A stretch of DNA of 64,000 bases from Polynucleobacter sp. 30F-ANTBAC (GTDB lineage: Bacteria; Pseudomonadota; Gammaproteobacteria; Burkholderiales; Burkholderiaceae), in contig NZ_JACVON010000001.1 in assembly GCF_018882385.1 (NCBI RefSeq), positions 666,942-730,941 of the forward strand, read 5' to 3'. A program made the translations under genes and the position numbers. Below are positions 1 to 64,000 of the stretch, piece by piece. The notes below the pieces were generated by a model that worked only from the letters and a program-made list of their open reading frames with translations, did not search any database and was not told the DNA's origin. Within the stretch, counting starts at the first letter, position 1; each line of letters begins with the position of its first letter.

Positions 1-51
1 GCTTGCCATAAATGCTGAAGCAACAACTACCGAACTTAGTACTTTCTTCAT
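1..51 (-). CDS. N-terminus of a secreted protein, cut by window edge
   Basis: Only the first 17 codons are inside the window. They read MKKVLSSVVVASAFMAS, which has the Lys-Lys n-region and hydrophobic core of a Sec signal peptide. A good Shine-Dalgarno (GAGGAG) lies about 6 bases before the ATG. The gene is downstream of the copper receptor gene on the same strand but behind that gene's terminator, so it may be a separate unit. The function cannot be told from this fragment. Confidence 0.6.
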   Translation of the reverse strand, partial: MKKVLSSVVVASAFMAS

Positions 52-83
52 GAACTTCTCCTCTAGATTGTTCAGTTTAAATC

Positions 84-113
84 CAAAAAAAGCCCTTCAC
101 AAGACAGGGCTTT
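84..113 (-). terminator. Rho-independent terminator after the OprC-type receptor gene
   Basis: Read on the minus strand, AAGCCCT pairs with AGGGCTT around a 9-base loop and is followed by a run of seven U. It starts a few bases after the receptor stop codon. Confidence 0.85.
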
Positions 114-119
114 AGATCA

Positions 120-2135
120 TCAATCAAGTGCAATTGTTGCTTTTAACCAAGCAGTTCGGCCAGGTTCATTAACACGAGTAGTTTGAGTGTATCCGTCAAT
201 TGAAGACCCAGAACGACTAATAAATTCAGCATAGGTTTTATCAAATAGATTATCAACACCTACCGCTAATACAGTTTTCTTATTAGGCTTATATCCTGCA
301 TTTAGGGAAAAAATACCAAAGCCACCTGATTTAGCAACGTCCTGACCTGAAATATTACCCTGACCAATAGCCGCCTCATCCTTAGGAGCAACCAATCTAA
401 GCAATGCGCCATAGGAATATTTTTTATCATCATAGCCAACAGATAAGCGACCTTCCAATGGAGCTAATTGAGCCAATGGCAAAGCGTCAGTTTCATTTTT
501 ACCTTTAACGTAAGAAAGACTTGAGTTAACTTTGACTGTATTGGTTAATTGGTATCCAGCACCAAGCTCTGCGCCATAAGTGTGAGCATCAACATTCCTT
601 GCTGTTGCCGTTCTATACATTCCCGATGTATAGCCAGTTCTAGCATCAATCAGAATCAAATCATTTATTTGGTTATAAAAAACTGATGCATTAAAGTCAT
701 ACAAGTCAGATTTTTTAATTAAACCCATGTCAATCTGATTTGTTTTCTCTGTCTTCATCGATTGAAATGAACTGTGATTATTAGACATCATTGGATTCAT
801 ACCAGCCGAACCATCTCTTCTATATGAAATTAACTCCCAATAGTCTGGCATTCTTTCTGAATGGCCAACACCAATAAAACCTTTCGACGCTTTAAGTGAA
901 TCAAGATCCTGCTCCAGCCTTACAAAACCGCTATTCGTAAGCTCTTCTCGTTTTTGCCCTGCAGTATCTGATGACATAGCAGAGCGCTTATCCAAAACAG
1001 TCCAAAAATCGCCACGATACCCTGCGACCACTTTTTGGCTTTTATTCAACTGTTCAGTCACCTCACCAAATACACTGGTATTTTTAAATTCCGAGTCCTC
1101 TGTGATAGCAATGGCACCCATACCCGGCATATTTCCACCATGCTTTGACTCTGAGTAATCAACACCCAATTTTGCTTTAGTGCTCGATCTTAAATTTAAG
1201 TCTGATACCAAACGTAAAGCATTGGTTTCATGCGTCACATCCATGTAAGAGTTGGGATTTCCTCTCATGGCTTCTGACATGGTGTGGAAGATAGTGTTTC
1301 TTGAAGCTTGAATTTCTAGTTTTTCAACAAGCTCAGATATATTTTTAAGCTGTCCCTTTAATGCTACATTTTCACGTAAGAACTTTGTGCCATCCATGGA
1401 TCGATCAGCATAAGCCGCATAACCGTTACTTCTACCAGCTGATAACTCAAAACGCTTATTATCATCAGGTGTCAAACCCAATGCTGCGCCAGCGCTGTAC
1501 CGACTGTATTGTGAATGGACTTTATTGCCATTACCATCTTTATAGTCTTGTGAATGAGAGTTTGATCCAGTGAAGTTAGCAAAATATCCTTTATCGCCAA
1601 TATTTGCATCAATCACTTCATCATGACGACCAAAGCTTCCCACCAAACCAGAAGCGTGAACATCATACCCTGGGTTCTTATAAGTTTTTGGCTCCTTCTC
1701 AAAGCGCACCGTTGCTGCTGAGCCGTGACCTGGATAAAGAACAGTCTGAGGACCCTTAACAACAGTTACCTTGTCGTAAATTTCAGGGAAGATATAAGCT
1801 GTAGGCGCATCCATACGCTGACCACAACCACCAAAAATATTTTGATCATCTGCCAAAATATTCACGCGAGATCCACCCATGCCACGGAAATTAGGCTCAC
1901 CATCCGTACCAGCTTTACGCATAATGCTAAAACCCGGAACAGACTTCAAAAAGTCAGCGCCATCGTGCGCTGGCAATGGTTGGCGAGGAACCTTAGGATC
2001 TAACTCGATTGTTGTTGGCGTGGTCATTGGTGCTGCTGTAACAACCACATCATTCAATACAGCTTCTGTAGCAAACGAATTGGACACCAACATCGATGCA
2101 ACCAAAGCAATTGGGGTTACTTTAATTAACTTCAT
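120..2135 (-). CDS. oprC: TonB-dependent copper receptor, OprC/NosA family
   Basis: This is an outer-membrane TonB-dependent receptor of 671 residues, normal for the family. A signal peptide covers about residues 1-22, followed by a TonB-box-like segment (NDVVVTAAP). The plug domain contains the GCGQRMDAPTAY region and KGPQTVLYPG, which mark the copper-receptor (OprC/NosA) subfamily. A 22-strand barrel follows, ending near KATIALD. In Pseudomonas, OprC and NosA bind copper and are linked to copper supply for cuproenzymes. The neighbours support a copper role: a DUF2946 protein with a Cys-containing motif and a Crp/Fnr-type regulator lie upstream on the same strand. The substrate is inferred from family membership and was not tested. 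Confidence 0.9.
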   Translation of the reverse strand: MKLIKVTPIALVASMLVSNSFATEAVLNDVVVTAAPMTTPTTIELDPKVPRQPLPAHDGADFLKSVPGFSIMRKAGTDGEPNFRGMGGSRVNILADDQNIFGGCGQRMDAPTAYIFPEIYDKVTVVKGPQTVLYPGHGSAATVRFEKEPKTYKNPGYDVHASGLVGSFGRHDEVIDANIGDKGYFANFTGSNSHSQDYKDGNGNKVHSQYSRYSAGAALGLTPDDNKRFELSAGRSNGYAAYADRSMDGTKFLRENVALKGQLKNISELVEKLEIQASRNTIFHTMSEAMRGNPNSYMDVTHETNALRLVSDLNLRSSTKAKLGVDYSESKHGGNMPGMGAIAITEDSEFKNTSVFGEVTEQLNKSQKVVAGYRGDFWTVLDKRSAMSSDTAGQKREELTNSGFVRLEQDLDSLKASKGFIGVGHSERMPDYWELISYRRDGSAGMNPMMSNNHSSFQSMKTEKTNQIDMGLIKKSDLYDFNASVFYNQINDLILIDARTGYTSGMYRTATARNVDAHTYGAELGAGYQLTNTVKVNSSLSYVKGKNETDALPLAQLAPLEGRLSVGYDDKKYSYGALLRLVAPKDEAAIGQGNISGQDVAKSGGFGIFSLNAGYKPNKKTVLAVGVDNLFDKTYAEFISRSGSSIDGYTQTTRVNEPGRTAWLKATIALD

Positions 2136-2155
2136 TTCATTTCCTTATTAAAAAA

Positions 2156-2254
2156 TTACTTCTTATTACGATTCTTAACAATGACGACATAACCGAGAAA
2201 GGCTATTAAAAAATAGACTCCCCAGAAAATTAGTGCGCTCTTTAAATCTGACAT
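2156..2254 (-). CDS. 32-residue single-span membrane protein
   Basis: This small ORF lies between the Crp-type regulator and the copper receptor on the same strand, with gaps of 14 and 20 bases. It begins MSDLKSALIFWGVYFLIAFL and ends in a basic tail (VKNRNKK). That gives one hydrophobic span of about 18 residues with a positive C-terminus, which predicts N-out, C-in topology. A weak AAGG lies about 12 bases upstream. I do not recognise the family. Its position in a tight four-gene run and its clear transmembrane pattern make it a plausible real gene, perhaps an accessory to copper or respiratory enzyme assembly, but that role is a guess. Confidence 0.55.
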   Translation of the reverse strand: MSDLKSALIFWGVYFLIAFLGYVVIVKNRNKK

Positions 2255-2268
2255 CTCTTAAATAAACC

Positions 2269-2847
2269 TTAAGCAGCCAAAGACATCAATGATTGACTCG
2301 AGAAAGTAAATTGATTCCTCAAATTACCTCTTGTGCCCTGCACAGGAATCAAAATGCCTTGCTTTCTTAAGCTGTTGATACAGCGCGAAACTGTTTCAAT
2401 AGTTAAGTCAGTGATTTCTGCCGTTTCTTTTAGGGGTGGCAAAGTTAAATTAGCTTGGCTTTGACTTTGGTCAGATGAGCTAAGCAAATCAATAAATTTC
2501 AAAATGCGGCCCATGGCTGTTCCACATCGCAGCGAAACCACCTCTGATTGGCGCAAACTAGATTTAATGAGCTCTTCTGCTAATGCTTCAGCCCATAGAA
2601 TGCTTGGCTCCTGCCAAACTGCGATCTCGCAATCAGTTAACGCTTGCGCTTCGAAGGCGTATGGTTTGCGCAATAAAACTTCAGCGCCAAGCAAGTCGCC
2701 TGATATAGCTATATTCGCAAAAATGGATTGATGAGTTCTAGTAGTCTGACTGAGTCTAACGGTACCACTAAGAACTTTATAAGCAGGTCCAGTCTGACCC
2801 GATATATAAATCTGGTCACCAGCTTTAAAACTTATTGTTTTTTTCAT
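2269..2847 (-). CDS. Crp/Fnr-family transcriptional regulator
   Basis: This 192-residue protein has an N-terminal cyclic-nucleotide-binding-type beta roll (about residues 5-105, with the GDLLGAEVLL turn) and a C-terminal winged helix. The recognition region is about residues 138-168 (LKETAEITDLTIETVSRCIN), where the TxxTVSR-type helix is clear. It is shorter than Crp or Fnr (210-250). It lacks the N-terminal Cys cluster that binds the Fnr 4Fe-4S centre, since the only Cys residues are scattered, so an oxygen-sensing cluster is unlikely. It sits between the DUF2946 gene and the small membrane ORF and copper receptor. It probably controls this locus or a respiratory regulon, but the signal is unknown. 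Confidence 0.85.
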   Translation of the reverse strand: MKKTISFKAGDQIYISGQTGPAYKVLSGTVRLSQTTRTHQSIFANIAISGDLLGAEVLLRKPYAFEAQALTDCEIAVWQEPSILWAEALAEELIKSSLRQSEVVSLRCGTAMGRILKFIDLLSSSDQSQSQANLTLPPLKETAEITDLTIETVSRCINSLRKQGILIPVQGTRGNLRNQFTFSSQSLMSLAA

Positions 2848-2925
2848 GATTCACTCGCAATAATCTTTTGGGAGCGCGCAAATGCGCTCATACCAGCAAC
2901 TAGATACCTAGTGCTGAGCTAAAAA

Positions 2926-3309
2926 TTAAGCGAGTGTTGGAGGTGCTCTAGAAGGAAGCGATACCCAAGCGAATAATGGCTTAGGTGATTGATAGAAAAG
3001 CTGAGGGTATAACTGGTGAGCTTCTGGCTTAGCAAAACTCAAAGTGCCATTAACAGGCAGATCATAAGCACCATGCATGATGCAAAATGGGCAATGCTCA
3101 TTAGCCTTTTTGGTTTCTTGTTCTTGGTTCTGATCAGCACCAACCATAACGGTCATTTTGCTGCCTGCCGTTGTACAAACTTCAACAGCAAAACCTTTGC
3201 CATCCTGAGCAACTGAGATAGCCTGAGAAATTGAAGGCGCAAGTGAACCCGTCAAGACAGCCAAGATGGCAATCATGTGGATGAATTTACGTTTAATCAA
3301 CTTAATCAT
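2926..3309 (-). CDS. DUF2946 family protein, copper-locus associated
   Basis: This 127-residue protein has an N-terminal hydrophobic segment (about residues 10-30) that fits a signal peptide or anchor. It then carries the family's HCPFC motif near residues 73-77 and the typical C-terminal SRAPP motif. DUF2946 proteins are frequently encoded next to OprC-type copper receptors, as here. The His/Cys motif suggests metal binding in the periplasm, but no biochemical role is established to my knowledge. It is the first gene of the minus-strand copper run, and its upstream gap (3310-3420) holds the divergent promoters shared with the phosphoesterase gene. Confidence 0.8.
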   Translation of the reverse strand: MIKLIKRKFIHMIAILAVLTGSLAPSISQAISVAQDGKGFAVEVCTTAGSKMTVMVGADQNQEQETKKANEHCPFCIMHGAYDLPVNGTLSFAKPEAHQLYPQLFYQSPKPLFAWVSLPSRAPPTLA

Positions 3310-3420
3310 TGCTTGTGATTTTATATGATTTGTATATTTTCGAGGTTTTTTAAGTTTTTCTTGATCTGAGTAGGGGTATTTTGTCAGTTAGAACGAGGTT
3401 TCTTGTCATATCATTAGAGG

Positions 3421-4179
3421 ATGTCTTCCGATCGTAGAATTGCACTTTTTGCTGACTTACACAGCAACCTAGAGGCTTTTGATGCCTGCCTGGAGCATGC
3501 TCAAGAGCATGGCGCTACTGAATTTGTATTTTTAGGTGATTTGGTTGGCTACAACGCCGATCCAGTTGCTGTCATTGAAAAAGTTGCTGAATTAGTTGAT
3601 AAAAATAAAGCTGTCGCTTTAATGGGCAACCATGACGAGGCAGTCTTTAAAGATCATTCCACCAGAATGAATGCACATGCTTGGGCGGCTATTCAGTGGA
3701 CACGCAACCAACTCTCTGATCAGCATGTTTCTTTTTTAAAAGAATTACCACTCATTCATAAAGATGAAGATATTTGCTACGTGCATTCATCTGCATCTAA
3801 ACCAGAAAATTGGTCCTATGTTGATAGTGGCTTAGCCGCTTGGCACTGCGCTGAAGCAGCCGGCACAACGTACACATTTGTAGGTCATGTTCATGACTCT
3901 ACTGTGTACTATCAAAGCAGTGTTGGTAAATTAGTTCAATTTCACCCTCACCCTGGTGAGCCCGTGCCTATTTCTCGTCACAGAAGATGGGTTTCAGTAA
4001 CTGGCTCAATGGGGCAACCTCGAGATGGTAACCCTGCTGCTGCATATGCCCTATTCCAACCTGATGAAGAAAGCATTACTTTTCATCGCGTTGACTACGA
4101 TCATTACAAGGCTGCAGAAAAAATTCACAAGGCTGGTCTACCTGACGACCTTGCTAATCGCTTGCTAACGGGCAAATAG
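3421..4179 (+). CDS. Metallophosphoesterase (YfcE/MJ0936-like)
   Basis: A calcineurin-like phosphoesterase of 252 residues. The metal-binding motifs are all present: D12-x-H14 in ADLHSN, GD40 in LGDLVGY, GNHD at 69-72, and GHVH near residue 159. The fold should bind two metal ions and hydrolyse phosphomonoesters or phosphodiesters; the substrate is not predictable. An AGAGG Shine-Dalgarno-like sequence directly abuts the ATG, which is unusually close. The next gene is a Ser/Thr kinase 12 bases downstream, so the two are likely co-transcribed. Whether the phosphatase acts on kinase targets is unknown. Confidence 0.85.
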   Translation: MSSDRRIALFADLHSNLEAFDACLEHAQEHGATEFVFLGDLVGYNADPVAVIEKVAELVDKNKAVALMGNHDEAVFKDHSTRMNAHAWAAIQWTRNQLSDQHVSFLKELPLIHKDEDICYVHSSASKPENWSYVDSGLAAWHCAEAAGTTYTFVGHVHDSTVYYQSSVGKLVQFHPHPGEPVPISRHRRWVSVTGSMGQPRDGNPAAAYALFQPDEESITFHRVDYDHYKAAEKIHKAGLPDDLANRLLTGK

Positions 4180-4191
4180 AGATTTATAAGC

Positions 4192-5622
4192 ATGGGCATT
4201 AATAAAACTATCGAATCTATTAACGATATTTTCCAAGAGGGGAAAGAGATCGATGGTTTTTTAATCGGTGAAGAAGTGCACCGCGGTGGCATGGCAGTTT
4301 TATACGAGGCTACTAAAGAAGGTATTGAATATCCTATCCTTTTAAAAGTGCCGCGCGTTGGACGAGACCAACCGGTTGAAAGCTTGATTGGGTTTGAGAC
4401 AGAGCTCACCATCATGAAATCTCTCAAAAGCCCTTTTGTGCCTCGCCTAGCTGGCGCGGGCAATATGGCCAAAAAACCATATATCGCCATGGAGCGCTTA
4501 GATGGTCGCCCACTCGATCAAATCATTGAAGAACAAGGTGGTAAGTTAAGCGACATTCAACAGACAATTGATATTGTTTCAAATGTGGCTCTTGCAATTG
4601 CCAGTCTTCATGCGCAAGACATCATTCACTTAGATTTAAAGCCTGAAAATATCTTAGTCACCAAAGATAACAAAGTGGCGATTATTGATTTTGGTTTAGC
4701 CCACCATACTCACTATCCAGACTTATTAGTTGAACAAATGCGTAAGGGCGTAGGTTCAGCTCCATACATAGCCCCGGAACAAGTGATGGGGATCCGCAAT
4801 GATTGGCGCAGCGACATCTTTGCAATGGGCACTATTCTTTATGAAATGCTAACTGGGGAACTTCCATTTGGTAGCCCTAGCACCATCAATGGCCTCAAGA
4901 ATAGAATGTGGAGCGAAGCATTACCTCTTCGCGCCATCCGCAAAGAAATTCCGCCATGGTTACAAGAAGTTGTTCTGCGATGCATGGAGCCATTAGCGGC
5001 GAATAGATATCAAAGTGCTACCCGCTTGCGCCAACTTCTCAAATCCCCCGAGAGCGTTCAACTAACAGCAAGAGCTGAAAAACTTTACCCAAATAGTGCA
5101 TGGGATAACATGAAGCGCTGGTTTAGAGCAGCTGGATATGAGCCATCACCATGCCCAAAACCTAGCTCGGCACTTGATAACGCCCCGCTGATTATTGCAG
5201 CTATCGACACACGACAAAATGATGATGTCTTGAGGGAGCGCATGCAAAACACTGCGATACATTTACTGCAAGCATATCCAGAAAGTCGCTTAATTTGCTT
5301 AAGCACCATCTCAAGCACACCTACATTTGAAGGCAATGCAGAATCAGAAACAGCATCAGGTATTGTGCGCGGTCATTTGGTTCAATTGATGGACTGGGCA
5401 AAACCGCTGAAGATGTCGACAGAACGCGTTTCATTCCATGTATTAGAGGCAATGGATCCTGCCTCAAGAATCGTTGAGTTTGCACAAGATAATCACGCTT
5501 CGATGATTCTAATTGGGGCATCTCATAAGATACCGGCCAAGGTAACGCCATGGCGAACATCCATGACAAAAATTGTCGAGGAAGCACCTTGCAGCGTTCA
5601 TATCGTTAGAAGTTCTAACTAG
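4192..5622 (+). CDS. Ser/Thr protein kinase fused to a universal stress protein domain
   Basis: This 476-residue protein has an N-terminal Hanks-type kinase domain (about 20-290). Visible features are a glycine-loop remnant (GEEVHRGGMAVLYEA), Lys52, the catalytic loop HLDLKPEN (146-153), DFG (166-168) and an APEQ segment. The usual Arg before the catalytic Asp is Leu, so it is a non-RD kinase. From about residue 330 a UspA-type domain follows, with the family's ending (ILIGASHK ... APCSVHIVR). No transmembrane helix is seen, so it should be cytoplasmic, unlike PASTA kinases. The C-terminus overlaps the convergent regulator gene by 8 bases. It probably works in stress signalling, but its targets are unknown. 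Confidence 0.88.
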   Translation: MGINKTIESINDIFQEGKEIDGFLIGEEVHRGGMAVLYEATKEGIEYPILLKVPRVGRDQPVESLIGFETELTIMKSLKSPFVPRLAGAGNMAKKPYIAMERLDGRPLDQIIEEQGGKLSDIQQTIDIVSNVALAIASLHAQDIIHLDLKPENILVTKDNKVAIIDFGLAHHTHYPDLLVEQMRKGVGSAPYIAPEQVMGIRNDWRSDIFAMGTILYEMLTGELPFGSPSTINGLKNRMWSEALPLRAIRKEIPPWLQEVVLRCMEPLAANRYQSATRLRQLLKSPESVQLTARAEKLYPNSAWDNMKRWFRAAGYEPSPCPKPSSALDNAPLIIAAIDTRQNDDVLRERMQNTAIHLLQAYPESRLICLSTISSTPTFEGNAESETASGIVRGHLVQLMDWAKPLKMSTERVSFHVLEAMDPASRIVEFAQDNHASMILIGASHKIPAKVTPWRTSMTKIVEEAPCSVHIVRSSN

Positions 5623-6637
5623 CTTTGAGAGTATTCCTTAGCTTAACCTCTTGATAGCCAGGCATCTTCTTCGCCTCTTTTCTCAATACACGAATTAGTT
5701 CACTCACAGCACTGCGCTTGACCATCTGTGGCGACATGGCTAAAAAATAAGTTTCGTCACCCAAACTCAAAAAATCCAAGTTATGTTCTAGAGCAACACT
5801 CTTGAGCCCCAATCCAACGTCTGCAGTTCCAGCCAAAATAGCTGTCGCCACCGCAGAGTGAGTGAATTCTTCTCGCTGATATCCTCTAATTTTTTTAGCA
5901 GGTAACTGTTGCGACTCCAATAATTTATCTAATAAAAGTCGGGTACCTGCACCTTTTTGCCGATTAATAAAGCGCACTTCTGGGCGAGCTAAATCTGTTA
6001 ATTTTAATATCTTAAGTGGATTACCTTTTTGAACCATTAAACCTTGGGTACGCTTCATAACAGGGTATGCCTGTATCCCTTGCAAAGACAAACGCTCACG
6101 CACTCCTTGAATACTCTCATCATCTGGCACATGAAATCCCGCCAAATTAGCAACGCCTGATATTAATTGCTCCAAGGACTGTCCTGAACCCATCGTTTGC
6201 AAGTCAAATAAGTTGCTTTGTAAAACAGCCTCTTCTAACAAAGGATCGTTACTGGCGCAAATAATCCATTTTTTCTTTTCATGATTTTCCAAACTGTCTA
6301 GCCTGATTTGGAAACGATCCTCTTGAACTTCATTAATACTTTGATATTCTTTTTCAACATCATCCACAATCTTTAAGAGGGTTGCAGCAGCAGCGGTTAG
6401 GGTTGAGCCGTGCCCCTTAATACTTAGCAATAAAGAGCAGCCAAGAGTCTTCTCAACCGCCTTTAAGCGATTCCATAGCGTCCGGTATGAGATATTCAGA
6501 CTATCAGCTGCAGATTGCAATGATCGTCCCTGCTGCACCCCACGCAATAGATCTGCAACCCAGGTTAAATCAATGGCCTCATTCAAAAATGGGCCCTTTT
6601 TGCGGATAGAAATATGGGGGGTAATCTTAATTTGCAT
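5615..6637 (-). CDS. ModE/LysR-like HTH regulator with periplasmic-binding-protein-type sensor domain
   Basis: This 340-residue protein starts with a winged-helix domain of ModE/LysR type (about 20-90, HTH around SLQSAADSLNISYRTLWNRL). A linker follows, then a domain related to molybdate/tungstate-type substrate-binding proteins (about 125-330, with the KGAGTRLLLDKLL segment). Such one-component regulators usually sense the ligand imported by the neighbouring transporter. The gene is divergent from tupABC with a 72-base gap, so it probably represses or activates tungstate or molybdate uptake. The ligand is inferred from context. Confidence 0.8.
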   Translation of the reverse strand: MQIKITPHISIRKKGPFLNEAIDLTWVADLLRGVQQGRSLQSAADSLNISYRTLWNRLKAVEKTLGCSLLLSIKGHGSTLTAAAATLLKIVDDVEKEYQSINEVQEDRFQIRLDSLENHEKKKWIICASNDPLLEEAVLQSNLFDLQTMGSGQSLEQLISGVANLAGFHVPDDESIQGVRERLSLQGIQAYPVMKRTQGLMVQKGNPLKILKLTDLARPEVRFINRQKGAGTRLLLDKLLESQQLPAKKIRGYQREEFTHSAVATAILAGTADVGLGLKSVALEHNLDFLSLGDETYFLAMSPQMVKRSAVSELIRVLRKEAKKMPGYQEVKLRNTLKAS

Positions 6638-6655
6638 ATGAAAGTAATTGCATAT
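6632..6655. promoter_or_regulatory. Paired TTGCATAT direct repeats in the regulator/tupA divergent gap
   Basis: The octamer TTGCATAT occurs at 6632-6639 and again at 6648-6655, exactly 16 bases apart. The first copy covers the start codon of the divergent regulator gene. The placement suits autoregulation plus control of tupA. This is a candidate operator from sequence only. Confidence 0.4.
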
Positions 6656-6709
6656 TGATACTTATTTAATAAATGTTGATGATATAACCATATTTATAAA
6701 GGAGACAAT

Positions 6710-7543
6710 ATGAAACGTCGTAATATTCTTAAACTAGCAGCAACATCACTTTTGGTGGTTTCAGGTATTGGCTTTAACAGCAGCTCTGCATATGCTCAAA
6801 AATCGATTACCGTTTCCTCCACCACCTCGACCGAGCAATCGGGTCTATTTACCCATATTCTTCCGGTCTTTGAGAAAAAGACAGGCATTCAAGTGAAAGT
6901 GGTGGCTGTAGGTACAGGTCAAGCATTGGATATCGGGCGTAGAGGTGATGCCGATGTGGTCTTCGTACACGATAAGGTCGCTGAAGAAAAATTTGTTGAT
7001 CAAGGCTTTGCCGATAAGCGTATTGAAATCATGTACAACGATTTTGTATTAATCGGCCCTAAAGCTGATCCAGCCAAAATCAATGGTGGCAAAGATATCG
7101 CTGTAGCACTACAAAAAATCAATCAATCCAAAGCAAATTTTGTCTCTCGTGGCGATAAAAGTGGCACACATGCGGCAGAGCTTCGCTACTGGAAAGCAAC
7201 AGGCATTGAGGTATCTCCTAACCTCACTTGGTATAAAGAAACAGGGTCAGGTATGGGTCCCGCACTCAATACGGCCTCAGGTCTTAATGGCTACATTCTT
7301 TCAGATAGAGCAACCTGGTTAACGTTTAAAAACAGAGGCGACCTCAACATCTTGGTTCAAGGTGACCCGAAGCTATTTAATCAGTATGGTGTGATGTTAG
7401 TTAGCCCTGAGAAGCATCCTCACGTTAAAAAACAAGAAGGTCAAGCATTTATTGATTGGATCGCATCAAAAGAAGGTCAAGACACTATTGCCTCCTATAA
7501 AGTAGGTGGTGAACAGCTGTTTTTCCCTAACGCTAAAAAATAA
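6710..7543 (+). CDS. tupA: Tungstate ABC transporter substrate-binding protein
   Basis: A 277-residue periplasmic binding protein with a signal peptide ending near SSAYAQ (residues 1-30). The mature start carries the TTSTEQSGL motif typical of TupA, and GTGQALDIGRRGDADVVFVHD and GDKSGTHAAELRYW are the other family blocks. TupA proteins bind tungstate far more tightly than molybdate. A strong AAGGAG lies 5 bases before the ATG. It is the first gene of tupABC. The imported tungstate could supply the formate dehydrogenase encoded 35 kb away; that link is inference. Confidence 0.92.
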   Translation: MKRRNILKLAATSLLVVSGIGFNSSSAYAQKSITVSSTTSTEQSGLFTHILPVFEKKTGIQVKVVAVGTGQALDIGRRGDADVVFVHDKVAEEKFVDQGFADKRIEIMYNDFVLIGPKADPAKINGGKDIAVALQKINQSKANFVSRGDKSGTHAAELRYWKATGIEVSPNLTWYKETGSGMGPALNTASGLNGYILSDRATWLTFKNRGDLNILVQGDPKLFNQYGVMLVSPEKHPHVKKQEGQAFIDWIASKEGQDTIASYKVGGEQLFFPNAKK

Positions 7544-7575
7544 CCCTAAATCAATAAAAGCATTAAGCTATCGGC

Positions 7576-8271
7576 ATGTTTTCGTCATTTAGCGATGCTT
7601 TTCATTTATTAGGAATACTCGATGCCAAGTTACTTGGCATCGTTTTTATCTCCATTCAAGTTAGCCTATCTGCCCTTCTTATTGGCTGCCTTATTGGTAT
7701 TCCTTTAGGGGCTGTAGTGGCTGTGTACCAATTCCCAGGTCGCCAGGCTGTAGTGGTGATTTTAAATAGCTTGATGGGCGTTCCAACAGTTATTGTGGGC
7801 GTTGTGATTTACCTGCTTCTATCCAGAACAGGCCCCATGGGTGAACTGAACTGGCTCTTTACAGTTAAGGGCATGATTTTGGCTCAATCCTGTTTGACCA
7901 TTCCCTTAATTGGCGCTTTAACTAGACAGATCATTGAGGATGCTTGGCAGATCCACGGCGAGACATTCACAGCCCTTCGCTTAAAAACGGTGGCCAAACT
8001 GAAGTGGCTAATTTGGGACACCCGCTTTTCTTTATCGATTACCCTTTTAGCCGGCTTTGCAAGAGCCATATCGGAGGTGGGTGCAGTGATGATCGTTGGC
8101 GGCAACATTGATCACGCAACAAGAACTATGACCACTGCGATTGCACTCGAAACCAGCAAAGGGGATTTGCCGTTTGCCCTAGCACTTGGAATGGTTCTAT
8201 TGCTCGTTGTTATCTTTGCAAATTTCTTAATCTTCATCATTAAGACTATGGCGGAGAAACGCTATGGATAA
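7576..8271 (+). CDS. tupB: Tungstate ABC transporter permease
   Basis: A 231-residue inner-membrane protein with about five hydrophobic spans and a ModB/CysT-type cytoplasmic loop. The EAA-type segment lies near residues 130-175 (TFTALRLKTVAKLKWLIWDT and the following ARAISEVGAV). It lies 32 bases after tupA and its last 8 bases overlap the ATP-binding gene, so the three genes form one operon. The length matches TupB. Confidence 0.9.
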   Translation: MFSSFSDAFHLLGILDAKLLGIVFISIQVSLSALLIGCLIGIPLGAVVAVYQFPGRQAVVVILNSLMGVPTVIVGVVIYLLLSRTGPMGELNWLFTVKGMILAQSCLTIPLIGALTRQIIEDAWQIHGETFTALRLKTVAKLKWLIWDTRFSLSITLLAGFARAISEVGAVMIVGGNIDHATRTMTTAIALETSKGDLPFALALGMVLLLVVIFANFLIFIIKTMAEKRYG

Positions 8272-8980
8272 ATCGTCATCCATGAGTTCATCTAACAGGC
8301 TTGAGCTACAGCATATTGAAATAGTCAGAAACGATAGAAAGATTCTATCTGCCAATGTTTCCATTCCCTTACAAGGCATCACAGCAGTGATTGGCCCCAA
8401 TGGATCAGGCAAAACCACCTTATTAAAAATGATTCATGGACTTGTAGCGCCTGATTCTGGGAATTATTTACCAGGCTCTGTTGCTTTACGATCCGCCCTG
8501 GTTCTGCACCATACCCCCTTGATCAAGGCCAGCGTCAAGGCCAACCTCGAGTTGATCAAAGATACAGAGTCCGCTATTCGAATCAGTGACTCCGATATTG
8601 ACGAGGCATTAGCAAATGTTGGTTTATTGCATTTAGCCAAACAACCCGCACTAAAACTATCTGCTGGTGAGCGCCAGCGCTTGAGCCTTGCAAGAGCACA
8701 GCTTCAACATGCTAAGGTGATTCTTCTTGATGAACCTACCGCCAACTTGGACCCTGGATCCACAGACCAGGTCGAAGCCATCATTAAAAATCTAGTAGCG
8801 CAAGATTGCTCTATTATTTTCACGTCTCATCAACTGGCTCAAGTCGAACGCTTAGCCAATCAAGTCATGTTCATTTACGAGGGTGAATGCTGCGATATTT
8901 CAGACACTGTGGAATTTTTCAAAAACCCACCCTCTCAAAATGCCCAACGATTCATTCACCATGAATTAGGCTGGAAATGA
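8264..8980 (+). CDS. tupC: Tungstate ABC transporter ATP-binding protein
   Basis: This 238-residue ABC ATPase has a Walker A at 44-51 (GPNGSGKT), the signature LSAGE at 132-136 and a Walker B near 153-157 (ILLDEP), with a downstream switch His in SHQLAQVE. A GGAG 8 bases before the ATG inside tupB supports this start; a second ATG lies 18 bases further in. It energises TupAB at the inner membrane. The operon ends at the strong hairpin at 9021-9046. Confidence 0.9.
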   Translation: MDKSSSMSSSNRLELQHIEIVRNDRKILSANVSIPLQGITAVIGPNGSGKTTLLKMIHGLVAPDSGNYLPGSVALRSALVLHHTPLIKASVKANLELIKDTESAIRISDSDIDEALANVGLLHLAKQPALKLSAGERQRLSLARAQLQHAKVILLDEPTANLDPGSTDQVEAIIKNLVAQDCSIIFTSHQLAQVERLANQVMFIYEGECCDISDTVEFFKNPPSQNAQRFIHHELGWK

Positions 8981-9020
8981 TGGATCGTTGTTAAAGTCTG
9001 TAATGTGCCCTTCTGACAAT

Positions 9021-9046
9021 AAAAATGCCGCTGACGCGGCATTTTT
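9021..9046. terminator. Bidirectional terminator between tupC and the DUF3501 gene
   Basis: An 11-base perfect stem (AAAAATGCCGC / GCGGCATTTTT) with a TGAC tetraloop sits between two convergent genes. It has U runs on both strands and can end transcripts from either side. Confidence 0.9.
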
Positions 9047-9073
9047 ATTGGGTTTGTTTCTTGTATTGAGGAT

Positions 9074-9658
9074 TTATGACAAATCTTCCAACAAAGAAGC
9101 CAAAGTTTCTTCTGGCAAACACTCAATATGGAATGGGTATTCGGCATGATCGCAACCCACCTTCATTTGAGCACCAGCCTTGAGAGACTTCTTCATGTCT
9201 TCCGTTAACTGGAATCTCAAAAAGTGAACAGATGATGTTTTATCAGCTGTCGTGCGGTCTAAATCTTCGTTAGCAATTGCGTACACACGCGCCTGACCTT
9301 CAACTTCAATGAAAACGCGATGCTCAACGCCAATTAACTTGGCCAAGGCAATTTTGCGATCCGCTTCATTGATGTACTCAAGCTTCATTGTGACCTTGAA
9401 GTTATCGCCATCTGGCACTAAATCGTTATAAGTATCTAACTCGTCTTGAATACCTTCGTCTTCAAAAATTTTCTCAACACGCAACATCTCTTGAATCTGA
9501 TATTGCATCAAGTACTTATTTTCAAAAATCATATTAAGGTGCTCACCCAAGATCACTGTGCGCTTCTTACGCTCAGCAATAGCGCGCGCTCGCATTTCTG
9601 GACGTGCCTTGTAATAACCTTCAAGAGTTAGCAACTCTTCTCTTTTAATCTTGCGCAT
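9074..9658 (-). CDS. DUF3501 family protein
   Basis: A soluble protein of 194 residues, using the ATG that gives MRKIKREELLTLEGY; a GGAG 7 bases upstream supports this start over one seven codons earlier. The family has no known activity. It is repeatedly found next to a CCG-domain Fe-S protein and a rubrerythrin, which is the order here (rubrerythrin, Fe-S protein, DUF3501, all on the minus strand). A role in peroxide or iron-sulfur redox handling is inferred from that context only. A His/Cys pair near the C-terminus (GCDHAEYPFHIECL) could bind metal. Confidence 0.8.
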   Translation of the reverse strand: MRKIKREELLTLEGYYKARPEMRARAIAERKKRTVILGEHLNMIFENKYLMQYQIQEMLRVEKIFEDEGIQDELDTYNDLVPDGDNFKVTMKLEYINEADRKIALAKLIGVEHRVFIEVEGQARVYAIANEDLDRTTADKTSSVHFLRFQLTEDMKKSLKAGAQMKVGCDHAEYPFHIECLPEETLASLLEDLS

Positions 9659-9690
9659 CGTTATCTCCATGTGGACCAATCCTTAATTAA

Positions 9691-11028
9691 TTAAAGCCCG
9701 TAAGCCTTAGCTAAAAGTGTAATAGGGTGAGCCATTTGCGACTTCTTCAAGTCATTCTCTTCCATACCTTGTGAAATATGATGGCCCGCCAACTGACAAT
9801 CTGAGCTGATGAAATCAGGCTCAGTGCTAGCCATGTTTTTAAATACAGGCTTACCAATCTTCATTGCAGTTTTATGGAACTCTTTCTTAACACCCCAAGT
9901 TCCAGCATGACCAGAGCAACGCTCCACTACGTTTACTTCTGTGCCAGGAATCATTTGCAATGTTTCAGCCGTTTTCTTACCAACGTTTTGCACACGTAAG
10001 TGGCAAGGTACGTGATAGCTAACTTTACCTAGCTCTACCTTGAAGTCGGTTTTCAACAGGCCATCTTTGTTACGAGCCACGATGTACTCAAACGGATCCC
10101 ACATCGCATCTTTAACCAACTGGACATCAGCTTCTTCTGGGAACATGAGCGGTAACTCTTGCTTGAACATCAATGTGCAAGAAGGAATCGGCGTCACGAT
10201 CGCATAACCCTCTTTTGCTAATTTAGCTAATTGAGGAATATTGATATTTTTGTTCTTTTCAACAGACTCAAGATCACCCAACTCCAATTTAGGCATACCG
10301 CAACAAGCTTCTTTTTCAACAAGCTTGTAAGGGATTTCGTTATGAGCCAATAACTTCAAAAGATCTTGGCCAATACCTGGCTCGTTGTAATTGATAAAGC
10401 ATGTTGAGTAAACCGCAACCTTACCCGGTGTTTTTGCACCATCTTTAACTGGCCATGCAGCTGATTCTTTAGCCACTTGCTTAAAAGTTTCTGGCGCGTA
10501 GCTTGGGATCCAAGCATTCTTATCGACACCTAATGTTGACTCCATCACAGAACGCATGATCTTCGTGCTATTAACTGCATTCACAGCTTGAGTCACGATC
10601 GGAATACCTGCAAAGCTACCCATTTTGTCTGTTGAGGACAAGATGTTGTCACGGAAAGATGTTTCACCATTTTTGTGCTTTAACGCCTTAGCGCGCAACA
10701 TCAAATGAGGGAAATCCAAATTCCAAACGTGTGGGGGGGTGTAAGGACACTTTGTCATGTAGCAAAGATCGCATAGGTAACATTGATCAACGACTTTGTC
10801 GTAGTCTTTTTTATCAACACCGTGAACTTCACCATCTTCAGTTGCGTCGACCAAATCAAAAAGAGTCGGGAAAGAACCACATAAGCTCACGCAACGGCGG
10901 CAACCGTGGCAAATATCAAAAACACGCTCTAACTCTTTGTTAAGGGATTCTTCGTTATAGAAGTCAGGATTTTTCCAATCCAGTGCGTGACGTGTTGGGG
11001 CCTCTAGATTTCCTTCTCTTTGACTCAT
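9691..11028 (-). CDS. Heterodisulfide-reductase-related Fe-S protein (GlpC/HdrD-like)
   Basis: This 445-residue protein has two N-terminal 4Fe-4S motifs (C40-x2-C43-x2-C46-x3-C50, and C83-x2-C86-x2-C89-x4-C94). Two CCG-type domains follow, with CCGMPK near residue 240 and a second Cys region (RCSGHAGTWG) near 370. This layout is that of GlpC and the HdrD-type electron-transfer subunits, but no partner flavoprotein is adjacent. It is encoded between rubrerythrin and DUF3501, so it may pass electrons to rubrerythrin for peroxide reduction. That pathway is inference. Confidence 0.85.
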   Translation of the reverse strand: MSQREGNLEAPTRHALDWKNPDFYNEESLNKELERVFDICHGCRRCVSLCGSFPTLFDLVDATEDGEVHGVDKKDYDKVVDQCYLCDLCYMTKCPYTPPHVWNLDFPHLMLRAKALKHKNGETSFRDNILSSTDKMGSFAGIPIVTQAVNAVNSTKIMRSVMESTLGVDKNAWIPSYAPETFKQVAKESAAWPVKDGAKTPGKVAVYSTCFINYNEPGIGQDLLKLLAHNEIPYKLVEKEACCGMPKLELGDLESVEKNKNINIPQLAKLAKEGYAIVTPIPSCTLMFKQELPLMFPEEADVQLVKDAMWDPFEYIVARNKDGLLKTDFKVELGKVSYHVPCHLRVQNVGKKTAETLQMIPGTEVNVVERCSGHAGTWGVKKEFHKTAMKIGKPVFKNMASTEPDFISSDCQLAGHHISQGMEENDLKKSQMAHPITLLAKAYGL

Positions 11029-11055
11029 GGTACTTTTCCTATTATTTTGTAGTTA

Positions 11056-11069
11056 GAGTGGAACCACTC
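11056..11069. repeat. Palindrome GAGTGG-AA-CCACTC
   Basis: This perfect 6-base inverted repeat with a 2-base centre lies about 30 bases upstream of the Fe-S gene start, inside the rubrerythrin/Fe-S gap. The centre is too tight for a good RNA hairpin, so it may be a protein-binding site. Confidence 0.35.
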
Positions 11070-11092
11070 ATGAAAGACTCTTTATGAGATTC

Positions 11093-11116
11093 CCGAGGTT
11101 ATAGGAATAACCCCGG
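11093..11116 (-). other. Intercistronic hairpin between rubrerythrin and Fe-S genes
   Basis: CCGaGGTTAT pairs with ATAACCcCGG around a 4-base loop, with one mismatch. No U run follows on the minus strand, so it is a poor terminator. A structure like this after a highly expressed first gene could protect the rubrerythrin part of the mRNA or reduce read-through. Confidence 0.4.
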
Positions 11117-11153
11117 AAATCCTTAAAAAGCCTTGATGGCAATCAATAATTGA

Positions 11154-11585
11154 TTAACCAGCTGCTAATACGTCCAAAGCCTTCTGGTAACGGTTAGCGT
11201 GTGAACGCTCAGCCTTTGCCAAAGTCTCAAACCAGTCAGCAACTTCGTCGAAGCCTTCGTCACGTGCTGTCTTAGCCATACCTGGGTACATATCTGTGTA
11301 CTCATGTGTTTCGCCGTGAACAGCAGCCTCTAGAGCTTCTTTAGGTGTACGGCCTGGAAGACCTGTACCTGGCTCGCCTGCGCCGCCTTCGATCAAGAAC
11401 TCCATGTGACCGTGTGCGTGGCCAGTTTCGCCTTCAGCTGTTGAACGGAACAAAGCTGCTACGTCGTTTTCACCAGCGATATCGCACATGTTCGCGAAAT
11501 ACAAGTAACGGCGGTTAGCCATTGACTCACCAGCAAACGCTTCTTTCAAGCACTCTTCAGTTTTACTACCTTTTAATGTTGGCAT
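11154..11585 (-). CDS. rbr: Rubrerythrin-family protein (ferritin-like domain only)
   Basis: I use the ATG giving [10 protein letters not shown], which has AGGAG at good spacing; an upstream in-frame ATG lacks support. The 143-residue protein is a four-helix ferritin-like domain with the diiron ligands visible: E20, E53, H56, E92/E95, E126 and H129. The C-terminal rubredoxin domain of classical rubrerythrin is absent, since there is no CxxC pair. It should reduce peroxide with electrons from another protein, for which the downstream Fe-S protein is a candidate. The long upstream gap (11586-11783) holds AT-rich divergent promoter DNA with no site I can name. Confidence 0.88.
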
Positions 11586-11783
11586 TGTTTCACTCCTATC
11601 GATAGATTGAATTTCTAAGTCGGTTACGATTGCAATAGTGAATTCCATTAAGAAATACAAATTGCGATGTAACCTGACAGACGTAGTTTATGTCCTAAAC
11701 AACTCAATAGTTAAATTGTATTTATTAATTTTTGCGATAGTTTTTAACTAAAACACTAAAAACAACTTAAGTGAATGATTTAT

Positions 11784-12362
11784 ATGGATTTAAATTCTTT
11801 TTTTCTAGCAACAAGCATTGTTGCGCTTGCTGAAATTGGCGACAAAACTCAACTTTTGTCTTTGTTATTGGCTGCTAGGTACAAAAAGCATCACTGGGCC
11901 ATTATTGCCGGCATCTTTATTGCAACGGTATTCAATCATGCTATCGCAGCATGGTTAGGAAGTGCCTTAGCACAATGGATAAGTCCTGATGTGATGCGTT
12001 GGATCCTCGGAGGTGGGTTTATCGCTTTGGGTCTATGGTTGTTGGTGCCAGACAAACTGGATGACAATGAAAAAACACCTCAAGCTCACAGCGCTTGGAA
12101 AGTTTTCATAATCACGACCTCGCTCTTTTTTATTGCTGAAATGGGCGATAAAACACAAGTCGCAACAGTGGCACTAGGAGCGCGATACGATGACTTAGTC
12201 GCTGTCGTTCTTGGTACCACCGTCGGCATGATGTTAGCCAATGCACCGGCTGTCTGGCTAGGTCAGAAATTTACAAATGCTTTACCCATCAAGTGGGTTC
12301 ATGCGATTGCCGCTATTATTTTTATTGTGATTGGTTTAGTCACACTTTTCTTTTATCAGTAA
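11784..12362 (+). CDS. TMEM165/Gdt1 (UPF0016) family cation exporter
   Basis: An inner-membrane protein of 192 residues from this ATG, with another ATG 9 bases upstream and no clear ribosome site for either. Six spans are predicted. The hallmark E-x-G-D-K-T motif occurs twice, in EIGDKTQL near the N-terminus and EMGDKTQV near residue 120. Bacterial members such as MneA export manganese; eukaryotic ones move Ca or Mn. The role here is manganese or other divalent cation homeostasis by family. It is upstream of pepN with a 21-base gap. Confidence 0.87.
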   Translation: MDLNSFFLATSIVALAEIGDKTQLLSLLLAARYKKHHWAIIAGIFIATVFNHAIAAWLGSALAQWISPDVMRWILGGGFIALGLWLLVPDKLDDNEKTPQAHSAWKVFIITTSLFFIAEMGDKTQVATVALGARYDDLVAVVLGTTVGMMLANAPAVWLGQKFTNALPIKWVHAIAAIIFIVIGLVTLFFYQ

Positions 12363-12383
12363 CTTACAAAGTAGAAACCATTT

Positions 12384-14978
12384 ATGGCACGGACAGAAAA
12401 TTCAGTGACTTTTTTACGCAGCGATTACCAAGCATCTGCTTTCAAGATCAAAAAAGTTGAATTAGATATTGCGCTAAATCCAGCTAGAACGATTGTGGTC
12501 AATCGTATGCAAGTCAGTAAAAAGATGAAAGGGGATCAATCCCTTGTCCTCAATGGTCAGGAGCAAGAGTTAATCAGTGTCAGAATTAACAATGAACCCA
12601 TTAGAGAGTATGAACTAACTCCTGAAACCTTGACGCTTCATAACTTGCCAGATGATGAGTTTGAACTGAGCATTACCAGTGCTTGCGCCCCCAATCAGAA
12701 CACCTCGCTCATGGGGCTATATGTCTCCAATGGCAATTTCTTCACACAATGCGAAGCGGAAGGATTTAGAAAGATCACGTACTTTTTAGATCGCCCGGAT
12801 GTCATGGCCATTTATCAAGTAACACTTCGAGCATTAAAAGCAGATTTTCCGGTTCTACTATCAAACGGCAATTTAATTAAAGAGGAAGATTTAGGTAATG
12901 GCTGGCACGCAGCCATTTGGGAAGATCCCTTCCCAAAACCATCTTATTTATTTGCCCTTGTCGCTGGAAAATTGCAAGCTATTGAAAAAACAATCGAGAG
13001 CCAATCAGGTCAAGAAAAATTATTACAAGTGTGGGTTGAATCAAAAGATATTGAAAAAACTGAGCACGCTATGGAATCGCTCATTTCGTCTATTCGATGG
13101 GATGAAAAAAGGTTTGGTCTTGAATTAGATCTAGATCGCTTCATGATTGTGGCGGTAGGAGATTTCAATATGGGGGCTATGGAAAATAAAGGTTTAAATA
13201 TCTTTAATACCAAATTTGTTTTAGCAAACCCAGAAACGGCTACCGATGTTGACTATGCCAACATTGAGAGTGTTGTGGCTCACGAGTATTTTCATAACTG
13301 GACAGGTAACCGCGTCACCTGTCGAGACTGGTTCCAACTATCTCTCAAAGAAGGGTTAACGGTCTTTAGAGATCAAGAATTTTCTGCCGACCAAATGGGT
13401 GGCGAGTCTGGCAAAGCTGTTAAGCGCATTGAGGATGTTCGTCTTCTTAGGCAAGTTCAGTTTCCAGAGGATGCTGGCCCAATGGCCCACCCTATCCGAC
13501 CGGATAGTTACCAAGAAATTAATAATTTTTATACGGTGACTGTTTACGAAAAAGGGGCTGAAATTATTCGTATGCAGCAAACACTTCTCGGCCAAGATGG
13601 TTTCCGAAAGGGTATGGACCTTTACTTTAAGAGGCATGATGGCCAAGCAGTCACTTGCGATGATTTTGTTGCCGCGATGGCGGATGCCAACCATAAAGAT
13701 TTAGAACAATTCAAGAATTGGTATAGCCAAGCCGGAACTCCGCGAGTGGCAGTTAAAGAATCTTTTAGTGGAGACACTTATCAAGTGCAATTTACTCAAT
13801 CCTGCGCCTCCACACCTGGGCAGGATAAAAAATTACCCTTCCACATTCCACTGCTTTATAAGTTAATTGGCGCAGATCAACGCGAACCAGAAAAATTACT
13901 TGAGTTACGTGAACAAACGCAAACATTAACCATTTCCGGTCTCAGAAAAAAACCAACCCTATCTATCAATCGAAACTTCTCAGCACCCATCATCCTAGAT
14001 TTCGAACAAAGTGAAGAAGAGTTACTGACTTTGTTAAGGGAAGATGACGACGCCTTTAATCGCTGGGAATCTGCTCAAAAACTTTTCATCAAAGCTATAT
14101 TAAATGGTCGAGATCTTGATGCTGAATTAATTGAAGCGCTCCATCATATCTTAATTGATGAAACGCTAGATCCTGCATTTAAAGACTTGGTATTTACTTT
14201 GCCAGCAGAGAGTTACCTGTACGAGCAAGTCGATGTAATTGACCCGCAAACAATTCATCAAGCTCGCCGCAGAGTAAAAACTCAATTAGCCCATGCTCTT
14301 CAGCAAGACTGGCTAAAGGCATACCAATTCAATCAAACCACAGGTGCTTACAAAGCTGATTCCAAGAGCTCTGGCAAACGGTCATTAAAGAATTTAGCTT
14401 TAACAATGCTACTCGATGGTCAGCACGAAAAAGCACAGCAACTTGCCCTAGAACAATATCAATCAGCTAACAACATGACTGATCGGTATGGCGCGCTTGC
14501 GGCGATGGTTCAAAATGCATCCCCCGACGCAAAAGAGTGTTTAGCTCATTTCCATCAACACTTTGAAAATGATGCTTTAGTGATTGATAAGTGGTTTGGC
14601 TTGCAAGCATCGCGACAACCCGAATTAAATCGACCATCTAGCGTTCTTCAAGATGTCATTCATTTACGACACCACGCTGACTTCCATATCAAGAACCCGA
14701 ATCGAGCTAGAAGCCTCATCCATGCATTTTGCATGAACAATCCGGGAGCATTCCATCAAGCCAGCGCTGAAACCTATCAATTTTGGGCCAATCATGTGGT
14801 TGAGCTGAATGAAATTAACCCTCAAGTGGCTGCTAGATTAGCCAGAGCGCTGGACCGTTGGAAACAATTTGCACCAAGTTATCAAATTCATATGAAATCA
14901 GCACTAAAATTCGTATCTGAACATAAGAATTTATCCTCAGATGTTGCTGAGGTTATTCATAAAGCACTTAATAGTTAA
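12384..14978 (+). CDS. pepN: Aminopeptidase N
   Basis: An M1-family zinc aminopeptidase of 864 residues, the length of E. coli PepN (870). The exopeptidase motif GAMEN is at 264-268, and the zinc site is H300-E301-x2-H304 with E323. It removes N-terminal residues from cytoplasmic peptides. It is followed by fbp with a 13-base gap, so co-transcription is likely. Confidence 0.97.
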
Positions 14979-14991
14979 AAGAAAGTCATTT

Positions 14992-15978
14992 ATGTCACAA
15001 GGCACTACTTTCACAAAATACATCTCAGACTGCGCCAAAAGCAACCCTGAAGTCCCAGCATCGCTATTAATTTCTGTGGCCAATGCGTGCAAATTGATTG
15101 CTAAGCAAGTCGAACAAGGTGCATTAGCTGGCATCATTGGTTCAGCAGGTAGCGGTAATGTTCAAGGTGAAACTCAACAAAAGTTAGATATCATTTCAAA
15201 TGACATTCTTTTAGAAGCCTGCGGCAAAGATATGACGCTTGCGGCTATGGCATCAGAAGAGATGGAAACAATTTTTCCCGCTAATGATGCAGGTCAATTT
15301 TTACTTCTATTTGATCCACTGGATGGCTCCTCAAATATCGATGTCAACGTTTCGATTGGTACTATTTTCTCGATCCTTAAAAAACAACATCAAGGCCCTG
15401 CCTCTGAAAAAGATTTCCTACAATCAGGCAATGCTCAAGTAGCTGCGGGATATGTGGTTTATGGCCCTCAGACAACATTGGTTTACACCACTGGTCAAGG
15501 CGTACAGATGTTCACGCTAGACCACGAAACAGGTGAATTCCTTTTAATTAAAGAAAATATCCAAATTTCAGCCGACACCAAAGAGTTTGCGATCAATATG
15601 TCGAACATGCGCCACTGGGATGAACCGGTAAAACGTTATGTGGATGAGTGCTTAGCTGGTGTTGAAGGCACACGTCAAAAAGACTTTAATATGCGTTGGA
15701 TTGCTTCCATGGTTGCCGATGTGCACCGCATCCTTTGTCGTGGGGGTGTATTCATGTACCCATGGGATAAACGTGACCCGAAGAAGCCAGGCAAGCTACG
15801 ATTGATGTACGAAGCCAATCCTATGAGTTTTTTAATTGAACAAGCGGGTGGTGCATCGGTCAATGGTAAAGAGCGCATCATGTCTTTGCCATCAGAGCAA
15901 CTGCACCAGAGAGTTTCTGTTGTTCTCGGCTCTAAAAATGAAGTTGATCTCATTCAAAAATATCATTTAGGCAAATAA
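14992..15978 (+). CDS. fbp: Class I fructose-1,6-bisphosphatase
   Basis: A 328-residue enzyme from the ATG giving [10 protein letters not shown], which lies 13 bases after pepN. An upstream in-frame ATG would overlap pepN and lengthen the protein beyond the family size. The metal and phosphate site [12 protein letters not shown] and the C-terminal substrate block ([18 protein letters not shown]) are both clear. It converts fructose-1,6-bisphosphate to fructose-6-phosphate in gluconeogenesis. Confidence 0.97.
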
Positions 15979-16022
15979 CCCAGCAAGTTAATTGGCATAG
16001 CTCATTATTTCAGTTTTAAACA

Positions 16023-16056
16023 AAATGCCCACTCCTTCGAGTGGGCATTTCCTTTT
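16023..16056. terminator. Terminator between convergent fbp and ald
   Basis: A 12-base perfect stem (AAATGCCCACTC / GAGTGGGCATTT) with a CTTC loop is followed by CCTTTTTT on the plus strand. On the minus strand the stem ends in A/T-rich sequence, so it may act in both directions. Confidence 0.9.
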
Positions 16057-16082
16057 TTAGAAAGTGAATCTATTGCAATCAA

Positions 16083-17198
16083 TTAATGGATCAATGTTTT
16101 AGGGTCAACATACTCCAAGCCCTGAGCAATAGCTACAGCCTGACAACAAACATGACCTTGGTAAACATTAAGCCCGTTCATTAAATGCTGATTTCTGGCA
16201 AGCGCCAGTTCAGTACCGTGATTAGCCAGATCCATGACAAATGGAGCCGTAGCATTAGTTAATGCAATGGTTGAGGTTCTTGCAACAGCACCAGGCATAT
16301 TGGCTACACAATAGTGAATCACATCATCTACCAAGTATGTTGGATCTTGATGTGAAGTTGGGCGAGAAGTCTCGAAACAACCACCTTGATCAATCGCCAC
16401 ATCCACCAAAACAGAGCCTGGATGTATTTTTGACACCAAACTCTTGCTAACTAATTTTGGAGCAGAAGCTCCCGGAATCAGAACACTGCCAATGACTACG
16501 TCTGCATTGATAACGGCACGTTCAATATTTGACGTGCTAGAGTAAAGCGTATGGATACGATTCCCATAAAGAGCATCTAACTCCCTTAAGCGATCAATGT
16601 TTTTATCAATAATGGTCACTTCAGCACCCAAACCAACAGCCATCTGAAGAGCCGATGAACCCACAACACCAGCACCTAAAATAACCACTTGGGCAGGATA
16701 GACTCCCGGAACACCACCCAACAGTAACCCTCTACCACCTTGCGATTTTTCCAAATGATTCGCGGCTGCTTGCATAGACATTCTTCCAGCCACTTCACTC
16801 ATAGGCGCCAATAAAGGCAAGCGCCCATTTGAGCTAGTCACAGTCTCATAGGCAATACAAGTCGCCTGAGAATTGATAAGCGCTTGTGTTTGCGCAGGAT
16901 CTGGCGCCAAGTGCAAATAGGTGAATAAAGTTTGACCTGGCTTTAGCATCTGACACTCTTCTGGCTGCGGCTCTTTCACCTTCACAACCAAATTAGAACG
17001 CTCGAAGATATGCTTAGCATGGTCCACAATCTCAGCACCAACCATCACATAGTGCTCATCTAAAAAGCCAATACCTTGACCAGCATTTTTTTCAATTAAT
17101 ACCTGATGACCAAAACGACTTAACTCAAACACTTGATCAGGCGTTAAGCCAACTCGGTACTCATGGTTTTTAATCTCTTTAGGTACACCAACAATCAT
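16083..17198 (-). CDS. ald: Alanine dehydrogenase
   Basis: This 371-residue NAD-dependent enzyme interconverts L-alanine and pyruvate plus ammonia. The N-terminal block GVPKEIKNHEYRVGLTP, the KVKEPQPEE lysine region and the Rossmann motif near 175 (VVILGAGVVGSSALQMA) are typical. Its first 4 bases overlap the stop of the upstream permease gene (ATGA), so the two are translationally coupled and the permease may bring in alanine. That makes a catabolic carbon and nitrogen role likely. Confidence 0.96.
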   Translation of the reverse strand: MIVGVPKEIKNHEYRVGLTPDQVFELSRFGHQVLIEKNAGQGIGFLDEHYVMVGAEIVDHAKHIFERSNLVVKVKEPQPEECQMLKPGQTLFTYLHLAPDPAQTQALINSQATCIAYETVTSSNGRLPLLAPMSEVAGRMSMQAAANHLEKSQGGRGLLLGGVPGVYPAQVVILGAGVVGSSALQMAVGLGAEVTIIDKNIDRLRELDALYGNRIHTLYSSTSNIERAVINADVVIGSVLIPGASAPKLVSKSLVSKIHPGSVLVDVAIDQGGCFETSRPTSHQDPTYLVDDVIHYCVANMPGAVARTSTIALTNATAPFVMDLANHGTELALARNQHLMNGLNVYQGHVCCQAVAIAQGLEYVDPKTLIH

Positions 17199-18568
17199 GA
17201 TTTACTCCTCTCTCTTTTATGTAAGCCAAAAATAAAATACAACACGGTTAATCCAATCAAAATCGGTGGGCCGACATAAAAAGCCATTCGAGTTGCCTCT
17301 GAGTAAGCCATTAAACCGATCACAAAAAATACAAACAAGATGGCAAACCATGATCCATACGGCCAAAAAATAGCCTTGTAAGGCAATGCCTTAACGCCCT
17401 CTTGAGAAAGACTCTGCCTAAAACGTATTTGGGTATAAAGAATCGCGATCCACACCAATAACCCAATCAATGTGACGGCTGCAGTAATCCATTGGAAAGC
17501 TTTTTCAGGAACGAAATAATTAATAGCAACGCCCACCGTTGGAACCAAAATAGTTAAAGCAATAGCTTTGACTGGCACGCCATTAGAGGAAACCTCTGAA
17601 AGATACTTGGGTGCATTACCACCTCTAGATAAGCCTAAGAGGAGACGCCCACCACTAAATATGCCTGCATTACAGGATGACAATGCGGCGGTGATCACGA
17701 CAAAATTAATAACGCCTGCTGCTTCGCGAAGACCCAAACTCTCAAACATAGCAACAAAGGGGCTGCCATTTTGACCAACCTGGTGCCAAGGGAATATTGC
17801 CAATATGACAAAAAGTGCTCCCACATAAAAAATCAAAATGCGCCAGGACAATGAGTTGATCGCCATCGGAATCGTGCGACTAGGATCCTTGGCTTCACCT
17901 GCAGATAAGCCAATCATCTCAATACCGACATAGGCAAATAAAACCATCTGAAGTGAAAGTAAAAAACCTTCAACTCCATTAGGGAAGAATCCCCCATGCT
18001 GCCATAGATTTGCTACACCAATAGGCTCACCACCATTACCAAGACCAAGGAAAATCATGGAGCAACCAATAGCAATCATTGAAACAATAGCCACAACCTT
18101 AATCAATGAAAACCAGAACTCAAATTCACCAAATACTTTGACTGCCACAAAATTTATGCCGCCCATTGCCAGTATCGATGCCAAAGCCCATATCCACTGC
18201 GGTACATCAGGAAACCAAAGCGTCATGTAAACACCTACCGCCGTGATTTCAGCGAGACCCACCACAATCCAGTAAGTCCAGTATCCCCATCCAACCAAGT
18301 AACCCGCTAAAGGACCAATGTAGCGAGTCGCATAATGAGAAAAGGATCCCGAGACGGGCTCATGAACAGCCATCTCACCCAAAGCCCTTAAAACAATAAA
18401 GGCCACTAAGCCCGCTAAGATGTACCCCAACATAATCGATGGGCCCGCAAGCTGGATAGCAGTTGCTGATCCCAGAAATAAACCCACACCAATGGTTGAG
18501 CCCAAGGCCATTAATCGTATATGCCTTGGCTGCAAACTTCTCTTTAATCCATGGTTGTCATGAACCAT
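17195..18568 (-). CDS. Amino acid permease (APC family), likely alanine-type substrate
   Basis: This 457-residue protein starts at the ATG giving MVHDNHGLKR; GGAGGT at ideal spacing supports it over a start seven codons upstream. It has about 12 hydrophobic spans and the AAT-family N-terminal motif (RHIRLMALGSTIGVGLFLG). It resembles the ProY/CycA/AnsP group of proton-coupled amino acid importers. Coupling to ald suggests alanine, possibly with glycine or D-alanine. The substrate is inference. Candidate control sites lie upstream at 18683-18696 and 18737-18788. Confidence 0.88.
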   Translation of the reverse strand: MVHDNHGLKRSLQPRHIRLMALGSTIGVGLFLGSATAIQLAGPSIMLGYILAGLVAFIVLRALGEMAVHEPVSGSFSHYATRYIGPLAGYLVGWGYWTYWIVVGLAEITAVGVYMTLWFPDVPQWIWALASILAMGGINFVAVKVFGEFEFWFSLIKVVAIVSMIAIGCSMIFLGLGNGGEPIGVANLWQHGGFFPNGVEGFLLSLQMVLFAYVGIEMIGLSAGEAKDPSRTIPMAINSLSWRILIFYVGALFVILAIFPWHQVGQNGSPFVAMFESLGLREAAGVINFVVITAALSSCNAGIFSGGRLLLGLSRGGNAPKYLSEVSSNGVPVKAIALTILVPTVGVAINYFVPEKAFQWITAAVTLIGLLVWIAILYTQIRFRQSLSQEGVKALPYKAIFWPYGSWFAILFVFFVIGLMAYSEATRMAFYVGPPILIGLTVLYFIFGLHKRERSKS

Positions 18569-18682
18569 TTTTACCTCCATTTTTATCAATCGAAAAATCG
18601 AATGACGAGAATAGGAGTCAACACAAAAGTTGTATATGGCTAGAATTTATTGAATGTATTTAAATCACCATATATGACAATG

Positions 18683-18696
18683 CTCAATCCATTGAG
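18683..18696. repeat. Palindrome CTCAAT-CC-ATTGAG
   Basis: This perfect 6-base inverted repeat lies about 115 bases upstream of the permease start, between it and the TTCCTACA repeats. It is a possible operator for the permease-ald operon; no regulator is encoded beside it. Confidence 0.35.
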
Positions 18697-18736
18697 ATCA
18701 AACAAAATGGGGCTTTATAAGGGGGTGGGTGATTTC

Positions 18737-18788
18737 TTCCTACAGAGGAATGGGAAGTTTCCTACAACAAAATCAGAAATTTCCTACA
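18737..18788. repeat. Three exact TTCCTACA direct repeats at 22-base steps
   Basis: TTCCTACA occurs at 18737-18744, 18759-18766 and 18781-18788, each start exactly 22 bases from the last, with unrelated 14-base spacers. On the minus strand, towards the permease, the unit is TGTAGGAA. The array lies 169-220 bases upstream of the permease start and just after the Tgl-like gene stop. Two-turn phasing is what a dimeric or response-regulator activator would use. It may also lie in the 3' untranslated part of the cyanophycin-side transcript. Confidence 0.6.
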
Positions 18789-18812
18789 GCTAGATCATCC
18801 CGTTTTTATGGA

Positions 18813-19958
18813 CTAATCAGGAATTTTGATGTCACTAGTACCTGGGCAAACGAAACGAGGCGATTCTCTGGAGGTATCAATACAACCTCCTTGATCATAA
18901 ACACCCTTGGGATCACGGTAGCGCATCATGCGCTGAAGAATTCTCTGAACTTCTTTTGGGTCAGCCAACGATTGAGCAACGCAAGACTCAACAATGTTTT
19001 CATTCATCAATAACTCACCATTCTGATCAAGGTAGGCGCCATCTTTCCAGTGATAAACCTCCACACATTTAGATTCAAGCGTGAATGGTTGATCTCTTTT
19101 CCAAAAGTTAGTGAATAAATTGTGACCCAAGTAAATAACCCACGAACCTTCATAGCCAGATATATCGGAAGAGCGGCTATCAGGATTGCGGAACCAAACA
19201 CGATCCCCAGGAACGTAGTACTTCATTGGCAACGGATCTTCCAAAGAGCCATACTCTTTTAAGAAAAGCTCGTGAAACTCGCCTGATCGAATTGCTCTCT
19301 TTTCCGAACGCTCCTCTAAACGTTTTAATAGAAGAGGATTAACTTTTTTTAATTTGCGTGAAATGGCCAATAAAATGACATATTCTGTAGCCCTGTAACA
19401 AGAGAATGCATAAGCCTTATCCTCCTCCTGTGGCTGAGTTGCACTAATTAAGGCCTCAATAATTGATTGCCCTTTATTCAGTAAAAAACCATCATCTTCA
19501 TCGTAATGCCAATATTTCTCAGGACGCTCAGTGGCATTCGTGTCAAAGTTTAAAGCAGCCAAATAGCCTGCTAGGACAGTATGGTGCCTTATCTGGATGG
19601 CCGAATGAAATTCGTCATAACTTGGGAATTGAAATGGTATTGGCGCAAGCAACATGCCAACTAAGATTTCTTTATTAAGGTCATTGATAACCTTATAGCC
19701 TTTTAAAGAGAGTCTTTCGTAAAGCCGCGTTGTGTCCCAGTTAGGCGCCCACTTATTTCTATACTCTTCTTTTAGACTAAAAGAAATTAATGCCGATGTC
19801 TCTTGATTAAGCTCGGTTATCTTGACTGCACTCCCTAATTGATGCAACTTTAAATAACTTAGCATTTCAATCATTACGTTTTCTTTATCACTTTTATTTG
19901 ATAAAGAAAATTCAATTCCACGAGTTTCAAAATCTCTTACTTGTTGATTCTCGCTCAT
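18813..19958 (-). CDS. Tgl-like (transglutaminase-related) protein of the cyanophycin locus
   Basis: A 381-residue protein with no signal peptide or transmembrane span. Residues about 148-300 follow Bacillus spore transglutaminase Tgl block by block: KYW near 148, a hydrophobic helix after AYAFSC with Cys187 at the nucleophile position, GDRVWFRNPD at 251-260, and GYEGSWVIYLG at 268-278. The Bacillus catalytic Glu (in GEN) and His (in AHG) line up with Ser272 and Phe285, so ordinary transglutaminase chemistry is doubtful; Glu270 and His279 are nearby alternatives. About 140 extra N-terminal residues and an 80-residue C-terminal tail (with three more Cys) are not in Tgl. It follows the DUF1854 gene by 8 bases with its own AGGA site, so it is the last gene of the ABC-DUF1854 operon. 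The alignment is from memory of the family and needs a profile search. Confidence 0.55.
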   Translation of the reverse strand: MSENQQVRDFETRGIEFSLSNKSDKENVMIEMLSYLKLHQLGSAVKITELNQETSALISFSLKEEYRNKWAPNWDTTRLYERLSLKGYKVINDLNKEILVGMLLAPIPFQFPSYDEFHSAIQIRHHTVLAGYLAALNFDTNATERPEKYWHYDEDDGFLLNKGQSIIEALISATQPQEEDKAYAFSCYRATEYVILLAISRKLKKVNPLLLKRLEERSEKRAIRSGEFHELFLKEYGSLEDPLPMKYYVPGDRVWFRNPDSRSSDISGYEGSWVIYLGHNLFTNFWKRDQPFTLESKCVEVYHWKDGAYLDQNGELLMNENIVESCVAQSLADPKEVQRILQRMMRYRDPKGVYDQGGCIDTSRESPRFVCPGTSDIKIPD

Positions 19959-19966
19959 GTCAATTC

Positions 19967-20443
19967 CTATAAGAAACGATCTAGTAAACGACGGCTATGT
20001 TTATTTAAAGACGTGATATCTTGAATAAGATATTGAACACCATGCGTATCGGCAATCAAATATGTTTTAGGATTAATCCGTCGGATATTTTCTTCACCAC
20101 GTAATATGAATTCGGTTGAACCACGATTTGTCTCAACCTGCCAGGTACTGGGTGTTGCAAAAGTTGATACCGCTTTAATTTCGGTTAACACCGGCATAAA
20201 TTCTCGAGTAGCAAATTCAGCCCGAATCAATTGCTGATTCTCAGAACTCGTTTGCTCAAGGCGATCCAACCACACTAACTCATGGCCATCACGATCAACT
20301 ATCGCAATAGATTCATCCGGATGGCTAATTGGGAAAGCCTTAACAGGTACTACTTGCTCATGTAATACGCCAAACTCATCTTTTAAACATAGATAGCCAA
20401 AAGCGTTTTTTGATAGCGAGAAGGATGTTGCCAAATTAATCAT
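19967..20443 (-). CDS. Cyanophycin metabolism-associated DUF1854 protein
   Basis: A 158-residue protein from the ATG giving MINLATSFSL, which overlaps the end of the ABC gene by 8 bases; a TTG start 27 codons upstream would run through the ABC frame and is unlikely. DUF1854 proteins are small and soluble, and occur beside an ABC exporter in betaproteobacterial cyanophycin loci, as here. The biochemical role is unknown. Blocks such as FATREFMPVLTEI and INPKTYLIADTHGVQYLI are visible, with no metal or nucleotide motif. Confidence 0.82.
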   Translation of the reverse strand: MINLATSFSLSKNAFGYLCLKDEFGVLHEQVVPVKAFPISHPDESIAIVDRDGHELVWLDRLEQTSSENQQLIRAEFATREFMPVLTEIKAVSTFATPSTWQVETNRGSTEFILRGEENIRRINPKTYLIADTHGVQYLIQDITSLNKHSRRLLDRFL

Positions 20444-22733
20444 GCTGCACTCCCAACTCCTCATCCACTGCATCCATCGCTTGCCTTGCTTGCGTGTCAT
20501 ACATGCGACGATAGACCCCCTCAAGACTCATCAATTGATCATGACTCCCCTGCTCCACAACCTGGCCTTTATCCAAAACAATCAAGCGATCTGCCTTACG
20601 AAGCGTGGAGAGGCGATGAGCAATCGCTATCGTGGTTCTGCCCTTAACAAGATTATCCAATGCCTTCTGAATTTCTTTTTCAGTCGTACTATCCACTGAG
20701 GATGTCGCCTCATCTAATATCAAAATTTGAGGGTCGATTAACAATGCTCTTGCGATTGAGATACGCTGACGCTCTCCACCAGAAAGTGACTGTCCGCGTT
20801 CACCTACCAATGAATCGTAGCCATGGGGTAAACGCAAAATAAACTCATGAGCATGAGCGGCCCTAGCGGCAGCAATAATTTCTTCACGACTGGCATCGGG
20901 CTTGCCATAAGCAATATTTTCAGCAATCGTGCCAAAGAATAAAAATGGCTCTTGCAACACCAATCCAATATGTCGCCTGTAATCAGCCACAGCAATCGAG
21001 CGAATATCAACGCCATCTAACTTGATGGTCCCCTCTGCTGCATCGTAAAAACGGCAAATTAAATTAACTAACGTGCTTTTTCCAGAACCACTATGCCCTA
21101 CTAGGCCAATCATTTCACCTGGGGCTATTTGTAAATTAATACCTTTTGTCACTGCGCGATTACCGTAACGGAACCCCACATTTTGCAAATCAATACGGCC
21201 TTCAACTTTTGTCAGCTTAACTGGTTGAACTGGGTCTGGGACGCTTGAGACATGATCCAAAATATCAAAAATTCGTTTGGATGCCGTAGCAGCTTGTTGA
21301 GTAAAGGCCACAATACGACTCATGGAGTCCAAACGTGTATAAAACCGCCCTATATAAGCTAAACAGGCAGTGAGCATACCAACCGTAATCGCATCATTAG
21401 AAATCTGCCAAATACCAAATGCCCAAACAACAAGTAAACCAATCTCAGTTAGCAAAGTAATCGTTGGCGAGAACAAAGCCCAAACCCGATTGACTCGATC
21501 ATTGACAGCTAAGTTATGTTGGTTAGCCAAGCGAAAACGATCGGTCTCACGCTCTTCTTGAGCAAATGCTTTAACAACTCGAACCCCGGGAATCGTATCA
21601 GCCAGAACGCTGGTAACCTCAGACCAGATTCGATCAATTTTCTCAAAGCCAAATCGTAATTTGTCACGCACCACATGAATAGCCCAGCCAATGAAAGGTA
21701 ATGGCGTCAAAGTTACCAAAGCCAACCAAGGATCAATAGATACCAATATCACTGCGGTCATCAAAATCATCAGGACATCAGTGGCGAAATCCAATAAGTG
21801 TAGAGATAAAAATAAACAAATACGATCGGATTCAGAACCGATCCTTGCCATCAAATCACCCGTTCTTTTGCCACCAAAATACTCCAACGACAATTTCATC
21901 AAGTGCTCGTAAGTTTCGGTTCTGAGATCCGCTCCAATGCGCTCACTGACCAAAGCCAAAATATATGTTTTTGCCCAACCCAAGGCCCAAGCCAATAGCG
22001 CAGCAAGGAAAAGCGCTGCCAAATAAAAAATAGTTAGCTGTTGGTCTATTGGCTGACCACTCTGGTAGGGCAACAAAATATCGTCCATCAACGGCATGGT
22101 TAGATAGGGAGGCACTAATGTGGCGGCAGTTGAAGCGAGGGTTAATAAGAAGCCCGCAAGTAACTGCCCTTTGTAGGGTTTAGCAAATCTCCATAAACGG
22201 AATAAAGTCCAAGTTGATGGAGCCGTCAGGTTTTCTGAAGAGCAAGCAGGGCATTCTTCTTGATCAGGTGGCAATGGCACCCAACAAGATGGGCAAACAG
22301 ACTGAGTCCCCAATTCCTGCTCAGAATGACTACCCCCTAAAAACCGATTTTTTTCTATGTTGTAGTGCTGAACAAGCCTTGTCGCTGCAGGGTTTTGAGC
22401 GAGGGTGAAACGCCAGGATGCGAGACAACCTTCCTCACTAACCAACTCTAAGCTGGCAACACCCGCGTGATCGTGCAATCGAAGCTGGTTCTTTTCCGAG
22501 AATGCCCAGTGATCCCAATTTTGGGATGCATCCGCCCCTAATAAATTATGTTTTTTATAAGAGAATAAGCCTTGGGGCGTGAGATAAATGAGCCCTTTTT
22601 CAAAGTGCAGATCTTGGTTTAAATCTAATTCCAGGAAAGTGATCATCGACCCGCTTACCCCCTCATGAAGAGGTAAAGCAGCTTGCCAGTGGCTTGGCAG
22701 CCTATTGAATTGTCTAGTGTCGATATTTGTCAA
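20436..22733 (-). CDS. Cyanophycin metabolism-associated ABC exporter-type transporter
   Basis: This 765-residue protein has an unusual N-terminal part: about 140 soluble residues, then a zinc-ribbon-like pair C147-x2-C150 ... C161-x2-C164. An ABC exporter transmembrane domain (about 180-480) and a nucleotide-binding domain follow, with GHSGSGKST, LSGGERQR and LILDEATSSVD motifs. It is a half-transporter that should dimerise. Its link with cyanophycin is by position: divergent from two cyanophycin synthetases and translationally coupled to DUF1854. What it transports is unknown; peptides or a polymer-related solute are guesses. No signal peptide is present on the N-terminal extension, so that part is cytoplasmic. 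Confidence 0.85.
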   Translation of the reverse strand: MTNIDTRQFNRLPSHWQAALPLHEGVSGSMITFLELDLNQDLHFEKGLIYLTPQGLFSYKKHNLLGADASQNWDHWAFSEKNQLRLHDHAGVASLELVSEEGCLASWRFTLAQNPAATRLVQHYNIEKNRFLGGSHSEQELGTQSVCPSCWVPLPPDQEECPACSSENLTAPSTWTLFRLWRFAKPYKGQLLAGFLLTLASTAATLVPPYLTMPLMDDILLPYQSGQPIDQQLTIFYLAALFLAALLAWALGWAKTYILALVSERIGADLRTETYEHLMKLSLEYFGGKRTGDLMARIGSESDRICLFLSLHLLDFATDVLMILMTAVILVSIDPWLALVTLTPLPFIGWAIHVVRDKLRFGFEKIDRIWSEVTSVLADTIPGVRVVKAFAQEERETDRFRLANQHNLAVNDRVNRVWALFSPTITLLTEIGLLVVWAFGIWQISNDAITVGMLTACLAYIGRFYTRLDSMSRIVAFTQQAATASKRIFDILDHVSSVPDPVQPVKLTKVEGRIDLQNVGFRYGNRAVTKGINLQIAPGEMIGLVGHSGSGKSTLVNLICRFYDAAEGTIKLDGVDIRSIAVADYRRHIGLVLQEPFLFFGTIAENIAYGKPDASREEIIAAARAAHAHEFILRLPHGYDSLVGERGQSLSGGERQRISIARALLIDPQILILDEATSSVDSTTEKEIQKALDNLVKGRTTIAIAHRLSTLRKADRLIVLDKGQVVEQGSHDQLMSLEGVYRRMYDTQARQAMDAVDEELGVQHD

Positions 22734-22773
22734 TGGAAGCTTAATTGGGTTCTTTAATAGTCCGCAATTATCG

Positions 22774-22861
22774 CAAATTTACCAAACAAAATATTTACCT
22801 TTTTTTGTCAACTAAAAGACCTCCCAAGCGTTAATCGAAGAAGTACAATGAGGTAAATTTG
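22774..22861. promoter_or_regulatory. Inverted repeat flanking the divergent cyanophycin promoters
   Basis: CAAATTTACC at 22774-22783 and its exact complement GGTAAATTTG at 22852-22861 bracket the gap between the ABC exporter and the first synthetase. A third near-copy (ATATTTACC, 22791-22799) lies 16 bases after the first in the same direction. The right arm covers the ribosome site and TTG start of the plus-strand gene. These are candidate operators for co-regulating both sides. A TTGACA-type -35 on the minus strand and a TACAAT on the plus strand lie between them, but neither has a convincing partner element. Confidence 0.45.
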
Positions 22862-25027
22862 GCACTTTCGCCCCACATGACAAAAAAAACAATAGAAATC
22901 ATAGATATTAAGGTCCTCAAGGGGCCGAGCATGTGGACCTACAGCCCAGTCTTAGAGGCTTGGGTTGATATTGGCGACCTTGAAGATTACCCATCCAACA
23001 CTATTCCGGGCTTTACTGACCGTTTGGTGTCATGGTTACCTAGCCTCATTGAGCATCGTTGCAGCTATGGCGAGCATGGCGGCTTCGTTAAGCGCCTAGA
23101 AGAAGGTACCTGGCCCGCTCATATTCTTGAACACGTCACCTTAGAGCTCCAGAATTTAGCCGGCATGCCAGGTGGGTTTGGTAAAGCCCGAGAAACCAAT
23201 AAACGAGGTGTTTATAAGGTCATTGTTCGTGCATGGCATGAGGAAATTACCAAAACTGCTCTGTATCATGCTCGCGACCTAGTGATGGCCGCCATTGAAA
23301 ACCAACAATTTGATGTTCCTGCTGCAATTAAAGAAATCGAAGACTTGGTCGATAGCCTTTATCTAGGTCCAAGCACGGGCTGCATCGTTGATGCTGCCAG
23401 AGAAAGAAAAATTCCAGCCACTCGTTTATCTGAGGGCAACCTAGTTCAACTCGGTTATGGCAATCAGCAAAGACGTATTTGGACGGCTGAAACAGAGTTA
23501 ACGAGTGCTATTGCTGAAGGCATCTCAAGAGATAAAGATTTAACTAAATCACTCCTAGCCTCTTGCGGCGTCCCAGTTCCAGAGGGTCGCATGGTTGAAA
23601 GCCCCGCTGATGCCTGGGAAGCAGCGCAAGATATTGGCCTACCGGTTGTTGTCAAACCATACGACGGCAACCATGCGCGCGGTGTTTTTACAAACCTCAG
23701 TAGTCAAATTGAAATTGAAAAATCTTTTGAGGATGCCCTCAATGAGGGAAGCGGCGTGATGGTTGAGCGCTTCATTCCAGGCAATGAACATCGCTTATTA
23801 GTTGTGGGCAAAAAAGTTGTTGCTGCTGCAAAGGGTGAATCTGCCTGGGCAAAAGGCGATGGCTTAAGAAGTATTCGTCAATTAATTGAAGAAGAGATTA
23901 ATACTGACCCTCGTCGCGGTGACGCTGAAATACTTCCCTTAAGCCCCGTTGTTTTTGATAAAAAACTAGAGCTTGAGCTTGCTCGCCAAAAACTAACACT
24001 TGATTCGGTTCCAGAGAAAGACCAAGATGTTTTAGTTCAAGGTTCCGGGAACATGGCTTTTGAAGTGACGCACCTCGTTCACCCAGACGTTGCTGCACAA
24101 GCAGCTCTCGCAGCGAGAGTCATTGGATTAGATATCGCAGGCATTGATCTAGTTGCGGAAGATATTTCCAGACCACTCGAAGAGCAAGGTGGAGCCATTG
24201 TTGAAGTTAATGCAGGTCCTGGTTTAATCATGCATTTAAAACCCGCTGTGGGCGAGCCACAGCCAGTTGGAGCTGCGATCGTTGAGCACTTATTCCCCAA
24301 TCAAGCAAATGGACGCATACCCGTTGTTGGTGTTGCTGGCTCACGCGGAAAAACAATGGTTGCACAATTGGTTAGTCACCTGCTTCAGTTAACCGGCATG
24401 AAAGTTGGTTTGGCTTGCAGCAAAGGTGCTTTCTTCAATCAACGTCTACAGACCTCTGGTAATTGCGCCAACTGGACAAGTGCCAATCGCTTATTACTTA
24501 ACCGCCAGGTAGAAGCTGCGGTGATTGAAAATGACAATCACACAATTCTGAATGAAGGTCTAGCCTATGATCGATGCAGCGTTGGCATCGTCACTAATTT
24601 GGATCCAGAAGATACTGCTCCTGAATGCTCCATCACTGAGCCAGAACAAATTTACAACGTCATGCGGACACAGGTTGATGTGGTTCTACCAACAGGAACC
24701 GCTATTTTGAATGCGGATGATGAAGCCGTTGTCAAAATGGCTGAGCTTTCCGATGGAGAAGTCATCCTATTTAGTCGTTATGGACTAAATGACGCAACAA
24801 AAAATCATCTAAAGAATGGTGGCCGTGCCCTGTTTACAGAAAACAATCAAATCGTTCTCGCGCAAGGTCCAGAGCGACAAGTTTTAATTGATCTAGCCAA
24901 CATCCCACTACTACAGTCAAGCAGCAAGACAAATACATTAGAAAATGTTTTAGCCGCTGTAGGAGCCGCATGGGCGCTGAACTCACCCAAAGATATCATC
25001 ATCGCTGGTCTTCAAACCTTTAATTAG
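22859..25027 (+). CDS. Cyanophycin synthetase paralogue with shortened C-terminus (CphA'-like)
   Basis: This 722-residue protein uses a TTG with GAGG five bases upstream; the first ATG, 18 bases later, has no such site. It has the CphA N-terminal domain (LKGPSMWTYSPVLEAW), an ATP-grasp domain (about 205-480) and the start of a Mur-ligase domain with GSRGKT at 494-499. In the partner CphA this P-loop is GTNGKT. Only about 225 residues follow the P-loop, against about 375 in CphA. The C-terminal Mur domain, including a DYGHNPDA-like block, is missing. Betaproteobacteria such as Cupriavidus carry a cphA/cphA' pair, so this is probably the known second type and not a broken gene. Its precise reaction is not clear from sequence. 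Confidence 0.87.
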   Translation: MALSPHMTKKTIEIIDIKVLKGPSMWTYSPVLEAWVDIGDLEDYPSNTIPGFTDRLVSWLPSLIEHRCSYGEHGGFVKRLEEGTWPAHILEHVTLELQNLAGMPGGFGKARETNKRGVYKVIVRAWHEEITKTALYHARDLVMAAIENQQFDVPAAIKEIEDLVDSLYLGPSTGCIVDAARERKIPATRLSEGNLVQLGYGNQQRRIWTAETELTSAIAEGISRDKDLTKSLLASCGVPVPEGRMVESPADAWEAAQDIGLPVVVKPYDGNHARGVFTNLSSQIEIEKSFEDALNEGSGVMVERFIPGNEHRLLVVGKKVVAAAKGESAWAKGDGLRSIRQLIEEEINTDPRRGDAEILPLSPVVFDKKLELELARQKLTLDSVPEKDQDVLVQGSGNMAFEVTHLVHPDVAAQAALAARVIGLDIAGIDLVAEDISRPLEEQGGAIVEVNAGPGLIMHLKPAVGEPQPVGAAIVEHLFPNQANGRIPVVGVAGSRGKTMVAQLVSHLLQLTGMKVGLACSKGAFFNQRLQTSGNCANWTSANRLLLNRQVEAAVIENDNHTILNEGLAYDRCSVGIVTNLDPEDTAPECSITEPEQIYNVMRTQVDVVLPTGTAILNADDEAVVKMAELSDGEVILFSRYGLNDATKNHLKNGGRALFTENNQIVLAQGPERQVLIDLANIPLLQSSSKTNTLENVLAAVGAAWALNSPKDIIIAGLQTFN

Positions 25028-25034
25028 TGAACAA

Positions 25035-27599
25035 ATGGAATTAACTCGTATCCGCGCTCTAAGAGGTCCCAATTTATGGGGTAAGCACACAGCTCTGGAA
25101 GCATTAGTTAAATGCGAGGAAAACGAAAAAGTTATTACCAATATTTTTGGCTTTGAAACACGCTTAAGATCCAGGTTCCCACAACTAGGTCCTGTTAGAC
25201 CCTACGGTCAGAATGAAACAGTATCTCTTGCTCATGCGCTAGAAGTTTGTTCAAGAGATCTCCAAGCTCAAGCAGGATGTCCGATTACCTTTAGTAGAAC
25301 CATGCCAACACCCGATGATGGTGTCTATATCGTGGTGGTTGAATATACAGAAGAAAAAGTAGGTCGCCTCGCACTTGAGCTAGCCATGAAACTTTGTCGC
25401 TCTGCTCTCATCGATAACGGCTCTCATGTTGAAGAGTACTTGCAAGAGCTGCGCGATTTAGATGAAAGCATTCGCCTAGGACCAAGCACAGGATCAATTG
25501 TGGATGCAGCGATTGCTCGCGGCATTCCGTATCGCCGTTTGACCGAAGGTAGTATGGTTCAGCTGGGCTGGGGCAGCAAGCAGCGCCGCATACAAGCAGC
25601 TGAAACTAGCTCGACTAGCGCCATTGCTGAATCCATTGCACAAGACAAAGAACTCACAAAAAATTTACTTCACGCAGCCGGAGTTCCGGTACCACTTGGC
25701 AGCATTGTCACAACAGCTGACGGAGCGTGGGAAGCCTTTAAGGAAATTAATGCGCCTGTTGCCATCAAACCAAGAGATGGCAACCAAGGCAAGGGTGTTG
25801 CAGTCAACATCCATACGCGCGAACAAATTGACATTGCATTTAATGCAGCATCCAAAATCTCTTCTGAAGTCATCGTTGAGCGCTACATGCCCGGCCATGA
25901 TCACCGACTACTTGTCATCGGCAATCAACTCATCGCAGCAGCAAGACGTGAGCCACCGTATGTCATTGGTGATGCCCAGCATACTGTCCGTGAATTGGTC
26001 GAAGAGATTAACAAGGATCCTAATCGTGGTGACGGTCACGCCACAGCATTAAGCAAAATTAGAATTGATGATATCGCCGTTGCGACACTGAAACATCAAA
26101 ACTTAACGCCCGAATCTGTGCCGGCAAAAGGATTGAGGGTCACGCTTAGGAACAACGCGAACTTAAGCACCGGTGGTACAGCTACAGATGTCACCGATGA
26201 TGTCCACCCTGATCTAGCCGCTTCAGCTATCGCTGCTGCACAAATGATTGGCCTTGATATTTGCGGTGTGGATGTGGTTTGCGACAACGTTTATCGCCCT
26301 CTAGAAGAGCAAGGCGGCGGTATTGTAGAAGTCAATGCAGCACCAGGACTAAGAATGCATCTTCACCCCTCCTACGGTAAAGGGCGTCCTGTTGGTGAAG
26401 CCATTATTTCGACCATGTTTGGTAAAGATGATGATGGACGTATTCCGGTTGTTGCCGTTACTGGCACCAATGGCAAAACAACAACAGTGAAGCTCATGAG
26501 CCATTTATTCGAAAAGAATGGTTTAAGAGTTGGGCATACCGGTACGGATGGCGTTTACATCAGCGGCAAAAGAATTGATACAGGCGACTGTAGCGGGCCT
26601 AAGAGTGCCCGTAACGTATTGATGCACCCTGATGTGGATGCGGCTGTTTTAGAAACAGCACGTGGCGGCATACTTAGAGAAGGCCTCGGTTTTGATCGCT
26701 GTGAGGTTGCCATTGTGACGAACCTCGGTGAAGGTGATCACCTGGGTATGAATTACATCAATACAACGGCTGACCTAGCTGCCGTCAAACGAGTGATTGT
26801 GCAAAACGTTGCACCCAATGGCATGGCGGTTCTTAATGCAGCTGACTTTAATGTCGTCAAAATGGCCAAGAGCTGCCCAGGTGAAATAACGTTCTTTGCT
26901 AAAGACATCAATCACCCTGTGATGGCGAAACACCGAGCCCAAGGTAAACGCGTGCTCTTTGTTCATCAAAATAAATTAATTGCAGCCGAAGGTAAAAAAG
27001 AATTCCACATTAACTTGGATCAAGTTCCAATAACAGCAGAGGGAACCATTGGATTCCAAGTTGAAAACGTTTTAGGTGTTGTTGGAGCTGCCTGGGCTCT
27101 AGGTATTCCTTGGGATGTCATCGCTGATGGTCTCAGCAGCTTTAAAAGCGATGCAAATACAGTTCCTGGACGATTTAATATTTTCAAATATGCCGGCGCC
27201 ACCATCATTGCGGACTACGGTCACAACCCTGATGCCATTTTGGCGCTTTCAGAAACCATTGCCAATATGCCAGCTAATAAACGAATGGTAGTGATCAGTG
27301 GTGCAGGAGATCGTCGAGATGAAGACTTGCGCCGTCAAACAGAAATTTTAGGTCAGTCTTTTGATCACATCATTTTGTATGAGGATCAATGCCAGCGTGG
27401 CAGAGCCGATGGTGAAGTAACAGCGATCATGCGTGATGGCCTAGCCAACTCTCAACAAGTTAAAAAGATAGAGGAATTTAGAGGCGAGTTTTTAGCTATC
27501 GATAAAGCTCTAGAACAAGTACAAGCCGGCGATATTTGTTTGATCCTTGTAGATCAAGTAGATGAGGCCCTAGCCCATATCAGTCAAAGAGTTAAATAA
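25035..27599 (+). CDS. cphA: Cyanophycin synthetase
   Basis: This 854-residue protein makes multi-L-arginyl-poly-L-aspartate in the cytoplasm with ATP. The three expected parts are in order: the N-terminal domain (RALRGPNLWGKH), an ATP-grasp domain that adds Asp (about 215-470) and a Mur-ligase-like domain that adds Arg. The last has GTNGKT at 477-482 and DYGHNPDA further on. The length matches primer-dependent CphA1. It starts 7 bases after its shorter paralogue, so the two are co-transcribed and may act together. No cyanophycinase or isoaspartyl dipeptidase gene lies in this window. Confidence 0.95.
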   Translation: MELTRIRALRGPNLWGKHTALEALVKCEENEKVITNIFGFETRLRSRFPQLGPVRPYGQNETVSLAHALEVCSRDLQAQAGCPITFSRTMPTPDDGVYIVVVEYTEEKVGRLALELAMKLCRSALIDNGSHVEEYLQELRDLDESIRLGPSTGSIVDAAIARGIPYRRLTEGSMVQLGWGSKQRRIQAAETSSTSAIAESIAQDKELTKNLLHAAGVPVPLGSIVTTADGAWEAFKEINAPVAIKPRDGNQGKGVAVNIHTREQIDIAFNAASKISSEVIVERYMPGHDHRLLVIGNQLIAAARREPPYVIGDAQHTVRELVEEINKDPNRGDGHATALSKIRIDDIAVATLKHQNLTPESVPAKGLRVTLRNNANLSTGGTATDVTDDVHPDLAASAIAAAQMIGLDICGVDVVCDNVYRPLEEQGGGIVEVNAAPGLRMHLHPSYGKGRPVGEAIISTMFGKDDDGRIPVVAVTGTNGKTTTVKLMSHLFEKNGLRVGHTGTDGVYISGKRIDTGDCSGPKSARNVLMHPDVDAAVLETARGGILREGLGFDRCEVAIVTNLGEGDHLGMNYINTTADLAAVKRVIVQNVAPNGMAVLNAADFNVVKMAKSCPGEITFFAKDINHPVMAKHRAQGKRVLFVHQNKLIAAEGKKEFHINLDQVPITAEGTIGFQVENVLGVVGAAWALGIPWDVIADGLSSFKSDANTVPGRFNIFKYAGATIIADYGHNPDAILALSETIANMPANKRMVVISGAGDRRDEDLRRQTEILGQSFDHIILYEDQCQRGRADGEVTAIMRDGLANSQQVKKIEEFRGEFLAIDKALEQVQAGDICLILVDQVDEALAHISQRVK

Positions 27600-27655
27600 A
27601 TTTAACCCCGTTACTTTTTGGGCTTATTTTTTAGATTGACTGTTTATTTATCTTT

Positions 27656-28417
27656 TTAATTAAGCTGCTTTAAGTATTTCTGCTGAATCACCTTCAGCAC
27701 TTCTGCAGCCGCTATAAAACCAAAGCTAGCCGTCACAGTCACACCCGAACCATAACCAGAGCAAGCCAATCCGCCACTTGCAACACCTTGTCTTGGTTCA
27801 TCAGAGTAAACAGCTGTTAAACCCAACTTCTTCTTAGGATCAGAACTAAACCCATACTCCTTGCGAAGCGTGTAACGTATTTTAGAAAGCAATGGATCTT
27901 GAGTAGTTTTTGATAAATCACAAGCACTAATTCGACTTGGATCAAGTTTGCCTCCAGCGCCACCACAAATAATCAACGGTATATTCTTTTTGCAGTAGTT
28001 AGCTAAAGCAATCTTCATCTTGACATCATCCGTTGCATCCAAAACAACAAACAAGGCGTTAGCGGCATGTTTTGCCAAATGCTCATTCAAATTATCTGAT
28101 GTTAAAAAATCATCAATAATGTTGATCTTTAAGTTGGGATTAATAGAGAGAAGTCGCTCTGCCATGGCATTCACCTTGGACTGGCCAAATGCGCCCTCAA
28201 CCGCATGCAATTGACGATTCACATTACTTTCCGCTATGTGATCAAAGTCCACCAATGTCATTTCAGCAACTGCGCTTCTAGCGAGGGCTTCCGCAGCCCA
28301 GGAGCCAACCCCACCTAAGCCAGCAACCAGCACATGGGCCTGCTCAAAGGCTTTTAAGCCTTCTTCACCATATAAGCGAGCCACCCCGCCAAAACGTCTA
28401 TTTTGTTTAACTTCCAT
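27656..28417 (-). CDS. tcdA: tRNA threonylcarbamoyladenosine dehydratase
   Basis: A ThiF/MoeB-fold enzyme of 253 residues that cyclises t6A37 of tRNA to ct6A with ATP. The N-terminal RFGGVARLYGEEGL, the Rossmann motif GLGGVGSWAAEALAR (about 34-48) and DFDHIAESNVNRQ are characteristic of the TcdA (CsdL/YgdL) branch. It converges with cphA across a 56-base AT-rich gap where only a weak hairpin can be drawn. Confidence 0.93.
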   Translation of the reverse strand: MEVKQNRRFGGVARLYGEEGLKAFEQAHVLVAGLGGVGSWAAEALARSAVAEMTLVDFDHIAESNVNRQLHAVEGAFGQSKVNAMAERLLSINPNLKINIIDDFLTSDNLNEHLAKHAANALFVVLDATDDVKMKIALANYCKKNIPLIICGGAGGKLDPSRISACDLSKTTQDPLLSKIRYTLRKEYGFSSDPKKKLGLTAVYSDEPRQGVASGGLACSGYGSGVTVTASFGFIAAAEVLKVIQQKYLKQLN

Positions 28418-28527
28418 AATTAAGACTATATAAGAAATCCGTCACCATCTCCGGATTCTTCAGTAGACAGAATTTATCGCTGAGATGTTTTATAGAAAAT
28501 AAGCGGGAGTCTATATATACTGAAGGC

Positions 28528-29163
28528 ATGACCAATTTAGCCGACCTCAGAAAATCGTATATGAAAGGCAGCCTCTCTGAAGAGGATGTCAAACTCAATC
28601 CAATTGATCAATTTAAGATATGGTTTGATCAGGCGCAACATGCAGAATTACCAGAGCCCAATGCCATGACTGTTGCCTCAGTCGATGCAAATGGCAAACC
28701 CAGTGCAAGAACGGTTTTAATCAAAGAAGTAACGTCTGCCGGGTTTGTATTTTTCACCAATTATGAAAGCCGTAAAGGTCAAGCTCTTATCAGCAACCCT
28801 CATGCCGCGCTCCTGTTTTTTTGGCCAGAACTAGAAAGACAAATTAGAGTGGAAGGCTCAGTAGAGAAACTTTCCGATCAAGAAAGTGATGACTACTTTC
28901 ATTCAAGACCGTTGGATTCCAGAATTGGCGCATGGGCATCTCCTCAAAGCCAAGTCATCTCAGGACGCACTCAATTAGTTAAGAATGCAGCTGAATATGC
29001 GCTTAAGTTTGCTTTGAATCCCCCCAGACCACCTCATTGGGGTGGGTTTAGAGTTAAACCCGAAGTTTTAGAGTTCTGGCAGGGTCGCCCCTCACGCCTT
29101 CATGATCGTATTCAATATGTTTTGCAGAATGGCCAGTGGAAGATCCAGAGACTGGCGCCTTAA
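28528..29163 (+). CDS. pdxH: Pyridoxamine 5'-phosphate oxidase
   Basis: A 211-residue FMN enzyme that makes pyridoxal phosphate from pyridoxine or pyridoxamine phosphate. Family blocks are [20 protein letters not shown], the FMN-binding SRKGQAL and the C-terminal [11 protein letters not shown] and RLAP ending. A TATATATACT element lies just 11 bases before the ATG, so the leader may be very short. Confidence 0.96.
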
Positions 29164-29173
29164 GTAAAAAGAA

Positions 29174-29776
29174 TTATTGACGGATGAGAGACAAAAAACT
29201 TTTTTGAAATTTCTCCACTTTAGGCCCCACAACAAAAGCACAATACCCTTGATCAGGATGATTAACAAAATAGTTTTGATGATAGTCTTCAGCTGGGTAA
29301 TAGATTGGTAGAGCGCTTAACTCGGTCACAATCGGGTTGCTATAAGTTTCAGCTTGGCTTAAGGCCTCTATCATTTCTGCAGCTTGTAACTTTTGCTTGT
29401 CATCATGGTAATAAATAACGGAACGGTATTGCGTACCGACATCATTACCCTGACGGTTTAAAGTAGTCGGGTCATGAATAACAAAGAAAACCTCTAACAG
29501 CTGCCTAAAACTCACCAACTGAGGGTCATAATGAATTCTGACAACCTCAGCATGACCTGATCGACCAGAACAAACAGAATCATAATCGGGGTTTTCCGTA
29601 TGCCCACCCGCATACCCTGATTCCACATGAACAACACCACTCACCTGCTGATAAACGGCTTCTAAACACCAGAAGCAACCACCACCTATAGTGGCTTGCT
29701 CCAAGTCTAAATGATGAGGTTCTTTGTTATTCATTTTATTTGCGATACTTTTATGATATTCATGTATAGGCAACAT
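29174..29776 (-). CDS. msrA: Peptide-methionine (S)-S-oxide reductase A
   Basis: MsrA reduces methionine S-sulfoxide in proteins. The catalytic GGGCFWC motif is near residues 32-38 and the HHQNYF-like YHQNYF block near 165. This start gives 200 residues; a second in-frame ATG 14 codons in (MNNKEPHHL) would give a family-typical N-terminus, and neither has a clear ribosome site. The gene ends 10 bases from the convergent pdxH. Confidence 0.93.
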   Translation of the reverse strand: MLPIHEYHKSIANKMNNKEPHHLDLEQATIGGGCFWCLEAVYQQVSGVVHVESGYAGGHTENPDYDSVCSGRSGHAEVVRIHYDPQLVSFRQLLEVFFVIHDPTTLNRQGNDVGTQYRSVIYYHDDKQKLQAAEMIEALSQAETYSNPIVTELSALPIYYPAEDYHQNYFVNHPDQGYCAFVVGPKVEKFQKSFLSLIRQ

Positions 29777-29842
29777 CCTACTGCTTAAGTAGAATTTATG
29801 CAGGGACCCCTTTTAAAAAACCAAATCTGAGATAATCTTTCC

Positions 29843-31243
29843 ATGAATTCAGCCATGCTAAAACTTCACTTGGAAGAGCTTAAGAAAGCTTATATCCACG
29901 AACCCAATCCTAGCTTTGAGAGTCGCAAAGAACGCATTCTTAGGGTTGTAGCTATGGTGAACAAGTATGAAGAGAATCTATGTAAGGTTGTTTCTGCAGA
30001 CTTTGGCATCCGACATTCTGTAGAAACTCGCCTGATTGAGCTAAATGCTGTTAGACAGGTTGCGAAGCACACGATCAAGCATTTAAAAAATTGGATGAAA
30101 TCACAATCAGTTGATTTACCATTTCAACTTCAATCTTCAAAAGCTTGGCTACAACCACAATCCAAGGGCGTTGTTGGGATCATGAGCCCCTGGAATTACC
30201 CTATTCTGCTTGCTCTAGTACCAGCTATTGCTGCAATTGCAGCCGGCAATCGAGTGTGGCTAAAACCTTCAGAGCGCTCTGCTAGAACCTCAGGTTACCT
30301 TGCCACCATGGTTGGTGAGTACTTTCATCCACTAGAGTTTTCAGTCACCACGGGGGATGCCCAATTAGCAGCAGATTTTGCTGCTTTACCTTTTGATCAT
30401 TTATTTTTCACTGGTTCCTCAGCCACTGGCAAAAAAGTGATGAGAGCAGCGGCTGATAATCTAACTCCAGTCACGCTAGAGCTTGGCGGCAAGTCTCCTG
30501 CGATCATTCACTCCGATGCCTCACTCAAAGAGGTTGCCAAAAAGATTATTTACGGCAAATTATTAAATGGTGGACAAACCTGTGTTGCACCAGACTACGT
30601 CCTGATTCAACACGAAAAAATACCAGAACTTCAAAAAGAGTTGCGCCGGGCAGCTCAGTTAATGTTCCAAAACGATGCTGAGCTCACCAACCCAATTGAT
30701 AAAGCTCAAACAGTTCGCTGGATGAGCTTAGTTAATGATGCTGTTAGCAGGGGCGCAGAAGTTACCGAGCTTTTAGAGCCATCCGAATCAAGAGCTTTTA
30801 CCCCTGTCATGCTTCACCGCGTTTCTGACGATGCTTTGATCATGAACGAAGAAATTTTTGGACCCATCTTACCTATTATCGGTATCAGTACGGTTGAAGA
30901 TGCAATCAACTACGTCAATAACAGGGAGCATCCATTGGCCCTTTACTGGTTTGGCAAAAATCAGAAAGTTCTAAAAGAAATCCTTTCTCGAACTCATGCT
31001 GGCGGAGTTTGCATCAATGACACCCTACTCCAAGCTGGTATTGATAATTTACCGTTTGGGGGTGTTGGTGCGAGCGGCATGGGGTCTTACCACGGCAAAG
31101 CTGGCTTTGACACCTTTAGCCATCAAAAACCAGTGCTAGACGTTAAGTCATTTTTAGGTATTAAAAAATGGATGGGAACAAACTTTGTTCACCCACCTTA
31201 CGGCCCCACCATTGAAAAAATAATACGTCGATTGAGCAAATAA
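29843..31243 (+). CDS. Aldehyde dehydrogenase, coniferyl-aldehyde type
   Basis: A 466-residue NAD(P)-dependent aldehyde dehydrogenase. The PWNYP block (SPWNYPILLAL), the cofactor-loop FTGSSATGK, the general base region LELGGKSPA and the catalytic Cys in NGGQTCVAPDYV are present. The short length and C-terminal region place it with class 3 ALDHs such as coniferyl aldehyde dehydrogenase, which also act on long-chain or fatty aldehydes. The natural substrate is not certain. It is a single gene, convergent with hemY. Confidence 0.88.
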   Translation: MNSAMLKLHLEELKKAYIHEPNPSFESRKERILRVVAMVNKYEENLCKVVSADFGIRHSVETRLIELNAVRQVAKHTIKHLKNWMKSQSVDLPFQLQSSKAWLQPQSKGVVGIMSPWNYPILLALVPAIAAIAAGNRVWLKPSERSARTSGYLATMVGEYFHPLEFSVTTGDAQLAADFAALPFDHLFFTGSSATGKKVMRAAADNLTPVTLELGGKSPAIIHSDASLKEVAKKIIYGKLLNGGQTCVAPDYVLIQHEKIPELQKELRRAAQLMFQNDAELTNPIDKAQTVRWMSLVNDAVSRGAEVTELLEPSESRAFTPVMLHRVSDDALIMNEEIFGPILPIIGISTVEDAINYVNNREHPLALYWFGKNQKVLKEILSRTHAGGVCINDTLLQAGIDNLPFGGVGASGMGSYHGKAGFDTFSHQKPVLDVKSFLGIKKWMGTNFVHPPYGPTIEKIIRRLSK

Positions 31244-31265
31244 ACCAACAACCAATCAACAAGAC

Positions 31266-32474
31266 TTAGGAACGATGAGCTGTTAATCCGCTAAAAATTT
31301 TAGCGGCTAATTGGTATTGCTCAGCCGCTTCCAAGGTCTCACTCAATGCTTCATGCAATTGGGCCATTGCCATATGAGCAGCAGCTCGCATTGATGGTTT
31401 AGTCTTAGGATCACGTATAACGCCCACCAAACTTGATTTGGCTTTACCCCATAACTGCTGATCCAAACAAATCCGAGCCAATGCGAGAGAAAGTGCGGGC
31501 TCCCCAGGATACTTCGTCATCCATGCTTCAATTTTTTGAGCCAAACTTAAATTTCTTGATCCAGGTGCGACACATTGAGGATAAATATCGATTAATGCCT
31601 CATCCCATTGAGCGTCCAGAGAATCCTCAATCAATTGTCTCGCTAAATCATATTGAGCCACTGACAATAAACCTTGTGCCATCACCAGAGCAATTCTGGA
31701 AGCTTTACGATTTTCCTTAGGCAAGGTCTTCCAGATGCGCAGCAATGCTTCGTGATCTGTCGATTTTTCTTGAACCAATTTAGAAATAGCTTCTTGGATA
31801 TATTTCTGAGCCACTACAGGATGCAAGGCCTCTCTTTTAGAGAGGCTGTGAGTCAATCGTAAAACCTCACTCCAATTTTTAAGCTGTTGATTAGCCTTTA
31901 AAGCAATTCTCTGAACAAATAACTGGCGCGAACCACCTTTTTGGAGTTGCTCAATTGTTGCCAAAGCCCCCTCAGCATCGTGAACGTCCATTTGCATATC
32001 GGCAGTTGCCACCAATCTTGCTTGGAGTTTTTCAGGTGACCGAATTTTAGATAACCAATGATCTCTAAGATCATGTTGGTTTAAGCGATGCGCCGAACGC
32101 GCTGCCAAGAGGGCTGCTGTTTCTGCCATTGACTCATTAACAGTAGCCGCCTCTGCAGATTTAAGTGCTTTAGAAAAACGACCCGCAAATATGTCTTCAA
32201 TAGCTTCTGATAAAAAACCAATAGAACGTGTTTCTCTCTGCTTACGACGATAAGCAGCGGCCTGTTTTGGTAAATCCAATATGGCTGCAAAAGTTCGCCA
32301 CGCCAATAAGCTCACTAAAAAAATCCCGACTATAGTAGCTATAAAAAGATTGAGGCTGGTATCTAAGCGGTATGGTGGAAAGTAAATGGTGATGTGCCCA
32401 CCATTACTCGTTGCAAACAATGCCACGATGACAGCAACTGCAAATAAAAATGCTAACCAAAGCGCACCTCTCAT
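31266..32474 (-). CDS. hemY: HemY-like TPR membrane protein
   Basis: This 402-residue protein has two N-terminal transmembrane spans (about 3-22 and 40-60), a charged helix and a long TPR-like helical region. It matches the proteobacterial HemY of the hemCDXY operon, which is not the oxidase called HemY in Bacillus. It is last in the operon, 2 bases after the HemX-like gene. The role in haem synthesis is undefined; scaffolding of the pathway has been proposed. Confidence 0.88.
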   Translation of the reverse strand: MRGALWLAFLFAVAVIVALFATSNGGHITIYFPPYRLDTSLNLFIATIVGIFLVSLLAWRTFAAILDLPKQAAAYRRKQRETRSIGFLSEAIEDIFAGRFSKALKSAEAATVNESMAETAALLAARSAHRLNQHDLRDHWLSKIRSPEKLQARLVATADMQMDVHDAEGALATIEQLQKGGSRQLFVQRIALKANQQLKNWSEVLRLTHSLSKREALHPVVAQKYIQEAISKLVQEKSTDHEALLRIWKTLPKENRKASRIALVMAQGLLSVAQYDLARQLIEDSLDAQWDEALIDIYPQCVAPGSRNLSLAQKIEAWMTKYPGEPALSLALARICLDQQLWGKAKSSLVGVIRDPKTKPSMRAAAHMAMAQLHEALSETLEAAEQYQLAAKIFSGLTAHRS

Positions 32475-32476
32475 GA

Positions 32477-33184
32477 TTATTGCCCCTTCACAACAGCTGA
32501 TGTCTTTTCAACTTCAGCCTGCAAAGCACTGAGGGCATTCTCAAATTTAACTACCTGCGTAGCTTGCCCCTGAAAATGTTTAGCCAGAATGGCTCGCGCC
32601 TGAGATAAATCCTCTTTACAAACTTGAGGCAAATTAGACAGCCAAGCAAGGCGTGCACTGACCAAGTGAAGCTTTAGTTGCTGACGTATCAAGTCTTGAG
32701 CAGCTGGTGTCAAAGCAACATCCTTTACGTCTCCTACCACCTGAACCCTAACCAATCGATCACCTAATAGCTTGATTTGATCAACGACTTTCTTTAACCC
32801 CGAACTGTTTTGGGACTCCGCAACACCCGCGGAGGCAACTGGAGTTGGCGATGCTGTCATTGGCAATGCAGCAACACCATTTAACAAGTCAGAAATTTTA
32901 TTAGCTACTGAAGTAATATTTTTTTGTGACTCCAAGCTATTATTTAATGAAGACTCCAATTTAGCCTCGAAAGCCTCCACATTAGCAATCTTCCGCTCTA
33001 GATCAGCAACTCTTGCATCCAATAGCGCTGGTCGATGATAAAGACGCAAACCACCTTCAATCACCAACCAAAGAATGCAAATGGCAATAGCAATCCATAG
33101 AGCTTTCCAAAGCCCTTTTCCTAGGGCGTCTGATTGGGCTTTTTTAGATTCATCCAAGCCGGAGTTCTTTGATACATTTGTCAT
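32477..33184 (-). CDS. hemX: HemX-like protein
   Basis: A 235-residue protein with one transmembrane span (about 26-44), a coiled-coil segment (about 58-100), a low-complexity Ala/Pro/Ser linker and a C-terminal helical domain. Proteobacterial HemX is often mis-named uroporphyrinogen methyltransferase but has no catalytic motifs; this copy is shorter than E. coli HemX (about 393). Its place between hemD and hemY fixes the identity. Confidence 0.82.
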   Translation of the reverse strand: MTNVSKNSGLDESKKAQSDALGKGLWKALWIAIAICILWLVIEGGLRLYHRPALLDARVADLERKIANVEAFEAKLESSLNNSLESQKNITSVANKISDLLNGVAALPMTASPTPVASAGVAESQNSSGLKKVVDQIKLLGDRLVRVQVVGDVKDVALTPAAQDLIRQQLKLHLVSARLAWLSNLPQVCKEDLSQARAILAKHFQGQATQVVKFENALSALQAEVEKTSAVVKGQ

Positions 33185-33212
33185 CCAAATATCTCGCTTC
33201 TTTTGAATTTAA

Positions 33213-34016
33213 TTACTTTAATTGCTTTAGTTGATTGAACCAAGTCTGCGTTGCAACTAGCAGATGCTCCTCACCCGATAAACAACATTCTACTTGTTTA
33301 AATCCAGCTTCTTTAGCAGCCTGTGCAATGCGCTGATGCGAACAAATGATGGTGACAGAATTGAACCAGCTGGGACCCCAAGGTAACGATTGATCAAGCA
33401 CATCCACTAGGTGCCGCAATGCCTCGGATGAATTAATGATGCAAGCCGTTGTGTTGGCTTCAAGTTTTTGCACCTGCCTCCAAGACGGCGACTCGACACT
33501 TAAAGGTAAACGCCTATAAGTCACCACCTCATGAATTGTGGCACCTTGGTCCAAAAACTGTTGACCTAACCAGTCTCGACCACCTGCACCCTTTAGGAAT
33601 AGTATTTGTTTACCCGACCAACTGACTGGTACCGAATTGATCTCAGCCCACAGCCCCTCTGAATCCCAATTCCGAGAATCCTTCGGAAAAGAAATTTGAT
33701 ATCCATGTGCTGAATTGATACCTCGGCGATCAAGCGCTTCAGCACTTCCTCCACCAACGACTGCTATGGGTAGATGAGTTGGCCAATCCGCCCCCAGTAA
33801 ACGCATCCCACACTCAACCGCATTGGGGCTAATAAAAATAGCGAAGTCTGCTTTTTTTATTAACTCATTTAATTTCATGCCTTCAACATCATCCTGATTA
33901 GGTACGATGGATAACAAAGGTAACTGAATTTGATTCAGTTCCGGTAATTGCTGTTTCAGTAACTCACTTAGTCGATGAGACTGACCGATAGGACGAGTAA
34001 GAACAAGCGTTGGCAT
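33213..34016 (-). CDS. hemD: Uroporphyrinogen-III synthase
   Basis: A 267-residue enzyme from the ATG giving MPTLVLTRPIG; the codon before it is TTG. It closes and inverts ring D of hydroxymethylbilane. The family is poorly conserved, but TRPIGQ at the N-terminus, FISPNAVECG and FLKGAGGRDWL are recognisable. It follows hemC by 6 bases. Confidence 0.92.
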   Translation of the reverse strand: MPTLVLTRPIGQSHRLSELLKQQLPELNQIQLPLLSIVPNQDDVEGMKLNELIKKADFAIFISPNAVECGMRLLGADWPTHLPIAVVGGGSAEALDRRGINSAHGYQISFPKDSRNWDSEGLWAEINSVPVSWSGKQILFLKGAGGRDWLGQQFLDQGATIHEVVTYRRLPLSVESPSWRQVQKLEANTTACIINSSEALRHLVDVLDQSLPWGPSWFNSVTIICSHQRIAQAAKEAGFKQVECCLSGEEHLLVATQTWFNQLKQLK

Positions 34017-34022
34017 CAATAA

Positions 34023-34970
34023 CTATCTTGGGGGCAATAAAGCCATAGCGCCTTGGTCAATCAAGTCCTTTGCGACCGACAACCCCATGGCATCAGCTGC
34101 TGACATTGAATCCAAAGTTAGCTTTTGCTCTGCGCGACAGACTTTTTGACCGTCGGTGGTAGCTACAAAAGCTCGAAGATACAAATCACGACCTTCCCAT
34201 ACAGAGTACGCAGCTAAAGGAACGTCACAAGAACCTCCTAAGGCTCTTGAAACAGCTCTTTCTGCAGAAACAGCCATAGCTGATGGGGCATGATTTAAAG
34301 GCGCTAAATAATCCATCATCTCTGGTCTTCCAGAACGGATTTCAATGCCTAGAGCGCCCTGACCTGCTGCTGGAAGGCTTTCTTCGACAGTCAGCAAACT
34401 CCGGATTCTTGAAGCCATGCCTAAACGCTTTAGCCCTGCAGCCGCCAAGATAATAGCGGCATATTCACCTTTATCTAGCTTACCCAAACGAGTATCCAAA
34501 TTACCTCTTAGAGGCTGGATAGTAAGGTGTGGGTATTTTGACCTCAAGGAGGCTTCGCGCCTCAAGCTAGCCGTACCAACCACAGCACCCGCTGGTAAAT
34601 CAGCCAAATGTTCATAGTCATTGGATACAAAAGCATCTCTGGCATCCTCACGTTCCATGATGCATGCCAGCTCGAAACCCTCTGGCAATTGCATAGGGAC
34701 ATCTTTGAGGGAATGAACAGCCAAATCAGCACGCCCCTCCTCCAAAGCCACTTCTAATTCCTTCACAAATAAGCCCTTACCCCCCACTTTTGACAGGGTT
34801 CGATCCAATATTTGATCTCCACGGGTTGTCATACCCAAAATGCTCACATCACACGCCGGATAGAGCTTTTTCAAGCAATCTCGGACATATTCAGCCTGCC
34901 ACATAGCCAAACGGCTCTCCCGGGAGGCAATAACTAATTTTTTAGGATAAGAAATTTGTGTCATAACCAT
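34023..34970 (-). CDS. hemC: Hydroxymethylbilane synthase (porphobilinogen deaminase)
   Basis: A 315-residue enzyme that polymerises four porphobilinogens. Visible features are the N-terminal [12 protein letters not shown], catalytic Asp90 in HSLKDVP, and Cys248 in GGSCDVPLA, which carries the dipyrromethane cofactor. It is the first gene of hemCDXY and is divergent from argH with a 35-base gap that must hold both promoters. Confidence 0.97.
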
Positions 34971-35005
34971 AAGAATAAAGCCTTTGAGGCAATATACTGC
35001 TGTTT

Positions 35006-36436
35006 ATGGCAGATTTAGACAAAAATAAAAATTCTTTAGACAACAAAGATCAGGCATGGTCAGCGCGTTTCGCTGAGCCTGTGGCGGAACTCGTGCAACG
35101 ATATACCGCCTCTGTTGATTTTGATAAACGAATGGCTTTGGTTGATATTCAAGGCTCATTAGCTCATGCAGAGATGCTGGCCGCACAGAAGATTATCAGT
35201 GCGGCGGATTATGCAGAGATCCAAAAGGGGATGTCACAAATCCTTTCAGAAATGAAAGATGGCACCTTTACTTGGGAGATAGTGCTCGAGGATGTTCACC
35301 TCAATATTGAGGCACGCCTGACAAAATTGGTAGGTGACGCAGGCAAACGCCTTCATACCGGACGCTCTCGTAATGACCAAGTAGCCACAGATATTCGCTT
35401 ATGGCTCCGTGGCGCCATCGATGAGATCCAAACTGAGTTAAAGTCTCTGCGATCAGGTCTGCTTGGCTTAGCTGAAAAGCATGCCGAGACCATCATGCCG
35501 GGCTTCACCCATCTTCAAGTGGCTCAGCCTATTACGTTTGGTCACCACATGATGGCCTATGCCGAAATGTTTGCGCGTGACGCTGAGCGTTTAACTGACT
35601 GCCGCAAACGGGTTAATCGTTTACCGCTAGGGTCCGCTGCCTTAGCTGGTACCAGCTACCCGATTGATCGCGAACGCGTTGCTAAAACTTTAGGCTTTGA
35701 CGGCGTTTGCCAAAACTCATTGGATGCAGTTTCTGATAGAGACTTCGCCATTGAGTTTTGCTCAGCTGCCTCATTGGCAATGACCCACATCTCTCGTCTA
35801 TCCGAGGAACTGATCCTTTGGATGAGCCCAAGAATCGGGTTTATTGATCTACCGGATCGCTTCTGTACCGGTAGCTCCATCATGCCTCAGAAAAAGAATC
35901 CCGATGTTCCAGAGTTAGCACGTGGCAAAACTGGTCGAGTGAATGGCAACCTCATCTCTTTATTAACTCTGATGAAAGGCCAACCTTTAGCCTACAACAA
36001 AGATAATCAAGAAGACAAAGAGCCTTTATTTGATTCAGCAGACACATTGCGTGATACTTTGCGCATATTTGCTGACATGGTTCCGCATATTCAAGTCAAA
36101 GCAGAAACCATGCGCGCCGCAGCACTCCAAGGATTTGCGACTGCCACTGACTTAGCCGACTACTTGGTTAAAAAGGGCTTGCCATTCCGTGATGCCCATG
36201 AAGCTGTAGCGCATGCGGTTAAAGCTTGCTCTACCAAAGGTTGTGATTTATCTGACTTGTCTTTAGACGACTTACGTGCAGCTTGTGATCTTGGCAGTAA
36301 TGCCAACTTAATTGAACAAGATGCCTTTGAGTTTCTAACGCTGGAAGGCTCCGTCAATAGCCGCAACCACGTGGGCGGAACAGCTCCTGAGCAAGTTAAA
36401 AAAGCGATTGCAGCTTATAGAAAAACTTTAGGTTAA
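35006..36436 (+). CDS. argH: Argininosuccinate lyase
   Basis: A 476-residue enzyme that releases arginine and fumarate in the last step of arginine synthesis. The lyase signature [12 protein letters not shown] is at 289-300, and [10 protein letters not shown] near 117-126 and the TH-containing loop [10 protein letters not shown] are present. It makes one of the two monomers of cyanophycin. Confidence 0.98.
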
Positions 36437-36452
36437 GTAAAGCGCTCCATAC

Positions 36453-36485
36453 AAAAAGGCTCACCGTGGTGAGCCTTTTTTATTT
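36453..36485. terminator. Bidirectional terminator between argH and the decarboxylase gene
   Basis: A 13-base perfect stem (AAAAAGGCTCACC / GGTGAGCCTTTTT) with a 2-base centre lies between convergent genes, with U runs on both strands. Confidence 0.9.
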
Positions 36486-36519
36486 TTAATACTAAATACA
36501 GTGCTTGGTTAAACTCTGA

Positions 36520-38769
36520 TTAGCTTTTAACGCAATCCACATAATACTCTTTACGACCATTGAGTTCACCTTTAACAAGACCATGAACATCCGTCTCAAA
36601 ACCAGGGAACTGTTCATTAAAGTCACGCGTAAATCTCAAATAATCGACGATGCGTTTGTTGAAGCGCTCCCCAGGAATTAACAAAGGAATACCTGGTGGG
36701 TAAGGTGTTACCAACATGGCAGTCACGCGACCCTCCAAATTATCAATCTGCACACGCTCAATATCACGGTGCGCCATCTTGGCCCACGCATCCGATGGCT
36801 TCATTGCTGGAATCATGTCAGATAAATACATCTCAGTCGTCATGCGAGCCACATCATACTTTTTGTAAACTTGGTGAATCTGTTGGCACAAATCACGCAA
36901 ACCGATACGCTCATATCGTGGGTGCTTCACCACAAACTCTGGAAGAACTCGCCACAAGGGTTGGTTCTTATCGTAGTCATCTTTAAATTGTTGCAATGTT
37001 GTGACTAATGTATTCCAACGACCCTTCGTAATACCAATCGTGAACATAATGAAGAATGAATACAAACCAGTTTTTTCAACAATCACGCCATGCTCAGCCA
37101 AATACTTAGTGACGATGCTTGCCGGAATACCTGTGTCAGCAAAATCACCATCCATCTCTAAACCAGGCGTAATAACAGTGGCCTTGATAGGATCAAGCAT
37201 ATTGAAACCATCAGACAATTGTCCAAAGTCATGCCAACGCTCACCTGCTTTTAAGACCCAATCTTCGCGCTCGCCAACACCTTCTTCAGCCAAGTACTCT
37301 GGGCCCCAAACCTTAAACCACCAATCGGCACCCCACTCTTCGTCAACTTTGCGCATAGCTCTACGGAAATCCAATGACTCCGCAATAGACTCATGAACCA
37401 AAGCTGTGCCTCCAGGAGGCTCCATCATTGCCGCTGCAACATCACATGAGGCAATAATGGCGTATTGAGGGCTAGTTGATGTGTGCATCAAATACGACTC
37501 ATTGAAGCAATCGTTATCTAACTTATTAGATTCGGAATCTTGAACCAAAATTTGTGATGCCTGAGATAAACCAGCAAGCAACTTATGAGTTGATTGAGTA
37601 GAGAAGACCATGCTCTCTTTTGAGCGTGGACGATCTTTACCAATCGCATGCATGTCTTTATAGAAATCATGGAATGTGGCGTGCGGCAACCAAGCTTCAT
37701 CAAAGTGCAAGGTATCTACTTTGCCATCCAACATTTCTTTGATCATTTCAACGTTATACAAAACACCATCGTAGGTACTTTGTGTAATTGTTAAAACACG
37801 AGGCTTGGCTTTTTTATCAAGAATGAAAGGATTGTTTTCAATCTTTTTCTGGATAGTTTTCCAGTCAAATTCTTCTTTAGGAATCGGGCCAATAATGCCG
37901 TAGTGATTACGAGTAGGCATCAAGAAAACAGGAACAGCCCCCGTCATCATGATGGCATGCAAAATCGACTTATGGCAGTTGCGGTCCACAATCACAATAT
38001 CGCCAGGAGCAACGGTTGAGTGCCAAACAATCTTATTAGATGTAGATGTGCCATTTGTTACAAAGAACAAATGATCGGCATTAAAGATGCGAGCAGCATT
38101 GCGCTCACTAGCAGCAACCGGACCGGTGTGATCTAAAAGCTGACCTAATTCATCAACAGCGTTACATACGTCAGCACGCAACATGTTCTCACCAAAGAAT
38201 TGATGGAACATTTGACCTACAGGGCTCTTTAAGAAAGCTACGCCACCGGAGTGACCCGGACAGTGCCAAGAGTAAGAACCATCAGAAGCGTAGTGAGTGA
38301 GTGCTTTAAAGAATGGTGGCGCTAATGAATCTAGATAAACCTTAGCCTCACGAATGATATGGCGAGCCACAAACTCAGGCGTATCTTCATTCATATGAAT
38401 AAAGCCATGTAACTCGCGCAAAACGTCATTAGGGATATGGCGAGAAGTTCTGGTTTCACCGTACAAGAAGATAGGAATCTCTTCATTACGCTTACGCACT
38501 TCAACGACAAATGCACGCAAGCTTTCTAGAGCTGAATCAATTTCAGCATCAGAACCTGCGCCAAACTCTTCATCGTCAATTGAAAGGATGAAACAAGAAG
38601 CTCTAGCAGCTTGCTGAGCAAAAGAAGTGAGGTCTCCGTAACTGGTTAAACCTAAAACTTCCATCCCCTCTTTTTCAATAGCTTCAGCCAGGGCGCGCGC
38701 ACCCGAACCTGAGATATTCTCAGTACGGAAATCCTCGTCAATGATGACGACAGGAAAACGAAACTTCAT
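36520..38769 (-). CDS. Orn/Lys/Arg decarboxylase class I (arginine or lysine type)
   Basis: A 749-residue PLP enzyme with an N-terminal CheY-like wing domain (about 1-130), a fold-type I core and a C-terminal domain. The PLP lysine is in STHKLLAGLSQAS, and SWHCPGHSGG and DEAWLPHATFH are family blocks. E. coli AdiA, LdcC, CadA and SpeC share this architecture, so arginine, lysine or ornithine is possible; I favour arginine weakly because of the arginine genes nearby. AGGGAG precedes the ATG. The upstream gap (38770-38937) holds palindromes described separately. Confidence 0.88.
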   Translation of the reverse strand: MKFRFPVVIIDEDFRTENISGSGARALAEAIEKEGMEVLGLTSYGDLTSFAQQAARASCFILSIDDEEFGAGSDAEIDSALESLRAFVVEVRKRNEEIPIFLYGETRTSRHIPNDVLRELHGFIHMNEDTPEFVARHIIREAKVYLDSLAPPFFKALTHYASDGSYSWHCPGHSGGVAFLKSPVGQMFHQFFGENMLRADVCNAVDELGQLLDHTGPVAASERNAARIFNADHLFFVTNGTSTSNKIVWHSTVAPGDIVIVDRNCHKSILHAIMMTGAVPVFLMPTRNHYGIIGPIPKEEFDWKTIQKKIENNPFILDKKAKPRVLTITQSTYDGVLYNVEMIKEMLDGKVDTLHFDEAWLPHATFHDFYKDMHAIGKDRPRSKESMVFSTQSTHKLLAGLSQASQILVQDSESNKLDNDCFNESYLMHTSTSPQYAIIASCDVAAAMMEPPGGTALVHESIAESLDFRRAMRKVDEEWGADWWFKVWGPEYLAEEGVGEREDWVLKAGERWHDFGQLSDGFNMLDPIKATVITPGLEMDGDFADTGIPASIVTKYLAEHGVIVEKTGLYSFFIMFTIGITKGRWNTLVTTLQQFKDDYDKNQPLWRVLPEFVVKHPRYERIGLRDLCQQIHQVYKKYDVARMTTEMYLSDMIPAMKPSDAWAKMAHRDIERVQIDNLEGRVTAMLVTPYPPGIPLLIPGERFNKRIVDYLRFTRDFNEQFPGFETDVHGLVKGELNGRKEYYVDCVKS

Positions 38770-38872
38770 AGCAACTCCCTAGCTAGCGCCCCATTAATGG
38801 CTGGGGTTTTCTCTTAAAAACGTGACTATATCGATAAATACGTCGATTTGGCACAAATTCTTCACCGAATCC

Positions 38873-38886
38873 TTGCTTTAAAGCAA
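38873..38886. repeat. Perfect palindrome TTGCTTTAAAGCAA
   Basis: This 14-base perfect palindrome lies about 105 bases upstream of the decarboxylase start, in a 170-base gap with no gene. It is a candidate operator. A smaller palindrome, CCATTAATGG, lies closer to the start codon. Confidence 0.4.
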
Positions 38887-38937
38887 AGGTACACTTCATC
38901 TAGACCATAAGACTGACATGGGATGAAGGAATGCGTC

Positions 38938-38961
38938 AAAAAAGGGGCTAATTAGCCCCTT
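38938..38961 (-). terminator. Rho-independent terminator after dcd
   Basis: On the minus strand the 20-base perfect palindrome AAGGGGCTAATTAGCCCCTT leads into a U6 run. It ends the mobA-dcd direction of transcription before the decarboxylase gene. Confidence 0.88.
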
Positions 38962-38971
38962 AAAGCATCGT

Positions 38972-39541
38972 TTAGGTCTTTGGCAGGGTTACACCAACCT
39001 GCCCCTGATATTTGCCACCACGGTCTTTGTAAGAAGTCTCACAAATCTCATCGCTTTCAAAGAATAAAACCTGGGCACATCCTTCTCCAGCATAAATTTT
39101 GGCTGGTAAAGGTGTTGTGTTTGAGAACTCGAGGGTGACGTAACCTTCCCACTCTGGTTCAAACGGTGTGACGTTCACAATAATTCCGCAACGAGCATAG
39201 GTGCTCTTGCCCAAACAGACAGTTAGAACACTTCTTGGAATCTTAAAATATTCAACCGTTCGAGCCAAAGCAAAGGAGTTCGGCGGGATGATACAAACAT
39301 CGCCCTTGAAATCAACAAATGATTTGTCATCAAAATTCTTAGGGTCAACAATGGTGCTATTGATATTCGTGAAAATCTTAAACTCATCCGCACAGCGGAT
39401 GTCATAACCATAGCTTGAAGTGCCGTAACTCACAATTCTATTGCCTGCTTCGTCCTTACGAACTTGGCCAGGCTCAAATGGAGCAATCATGTCGTGCTCT
39501 TCGCACATTCTTCGGATCCAACGGTCAGATTTAATAGTCAT
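38972..39541 (-). CDS. dcd: dCTP deaminase
   Basis: A 189-residue trimeric enzyme that converts dCTP to dUTP. The N-terminal [10 protein letters not shown], the [15 protein letters not shown] block, the catalytic region [21 protein letters not shown] and the QVLFFE strand are typical. It is downstream of mobA on the same strand with a 76-base gap. Confidence 0.97.
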
Positions 39542-39617
39542 AAATCGTATTTTGACATATCTGGGCTGACGTTGGATGGATTTTCAAGCTGGGATCCAAA
39601 GGCAGTAAAGCTTTGCT

Positions 39618-40214
39618 TTACTTTTGTAAGCTGCGTAGCTCTTCGTGCGTATTGATATTTGCAAAAGCAGCAAGATCATCAAAAACAACTGGTGCTGTTT
39701 TATTCAACTTGAACCATTGATCAATCTTGCGCCCACCTCCACCTAAAAAGGTCGTCAGCGAGGTAATCACAGAAGACTTCATTAAGCAAAAGACCGGGTG
39801 GGACATCACTTCGCCATCCTCCAAAGTGGCAGCAAAGGCAATATCCAAATCTTGAATGAGTAGAGCCTCTGAAAGCTTCTCTACCAAATCAGATGGAAAT
39901 CTTGGTGAATCACATGGCACCGTCACTAAATAAGGATGCTCACAAGCTTCTAAACCCGCCTGGAATCCTGCCAAAGGACCCGCAAAGTCACCAATCACAT
40001 CTGGAATAACAGCTACACCAAGTGATTCATAGGCAGCCAAGTTGCGATTGGCATTGACCCTAACCATATCCACCTGGGGCTCTAAGCGCATGATCGTATG
40101 CATAGCCATTGGTGCACCTTTGAAAGGTTGCAATCCTTTATCAGCGCCGCCCATTCTTTGGCCACGGCCACCCGACAAAACCAATCCAGAAATTAAATCA
40201 CGCGGTATGTACAT
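39618..40214 (-). CDS. mobA: Molybdenum cofactor guanylyltransferase
   Basis: A 198-residue GTP-dependent nucleotidyltransferase that makes the bis-MGD cofactor needed by formate dehydrogenase. The motif LSGGRGQRMGGADKGLQPF (about 13-31) binds GTP, and CDSPRFP is the metal-binding segment. The first 17 bases overlap fdhD, and an AGAGG site precedes the ATG, so mobA is coupled to fdhD. A small hairpin (39604-39622) lies over its stop codon but lacks a U run. Confidence 0.95.
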   Translation of the reverse strand: MYIPRDLISGLVLSGGRGQRMGGADKGLQPFKGAPMAMHTIMRLEPQVDMVRVNANRNLAAYESLGVAVIPDVIGDFAGPLAGFQAGLEACEHPYLVTVPCDSPRFPSDLVEKLSEALLIQDLDIAFAATLEDGEVMSHPVFCLMKSSVITSLTTFLGGGGRKIDQWFKLNKTAPVVFDDLAAFANINTHEELRSLQK

Positions 40215-41031
40215 CTGCAGACCTCTGTATCAAGCGATCAATACCGCTATAAACCAAATAATGCTCACCACTGCAACGACCAAACAAAGTTAACTTAACT
40301 TGATTAGCCATATCTAAGCCCATCGCCGTTACACCAGAACGAGAAAGTAAAAATGGAATGCCCATTTGCGCTCCCTTGATCACCATCTCTGATGTGAGCC
40401 GACCTGTTGTATAAAAAATAAGATCTTCACCAGCCTGTTGATTCAACCACATCAAGCCAGCAATGGAGTCGACCGCATTATGTCTTCCAACATCTTCAAT
40501 GAAATGCAGGAGCTCAGCATGATCACCACAGTTTTTAAAAACAGCACAAGCATGAACTGAGCCGGCTTGTTTATAGATGGAGTCTCTTGTTCTAATGTGA
40601 TCCACAATTTGATAAACAGCTGATTGCTGAATTTTTGCAGTATCAGACAATCGGATTTGATCAATGTCATCCAACAAGCTACCAAAGACCGTGCCTTGAC
40701 CACAGCCGGTCGTTACAACTCGGCGACTTGTTTTTTCTTCAATATTGACGGTATTGCCATTTGTTTTTACTGCAGCCGATTCAGTTTCCCAATCAACTTG
40801 GATGCTTTCAATCATGTCAATGGATGGCACTAAGCGCTGGTTGCGCAAATAACCAAGAACTAGGGCTTCAGGAGCACCGCCCAAGGTCATTAACGTGACC
40901 AATTCTTTTTTATCCAAATAGATGGTCAGTGGACGCTCACCAGGAATATGGCCAATTTTCTTACGCCCTTTTTCATCAACCACCTCGACTTCGTGGATTA
41001 AGGGAGCAACTGCTTGAGTAAGTTTGACCAA
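40198..41031 (-). CDS. fdhD: Formate dehydrogenase accessory sulfurtransferase FdhD
   Basis: FdhD passes sulfur from IscS to the bis-MGD cofactor of formate dehydrogenase. No in-frame ATG lies before the conserved region. I choose the TTG at 41031 (GAG six bases upstream, 277 residues), because frames starting further out run into the terminator at 41054-41094. Family blocks include PLTIYLDKKELVTLMTLGG and FIEDVGRHNAVD. The usual CxxC loop is TGCGQGT, so the second Cys is Gly; only Cys110 (in this numbering) remains. Placement upstream of mobA gives a cofactor-maturation pair at the tail of the fdh operon. Confidence 0.9.
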   Translation of the reverse strand: MVKLTQAVAPLIHEVEVVDEKGRKKIGHIPGERPLTIYLDKKELVTLMTLGGAPEALVLGYLRNQRLVPSIDMIESIQVDWETESAAVKTNGNTVNIEEKTSRRVVTTGCGQGTVFGSLLDDIDQIRLSDTAKIQQSAVYQIVDHIRTRDSIYKQAGSVHACAVFKNCGDHAELLHFIEDVGRHNAVDSIAGLMWLNQQAGEDLIFYTTGRLTSEMVIKGAQMGIPFLLSRSGVTAMGLDMANQVKLTLFGRCSGEHYLVYSGIDRLIQRSADVHTA

Positions 41032-41053
41032 AGAAAGCTCTAAAGAAAATGGG

Positions 41054-41094
41054 TAAAAAAAATCAGTCACTAAGAACAAGTCTTAGTGACTGAT
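41054..41094 (-). terminator. Strong terminator between the fdh structural genes and fdhD
   Basis: On the minus strand ATCAGTCACTAAGA and TCTTAGTGACTGAT form a 14-base perfect stem with a 5-base loop, followed by a run of eight U. It starts 11 bases after the stop of the 85-residue protein gene and ends about 23 bases before the fdhD start. It should cut transcription from the structural genes and leave fdhD-mobA on read-through or a promoter of its own. Confidence 0.9.
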
Positions 41095-41104
41095 AGTGAA
41101 CTAA

Positions 41105-41362
41105 TTACTTAGCTGCGGGTTCAGGCGCTACGAAAGGACCTGGGTTCGCGCAAGCTGCTGGCGCTGGTGTACCAGCCTTCTTGTATTTACTTGCCAAATC
41201 ATTTTGAGACATGCAAAGTTGATATCCACCAACTTTACCTGCGTGATCAGCCTTAGCTTTAGTCAAGGCAGCTGCGGCTGCAGCTTCTGGACTTGGTGCT
41301 GGTAATTTTGCAAAAGCAACGCTAGAGACCAGAGTCATAAGCAATACTGTAATTTTTTTCAT
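41105..41362 (-). CDS. Small secreted protein of the formate dehydrogenase operon
   Basis: An 85-residue protein with a clear signal peptide (about 1-18, cleavage after VAFA). The mature part has an alanine-rich helix followed by two cysteines (in YQLCMSQ and PAACANPG) that could form a disulfide, and a proline-rich tail. Similar short proteins with the KLPAPS start follow fdhC in other Burkholderiales formate dehydrogenase operons. The function is unknown. AGAGGAG is upstream. Confidence 0.75.
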   Translation of the reverse strand: MKKITVLLMTLVSSVAFAKLPAPSPEAAAAAALTKAKADHAGKVGGYQLCMSQNDLASKYKKAGTPAPAACANPGPFVAPEPAAK

Positions 41363-41381
41363 GGTTTATAGCTCCTCTAAA

Positions 41382-42419
41382 TTACTTCTGAATTTTTCCA
41401 GACTTAACATCGTCATACCAAAGCTCATGGTGTTCTTTGCCCCAAGCCTCATCAACGTAACCTGTACGCATACCTTGAAGAGCACCTTGCATACCAATTG
41501 ATCCGATATAGATGTGACCCATCGCCATAACAGTCATCAAGATTGCAGCAACAGCGTGAATGATATTTGCCAGCTGCATCGTGCCACGCCAGTAATCAAG
41601 TCCTGGAACGATCATATCTAACACCCAGCCCGAACCAGAAACAACGAGCCCAAGAACTGTGACACCACCCCAGAACCAGAACTTCTCACCAGCATTAAAG
41701 CGGTGAGACGGAATGTGCTTACCTGAAAGTAGACCACCAAACGATGCCAACCAAATCAAATCGTTTTTATTAGGGAGATTGTCCTTAGCGAATAGCACGA
41801 AGAACAACACAATACTTGCCGTAAACAATGGGCCAGTAAAGTTATGGATATTCTTCATCACCAATAGAAGCACACCATAAGCAGATCCGCCGATGATTGG
41901 CAACATGAAGAACTTACCCCAAAGGATAAAAATACCTGTAATTGCCAAGGCAACAAAGCTAAATGCCATTAACCAATGTGAAAATCTTTCCACACTGCTA
42001 AAGCGCTTCATCAATCGACCAGTTAGCGGCTCTTTTAACTTGATCGTACCTTTTAATACGAACATCGCCAAAATGGCACCAGCTGCAATCACCAACAACC
42101 AACCACCGAAAACAGTGATCACACCATTACGAATCAAGCGCCATTGTTGACCTGACTTCTGAATCAATACACCCATTTCCTTGTTAGGAAAATTAACTGT
42201 GTGAGCCACATCAGAGTTGACGTTTTTCCAAATCGGTTGGTTACTACCCGGTTTATTTTCAGCTGCATCGCGTTGTGCCTGAACATCTTTGCTAACTTCA
42301 AGAATATTGACAGACTCAACTTGAGGTGCTGCTGCTGGAGCTGCACCTTGAGCTAAAACAACTGACGCAGTCAATGATAGAAGCACACTAGCGAGTAAGT
42401 TTTTTATTGTAATTCTCAT
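41382..42419 (-). CDS. fdhC: Formate dehydrogenase cytochrome b subunit (gamma)
   Basis: A 345-residue FdoI/Fdh-type membrane cytochrome b. It has a signal-like N-terminus (1-24), a periplasmic segment of about 75 residues, one span near 95-120 and the four-helix haem b core (about 150-320). Histidines in RFSHWLMAF, KNIHNFTGPLF, ANIIHAVAA and MAMGHIYIG are the haem ligand candidates. It passes electrons from the periplasmic Fe-S subunit to quinone. The extra N-terminal segment makes it longer than E. coli FdoI (211). GGAG precedes the ATG. Confidence 0.92.
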   Translation of the reverse strand: MRITIKNLLASVLLSLTASVVLAQGAAPAAAPQVESVNILEVSKDVQAQRDAAENKPGSNQPIWKNVNSDVAHTVNFPNKEMGVLIQKSGQQWRLIRNGVITVFGGWLLVIAAGAILAMFVLKGTIKLKEPLTGRLMKRFSSVERFSHWLMAFSFVALAITGIFILWGKFFMLPIIGGSAYGVLLLVMKNIHNFTGPLFTASIVLFFVLFAKDNLPNKNDLIWLASFGGLLSGKHIPSHRFNAGEKFWFWGGVTVLGLVVSGSGWVLDMIVPGLDYWRGTMQLANIIHAVAAILMTVMAMGHIYIGSIGMQGALQGMRTGYVDEAWGKEHHELWYDDVKSGKIQK

Positions 42420-42445
42420 ACCATCTCCTAAATTACTCTAAATAC

Positions 42446-42676
42446 TTACTTAGACTTAACGTATTCGTCTTGACCTTGACTACGGGTTTTAAGCTGTTTT
42501 TCCCAGCTAACCTGATCGCCTGAAGTCCAGCCCGGAACCACATATTTATTATCTGCGGCTACAGTGGCTTTTTCATCGCCCTTTTTAGCAGCAACAACAC
42601 CCTGGGGTTGCTCTGAGCAAGCGCTCAAAGCAAAGGCTGAAGCCATTAAACCAATCAATGAGATTTTTTTAATCAT
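42446..42676 (-). CDS. Small lipoprotein of the formate dehydrogenase operon
   Basis: A 76-residue protein with a lipobox LSAC (Cys20) after a short hydrophobic signal. The next residue is Ser, which predicts outer-membrane sorting by the +2 rule. The mature 57 residues are polar with no known domain. It overlaps the stop of fdhB by 4 bases and precedes fdhC, so it is made with the enzyme. The role is unknown; help in assembling or anchoring the complex is a guess. Confidence 0.8.
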   Translation of the reverse strand: MIKKISLIGLMASAFALSACSEQPQGVVAAKKGDEKATVAADNKYVVPGWTSGDQVSWEKQLKTRSQGQDEYVKSK

Positions 42677-43299
42677 GATTTTTTTCCTGAAGCTTGTGGT
42701 TTACCGTAAGCAGTACCCCAACCAAATACATTGGCGCCAGCTGCTTTACCGTTTGATTGACGCTTAACAACACGATTGCGGAAGATATCTGCAACCACAT
42801 CACCGTCACCACCAATCAAAGCTTTGGTTGAACACATTTCAGCACAAGCTGGAAGCTTACCTTCTGATAAACGGTTGCGACCATACTTTTCAAACTCAGC
42901 TTGTGTACCATTTTTCTCTGGGCCACCAGCACAGAATGTGCACTTGTCCATCTTGCCACGCAAACCAAATGTTCCAGAGCTAGGGAACTGAGGTGCACCG
43001 AATGGGCATGCATATGAGCAATAGCCACAACCAATACAGATGTCCTTGTCATGAAGAACAACACCTTCGTCAGTTCTGTAGAAGCAATCCACTGGGCAAA
43101 CTGCCATACATGGTGCATCAGAACAATGCATACATGCTACTGAGATTGATTTTTCAGCGCCGATAACACCGTCGTTAATTGTCACAACACGGCGACGATT
43201 AACACCCCAAGGTACTTCATGCTCATTCTTACAAGCGGTTACACAGCCGTTACATTCAATGCAGCGCTCTGAATCGCAGATAAATTTCATTCTTGCCAT
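42673..43299 (-). CDS. fdhB: Formate dehydrogenase Fe-S subunit (beta)
   Basis: A 208-residue ferredoxin-like subunit with Cys motifs for four 4Fe-4S clusters: CIECNGCVTACKNE, CMHCSDAPCMAVCP, CIGCGYCSYACP and CTFCAGG with CAEMC. AGGAG six bases before the ATG supports this start. It carries electrons from the catalytic subunit to the cytochrome b subunit. It is short compared with FdoH (300) and has no C-terminal membrane helix, so membrane contact must come through the gamma subunit. Confidence 0.94.
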   Translation of the reverse strand: MARMKFICDSERCIECNGCVTACKNEHEVPWGVNRRRVVTINDGVIGAEKSISVACMHCSDAPCMAVCPVDCFYRTDEGVVLHDKDICIGCGYCSYACPFGAPQFPSSGTFGLRGKMDKCTFCAGGPEKNGTQAEFEKYGRNRLSEGKLPACAEMCSTKALIGGDGDVVADIFRNRVVKRQSNGKAAGANVFGWGTAYGKPQASGKKS

Positions 43300-43324
43300 T
43301 ATTTTCTCCTAATTCCGCCGCTGA

Positions 43325-46306
43325 TTAAGCGAATCTCTCAATTTGACAAATGGTTGTTTTGGTTTCTTGCATCATTGTTACGCTGTCATAACCGTAAGTT
43401 GTTGCTGTATTCACAGCCTCACCACGGACAATCGGCGCCGCACCTTTTGGATACGCATCAAGGATGTCCTTACCTTGCCACCAACCTGAGAAGTGGAACG
43501 GTATAAACGCTGTATCAGGACCAACACGCTCAGTCACTAAAGCTTTCACTTTAATCTTGGCGCCTGTTGGAGATTTAACCCAAACATATTCACCATTGCG
43601 AATACCGCGCTTGTTAGCTGCTGCAGGGTTGATCTCAACAAAGTTGTCTTGTTGCAACTCTGCCAACCATGGGTTAGAACGAGTCTCCTCACCGCCACCC
43701 TCATACTCCACCAAACGGCCTGAAGTAAGGATGATTGGGAACTTCTCATATAACTTGTCAGCAACGTTCTTGTCTTGAATAGACTTGTAAAGCGTCGGCA
43801 AGCGCCAGAAGGCTTTCTTGTCATCATGCGTTGGATACTTAGCGACCAAGTCAGGACGTGTGCCATACAACGGCTCACGGTGCTGAGGAATTGGATCAGG
43901 GAAGTTCCAAACAACCGCACGAGCTTTAGCGTTACCAAATGGATGGCAACCGTGATTTTTCATAATCACACGAATCAAACCACCAGAAACATCTGTCTTC
44001 CAGTTTTTACCCTCTGCAGCTTTTTTCTCTGCATCAGTTAACTCATCCCACCATCCTAGTTTCTTAACTAGAACGTGATCAAACTCTGGGTAACCGGTCT
44101 TGATGTCTGCGCCCTTAGAGAATGAGCCATTCTCAGCCAAAAGACTCTTACCATCTTTTTCAATACCAAAGTTGGCACGGAAGTTACCACCACCATCCAT
44201 CACGTGCTTGCTGGTGTCATATAGATTTGGTGAGCCAGGATGCTTCATTTCTGGAGTACCGTAACAAGGCCATGGCAAACCGAAGTAGTCACCCGTTGTG
44301 TCGTAACCAGTTACTGGATCTTTACCACCTTTAGACTTCAATGTTTTCACATCAAACACGTGCATCATGCGCATGTGGGCTTTTAGACGCTCTGGCGAAT
44401 GACCTGAGTAACCAATCGTCCAAACTGATTTATTGATTTCGCGCAAGATGGATTCAATCTCAGGCTCTTTCCAATCTTTACCAGCGAACTTGCTTGTCAA
44501 CATCTTGTAGTTCTTCGATAACTCTTTACCAAAGCCTAACTTGTCAGCCATCGCTTGCATGATCACGTGGTCAGGTACTGATTCCCATAGTGGATCAATA
44601 ACCTTCTCACGCCATTGAACTGAACGGTTTGAAGCAGTAGCAGAACCACTTGTTTCAAACTGAGTTGCAGCTGGCAACAAGTAAACGGCACGATCTTTAT
44701 TAACTTGTGCGCCCTCAACTTGCATCGCAGCCATCGCAGCTGTAGCACTTGGATATGGATCTACAACAACTAATAGATCCAATTTATCCATGGCTTTCTT
44801 CATGTCTGTGCCACGAGTTTGTGAGTTTGGTGCATGACCCCAGTAGAAAACGCCCTTGACGTTACTATCTTGATCAATCAACTCATTCTTTTCTAGAACA
44901 GCGTCGATCCAACGTGAAACTGTTGTACCTGACTTCTCCATCATGTTTGGAGCAAACTGAGCTTTGATCCACTCATAGTCAACATCCCAAACACCTGCGA
45001 AATGCTTCCATGAACCCGCTGCCAAACCGTAGTAGCCAGGCAATGAATCTGGGTTAGGACCCACGTCAGTAGCACCTTGAACGTTATCGTGACCGCGGAA
45101 AATATTTGTACCGCCACCTGACTTACCAACGTTACCAAGAGCCAATTGCAAAATACAAGATGCACGAACCATCGCGTTACCGATTGTGTGTTGAGTCTGA
45201 CCCATACACCAAACGATCGTACCTGGACGGTTTTCATGAAGCGTCTTAGCAACCTTGAAAACTTCTGCCTCTGTTGCGCCACAAGCTTCTTCAACTTTAG
45301 CTGGAGACCACTTCTCTAGAACATCTTTCTTAACATCTTCCATACCGTATACGCGGTCGTTGATGTATTTCTTATCTTCCCAACCATTTTTAAAGATGTG
45401 ATAAAGAACACCGAACAAGAATGGAATGTCTGAGCCTGAACGAATACGCACATACTGATCAGCTTTTGCAGCAGTACGTGTGTAACGAGGATCCACCACA
45501 ATCATTTTGCAACCAGCTTCTTTAGCGTGGAGCATATGCAACATAGAAACTGGGTGAGCTTCAGCAGCGTTTGAACCAATATACAAAGCCGCTTTCGAGT
45601 TTTGCATATCGTTGTAGCTGTTTGTCATCGCACCGTAGCCCCAAGTGTTTGCAACACCGGCTACTGTTGTGGAGTGACAAATACGAGCTTGATGGTCTGT
45701 ATTGTTTGTACCGTAGAAAGAAACAAACTTACGTAGCAAGTAAGCTTGCTCATTGTTGTACTTTGAAGAACCAATGAAGAAAATGGAGTCTGGTCCAAAT
45801 TGCTTCTTCATTGACTTCATTTTTGCTGTGATCTCTTCTAATGCCTGATCCCAGCTAATCTTTTCGTACTTGCCGTTCACCAACTTCATTGGATACTTCA
45901 AACGGAATTCGCCATGGCCGTGTTCACGAATCGCAGCACCCTTGGCGCAGTGAGCACCTAGGTTAATTGGAGAATCAAAAACTGGTTCTTGACGAGTCCA
46001 AACACCGTTCTCTACCACTGCATCAATAGCACAGCCTACAGAACAGTGTGTACAAACTGTACGCTTAACTTCAATTTTTCCTTTACCGTCAGTCTTAGCA
46101 GCACCTGAAGCTTTTGCTTTTTGAACTAATGTTAGTTGTGATGCAGCAAGACCGACACCAACGCCTACACCTGAGCGCTTAAGGAATGTTCTGCGATCCA
46201 TCATTGGAATGGCAGACTGGAGGCTGCGAGCCAAACTACCCATCATTTGGGCTGAATGGTTTTTAGCAGCAGATACTTGTTGTGTTGATTTACGAATCAG
46301 ACTCAT
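43325..46306 (-). CDS. fdhA: Formate dehydrogenase catalytic subunit, Cys type
   Basis: A 993-residue molybdopterin (bis-MGD) oxidoreductase. A twin-arginine signal lies near 37-60 (DRRTFLKRSG), so it is exported folded with its metal. A 4Fe-4S motif starts at C85-x2-C88-x3-C92 with C120. The metal ligand is Cys210 in QARICHSTTVAG, coded by TGT, where E. coli FdnG/FdoG have selenocysteine. The tail RLVEYEGGGEETRSN ... FSGWWQGKDI is the dinucleotide-binding domain. It oxidises formate in the periplasm. The metal may be Mo or W; the tungstate importer in this window leaves both open. Confidence 0.96.
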   Translation of the reverse strand: MSLIRKSTQQVSAAKNHSAQMMGSLARSLQSAIPMMDRRTFLKRSGVGVGVGLAASQLTLVQKAKASGAAKTDGKGKIEVKRTVCTHCSVGCAIDAVVENGVWTRQEPVFDSPINLGAHCAKGAAIREHGHGEFRLKYPMKLVNGKYEKISWDQALEEITAKMKSMKKQFGPDSIFFIGSSKYNNEQAYLLRKFVSFYGTNNTDHQARICHSTTVAGVANTWGYGAMTNSYNDMQNSKAALYIGSNAAEAHPVSMLHMLHAKEAGCKMIVVDPRYTRTAAKADQYVRIRSGSDIPFLFGVLYHIFKNGWEDKKYINDRVYGMEDVKKDVLEKWSPAKVEEACGATEAEVFKVAKTLHENRPGTIVWCMGQTQHTIGNAMVRASCILQLALGNVGKSGGGTNIFRGHDNVQGATDVGPNPDSLPGYYGLAAGSWKHFAGVWDVDYEWIKAQFAPNMMEKSGTTVSRWIDAVLEKNELIDQDSNVKGVFYWGHAPNSQTRGTDMKKAMDKLDLLVVVDPYPSATAAMAAMQVEGAQVNKDRAVYLLPAATQFETSGSATASNRSVQWREKVIDPLWESVPDHVIMQAMADKLGFGKELSKNYKMLTSKFAGKDWKEPEIESILREINKSVWTIGYSGHSPERLKAHMRMMHVFDVKTLKSKGGKDPVTGYDTTGDYFGLPWPCYGTPEMKHPGSPNLYDTSKHVMDGGGNFRANFGIEKDGKSLLAENGSFSKGADIKTGYPEFDHVLVKKLGWWDELTDAEKKAAEGKNWKTDVSGGLIRVIMKNHGCHPFGNAKARAVVWNFPDPIPQHREPLYGTRPDLVAKYPTHDDKKAFWRLPTLYKSIQDKNVADKLYEKFPIILTSGRLVEYEGGGEETRSNPWLAELQQDNFVEINPAAANKRGIRNGEYVWVKSPTGAKIKVKALVTERVGPDTAFIPFHFSGWWQGKDILDAYPKGAAPIVRGEAVNTATTYGYDSVTMMQETKTTICQIERFA

Positions 46307-46352
46307 GGTTAAACCCTCAAAGATTCAAGAGAAATAAAAAACGCTTGTTTAA

Positions 46353-46553
46353 TTAAACAAGCGTTGTTTTGTAATATTTACGAACGTGATCAGAGACTTT
46401 GTAGCCTTTTGAGTCTTCAACCAATGACGCTGCTTGCTCAGCAATAGCTGTTCCAATAGAAGTTTGAGAAACAGCCGCTACAGCACCAGCTGCCAAACCT
46501 GTTGTTACAAAAAATTTCCTACGGGACTCTTTGTGATTATTTTTTTCACTCAT
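46353..46553 (-). CDS. Formate dehydrogenase region TAT-target protein
   Basis: A 66-residue protein with a twin-arginine signal (ESRRKFFVTTGLAAGAVAAV) and a short mature tail (KGYKVSDHVRKYYKTTLV). It matches the small family always found before fdhA in this class of operon. AGGAGA is upstream. It may aid TAT export or assembly of the catalytic subunit; the mechanism is unknown. The 200-base gap before it probably contains an internal promoter for the structural genes, but I cannot fix -35 and -10 elements. Confidence 0.87.
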   Translation of the reverse strand: MSEKNNHKESRRKFFVTTGLAAGAVAAVSQTSIGTAIAEQAASLVEDSKGYKVSDHVRKYYKTTLV

Positions 46554-46754
46554 GTCTATCTCCTATTTATTTGGAACAAGCCCTACTAATTTACATTCGC
46601 AACACTTGCATTTATGAGATAACTATAAACCTAATGACCTCAATTTGCATCAGACTGTATACAAAAATGCGTCAGTGGTTTCCCTTACTATCTGCCTTAT
46701 AGATAAAAACTATGGGAAGGTTATTATAAAAATTATAGGCATCTCAAAATATCG

Positions 46755-47414
46755 TTACTCAACCATATCCATGGCATAACCCTCAACTTCAAAGAAGGCT
46801 CTAGCCAATCCCGCAACGGCTTTGTAATGCTGGGTATTCGGATGATCCTCTATTGCAGCGCACAAATCAGGCAACCAAGAACGCATATGCTCATTGAAGA
46901 ACTTTTTTTGCTGAGTCAGATTAGCCACGCTTAAGTCATCGCCGGCGATCAAATAGCGCATCACTTCACACAAGGCGGCAATGTGATCTTCGCTCTCTGT
47001 CACCTCTTCAACAGACTCAAGACCTAACTCGTTCAGAGCATCTCTTAAACGAACCAAGGGCTTTTCATTTAAAAAGCCTGTTTGATAAAAAGATCCATAT
47101 AGAAAGATTTCTGGCTTACCAATACCAATAAATAAATCTTGGTACTCATCGGCCCACTCCTGAGCATTCGACTCTGAAGCCACACGAACTAATTCATCCC
47201 ATGCTTGTGTCATGGCTGCCTCAGCGGGAGCTCCAGCTCCTGAGCCATAGGCTGCGGATGCCGCGATGCGATGCAGTAAATCATCATCTGGGGCGATATA
47301 AAACAAGCTGGCTAATAAGCCATATAAGTCAGCACGCGCCACATCCTCCTCTAGGCCATCAGCACTTACTGAGGTTTTGAAATCATCTTCTAGCTGTTTT
47401 TCCATATCACTCAT
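46755..47414 (-). CDS. TorD-family molecular chaperone
   Basis: A 219-residue helical protein of the TorD/DmsD family, with the YQDLFIG ... YGSFYQTGFLNEKPL and EPEDHI-like SEDHIAALCEVM blocks. Such chaperones bind TAT signals and help insert the metal cofactor in the partner enzyme, here presumably FdhA. Its start overlaps the stop of the upstream multi-Fe-S gene (TGATG). Confidence 0.9.
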   Translation of the reverse strand: MSDMEKQLEDDFKTSVSADGLEEDVARADLYGLLASLFYIAPDDDLLHRIAASAAYGSGAGAPAEAAMTQAWDELVRVASESNAQEWADEYQDLFIGIGKPEIFLYGSFYQTGFLNEKPLVRLRDALNELGLESVEEVTESEDHIAALCEVMRYLIAGDDLSVANLTQQKKFFNEHMRSWLPDLCAAIEDHPNTQHYKAVAGLARAFFEVEGYAMDMVE

Positions 47415-49525
47415 CAGACCACATCATCATCGGTTGGTTTATTGATCATATCGACAACACGACAGTCGCTACACATTTTTAATCTCTCAGTTGCGGCACC
47501 AGAAAACGCCGCATGCAAGGAGAGCTTGCCAACCATTAACTCCACCATCTTCAAGGTGCCAAATGGTTTGCCACAACTAATGCAATGGAATGGCTTGGTC
47601 TCATTAAGAACGATTGTTTTCTTTCTAATCTCAGTAGTTTGCAAACGAGGTAAAAGACTTAAAGCACTTTCAGGACAAGTCTTAACGCACAAACCACACT
47701 GCACACAATTACGTTCGATGAATGACAGTTGCGGGGCTTCTTCGTTGTCACGTAAAGCACTCTCCGGACAGGCGCCCACGCAGGACATGCATAAAGTACA
47801 TGCATCTTGGTTAACCGCAATACCGCCGATTGGAGATCCTGCACCCAAAATTAATGGCTCAGTATCCGTTACCTTCTTGCTGGCATGCGCCATCAAATGT
47901 TCCAGAGCCGCCTCGAGTGTTTCACGTTTTTCATTTGAAAAACCAAACGTAGCAGGTGGGCACAAGGCATCTGTCGCCACCAAGGAACTTATGTCTTTCT
48001 CAAGAGCCACTGATGAGTCAGCTTGTAGCAACACAATACGATCTTTTGCGTATCCCAAACCCTCTGTTAATGAGCAAGCCAATTTCACCTGATCACTGAT
48101 TGCTTTTTGATACTCAGGCGCTTCTTCACCACTCAGCAAGACTGCTACTTGTGAGAAACCATGAGCCAACGATGCTAGCCAAAACTCAACACCCGTTGAA
48201 GCACTGTGATGCAAGCCCATCGGTATGACATGAGCAGGTACACCTTTAAATTTGGCTTTTTGAGTGGATGCCAAACGACCTAACTCTTGAATGAGTTCTT
48301 GCCCTTTGGTATCACTATGTAAAAGCAAACTTGGCGCCACTTTTGCACCAGCAGCACGATAAGCTTTACCCATCACGCGAACTTGCTGCCCCAAATAAGA
48401 GACGCTTGGGTAGTTATAGCGCATAGCCCCTGAAGGGCAGACTGTGGCACAAGCTCCGCAACCCATACAAAGATTAGGATTAACGCTCACCGTACCTTTG
48501 CCATCTCTAAACACTGAATCAATTGCAGCTGTGGAGCACACATCGACGCAGGCGGAACAGCCCACTTGACCATTCCGACCATGTGCACAAATCTTTTCGT
48601 TATAGGCAAAGAACTTGGGTTTCTCAAACTCACCCACCATGCCCATGATCTTTGTCACAGCAACGGCTTGTTCTAAGGGATCTGACTTAGGCGCAAAGTA
48701 ACCTTGAGGAGGCTGACTCATCTTCAAGATCGGCTCTTTAGAGAGATCCAAAATTAAGTCCCAACCTTCTGTACGACTTTCTTCTGTGCGACTAAAGTTA
48801 ATTGCGCCAATCGCGGAACATGACTTAACGCAAGAGCGATGACTCTTACATTTTTCTAAATCAATCTGGTAACTGAGGTCAATGGCGCCCTCAGGGCAAG
48901 CGTCAACGCAAGCACCGCATCGCGTACAAAGCTCTAAATCAATCGGATTCTTCTGCAACCATTCAATATTGAATGCGCCTAGGTAGCCTTTCAAACTCTT
49001 AACTTGACCGCTATAGACCGGGAAGTCTCTTGCCTCAGGAAGAACTCCAGAGCTCGTGCATAGCACGCCAACACTAAGATCTTTTGAGAGACGCTTAGCC
49101 CAATCCATAGCTACATCACCAGGGCCAATTATTAATAATCGTCCACCACTTTGATAGCTCACCGTGTTAACTGGGTCAGGATCAGGCAAAGCTGCTTTGG
49201 CTAGTAGTGCTGAAATTTTTGGCATGGCTTGCTTTGCATCAGCAGACCAACCACCCGTCTCACGAATATTGACAAATTTGATAGGCGCAACGAGCGCTTT
49301 TTCTTGCTCGCCAGCCACCTCATCAAATAAACGTTTTTCTTGAGTACACGCCAGCACAATCTCATCCGAGCCTTGGCAAGCCTCAATGAATGTGCCAATT
49401 TCTTGTCGACACAAAGCATTATTTAAGCGAATAGTTTTCGCTTCAACATCCAAACCTTTGGCTATTTGAACAATATCCAAAGGCATGGTTTGATTACAAC
49501 TACAAACGAGCGTTTTCTTTGTCAT
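47414..49525 (-). CDS. Multi-cluster 4Fe-4S ferredoxin protein of the fdh operon
   Basis: A 703-residue soluble protein. The N-terminal 190 residues contain Cys pairs and a nucleotide-binding-like stretch (GRLLIIGPGDVAMDWA). Then come ferredoxin modules with CTRCGACVDACP near 200, CxxC-rich segments near 310-370 (CSACVDVC, CMGCGACATVCP), CTLCMSCVGACP and CVQCGLCVKTCP near 580-625, and a CxxC/CxxC zinc-ribbon-like end (CISCGKP ... CSDCR). It could hold at least six clusters. Homologues sit in Burkholderiales formate dehydrogenase operons beside TorD and DUF3305/DUF3306. No signal peptide is seen, so it acts in the cytoplasm, perhaps in electron supply or maturation. Confidence 0.85.
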   Translation of the reverse strand: MTKKTLVCSCNQTMPLDIVQIAKGLDVEAKTIRLNNALCRQEIGTFIEACQGSDEIVLACTQEKRLFDEVAGEQEKALVAPIKFVNIRETGGWSADAKQAMPKISALLAKAALPDPDPVNTVSYQSGGRLLIIGPGDVAMDWAKRLSKDLSVGVLCTSSGVLPEARDFPVYSGQVKSLKGYLGAFNIEWLQKNPIDLELCTRCGACVDACPEGAIDLSYQIDLEKCKSHRSCVKSCSAIGAINFSRTEESRTEGWDLILDLSKEPILKMSQPPQGYFAPKSDPLEQAVAVTKIMGMVGEFEKPKFFAYNEKICAHGRNGQVGCSACVDVCSTAAIDSVFRDGKGTVSVNPNLCMGCGACATVCPSGAMRYNYPSVSYLGQQVRVMGKAYRAAGAKVAPSLLLHSDTKGQELIQELGRLASTQKAKFKGVPAHVIPMGLHHSASTGVEFWLASLAHGFSQVAVLLSGEEAPEYQKAISDQVKLACSLTEGLGYAKDRIVLLQADSSVALEKDISSLVATDALCPPATFGFSNEKRETLEAALEHLMAHASKKVTDTEPLILGAGSPIGGIAVNQDACTLCMSCVGACPESALRDNEEAPQLSFIERNCVQCGLCVKTCPESALSLLPRLQTTEIRKKTIVLNETKPFHCISCGKPFGTLKMVELMVGKLSLHAAFSGAATERLKMCSDCRVVDMINKPTDDDVV

Positions 49526-49579
49526 CCTCTACCTTCAGCCATTTAGGCAGTCTGCTTTATTGGCTTTTTATATTTAGTG

Positions 49580-50305
49580 CTAGGTCTTTTCAGATAGCTG
49601 ATCAGACTTAATTGTCATCATTTCTTCTTGCGAATTATTCAATTCTGCTGAATTTGCGACATTTATACCATTAGAGTTTTCATCAGGTGTGGTAGCCACA
49701 TCATCCAGCTTTTCCGGCTCTTCTTCAGCAGCTGTTAGCGCTGAACTAGCTGCGGCTTCATCCGCATCCAATTTAGCCAAACGCTCTTCGTAATCTTGTC
49801 TCTCAAGCAACTCCGCTTGAAGATCCGATTCCTTTTCCTCGGAAGTTTTAAATAAACCCAGCATGTGAGACTGATTCAGCTTTTTGAGCATCTCCAAAGG
49901 AATAGGATCAGGCTTGTTGTAGTCATCGATATAAATATCCAACCCATCCATGATGTTGTAGTGAGGGTCGGAAAATAACTTATTCAATGCAGCTTGCTGA
50001 ACGTTTGGATCAATTCCAGACTGGACGTAGGCCGAATAATCCGAATCTTTTGTGAGTTTTAAAACGTCTTCCAAGGTAGGCACCGCTGATTGCTCAGGCT
50101 GTACTGGCATTCCAGATTGAGAACTAACCCCATCGCCATCAACCGATTCACCCTTTGTCGACGTTTTTTGAACAGATGGGACAGACGCAGCCATTTCCTG
50201 TTGGGATAAATCAGGACCTTTGACTTTATTCTTTTCCTCAACAACTGGCTCATCCGTTTCAAGCCCAGCTTTACGTTTTGACCAGCGATTTAGGAATCCT
50301 GACAT
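49580..50305 (-). CDS. DUF3306 domain protein
   Basis: A 241-residue, very acidic and low-complexity protein. It starts with FLNRWSKRKAG, the family hallmark, and has one ordered core near 75-150 (TLEDVLKLTKDSDYSAYVQSG ... PHYNIMDGLDIYIDDY). It always pairs with DUF3305 in formate dehydrogenase operons and follows it here by 2 bases. The function is unknown; assembly of the enzyme is the usual guess. Confidence 0.85.
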   Translation of the reverse strand: MSGFLNRWSKRKAGLETDEPVVEEKNKVKGPDLSQQEMAASVPSVQKTSTKGESVDGDGVSSQSGMPVQPEQSAVPTLEDVLKLTKDSDYSAYVQSGIDPNVQQAALNKLFSDPHYNIMDGLDIYIDDYNKPDPIPLEMLKKLNQSHMLGLFKTSEEKESDLQAELLERQDYEERLAKLDADEAAASSALTAAEEEPEKLDDVATTPDENSNGINVANSAELNNSQEEMMTIKSDQLSEKT

Positions 50306-50307
50306 AC

Positions 50308-50829
50308 CTAGGCTCCATCCGTCTTAGGTCGATGAGCGCCTTTGAATGAAGCAGGACGAGCACGCTTCTTGGGCTCAGGCTTGTAATTTTCGGCAACATA
50401 AGCACTTAACCAAGCTGACGTTTCAGAATCAAGCGGAACATTTTCAACCGTCTCACCACCGTCTAATAATCTGCCCGCCTCGTAATAGCTCACACTCAGG
50501 AAGTGAGGGACGGCCAGAGCTTCTCCTCCGTCAGGGTGATCTTCCAGGCGCCACATTACAAACCAAGCTGGATAGGTGGCAGTGGCATTCAAATAATAGC
50601 CTTCAGCCTCATCAGGAAATAGCTGAAGCTCAAATCCTGTGTACAGCCACTTTTCAGCCAACTCATCTTTTCTCATGCAAACAGCTGGTCTACCCGCAAT
50701 CTGAAGATCTGCTTGTTTATGTGCAAACTGGCCAATATCAAAAACAACCTCATCGAGAATCCAGCGAAAAGATTGCCACGGGTTATCAATGAACTCCTTG
50801 CGCATCACAACAGCGAGCTGCAATTTCAT
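50308..50829 (-). CDS. DUF3305 domain protein
   Basis: A 173-residue soluble protein with the conserved WQSFRWILDEV and GFELQLFPDEAEGYYLNAT blocks and a basic tail (KPEPKKRARP). Partner of DUF3306 at the head of the formate dehydrogenase gene run. Only 10 bases separate it from the mrp gene upstream, so there is no room for a separate promoter except inside mrp. Confidence 0.85.
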   Translation of the reverse strand: MKLQLAVVMRKEFIDNPWQSFRWILDEVVFDIGQFAHKQADLQIAGRPAVCMRKDELAEKWLYTGFELQLFPDEAEGYYLNATATYPAWFVMWRLEDHPDGGEALAVPHFLSVSYYEAGRLLDGGETVENVPLDSETSAWLSAYVAENYKPEPKKRARPASFKGAHRPKTDGA

Positions 50830-50839
50830 AAGGCTCTAC

Positions 50840-51928
50840 TTAAGTATTTTGAACAACGATGGTTGGGAACTTACTGCTCATATCCTTTGACATTTCAGCA
50901 ACTTGAATTGCAATCTTGCGTGCAATACCTTTATAAATGCCACTGATAGCCCCATCTGGATCTTCAACCACAGTAGGTCGACCTGAATCAGCTTGAAGAC
51001 GGATGGATAAATTTAATGGCAAGCTACCCAAGAAATCAACGCCATATTCTTCACACATCTTCTTGCCGCCGTCCTGACCAAAAATATGCTCTTCATGGTT
51101 GCAGTTAGGGCAAACATAGGTACTCATATTTTCAACAATACCAATGATTGGAATACCCACTTTTTCAAACATTTTGAGGCCCTTACGAGCATCCAATAAG
51201 GCGATATCTTGAGGCGTTGTAACAATCACAGCACCAGTCACTGGCACCTTTTGAGAAAGCGTTAATTGAATATCGCCTGTTCCTGGCGGCATATCCACAA
51301 TCAAATAATCCAAATCTCGCCAGTTCGTTTGGCGCAATAACTGCTCCAAGGCAGAAGTCACCATCGGGCCACGCCAAACCATAGGGCTATCCGGATCAAT
51401 TAGAAAGCCGATCGAAATAGCCTGGATACCATGACCTTCCATGGGCTCAATGGTGTTTTCTTTGATTGACTCTGGTCTACCCGTAATACCCAACATCATC
51501 GGCTGGCTTGGGCCATAAATATCGGCATCCAACATTCCCACGGTGGCGCCCTCTGCTGCCAAGGCCAAAGCCAAGTTCACGGCTGTTGTGGATTTACCCA
51601 CACCGCCCTTACCACTTGAAATGGCAATGATGTTTTTAATGTTAGGCAGTAGGCTGACACCCCTTTGAACGGAATGCGCCACAATGCTCATCGTGACGTT
51701 AGCGCTGACGTTTTTAACGCCAGGAAGCTCGCGTAAGCAAGAAATAACCAACTTACGTATAAGGTCAATTTGGCTCTTAGCCGGATAAGCCAAGATGACA
51801 TCTAGTGTCACTTGGCCATCATCAACCTTGATGTTTTTGACAGATCTAGTAGAAATTAAATCTTTGCCAGTATTAGGATCTATAACGCTTTTAAGCGCAT
51901 TTTGGACATTTTCAACAGTTACCGACAC
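50840..51928 (-). CDS. apbC: Iron-sulfur cluster carrier protein ApbC/Mrp
   Basis: A 362-residue P-loop ATPase of the Mrp/NBP35 family. It has an N-terminal MIP18-like domain (about 1-85), the deviant Walker [10 protein letters not shown] (about 110-118) and the CxxC pair in [10 protein letters not shown] that holds a bridging 4Fe-4S cluster. It inserts Fe-S clusters into client proteins. Its tight upstream position to the cluster-rich fdh operon suggests co-expression. It is divergent from metG. Confidence 0.95.
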
Positions 51929-51990
51929 ATCTATCTCCTAGTGCTATTTTTATAAATTCAGCCATTAACTATATCTGCAGACTAAAATCC

Positions 51991-53658
51991 ATGCCTATGC
52001 GTCGAATTTTAGTCACCTCCGCCCTACCTTATGCCAATGGCCAAATACATATTGGTCATTTGGTTGAATACATCCAAACCGATATCTGGGTTCGTTTTCA
52101 AAGAATGCGGGGGCATGAAGTTCACTACGTTGGTGCTGATGACACGCATGGTACTCCGATCATGCTCCGAGCTGAAAAAGAAGGCATTACCCCTAAGGAA
52201 CTGATTGCCAACGTTTGGAAAGAGCATAAAAGAGATTTTGATGATTTTTTAATATCTTTTGATAACTACTACTCCACCGACAGCGAAGAGAATAAAGTCT
52301 TATCCGAAGAAATTTACCTGAAATTACGTGATGCCGGTCTCATCGAAAAACGTGCCATTGAGCAAGCCTATGACCCGGTTAAAGAGATGTTCTTACCAGA
52401 CCGCTTTATTAAAGGTGAATGCCCGAAGTGCGGCGCCAATGATCAATACGGTGATTCTTGCGAAAAGTGCGGTGCAACTTATGCTCCAACTGATTTAAAA
52501 AATCCGTTCTCCGTAGTGAGTGGTGCGACACCTATTCGTAAAGTATCAGACCACTATTTCTTCAAATTATCTGACCCCCGTTGCGAGGCTTTTTTACGCA
52601 ACTGGACACAAGTGAAAACGCCTTTACAACCAGAAGCACGCAATAAGATGAAAGAGTGGGTTGGCGAGCCAGGCGAAAGCAAATTAGGTGACTGGGATAT
52701 TTCTAGAGATGCGCCTTATTTTGGCTTTGAAATCCCAGATGCCCCAGGCAAGTATTTTTATGTTTGGCTCGATGCCCCGATTGGCTACTACGCCAGCTTC
52801 TTAAATCTGTGTAAGCAAAAAGGTCTTAACTTTGATGAATGGACCAAAGCTGGCTCTGAGACAGAGCAGTACCACTTCATCGGTAAAGATATTTTGTATT
52901 TCCACACCTTATTTTGGCCAGCAACTCTCGAATTCTCCGGCTATCGCACGCCAACCAATGTTTTTGCGCATGGATTTTTAACCGTTGACGGCGAAAAGAT
53001 GAGTAAGTCGCGTGGCACATTCATCACGGCGCATAGCGTAATTGAATGTGGCTTAAATCCAGAATGGTTACGTTATTACTTTGCGGCCAAGTTGAATGCC
53101 AGCATGGAAGACCTTGATCTGAACCTTCAAGACTTTACTGCTCGAGTTAACAGCGACTTACTGGGCAAATACATCAATATCGCCAGCCGTAGCGCAGGCT
53201 TTTTAGTCAAACGTTTCGGCGGCATAGTGGATGACGGGGCCATGAGCCACCCACTTTTAGCTCAACTAGCAGAGGCTAGTAATGAGATTGCTGAGCTCTA
53301 CGAGACTCGCGAATTTGCTAAAGCACTCCGTCGCGTGATGGAATTGGCAGATTTAGTAAATGGATTTGTTGATACCAATAAGCCATGGGAAATTGCAAAA
53401 GATCCCGCACGTGAAAAAGAGTTGCAAACTGTTTGCAGCATTACTTTAGAAGCTTTCAGACGTTTAACACTTTATTTAAAACCCGTTGTACCTCAAGTGG
53501 CGGCAGGTGTTGAGAAATTCTTTGGCATTTCAGCGATGACATGGGAAGATATTGATCAACCGTTGAATAGCAAACAAGCCATTCAACCCTATCAACACTT
53601 AATGACTAGGATTGATCCTGTATTGATCGAGCAACTGATTGCAGCCAACCAGCAATGA
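51991..53658 (+). CDS. metG: Methionine-tRNA ligase, form without C-terminal tRNA-binding domain
   Basis: A 555-residue class I synthetase. HIGH is at 20-23, the zinc site uses C144, C147, C157 and C160, KMSKS is at 336-340, and the anticodon-binding helices run to the end. E. coli MetG continues for about 125 more residues with an EMAP-like dimer and tRNA-binding domain. Here the frame stops at the [11 protein letters not shown] helix and the next gene starts at the stop codon (ATGA). It is therefore probably a monomeric form, as in some bacteria, and not a frameshifted gene. The ATG six bases in is an alternative start. Confidence 0.96.
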
Positions 53659-55382
53659 TTAAATTAGCGCGCTTTCATCCCAAGATAGTTGAAACACTGA
53701 AGGGATACAGCGCAAAGGACTTTGTTAAAGACTTCAGTAGCGGTCTTACGGTTGGTGTCATTGCCCTCCCCCTTGCCATTGCATTTGCTATTGCTTCAGG
53801 TCTTAAACCTGAGGCAGGTCTTATCTCAGCGGTGATTGGTGGATTTCTAATTTCCGCTTTTGGTGGTAGCCGAGTTCAGATCGGTGGACCAGCCGGTGCT
53901 TTTGTTGTGATTGTTTATGCCATTGTTGAGCGCTACGGTGTGGCTAATTTAATTGTCTCAACATTCTTTGCGGGCATCCTTTTGGTGACCATGGGACTTT
54001 TTAGAGTGGGTAACCTCATCCGCTTTATTCCGGTAGCGATCATCATTGGATTTACCAGTGGCATTGCAGTTCTGATTGGTTTTTCACAAGTTCGAGATGC
54101 CTTGGGCTTAGAAATAGAAAAACTTCCAAGTGATTTCTTTTCACAAATTAAAGCGTTTGCACTTCATCTGGATACTGCCAACCCTCATGCCATCATTTTG
54201 TTTGTAATTTCCTTGTGCACCATCATCCTATGGCCCAAACTTATTAGTCCACTTGTAAAAAAATGGGCGTGGCTTAGCCATATTCCTGGAATTATTGTGG
54301 CTCTAATTGGCGCATCAATTGCAGCAGATCTTTTTGACTTATCTGTTGTAACAATTGGTAGCAGATTTGGTGAAATCCCAAACGGCATCCCTGCACCTAG
54401 TATTCCCAAGCTTGATTGGGAAACAGTTAAGCATCTATTTGCCCCAACATTAACAATTGCCATCTTAGGCGCCATAGAATCTTTGCTATGCGCCAGAGTT
54501 GCCGATAACTTATCTGACGATAAACATGACCCCAATCAAGAATTGATGGGCCAAGGCATTGCCAACATGGTTGTTCCTTTTTTTGGCGGACTTCCAGTAA
54601 CAGGGACCATTGCCAGAACAGCAACCAATGCAAAAGCTGGCGCTAAAAGTCCTATCTCAGGAATCACCCATGCACTAGTGATTTTATTAATCATGTTAGT
54701 TGCTGCACCATTAGCTGCTCACATTCCTATGGCAGTGTTAGCAGCCATCTTGATTTACATTGCTTGGAATATGTTTGACATTCACGAATTCAAACGTCTC
54801 AAACAGTTCAACGTTACATACCGCTCGATCCTATTAGGCACATTCTTCCTTACAGTAGTTTTTGATCTAACTGTTGCCGTAGAAGTGGGGCTTGTGTTGG
54901 CCTGTATTTTCTTTATTTATAGAATTTCTTCTTTAACTCAAATTGAGCAACTCGAACTTCCACAGGATTTTTCTCAACAGGATGAGTTAGCTTTATTCCA
55001 AGACGGTAAAAACACTAATCTTGTTGAAGCTTATGGCATTTACGGGTCATTATTTTTTGGGGCTATTGATAAGGTTGAAGATCTCTTCAATCCACTTGAC
55101 CTCACAAAGCCAGCACCCAAAGTCATGATCCTTGAAATGCATCAACTCATTAACATTGATACAAGTGGCATTGACGCATTAAAAATATTGGCTAAAAACC
55201 TCCAAAAACGAGACGGAACCCTGATTGTTTGCGCAGCAAATGCCCAACCAGCATCTCTCATGTTTAGAAGTGGCTTTATTGCTGAAATTGGCGAAGAAAA
55301 TGCCTTAATCGACCTAGAAACCGCTTACAACAGGGCTAGAGCGCTCTTGGCAGACTCCTGTAAGGTATTTATAGGGAGCTGA
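53655..55382 (+). CDS. SulP family anion transporter with STAS domain
   Basis: A 575-residue inner-membrane protein with about 11-14 spans (20-430) and a C-terminal STAS domain (about 465-570, with [11 protein letters not shown] at the nucleotide-like loop). SulP members carry sulfate, bicarbonate or other anions, usually with sodium or protons; the substrate cannot be set from sequence. It overlaps metG by 4 bases, which is an odd functional pairing but indicates co-translation. Confidence 0.9.
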
Positions 55383-55411
55383 TTCTCTTAAATCGCTACA
55401 ATTACCAAACT

Positions 55412-55594
55412 ATGGCTCAATACAAATCAACCATCTCTCTTTTTTTAGAAGAGCTAAAAACCCAAAAACCTGAGTTAGAACAAGCTCAGCAGGACGGTCG
55501 AGCGCTTCTTTGGGATAAAGCTCCCATCTCCCCTGAAGACCAAAAACGGGCTCAATTAGCTCGTATTAAGCAAAAAGCTTACGTTTATCAATGA
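55412..55594 (+). CDS. DUF3460 protein
   Basis: A 60-residue soluble, helical, charged protein with the family's start (YKSTISLFLEELK) and LLWDK block. It is encoded just before scpA in many betaproteobacteria and overlaps it here by 4 bases. The function is unknown. No clear ribosome site is seen, and the gap after the SulP gene is 29 bases. Confidence 0.85.
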   Translation: MAQYKSTISLFLEELKTQKPELEQAQQDGRALLWDKAPISPEDQKRAQLARIKQKAYVYQ

Positions 55595-56427
55595 GTGATT
55601 TATTAACCATTGCGCCTGAAGTAACCGATGGCATGTCAGAGTCTTTTGCCAGACTCTACGGCGAGCCTTTATTTCAGCTACCAACAGATTTGTACATCCC
55701 TCCCGATGCTTTAGAAGTTTTTCTAGAGGCTTTTGAGGGCCCTCTCGATTTATTGCTTTATCTGATCCGCAAACAAAACTTTAACGTTTTAGATATTCCA
55801 ATGGCTGAAGTAACCAAGCAATATCTTGGTTACATTGAGCAGATTCGCCGCACCAACTTAGAACTTGCCGCTGAATATCTTTTGATGGCAGCCATGTTGA
55901 TTGAAATCAAATCACGCATGCTATTGCCAATGAAGAAAGCTGATAGCGACGAAGAAGTTGAAGATCCTCGAGCCGAGTTGGTTCGCCGCTTGTTAGAGTA
56001 CGAACGCATGAAGCTAGCTGCCCAAGAACTCGACAAAATGCCGGTTCTCGGTCGCGACTTTTATAAGGCCAATGGTCATGTCGATACAACTGTCGCCATC
56101 TCTTGGCCTGACATTAACCCGAATGACATTCAAGCAGCTTGGCGAGATGTTTTACATAGAGCCAAACTCAATCAACATCACACCATCAGTCGCGAACATT
56201 TATCTGTGCGTGACTTCATGACACGCATTTTGCGACGCCTTCAAGGTGAACGCTTTATTGAATTCACCGACTTGTTTGAAGATGCGATTGCTACAGGCCA
56301 AGGAGCACCCATGGTCGTGGTTAACTTTATAGCCATGCTAGAGCTATCAAGAGAATCTTTAGTTGAGATTACTCAAGCAGAGCCCTACGCACCGATCTAT
56401 GTGCGTTTGGCTTACTCTCCTAATTAA
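55591..56427 (+). CDS. scpA: Segregation and condensation protein A
   Basis: A 278-residue kleisin that bridges the Smc heads with ScpB. The N-terminal FEGPLDLLLYLIRKQNFNVLDIPM block and the C-terminal winged helix (about 205-275) are clear. scpB is not adjacent. It is coupled to the DUF3460 gene and followed by panC. Confidence 0.95.
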   Translation: MSDLLTIAPEVTDGMSESFARLYGEPLFQLPTDLYIPPDALEVFLEAFEGPLDLLLYLIRKQNFNVLDIPMAEVTKQYLGYIEQIRRTNLELAAEYLLMAAMLIEIKSRMLLPMKKADSDEEVEDPRAELVRRLLEYERMKLAAQELDKMPVLGRDFYKANGHVDTTVAISWPDINPNDIQAAWRDVLHRAKLNQHHTISREHLSVRDFMTRILRRLQGERFIEFTDLFEDAIATGQGAPMVVVNFIAMLELSRESLVEITQAEPYAPIYVRLAYSPN

Positions 56428-56450
56428 TCAGTGAACCAACGAGTTATTAA

Positions 56451-57302
<852 letters not shown>

Positions 57303-58190
57303 GTGGTGCGCCAACCAGGCCTGAATGCGGTATTGATTGTCAAAATAGCATTGCTGACAGCTCTTCATTTTGCGGGGGCGGCCCACTCCCAACAAACATT
57401 CCCCCAGCGCATTATTACGCTAGCTCCCCACCTTACTGAAATCGTCGCAGCCGCTGGAGGCGCTGATCGTCTCGTTGCCGTAAGCGCTTACAGTAACTCG
57501 CCTGATTCCGTTAAAAACCTCCCTATCACTAGCGATGCAAGATCTGTCGATCTTGAGAAAATGAAGCAACTTCGCCCTGACCTCATCATTTACTGGCGAG
57601 GCGGAACATCGGAGGGTCAAATTGAAAGCATTAAAAAAATATTTTTACAGTCACTTCTTACCAAACAAGTTCAAGTGATTGCCGTAGAACCCAAGAAATT
57701 AGATGACATCGCAAAAGATATTGAAATGGTTGGCAAGCTTTTAGGAACAGAAAATGTTGCCAATAAAAATGCCCATCAATTAAGATCAGATATTGCTGAG
57801 CTTAAGAGCTTGTACCAAAATCCTCATAAAAGAAACGTGCGGGTTTTTTACCAAGTCTGGGCACAACCACTGATGACTCTGAATCAAGATCACCTGATTG
57901 GGAACATCATTCAAATTTGTGGTGGCGAACAGTTATTTGCTCAAGAAAAACTGTTAGTTCCAACAGTCAGTAGAGAATCAGTTATAAAAGCTAATCCAGA
58001 AATCATTTTTACAGCCGTTGATAGTCAGCGTATGAAAACCGATTGGTCGATTTGGTCCGCGGTACCTCAGTTAGCCGCTACTCAGAAGAAGGCTTTTATT
58101 GATCTAGATGGCGACACCATTAGTCGCGCATCACCGCGCATCATGCAAGGTGTAAAAAAAATCTGCGCAGAAATAGATCGAGTTCGCTAA
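57303..58190 (+). CDS. btuF: Cobalamin-type ABC transporter substrate-binding protein
   Basis: A 295-residue periplasmic protein of the helical-backbone metal receptor type, with a signal peptide ending near residue 29 (AAHSQQ). RIITLAPHLTEIVAAAGG and the conserved YWRGGTSEGQIESIKK and WAQPLMTLNQDHLI blocks match BtuF. The GTG start follows the panC stop with no gap. The btuCD genes are convergent with it, so the four-gene importer is split over two transcripts. A haem or siderophore substrate is the alternative, but the nearby cobalamin riboswitch favours B12. Confidence 0.85.
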   Translation: MVRQPGLNAVLIVKIALLTALHFAGAAHSQQTFPQRIITLAPHLTEIVAAAGGADRLVAVSAYSNSPDSVKNLPITSDARSVDLEKMKQLRPDLIIYWRGGTSEGQIESIKKIFLQSLLTKQVQVIAVEPKKLDDIAKDIEMVGKLLGTENVANKNAHQLRSDIAELKSLYQNPHKRNVRVFYQVWAQPLMTLNQDHLIGNIIQICGGEQLFAQEKLLVPTVSRESVIKANPEIIFTAVDSQRMKTDWSIWSAVPQLAATQKKAFIDLDGDTISRASPRIMQGVKKICAEIDRVR

Positions 58191-58195
58191 AGCTC

Positions 58196-58975
58196 TCAGG
58201 CTGGAATAAACACGACTTGCCCACTGGATGTTTGCGCTTTTACGATGGGATGACCAAGTGATTTTTCTAAATTAGTTGTATTGGCAACCTCTGAAATTGG
58301 TCCAGCAATATAGTGACCATCCTCTAAAAGCAACAGAGCATGGGTAAAGCCTCTTTCAATTAAGCCAATCTCATGCAAGCTTGCAATCAATGTTTGCTGA
58401 CAAGCCTCACTTCTAGTGACCAATAAGTTCAGCAAAGCAATTTGATGGCCCACATCCAGATGAGAGGTTGGCTCATCCAGTAGTAAAGCCTGTGTATTTT
58501 GTGCAAAGCACGCTGCTAGGGAGACTCTTTGACGCTCTCCTCCCGATAGATTCTGCCACTGAGCATGGGCTAAATGCGCCACATCGCAAGACGCCAAGGC
58601 TGTCATAGCAAGCTGTGTATCTGCGCCTTGTCTTAATTGATCTTGCCAAGGCCATTGCGCGGCTAAAACAGCATCAATGGCTCGCAATCCAACACCACCA
58701 ACAGGTGATTGCTCAGCATAGGCGCGTATCTTGGCCAAACTATCTGCAGAGTAACTTTGAAGCTCTTTCCCTAACCAATCAATTTTTCCAACAGAATTAT
58801 TTTTCTGAACCCCCGCAATAACTCGAAGCAATGTTGATTTACCTGCCCCATTACGACCCAGCAAACACCAGCGCTCACCTTGCCTGACGACCCAATTCAA
58901 ATTTTTAATTAAAGTTCTTCCAGGAACCTGAATATCCAGATTTTGAGTTTCTAAAAGGATTGGCAATGTGTTCAT
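58196..58975 (-). CDS. btuD: Cobalamin ABC transporter ATP-binding protein
   Basis: I take the ATG that overlaps the btuC stop (TGATG), giving 259 residues; an ATG four codons earlier is also in frame. Walker A is GRNGAGKST, the signature LSGGERQR and Walker B ALLLDEPTSHLD. The FecE/BtuD-type sequence fits the upstream FecCD-type permease. It ends 5 bases from the convergent btuF stop. Confidence 0.88.
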   Translation of the reverse strand: MNTLPILLETQNLDIQVPGRTLIKNLNWVVRQGERWCLLGRNGAGKSTLLRVIAGVQKNNSVGKIDWLGKELQSYSADSLAKIRAYAEQSPVGGVGLRAIDAVLAAQWPWQDQLRQGADTQLAMTALASCDVAHLAHAQWQNLSGGERQRVSLAACFAQNTQALLLDEPTSHLDVGHQIALLNLLVTRSEACQQTLIASLHEIGLIERGFTHALLLLEDGHYIAGPISEVANTTNLEKSLGHPIVKAQTSSGQVVFIPA

Positions 58976-59934
58976 CAAGAATTCCATTCCTTAAAGCGTG
59001 ACAAGATCCATAAGAAACTAGGAACCCCAATCAAAGCCGTAATGACGCCAACAGGCAGCTGTGATGGCGCAATGATCGTTCTTGCGACCATATCTGAAAG
59101 TACTAAAAATGATCCACCCAAGAAAGCAGACGCAGGCAATAAAAATGTTTGATCTGGCCCATGATCCTTGATGATGAATCCCCTCAGAATATGGGGCACG
59201 AGCAACCCTACAAAGCCAATAGAACCTGCTACAGAGACAGCTGCTGCAGCCGATAAAGCAGCCAAAAACACCATACCCCATTGAAGAGGAACGACATCCA
59301 CACCTAAAGTGATGGCCTTATCAGTACCCAACTGCAAAAGATGAATCTTGGGTGCAAGCCTCCAAACAACAACAAGCACCAATAACCAAATAACTAAGAT
59401 AGCACTGACAGCCTGCAAACTCAAAATAGAATCCAAATCCCCCATTAACCAATGAATCATGCCAGGCATGGCCACATGAGACGCAAACGTGATCATCAGG
59501 GTGCTGATAGCGCCGCAACCCGTTGCAATCATCACGCCTGCCAATAACAACCTAGAGGGATGAGTAGCATACCCTCCCACCAAAACCCAAAGCAACAACA
59601 TCACGATGACTGCCCCCAGCCATGCGCCACCCGCCACCCAAATAGTTCCAGCGCCACCCAGCATCAATACCGCTAATGCTCCTACAGAAGCACCCCCAGA
59701 AACACCAATCACTGAAGGCTCAGCCAGAGGATTACGAGTGAGAACTTGAAGAAGACTGCCCGACATTGCCAACAAGCCACCCACTGCAAAAGCAGCTAAC
59801 ACTCGAGGTAAACGCAGTTGATAAATGATGGCCGCATCCGCATTCATCACGCTACCAATCGACAATGCCAAAGCCACCGATGCTATCGATAGAATCAATA
59901 GCAAAGTGAAGATGGTCGCTTTAGATAGTTTCAT
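58975..59934 (-). CDS. btuC: Cobalamin ABC transporter permease (FecCD/BtuC type)
   Basis: A 319-residue protein with about ten spans. The family loop RLPRVLAAFAVGGLLAMSGSLLQVLTRNPLAEPSVIG and GxxxPHxxR-type VGLLVPHILRG are present. It couples to BtuD and BtuF. It starts 3 bases after btuB, so both are behind the riboswitch. Confidence 0.9.
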   Translation of the reverse strand: MKLSKATIFTLLLILSIASVALALSIGSVMNADAAIIYQLRLPRVLAAFAVGGLLAMSGSLLQVLTRNPLAEPSVIGVSGGASVGALAVLMLGGAGTIWVAGGAWLGAVIVMLLLWVLVGGYATHPSRLLLAGVMIATGCGAISTLMITFASHVAMPGMIHWLMGDLDSILSLQAVSAILVIWLLVLVVVWRLAPKIHLLQLGTDKAITLGVDVVPLQWGMVFLAALSAAAAVSVAGSIGFVGLLVPHILRGFIIKDHGPDQTFLLPASAFLGGSFLVLSDMVARTIIAPSQLPVGVITALIGVPSFLWILSRFKEWNS

Positions 59935-59937
59935 TAG

Positions 59938-61872
59938 TTACTTAGGTTGATATTGGAGAGTTAAAAACAACATTTGTGGCGCAGCGTTATATCCGTGCAC
60001 CTGGTAGTAATTTTTATCAAATAGATTCTCAATCGACCCTTTTAAGTAGAGACCTTTTTCTAGTTCATAAGATAAATAGGTGCTATAAATTGCATATCCA
60101 GAAGTTCTTTTTCGAGCACCCGAGTATGCATCAGGGGTATAACGATAACCAGAGGCTGATACCTTTGCACCCCATTCTAAAAAGCTAAACTTCTTAGAAT
60201 ATTCAGCAGATCCAAATTGCTTTGCTCTATTTAGCAACATCTGATGGGTCGCGTCATTCATTGGGTTTTGAAGAGTTAAACCAGCCTTAGCAACACCCCA
60301 AGACCCAACTGATCGCCAAGCAATCTCCACACCATCATTGCTAGCTGTATTTGCGTTAACAAGATATGTTCCACAGTAATTAAAAGGGCACGGGGTCACA
60401 AATGTTGAGCCAGGCACAATTAAATCTTGATAAGCCGTATCAAAGTATGTGATCTTCATTAAATGATTGGCACTCTGATACTGCACACCAATTTCATAGG
60501 AATCACTTTTCTCAGCATTTAAATTAGGATTCCCACCCTGCGAAACATCAGCCAACTGCCCACCCGTTGGAGCATTAAATGCGGTTGATTTAGCAGCAGT
60601 TAACTTCCAATTCTCGCCAAGAGAGTAACCCAAACCAACCAACCAAGTAAGCTTTGACTCTCCGTCTTGAATATCGTCATATCGCAAATTTAATTGATTA
60701 TTAAGTTTCCCATAATGAGCGCTATAACCACTATAAATACTGTTAATTGTTCTTGTCGTATCGACAGAGCCCGCCCAAGAAACATGACTATTGCCTTTTA
60801 GGCGCTGATTATCATAGCCAAAATTAATTTTTTGGGATGGGCTAATTTCATAATCATTTAACCAAGATACCTTTTGATGTTGATCTTGGCTATTACTCCA
60901 TGAATTGGCTGGCGTTAAGTACCCAAGGTAATTCCAACTTGAATCGTACATCGAGTATTGATTGTAGTAAGTCTGTGATTTACTATCCGATTCAGAATAG
61001 AGTATTTGAGTTAACCATTGATCATTGATATTTTTTTTCAAATAAACCGTATTAGATCTAAGTTGACGATCTGATGAATCATTATCAAGATGGGAAGATG
61101 TGCCATCTAAAGAGGTCCATGTATTGACGGAGAAAATATTGATGCCTGCGACCAAACCAGCACCAAAGTGATTAGACGCATTAACCCTCAAAGAACCATT
61201 TCTTGATCCATTACTGGATTGATTAACGTCAGAAAATGATTCTGGATTGATGCTGTTAAATCCATCCGTTAAGTATTTAGATCCTGAGATTGAAAACTTG
61301 GCATCTTCAACCTGACCAGCATATCCAACACTAGCATTTTTAGTATTTTTTGAACCATAAGTTAGAGAAAGGTTTGGCTTTGGAGTACCGCTCCCTTCTT
61401 TAGTAATGACATTAATAACTCCACCAACTGCGCCGGACCCATATATAGCAGAGGCATTGCCTCTTAATATTTCAATCCTCTCAATCTGACTAGGGGGGAT
61501 CATTTCTATAGATGAAATAGCACCCGCTGCAGACTCTCCTGAAAATGGAACCCCATCCAATAAGATTAGTGTTTGATTGCTGTTGCCACCTCGAAGATAA
61601 ATAGAGGTTGCACTACCAACTGACCCGGTTCTTGAAATTTCAAGACCTGGCTCGGAATTAAGAATACTCAAAATATCATTAGATTGCGTTTTCTCAATAT
61701 CATTTTTCGTAATAACCGAAACAGACGAAATAACATCGGATAACTTCTGTTCTGATCGAGATGCGGAAACAACTACTGGGTTCAATTCAGAGTTATTTTG
61801 AGCATACGATGGGGCAATAGATGCAAAAATACCTGCGCAGGCTAGCGCAATGCTGGTTCGTTTAGTAAACAT
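59938..61872 (-). CDS. btuB: TonB-dependent cobalamin receptor
   Basis: A 644-residue outer-membrane receptor from the ATG giving MFTKRTSIAL, which yields a clean signal peptide ending in SYAQ. A start 20 codons earlier would add a basic stretch before the signal and is less likely. The TonB box is NPVVVSASR; the plug has the YLRGGNSNQTLILLDGVP block and the last strand ends LTLQYQPK. Identity rests on the cobalamin riboswitch just upstream and btuCD downstream. Confidence 0.9.
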   Translation of the reverse strand: MFTKRTSIALACAGIFASIAPSYAQNNSELNPVVVSASRSEQKLSDVISSVSVITKNDIEKTQSNDILSILNSEPGLEISRTGSVGSATSIYLRGGNSNQTLILLDGVPFSGESAAGAISSIEMIPPSQIERIEILRGNASAIYGSGAVGGVINVITKEGSGTPKPNLSLTYGSKNTKNASVGYAGQVEDAKFSISGSKYLTDGFNSINPESFSDVNQSSNGSRNGSLRVNASNHFGAGLVAGINIFSVNTWTSLDGTSSHLDNDSSDRQLRSNTVYLKKNINDQWLTQILYSESDSKSQTYYNQYSMYDSSWNYLGYLTPANSWSNSQDQHQKVSWLNDYEISPSQKINFGYDNQRLKGNSHVSWAGSVDTTRTINSIYSGYSAHYGKLNNQLNLRYDDIQDGESKLTWLVGLGYSLGENWKLTAAKSTAFNAPTGGQLADVSQGGNPNLNAEKSDSYEIGVQYQSANHLMKITYFDTAYQDLIVPGSTFVTPCPFNYCGTYLVNANTASNDGVEIAWRSVGSWGVAKAGLTLQNPMNDATHQMLLNRAKQFGSAEYSKKFSFLEWGAKVSASGYRYTPDAYSGARKRTSGYAIYSTYLSYELEKGLYLKGSIENLFDKNYYQVHGYNAAPQMLFLTLQYQPK

Positions 61873-61885
61873 AGGATTAACTTTC

Positions 61886-61926
61886 AAAAATACGGTCGCT
61901 GGCTTGTTCCCCCGCAAGCACGGAAC
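61886..61926 (-). promoter_or_regulatory. Possible expression platform of the cobalamin riboswitch
   Basis: On the minus strand GCTTG and CAAGC form a hairpin with a G-rich loop, inside a longer imperfect pairing, and a TATTTTTG tract follows about 10 bases later. This could be a ligand-dependent terminator or part of a switch that hides the btuB start. The pairing is weak. Confidence 0.35.
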
Positions 61927-61961
61927 CCTCATAATTCAGCAACGTCCCCGTAGCTAAATTA

Positions 61962-62134
61962 CCTATTCCAGGCCGGTATCCGGGCTAACGAAACCAACTC
62001 AATGACCTTCCCAGCTTACGCCAGTGGCATTCGATTGAGCTTACACTTGCGTGCGTTCGCTTACCGTTGCGGGGGCAGCACAGGTTACCCATTTAATCTA
62101 TGATTAAGGCAGGCTTCTGTTTCCCGTTTAACTT
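61962..62134 (-). promoter_or_regulatory. Cobalamin riboswitch upstream of btuB
   Basis: On the minus strand all the conserved elements are in order: AAACGGGAA at the 5' end, TGCCCCCGCAACGGTAAGC, the B12-box region GCCACTGGCGTAAGCTGG followed by GAAGG, and AGCCCGGATACCGGCC at the 3' end. Adenosylcobalamin binding should reduce btuB-btuC-btuD expression. This explains most of the 318-base gap between btuB and the plus-strand gene at 62191. Confidence 0.95.
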
Positions 62135-62190
62135 TGATAGATTTCCTACCAAGAGCACCTAAGAACCCGTGTAGTATATACAATATAGCT

Positions 62191-62427
62191 ATGTTAGAAC
62201 TTACAAACAATTCACATACTCGCCTACAAGAGAGTCTTGCGCGCTTAGAGACCAAATCTAAGACGTTATTGGCTGCTGTAGACCAAACTCACAAAGAGCG
62301 CCTAGCTCTAGAAGACAAGATTGAAGATGCCCAAAATCGCATCCAAAATATCTTGAATAAATTACCCAATCCAAGTGATAACGGTCAACTTGATTTACTA
62401 GCTTCCCCTTCAGAGGGTCAGCCATGA
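62191..62427 (+). CDS. Small coiled-coil protein next to zapA (TIGR02449-like)
   Basis: A 78-residue soluble protein that is almost entirely one coiled coil (about 8-58) with a short acidic tail. Proteins of this size and shape sit directly before zapA in many beta- and gammaproteobacteria and are annotated as TIGR02449 or ZapB-like. It overlaps zapA by 4 bases. No Shine-Dalgarno precedes the ATG, and a TATACAAT element ends only about 9 bases before it, so the mRNA may be leaderless. Confidence 0.75.
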   Translation: MLELTNNSHTRLQESLARLETKSKTLLAAVDQTHKERLALEDKIEDAQNRIQNILNKLPNPSDNGQLDLLASPSEGQP

Positions 62428-62774
62428 GCCAACACCGCATAGAAATTACTCTTGCTGGGCAAAAATTTGCCTTTGCAACCACCTCAGAACATGAAACCAG
62501 CTTAAGAGCTGCGGCTGCTATTGTTGATGAACAATTAGAAGCTGCCCTTTCAGCTGGAAATCGCAGCATTGAACGAGCCGCCATCATGACAGCGATTAAG
62601 CTGGCTGGCGATCTTCAAGCCGCCAAAATGAATCTCAGTCAAACAGAAAATCCAGGTGCGAGTGTTGATCAAATTACTGAATTGCAAAACAAAGTGGATG
62701 AGATTGAAGCAACTGTTGATTCTGCACTGAAACTGCTTTCCCTGCCTGGTGCGCCAAGGCCAATAGTTCCTTGA
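62424..62774 (+). CDS. zapA: Cell division protein ZapA
   Basis: A 116-residue FtsZ-ring stabiliser with the N-terminal IEITLAGQKFAFATTSEHE strand pair and a C-terminal coiled coil (about 65-105). AGAGG lies 7 bases before the ATG. The 6S RNA gene follows directly, the usual order in proteobacteria. Confidence 0.93.
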   Translation: MSQHRIEITLAGQKFAFATTSEHETSLRAAAAIVDEQLEAALSAGNRSIERAAIMTAIKLAGDLQAAKMNLSQTENPGASVDQITELQNKVDEIEATVDSALKLLSLPGAPRPIVP

Positions 62775-62957
62775 ACCGATGCGCAAGCATCTGGCGTGGG
62801 CCATATAGTGTGGGCGCGAGCGCCTCGAGATTCATAGAGCATGACTTCGAGTCATGTTCTCCCTGAAAATCTTGGTGCACCCGAAACACTATTGCCATGC
62901 CGCCTTGAACCTACTGGGTTCAGGATGACGGCCTAGCGGCCAAGGTGGGGAATCCAT
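62767..62957 (+). ncRNA. ssrS: 6S RNA
   Basis: The 3' half carries the family's hallmark: CCTTGAACC, a short loop and GGTTCAGG, followed by a GGATGACGGCC-GCGGCC segment that parallels E. coli 6S RNA. The 5' part has a GATGCGCAAGC segment like the E. coli GATGTTCGCAAGC. The long central stem with bulge mimics an open promoter and binds sigma-70 RNA polymerase in stationary phase. The closing stem CCTTG/CAAGG suggests the 5' end overlaps the last bases of zapA. Ends are approximate. Confidence 0.85.
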
Positions 62958-62976
62958 TTAACCCAAGGAGATGACT

Positions 62977-63288
62977 ATGCCTGTTAAATACTTTTTTAAA
63001 GTTCAAGTAGCTCTTACTCTGATATTTATCGGCTCTACGGCAAATGCCATTGATCTGAATAATGGAAAATCCCTCCACCAAGCTAAATGCTATCAATGTC
63101 ATGCAGAAAAATCAGGCCTGGGAAATGGTGACATCCTATACACTCGCTTAGATCGAAAAGCCAAGGATTTACCAGGCGTCAAGCGAATGGTATCGATGTG
63201 CAACACAGAGCTACGATTAGACCTCTTTCCAGAAGATGAGGTCGATCTTGTTGCCTATATCAACCAACAATTTTATAAATATCAATAG
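62977..63288 (+). CDS. Small periplasmic c-type cytochrome
   Basis: A 103-residue protein from the ATG that has AAGGAG six bases upstream; an ATG two codons earlier touches that site and is rejected. A signal peptide covers about 1-24 (cleavage after TANA). The haem motif is C38-Y-Q-C41-H42, with Met71 or Met74 as the distal ligand candidate. It resembles the small monohaem cytochromes paired with sulfur or other respiratory enzymes, but no partner enzyme is adjacent. The TauE-type permease gene follows by 12 bases. Confidence 0.85.
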   Translation: MPVKYFFKVQVALTLIFIGSTANAIDLNNGKSLHQAKCYQCHAEKSGLGNGDILYTRLDRKAKDLPGVKRMVSMCNTELRLDLFPEDEVDLVAYINQQFYKYQ

Positions 63289-63300
63289 GTAACCTCTTTA

Positions 63301-64000
63301 ATGACTCTCATACAAATTGCCGCCCTCATTGCCCTCGGTAGCTTTACAGGTTTTTGCGCTGGCTTATTAGGCATTGGTGGCGGCATGATGATGGTTCCAT
63401 TTCTAACTTTCTTGTTTTCGATTTACGGCTTTCCAGCAGAAAGTATTGTCCATATCGCCATTGCAACCTCAATGACTACCATCCTATTTACTTCACTATC
63501 CTCTGTTAGAGCCCACCACAAACGAGGTGCCGTTCGCTGGGATATTGTGATGGTTCTTGCTCCAGGAATTGTTATAGGCGGCCTACTGGGCGGCGGAAAA
63601 TTATTTGCCCTTCTAAAAACATCATGGCTATCCTTAGTTTTCGCAAGCTTTGTAGGGTTCTCTGCTTATCAAATGCTGCGCAACAAAAAGCCAAAGGCAA
63701 GTAGGACACTTCCAGGTAAAACCGGAATGCTTGGCTTTGGAACAGTAATTGGGTTTTTATCGAGCCTCGTAGGGGCTGGTGGCGGTTTTATTTCAGTTCC
63801 TTTTATGCTGTGGTGTAACGTTACGATGCATAACGCAGTAGCAACCTCTGCAGCCCTTGGCTTCCCTATTGCTGTTGCTAGCGTGATTGGCTACATCTAC
63901 AGCGGCTACGGCAACCCATTGCTCCCACCCGGATCTTTTGGATACATCTACCTACCAGCACTTGCTTGCCTAGCTATCGCAAGCGTTATCACAGCGCCAC
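63301..64000 (+). CDS. TauE/SafE family sulfite exporter-type permease, cut by window edge
   Basis: The frame is open from this ATG to the window end (233 codons). It is strongly hydrophobic, with the family's two repeated glycine-rich motifs (GLLGIGGGMMMVPF near 23-36 and GAGGGFISVPF near 160-170). TauE/SafE proteins export sulfite, sulfoacetate or other organic anions. The pairing with a small cytochrome c is suggestive of sulfite handling, but no sulfite dehydrogenase is in the window. About 20-40 C-terminal residues are probably missing. Confidence 0.9.
   Translation, partial: MTLIQIAALIALGSFTGFCAGLLGIGGGMMMVPFLTFLFSIYGFPAESIVHIAIATSMTTILFTSLSSVRAHHKRGAVRWDIVMVLAPGIVIGGLLGGGKLFALLKTSWLSLVFASFVGFSAYQMLRNKKPKASRTLPGKTGMLGFGTVIGFLSSLVGAGGGFISVPFMLWCNVTMHNAVATSAALGFPIAVASVIGYIYSGYGNPLLPPGSFGYIYLPALACLAIASVITAP

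Follow-up and report, generated by a model that had tools for sequence, protein, structure and literature searches.

The window, a 64,000-nucleotide stretch of Polynucleobacter sp. 30F-ANTBAC DNA, encodes a cytoplasmic member of a distinct clade of Tgl-fold proteins, found mainly in β-proteobacteria among the sequences collected here. The Tgl fold is predicted for this protein, its cysteine nucleophile is invariant in the clade, and three other residues of Tgl are replaced; the gene co-occurs with the cyanophycin synthetase gene cphA and has repeatedly been found next to genes of the cph cluster. On this basis we tentatively propose, with a confidence somewhat short of even, a cysteine acyl-transfer enzyme with cyanophycin or the proteins of its granule as substrate, the joining and the cleaving of bonds both being admitted.

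The TGL gene closes an ABC–DUF1854 unit

The features of the locus are as follows.

18813–19958, minus strand: TGL-fold protein of subfamily A, 381 residues, with the ATG at 19958 and the stop at 18813, without a hydrophobic N-terminus
19398–19403, minus strand: codons of Ser186 (position of B. subtilis Glu115) and Cys187 (B. subtilis Cys116), placed by profile alignment and conservation
19143–19151, minus strand: codons of Glu270 (position of B. subtilis Arg185), Gly271 and Ser272 (position of B. subtilis Glu187), placed by profile alignment and conservation
19104–19106, minus strand: codon of Phe285 (position of B. subtilis His200 by gapless extension), placed by alignment and conservation
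19959–19969, minus strand: DUF1854 stop codon (19969–19967), 8-nt gap and Shine–Dalgarno-like AGGA (19968–19965) before the TGL start, read from the sequence
19967–20524, minus strand: DUF1854 protein, CphA_assoc_prot NF052234, 212 bits against a cut-off of 150
20436–22733, minus strand: ABC exporter, CphA_assoc_ABC NF052233, 1357 bits against a cut-off of 880
22859–25027, plus strand: CphA', 722 residues, a cyanophycin synthetase paralogue without a Mur_ligase_C match and with the Cx19HxxEH motif
25035–27599, plus strand: CphA, full-length cyanophycin synthetase, 854 residues, without Cx19HxxEH

TGL is the last gene of a minus-strand ABC–DUF1854–TGL unit. The original prediction had assigned it to a cyanophycin operon; the gene does end the ABC–DUF1854 unit, but this unit is divergent from cphA'–cphA, and TGL is therefore not in one operon with cphA. 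The AGGA upstream of the TGL start overlaps the DUF1854 stop codon. TGL and DUF1854 are probably co-transcribed, and translation of TGL may be coupled to that of DUF1854. The true start of DUF1854 is likely Met28 (20443), because the profile match begins only at residue 35. Consensus promoter and terminator sites were fewer than in shuffled sequences.

The nearest named relatives of the window TGL, among the best 80 of 383 GTDB loci, are from Polynucleobacter. An amino acid permease gene (Pfam) and an alanine dehydrogenase-like gene (assigned by eye) lie 3' of TGL on the same strand (16083–18589 of the window); this order recurs in the eight Polynucleobacter loci that extend far enough. Why the storage of a polymer inside the cell should involve an exporter, here beside DUF1854 (window 19967–22733), is puzzling.

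The predicted fold is that of Bacillus Tgl

The four Bacillus Tgl motifs on which the original prediction was built are all present, in order, in the 381-residue ORF: KYW (148–150), AYAFSC (182–187), GDRVWFRNPD (251–260) and GYEGSWVIYLG (268–278). The HMM search against the Tgl family gave a match to Pfam TGL (PF20085) over residues 91–354 with E = 3e-32 and 112.3 bits, far above the gathering score of 23.7. A search with the single sequence reached Geobacillus Tgl (7c9j) at E = 0.049 only; a profile of 55 sequences reached 7c9j at 1.4e-9 and B. subtilis Tgl (4p8i) at 6.5e-4.

An AlphaFold2 model built from the 55-sequence alignment had a pLDDT of 92.2 and a pTM of 0.92. Up to E = 0.001, the only solved structures that Foldseek returned were two of Tgl (4p8i, E = 2.7e-7; 7c9j, E = 2.1e-6). 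The overlay on B. subtilis Tgl agreed with the predicted relationship: in VIA-align the model superimposed on 4p8i with a Z of 16.7 and an rmsd of 3.6 over 236 of 242 residues, and on 7c9j with a Z of 14.7. NlpC/P60 enzymes were the next structural neighbours, with a weak Z of about 5. The N-terminal part (residues 1–116), folded alone, gave a pLDDT of 85.4 and a best structural Z of 4.7; Foldseek matched this model to nothing at E up to 0.001, and it has no clear relative.

These results raise the reading of a classical transglutaminase, joining Gln side chains to Lys side chains in substrates such as granule proteins or lysine-containing cyanophycin. Cyanophycin can contain lysine, and both the Pfam match and the predicted Tgl fold are in line with such an activity. 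However, the NCBIfam equivalog for protein-glutamine γ-glutamyltransferase (Tgl, NF002869) scored 35.2 bits against a cut-off of 307, and the active-site residues described below make this reading improbable.

Subfamilies A and B

The clade comprises two subfamilies, which were compared by the hydrophobicity of the N-terminus (Kyte–Doolittle mean over 12 residues). Subfamily A, to which the window protein belongs, is without a hydrophobic N-terminus: the value is 0.93 for the window protein and at most 1.70 for 44 A sequences of 371–390 residues taken from the 80 GTDB loci. Subfamily B has values of 2.2–2.7 in 10 of 10 sequences tested, all of which match Pfam TGL, and by this N-terminus its members look exported.

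The window genome (G000) carries one gene of each kind, the B paralogue with its hydrophobic N-terminus being located at G000:C4:651980-652636 (L016, L165). No cph gene was found near B in the 13 B loci read (13.8–20 kb each); these include two (L171 and L172) where the gene caller missed the B ORF itself and cph genes were still sought. Five A loci labelled as Planctomycete (L128, L135, L145, L147 and L154) cluster together in the tree, and may be mislabelled bins or the result of transfer.

Replacement of Tgl residues around an invariant cysteine

According to PMC6490927, B. subtilis Tgl uses a Cys116–Glu187 dyad with Glu115 as a substitute, and His200 is an entrance residue that is not essential in catalysis; citing earlier work, the same source gives about 60% activity for E187A and no detected activity for E115A, C116A and H200A. 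The Cys–Glu–His triad assumed in the original prediction is imprecise, the arrangement described being a dyad with a substitute glutamate.

Residue equivalences come from aligning the profile with 4p8i and 7c9j, an alignment whose numbering agrees with the residues named in PMC6490927. Ser186–Cys187 align with B. subtilis Glu115–Cys116, Glu270 with Arg185 and Ser272 with Glu187; Phe285 takes the place of His200 only if the alignment is extended without a gap. The predicted replacement of the Tgl Glu by Ser272 and of the His by Phe285 thus stands, with Phe285 placed by that gapless extension. A third replacement goes beyond the original prediction, as the backup catalytic Glu115 is Ser186 in the window protein.

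Conservation was counted over 110 sequences with distinct cores (99 of A and 11 of B), many of the A sequences coming from the best 80 of 383 loci. Cys187 is kept in all 110 (99/99 A and 11/11 B). Glu270 and Ser272 are invariant in the 109 sequences that cover them, one partial A sequence (L041) ending before these residues. The Glu115 position is Ser in 98 and Ala in one of the 99 A sequences, and Gly in 11/11 B. At the His200 position, 96 of the 98 covered A sequences have Phe and two Leu; seven of the 11 B sequences have Phe and four Tyr. Retrieval of the 80 GTDB loci used the patterns GDR[LV]WFRN and [YF]EGSWV[FIL]Y, and this selection works in favour of Glu270 and Ser272 in that set; the A sequences from profile and whole-protein searches, which are free of this bias, have the cysteine in 32/32 and Glu270 and Ser272 in 31/31 covered, and the 11 B sequences agree with them at all three positions.

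The original prediction had named His279 and Glu270 as possible substitutes for the lost partners. His279 is present in only 12 of the 98 covered A sequences and in 0/11 B, and this poor conservation rules it out as a substitute base. Among the tabulated positions there is none at which A and B share a His; His303 is found in 95 of 98 covered A sequences and is Gln or Asn in 11/11 B. Glu270, being invariant wherever it is covered, could possibly fill the role. The AlphaFold2 model has a strand at 271–278, and a Cys187–Glu270 dyad is possible because residues i and i−2 of a strand can face one side.

Both glutamate supports and the entrance His of Tgl are therefore, by alignment, gone from the clade, and the nucleophile and another Glu are fixed. 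The clade-wide replacement of Glu115 and Glu187 speaks against a classical transglutaminase, as do the B. subtilis mutants E115A and H200A without detected activity, whereas E187A kept part of it. The same replacement of three residues that are needed for or support Tgl activity is what favours a pseudoenzyme, a granule protein with an inactive Tgl core and a binding or structural role, as the original prediction had allowed. We consider this improbable as well, at least in its pure form, since drift would be expected at an inactive site, yet the cysteine is fixed in 110/110 sequences and the residues around it (Ser186, Glu270, Gly271 and Ser272) vary little or not at all in A.

In four TGL ORFs that are more distant, from three genomes outside the order (L160–L163), the Cys is preceded by Asp and a His lies close to the His200 position, as read by eye. 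These ORFs are of a type with longer N-terminal parts, and one ORF has a Gly-Thr-Pro-rich repeat. The loss seen in the clade may thus be special to subfamilies A and B.

Occurrence with cphA

In a sample of 300 Burkholderiales genomes, cphA (TIGR02068 at E up to 1e-150) was found in 114, of which 109 scored above the curated cut-off. PF20085 was found in 30, and 29 of these 30 carriers have cphA; the link to cyanophycin made in the original prediction is thus stronger than could be known from one sequence. By subfamily, cphA is present in 23 of 24 carriers of A and in 9 of 9 carriers of B, three genomes having both. In the one exception (G188), which has no cphA at E 1e-100, the A gene lies in pieces on two contigs and one piece has an internal stop.

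Fisher tests, which ignore relatedness, gave p = 1e-12 for the TGL–cphA link by genome, p = 7e-8 by genus (cphA in 19/20 against 55/134 overall) and p = 3e-5 by family (15/15 against 29/51 overall). Since relatedness is ignored in these tests, carriers were also shuffled within families, in the 150 of 300 genomes with family labels (G061–G210); here 16 of 17 carriers had cphA against 12.3 expected (p = 0.007). The control gene RuBisCO, treated as unrelated and commoner than TGL (71/150), gave 29/71 against 29.7 expected in the same shuffle (p = 0.82). Within Polynucleobacter, where DUF1854 served as a proxy for the cph cluster, the link was not significant in a comparison that has no power (DUF1854 in 9/9 TGL genomes against 23/28 others, p = 0.31).

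In a class-level sample of 321 genomes, PF20085 was found in five besides the window genome, and cphA in one of these five against one of 54 non-carriers checked. Four of the five carriers, read by sequence, are neither A nor B, L159 being the fifth. The tie to cphA therefore holds for A and B in Burkholderiales and not for TGL at large. Only 29 of the 114 cphA genomes carry TGL; cyanophycin metabolism thus does not need it, and TGL is an accessory gene of cphA genomes.

Position relative to the cph genes

Among the best 80 of 383 relatives in GTDB, a set biased towards the query, genes of the cph cluster (DUF1854, ABC or cphA) lie near TGL in 23 loci and in four layouts. TGL follows DUF1854 on the same strand in 11 Polynucleobacter and six Thiobacillus-group loci, is convergent to DUF1854 in four of Alcaligenaceae, comes directly after cphA in one genome of Sulfuricellaceae, and lies about 1 kb after cphA in one of Comamonadaceae. 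Two further loci with TGL by cph genes (L178 and L179) were taken as the same genomes as L115 and L111 and not counted anew. When the loci with more than 6 kb on both sides are considered, cph-cluster genes are near TGL in 16 of 56.

Mapped on a tree of 79 sequences, the adjacency label changes 7 times, at least 3 of the changes being forced by well-supported branches; shuffled labels gave a mean of 20.8 changes, and 0 of 500 shuffles were as low as 7. The tree was a quick one without bootstraps, from which the short L087 and L157 were dropped, and it carries a long-branch warning that includes L153.

TGL does not as a rule lie next to DUF1854 and cphA. It is within 10 kb of cphA in only 3 of the 23 A-type cphA genomes of the order sample (G000, G156 and G300). 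In the other 20 it was not seen within 10 kb, some of these being drafts with the genes on different contigs. No cph gene was found in the 16–20 kb read at each of four further A loci (L175 and L180–L182). Within the genus, the A homologue is beside DUF1854 in six of the nine genomes that carry A. The remaining A loci have diverse neighbours.

Cyanophycin turnover and the proposed activity

The common cyanophycin gene cluster consists of cphA'–cphA with ABC–DUF1854, DUF1854 being present in 71 of 73 chosen cphA genomes. The two synthetases of the window split the labour, the shorter CphA' having the primer-making motif Cx19HxxEH and the longer CphA being without it. At two-copy loci (L078–L153) the motif is found in one copy only in 19/19, the other copies of L109 and L141 being partial. 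The motif is tied to primer making in PMC9262961, and a role of TGL as primer maker for CphA is not needed here because CphA' carries it.

Recognisable cyanophycinases are scarce in these bacteria. TIGR02069 (E up to 1e-10) was found in 18 of the 114 cphA genomes, 16 of them above the cut-off, and in two of the 29 with TGL; profile searches of the window genome found neither TIGR02069 nor the IaaA-type PF01112. The direction agrees with the survey in PMC10206079, which gives a recognisable cyanophycinase in 2.8% of 903 β-proteobacterial CphA1 genomes and suggests unknown isozymes.

This scarcity, together with the lack of a hit in the window genome, lends some weight to a cyanophycin hydrolase, in which TGL would be a thiol isopeptidase or peptidase replacing cyanophycinase in some β-proteobacteria, with A acting inside and B outside the cell, like CphB and CphE. 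The structural neighbourhood of the NlpC/P60 enzymes and the hydrophobic N-terminus, present in B and absent in A among the sequences tested, would fit such a division. Nevertheless, the NlpC/P60 match is weak, and those relatives that have been characterised (Bacillus and Geobacillus Tgl) act as transferases. The tendency of TGL and cyanophycinase to avoid each other does not reach significance (p = 0.15), and both TGL and TIGR02069 are missing from 69 of the 114 cphA genomes. We regard the hydrolase as unlikely, though not remotely so. The 69 genomes also rule out TGL as a general missing cyanophycinase, and another enzyme must therefore exist. No signal was seen for TGL replacing the dipeptidase IaaA (PF01112 in 4/29 TGL genomes against 12/44 TGL-negative, p = 0.25; the 44 were chosen from 85 TGL-negative cphA genomes, mostly of the same families).

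For the cysteine acyl-transfer enzyme that we tentatively prefer, Cys187 would attack an amide and form a thioester. The acid–base partner would be Glu270, which precedes the former Glu187 site by two residues, lies where the strand of that site begins and may point to the same side; this would give a relocated Cys–Glu dyad in which the Glu is shifted by two residues. The thioester would then be passed either to an amine, leading to cross-linking or attachment, or to water, leading to cleavage. Since Glu270 occupies the position of Arg185, a tunnel-entrance residue of Bacillus Tgl, it could be suited to a substrate that is cationic and rich in arginine, as cyanophycin is. A wider version, in which the cytosolic A and the exported B together would form an unrecognised cyanophycin enzyme family whose relocated dyad cleaves or transfers amide bonds and supplies part of the processing activity missing from β-proteobacteria, is speculative and on balance rather unlikely.

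Searches of the open-access literature, with subscription journals and preprints outside their scope, found no paper on such a protein in cyanophycin metabolism, on cyanophycin together with DUF1854, or on protein-glutamine γ-glutamyltransferase in β-proteobacteria. For cyanophycin and transglutaminase together no open-access title on such a protein was found, PMC7522526, in the part available, concerning other matters. A family with a conserved cysteine and a tie to cphA is a concrete candidate for an unknown cyanophycin step, be it cleavage, attachment or cross-linking. It is also a case in which a transglutaminase fold has lost, clade-wide, the partners described for its cysteine, with the cysteine itself fixed.

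Comparison with known systems

The window protein shares with B. subtilis Tgl (4p8i, 4pa5) and Geobacillus Tgl (7c9j) the core fold, the catalytic Cys and the strand motifs GD-x-x-(W/Y)F-x-N-P and G-x-x-x-(V/I), at 16–20% identity in structural alignments. It differs from them in about 70 extra residues before the Cys, in Ser, Ser and Phe for Glu115, Glu187 and His200, in a Glu at the Arg185 position, and in its context, which is cyanophycin rather than the spore coat. By score and predicted fold it is a member of Pfam TGL; yet it is not filed as a working Tgl transglutaminase, because the residues that define one (Glu187/Glu115 and His200) are replaced.

With the NlpC/P60 cysteine peptidases (6biq NlpC2 and MepS in 8xup) it has the Cys core in common, in a weak match (Z about 5); these enzymes presumably carry their catalytic His where the window protein has Ser272. 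The cyanophycinases CphB, CphE and CphI (TIGR02069, peptidase S51) resemble it in their genomic tie to cphA and in a possible role in polymer turnover, but they use a serine nucleophile and have another fold, and the window protein has no TIGR02069 match among its NCBIfam matches at E up to 1. CphA_assoc_ABC (NF052233) and CphA_assoc_prot (NF052234) are on the same strand and in the same direction as TGL here. Both are already named as cyanophycin-associated in NCBIfam, whereas TGL is not and matched no cyanophycin-associated NCBIfam model. DUF1854 also accompanies cphA far more regularly, in 71/73 chosen genomes against 29/114 for TGL.
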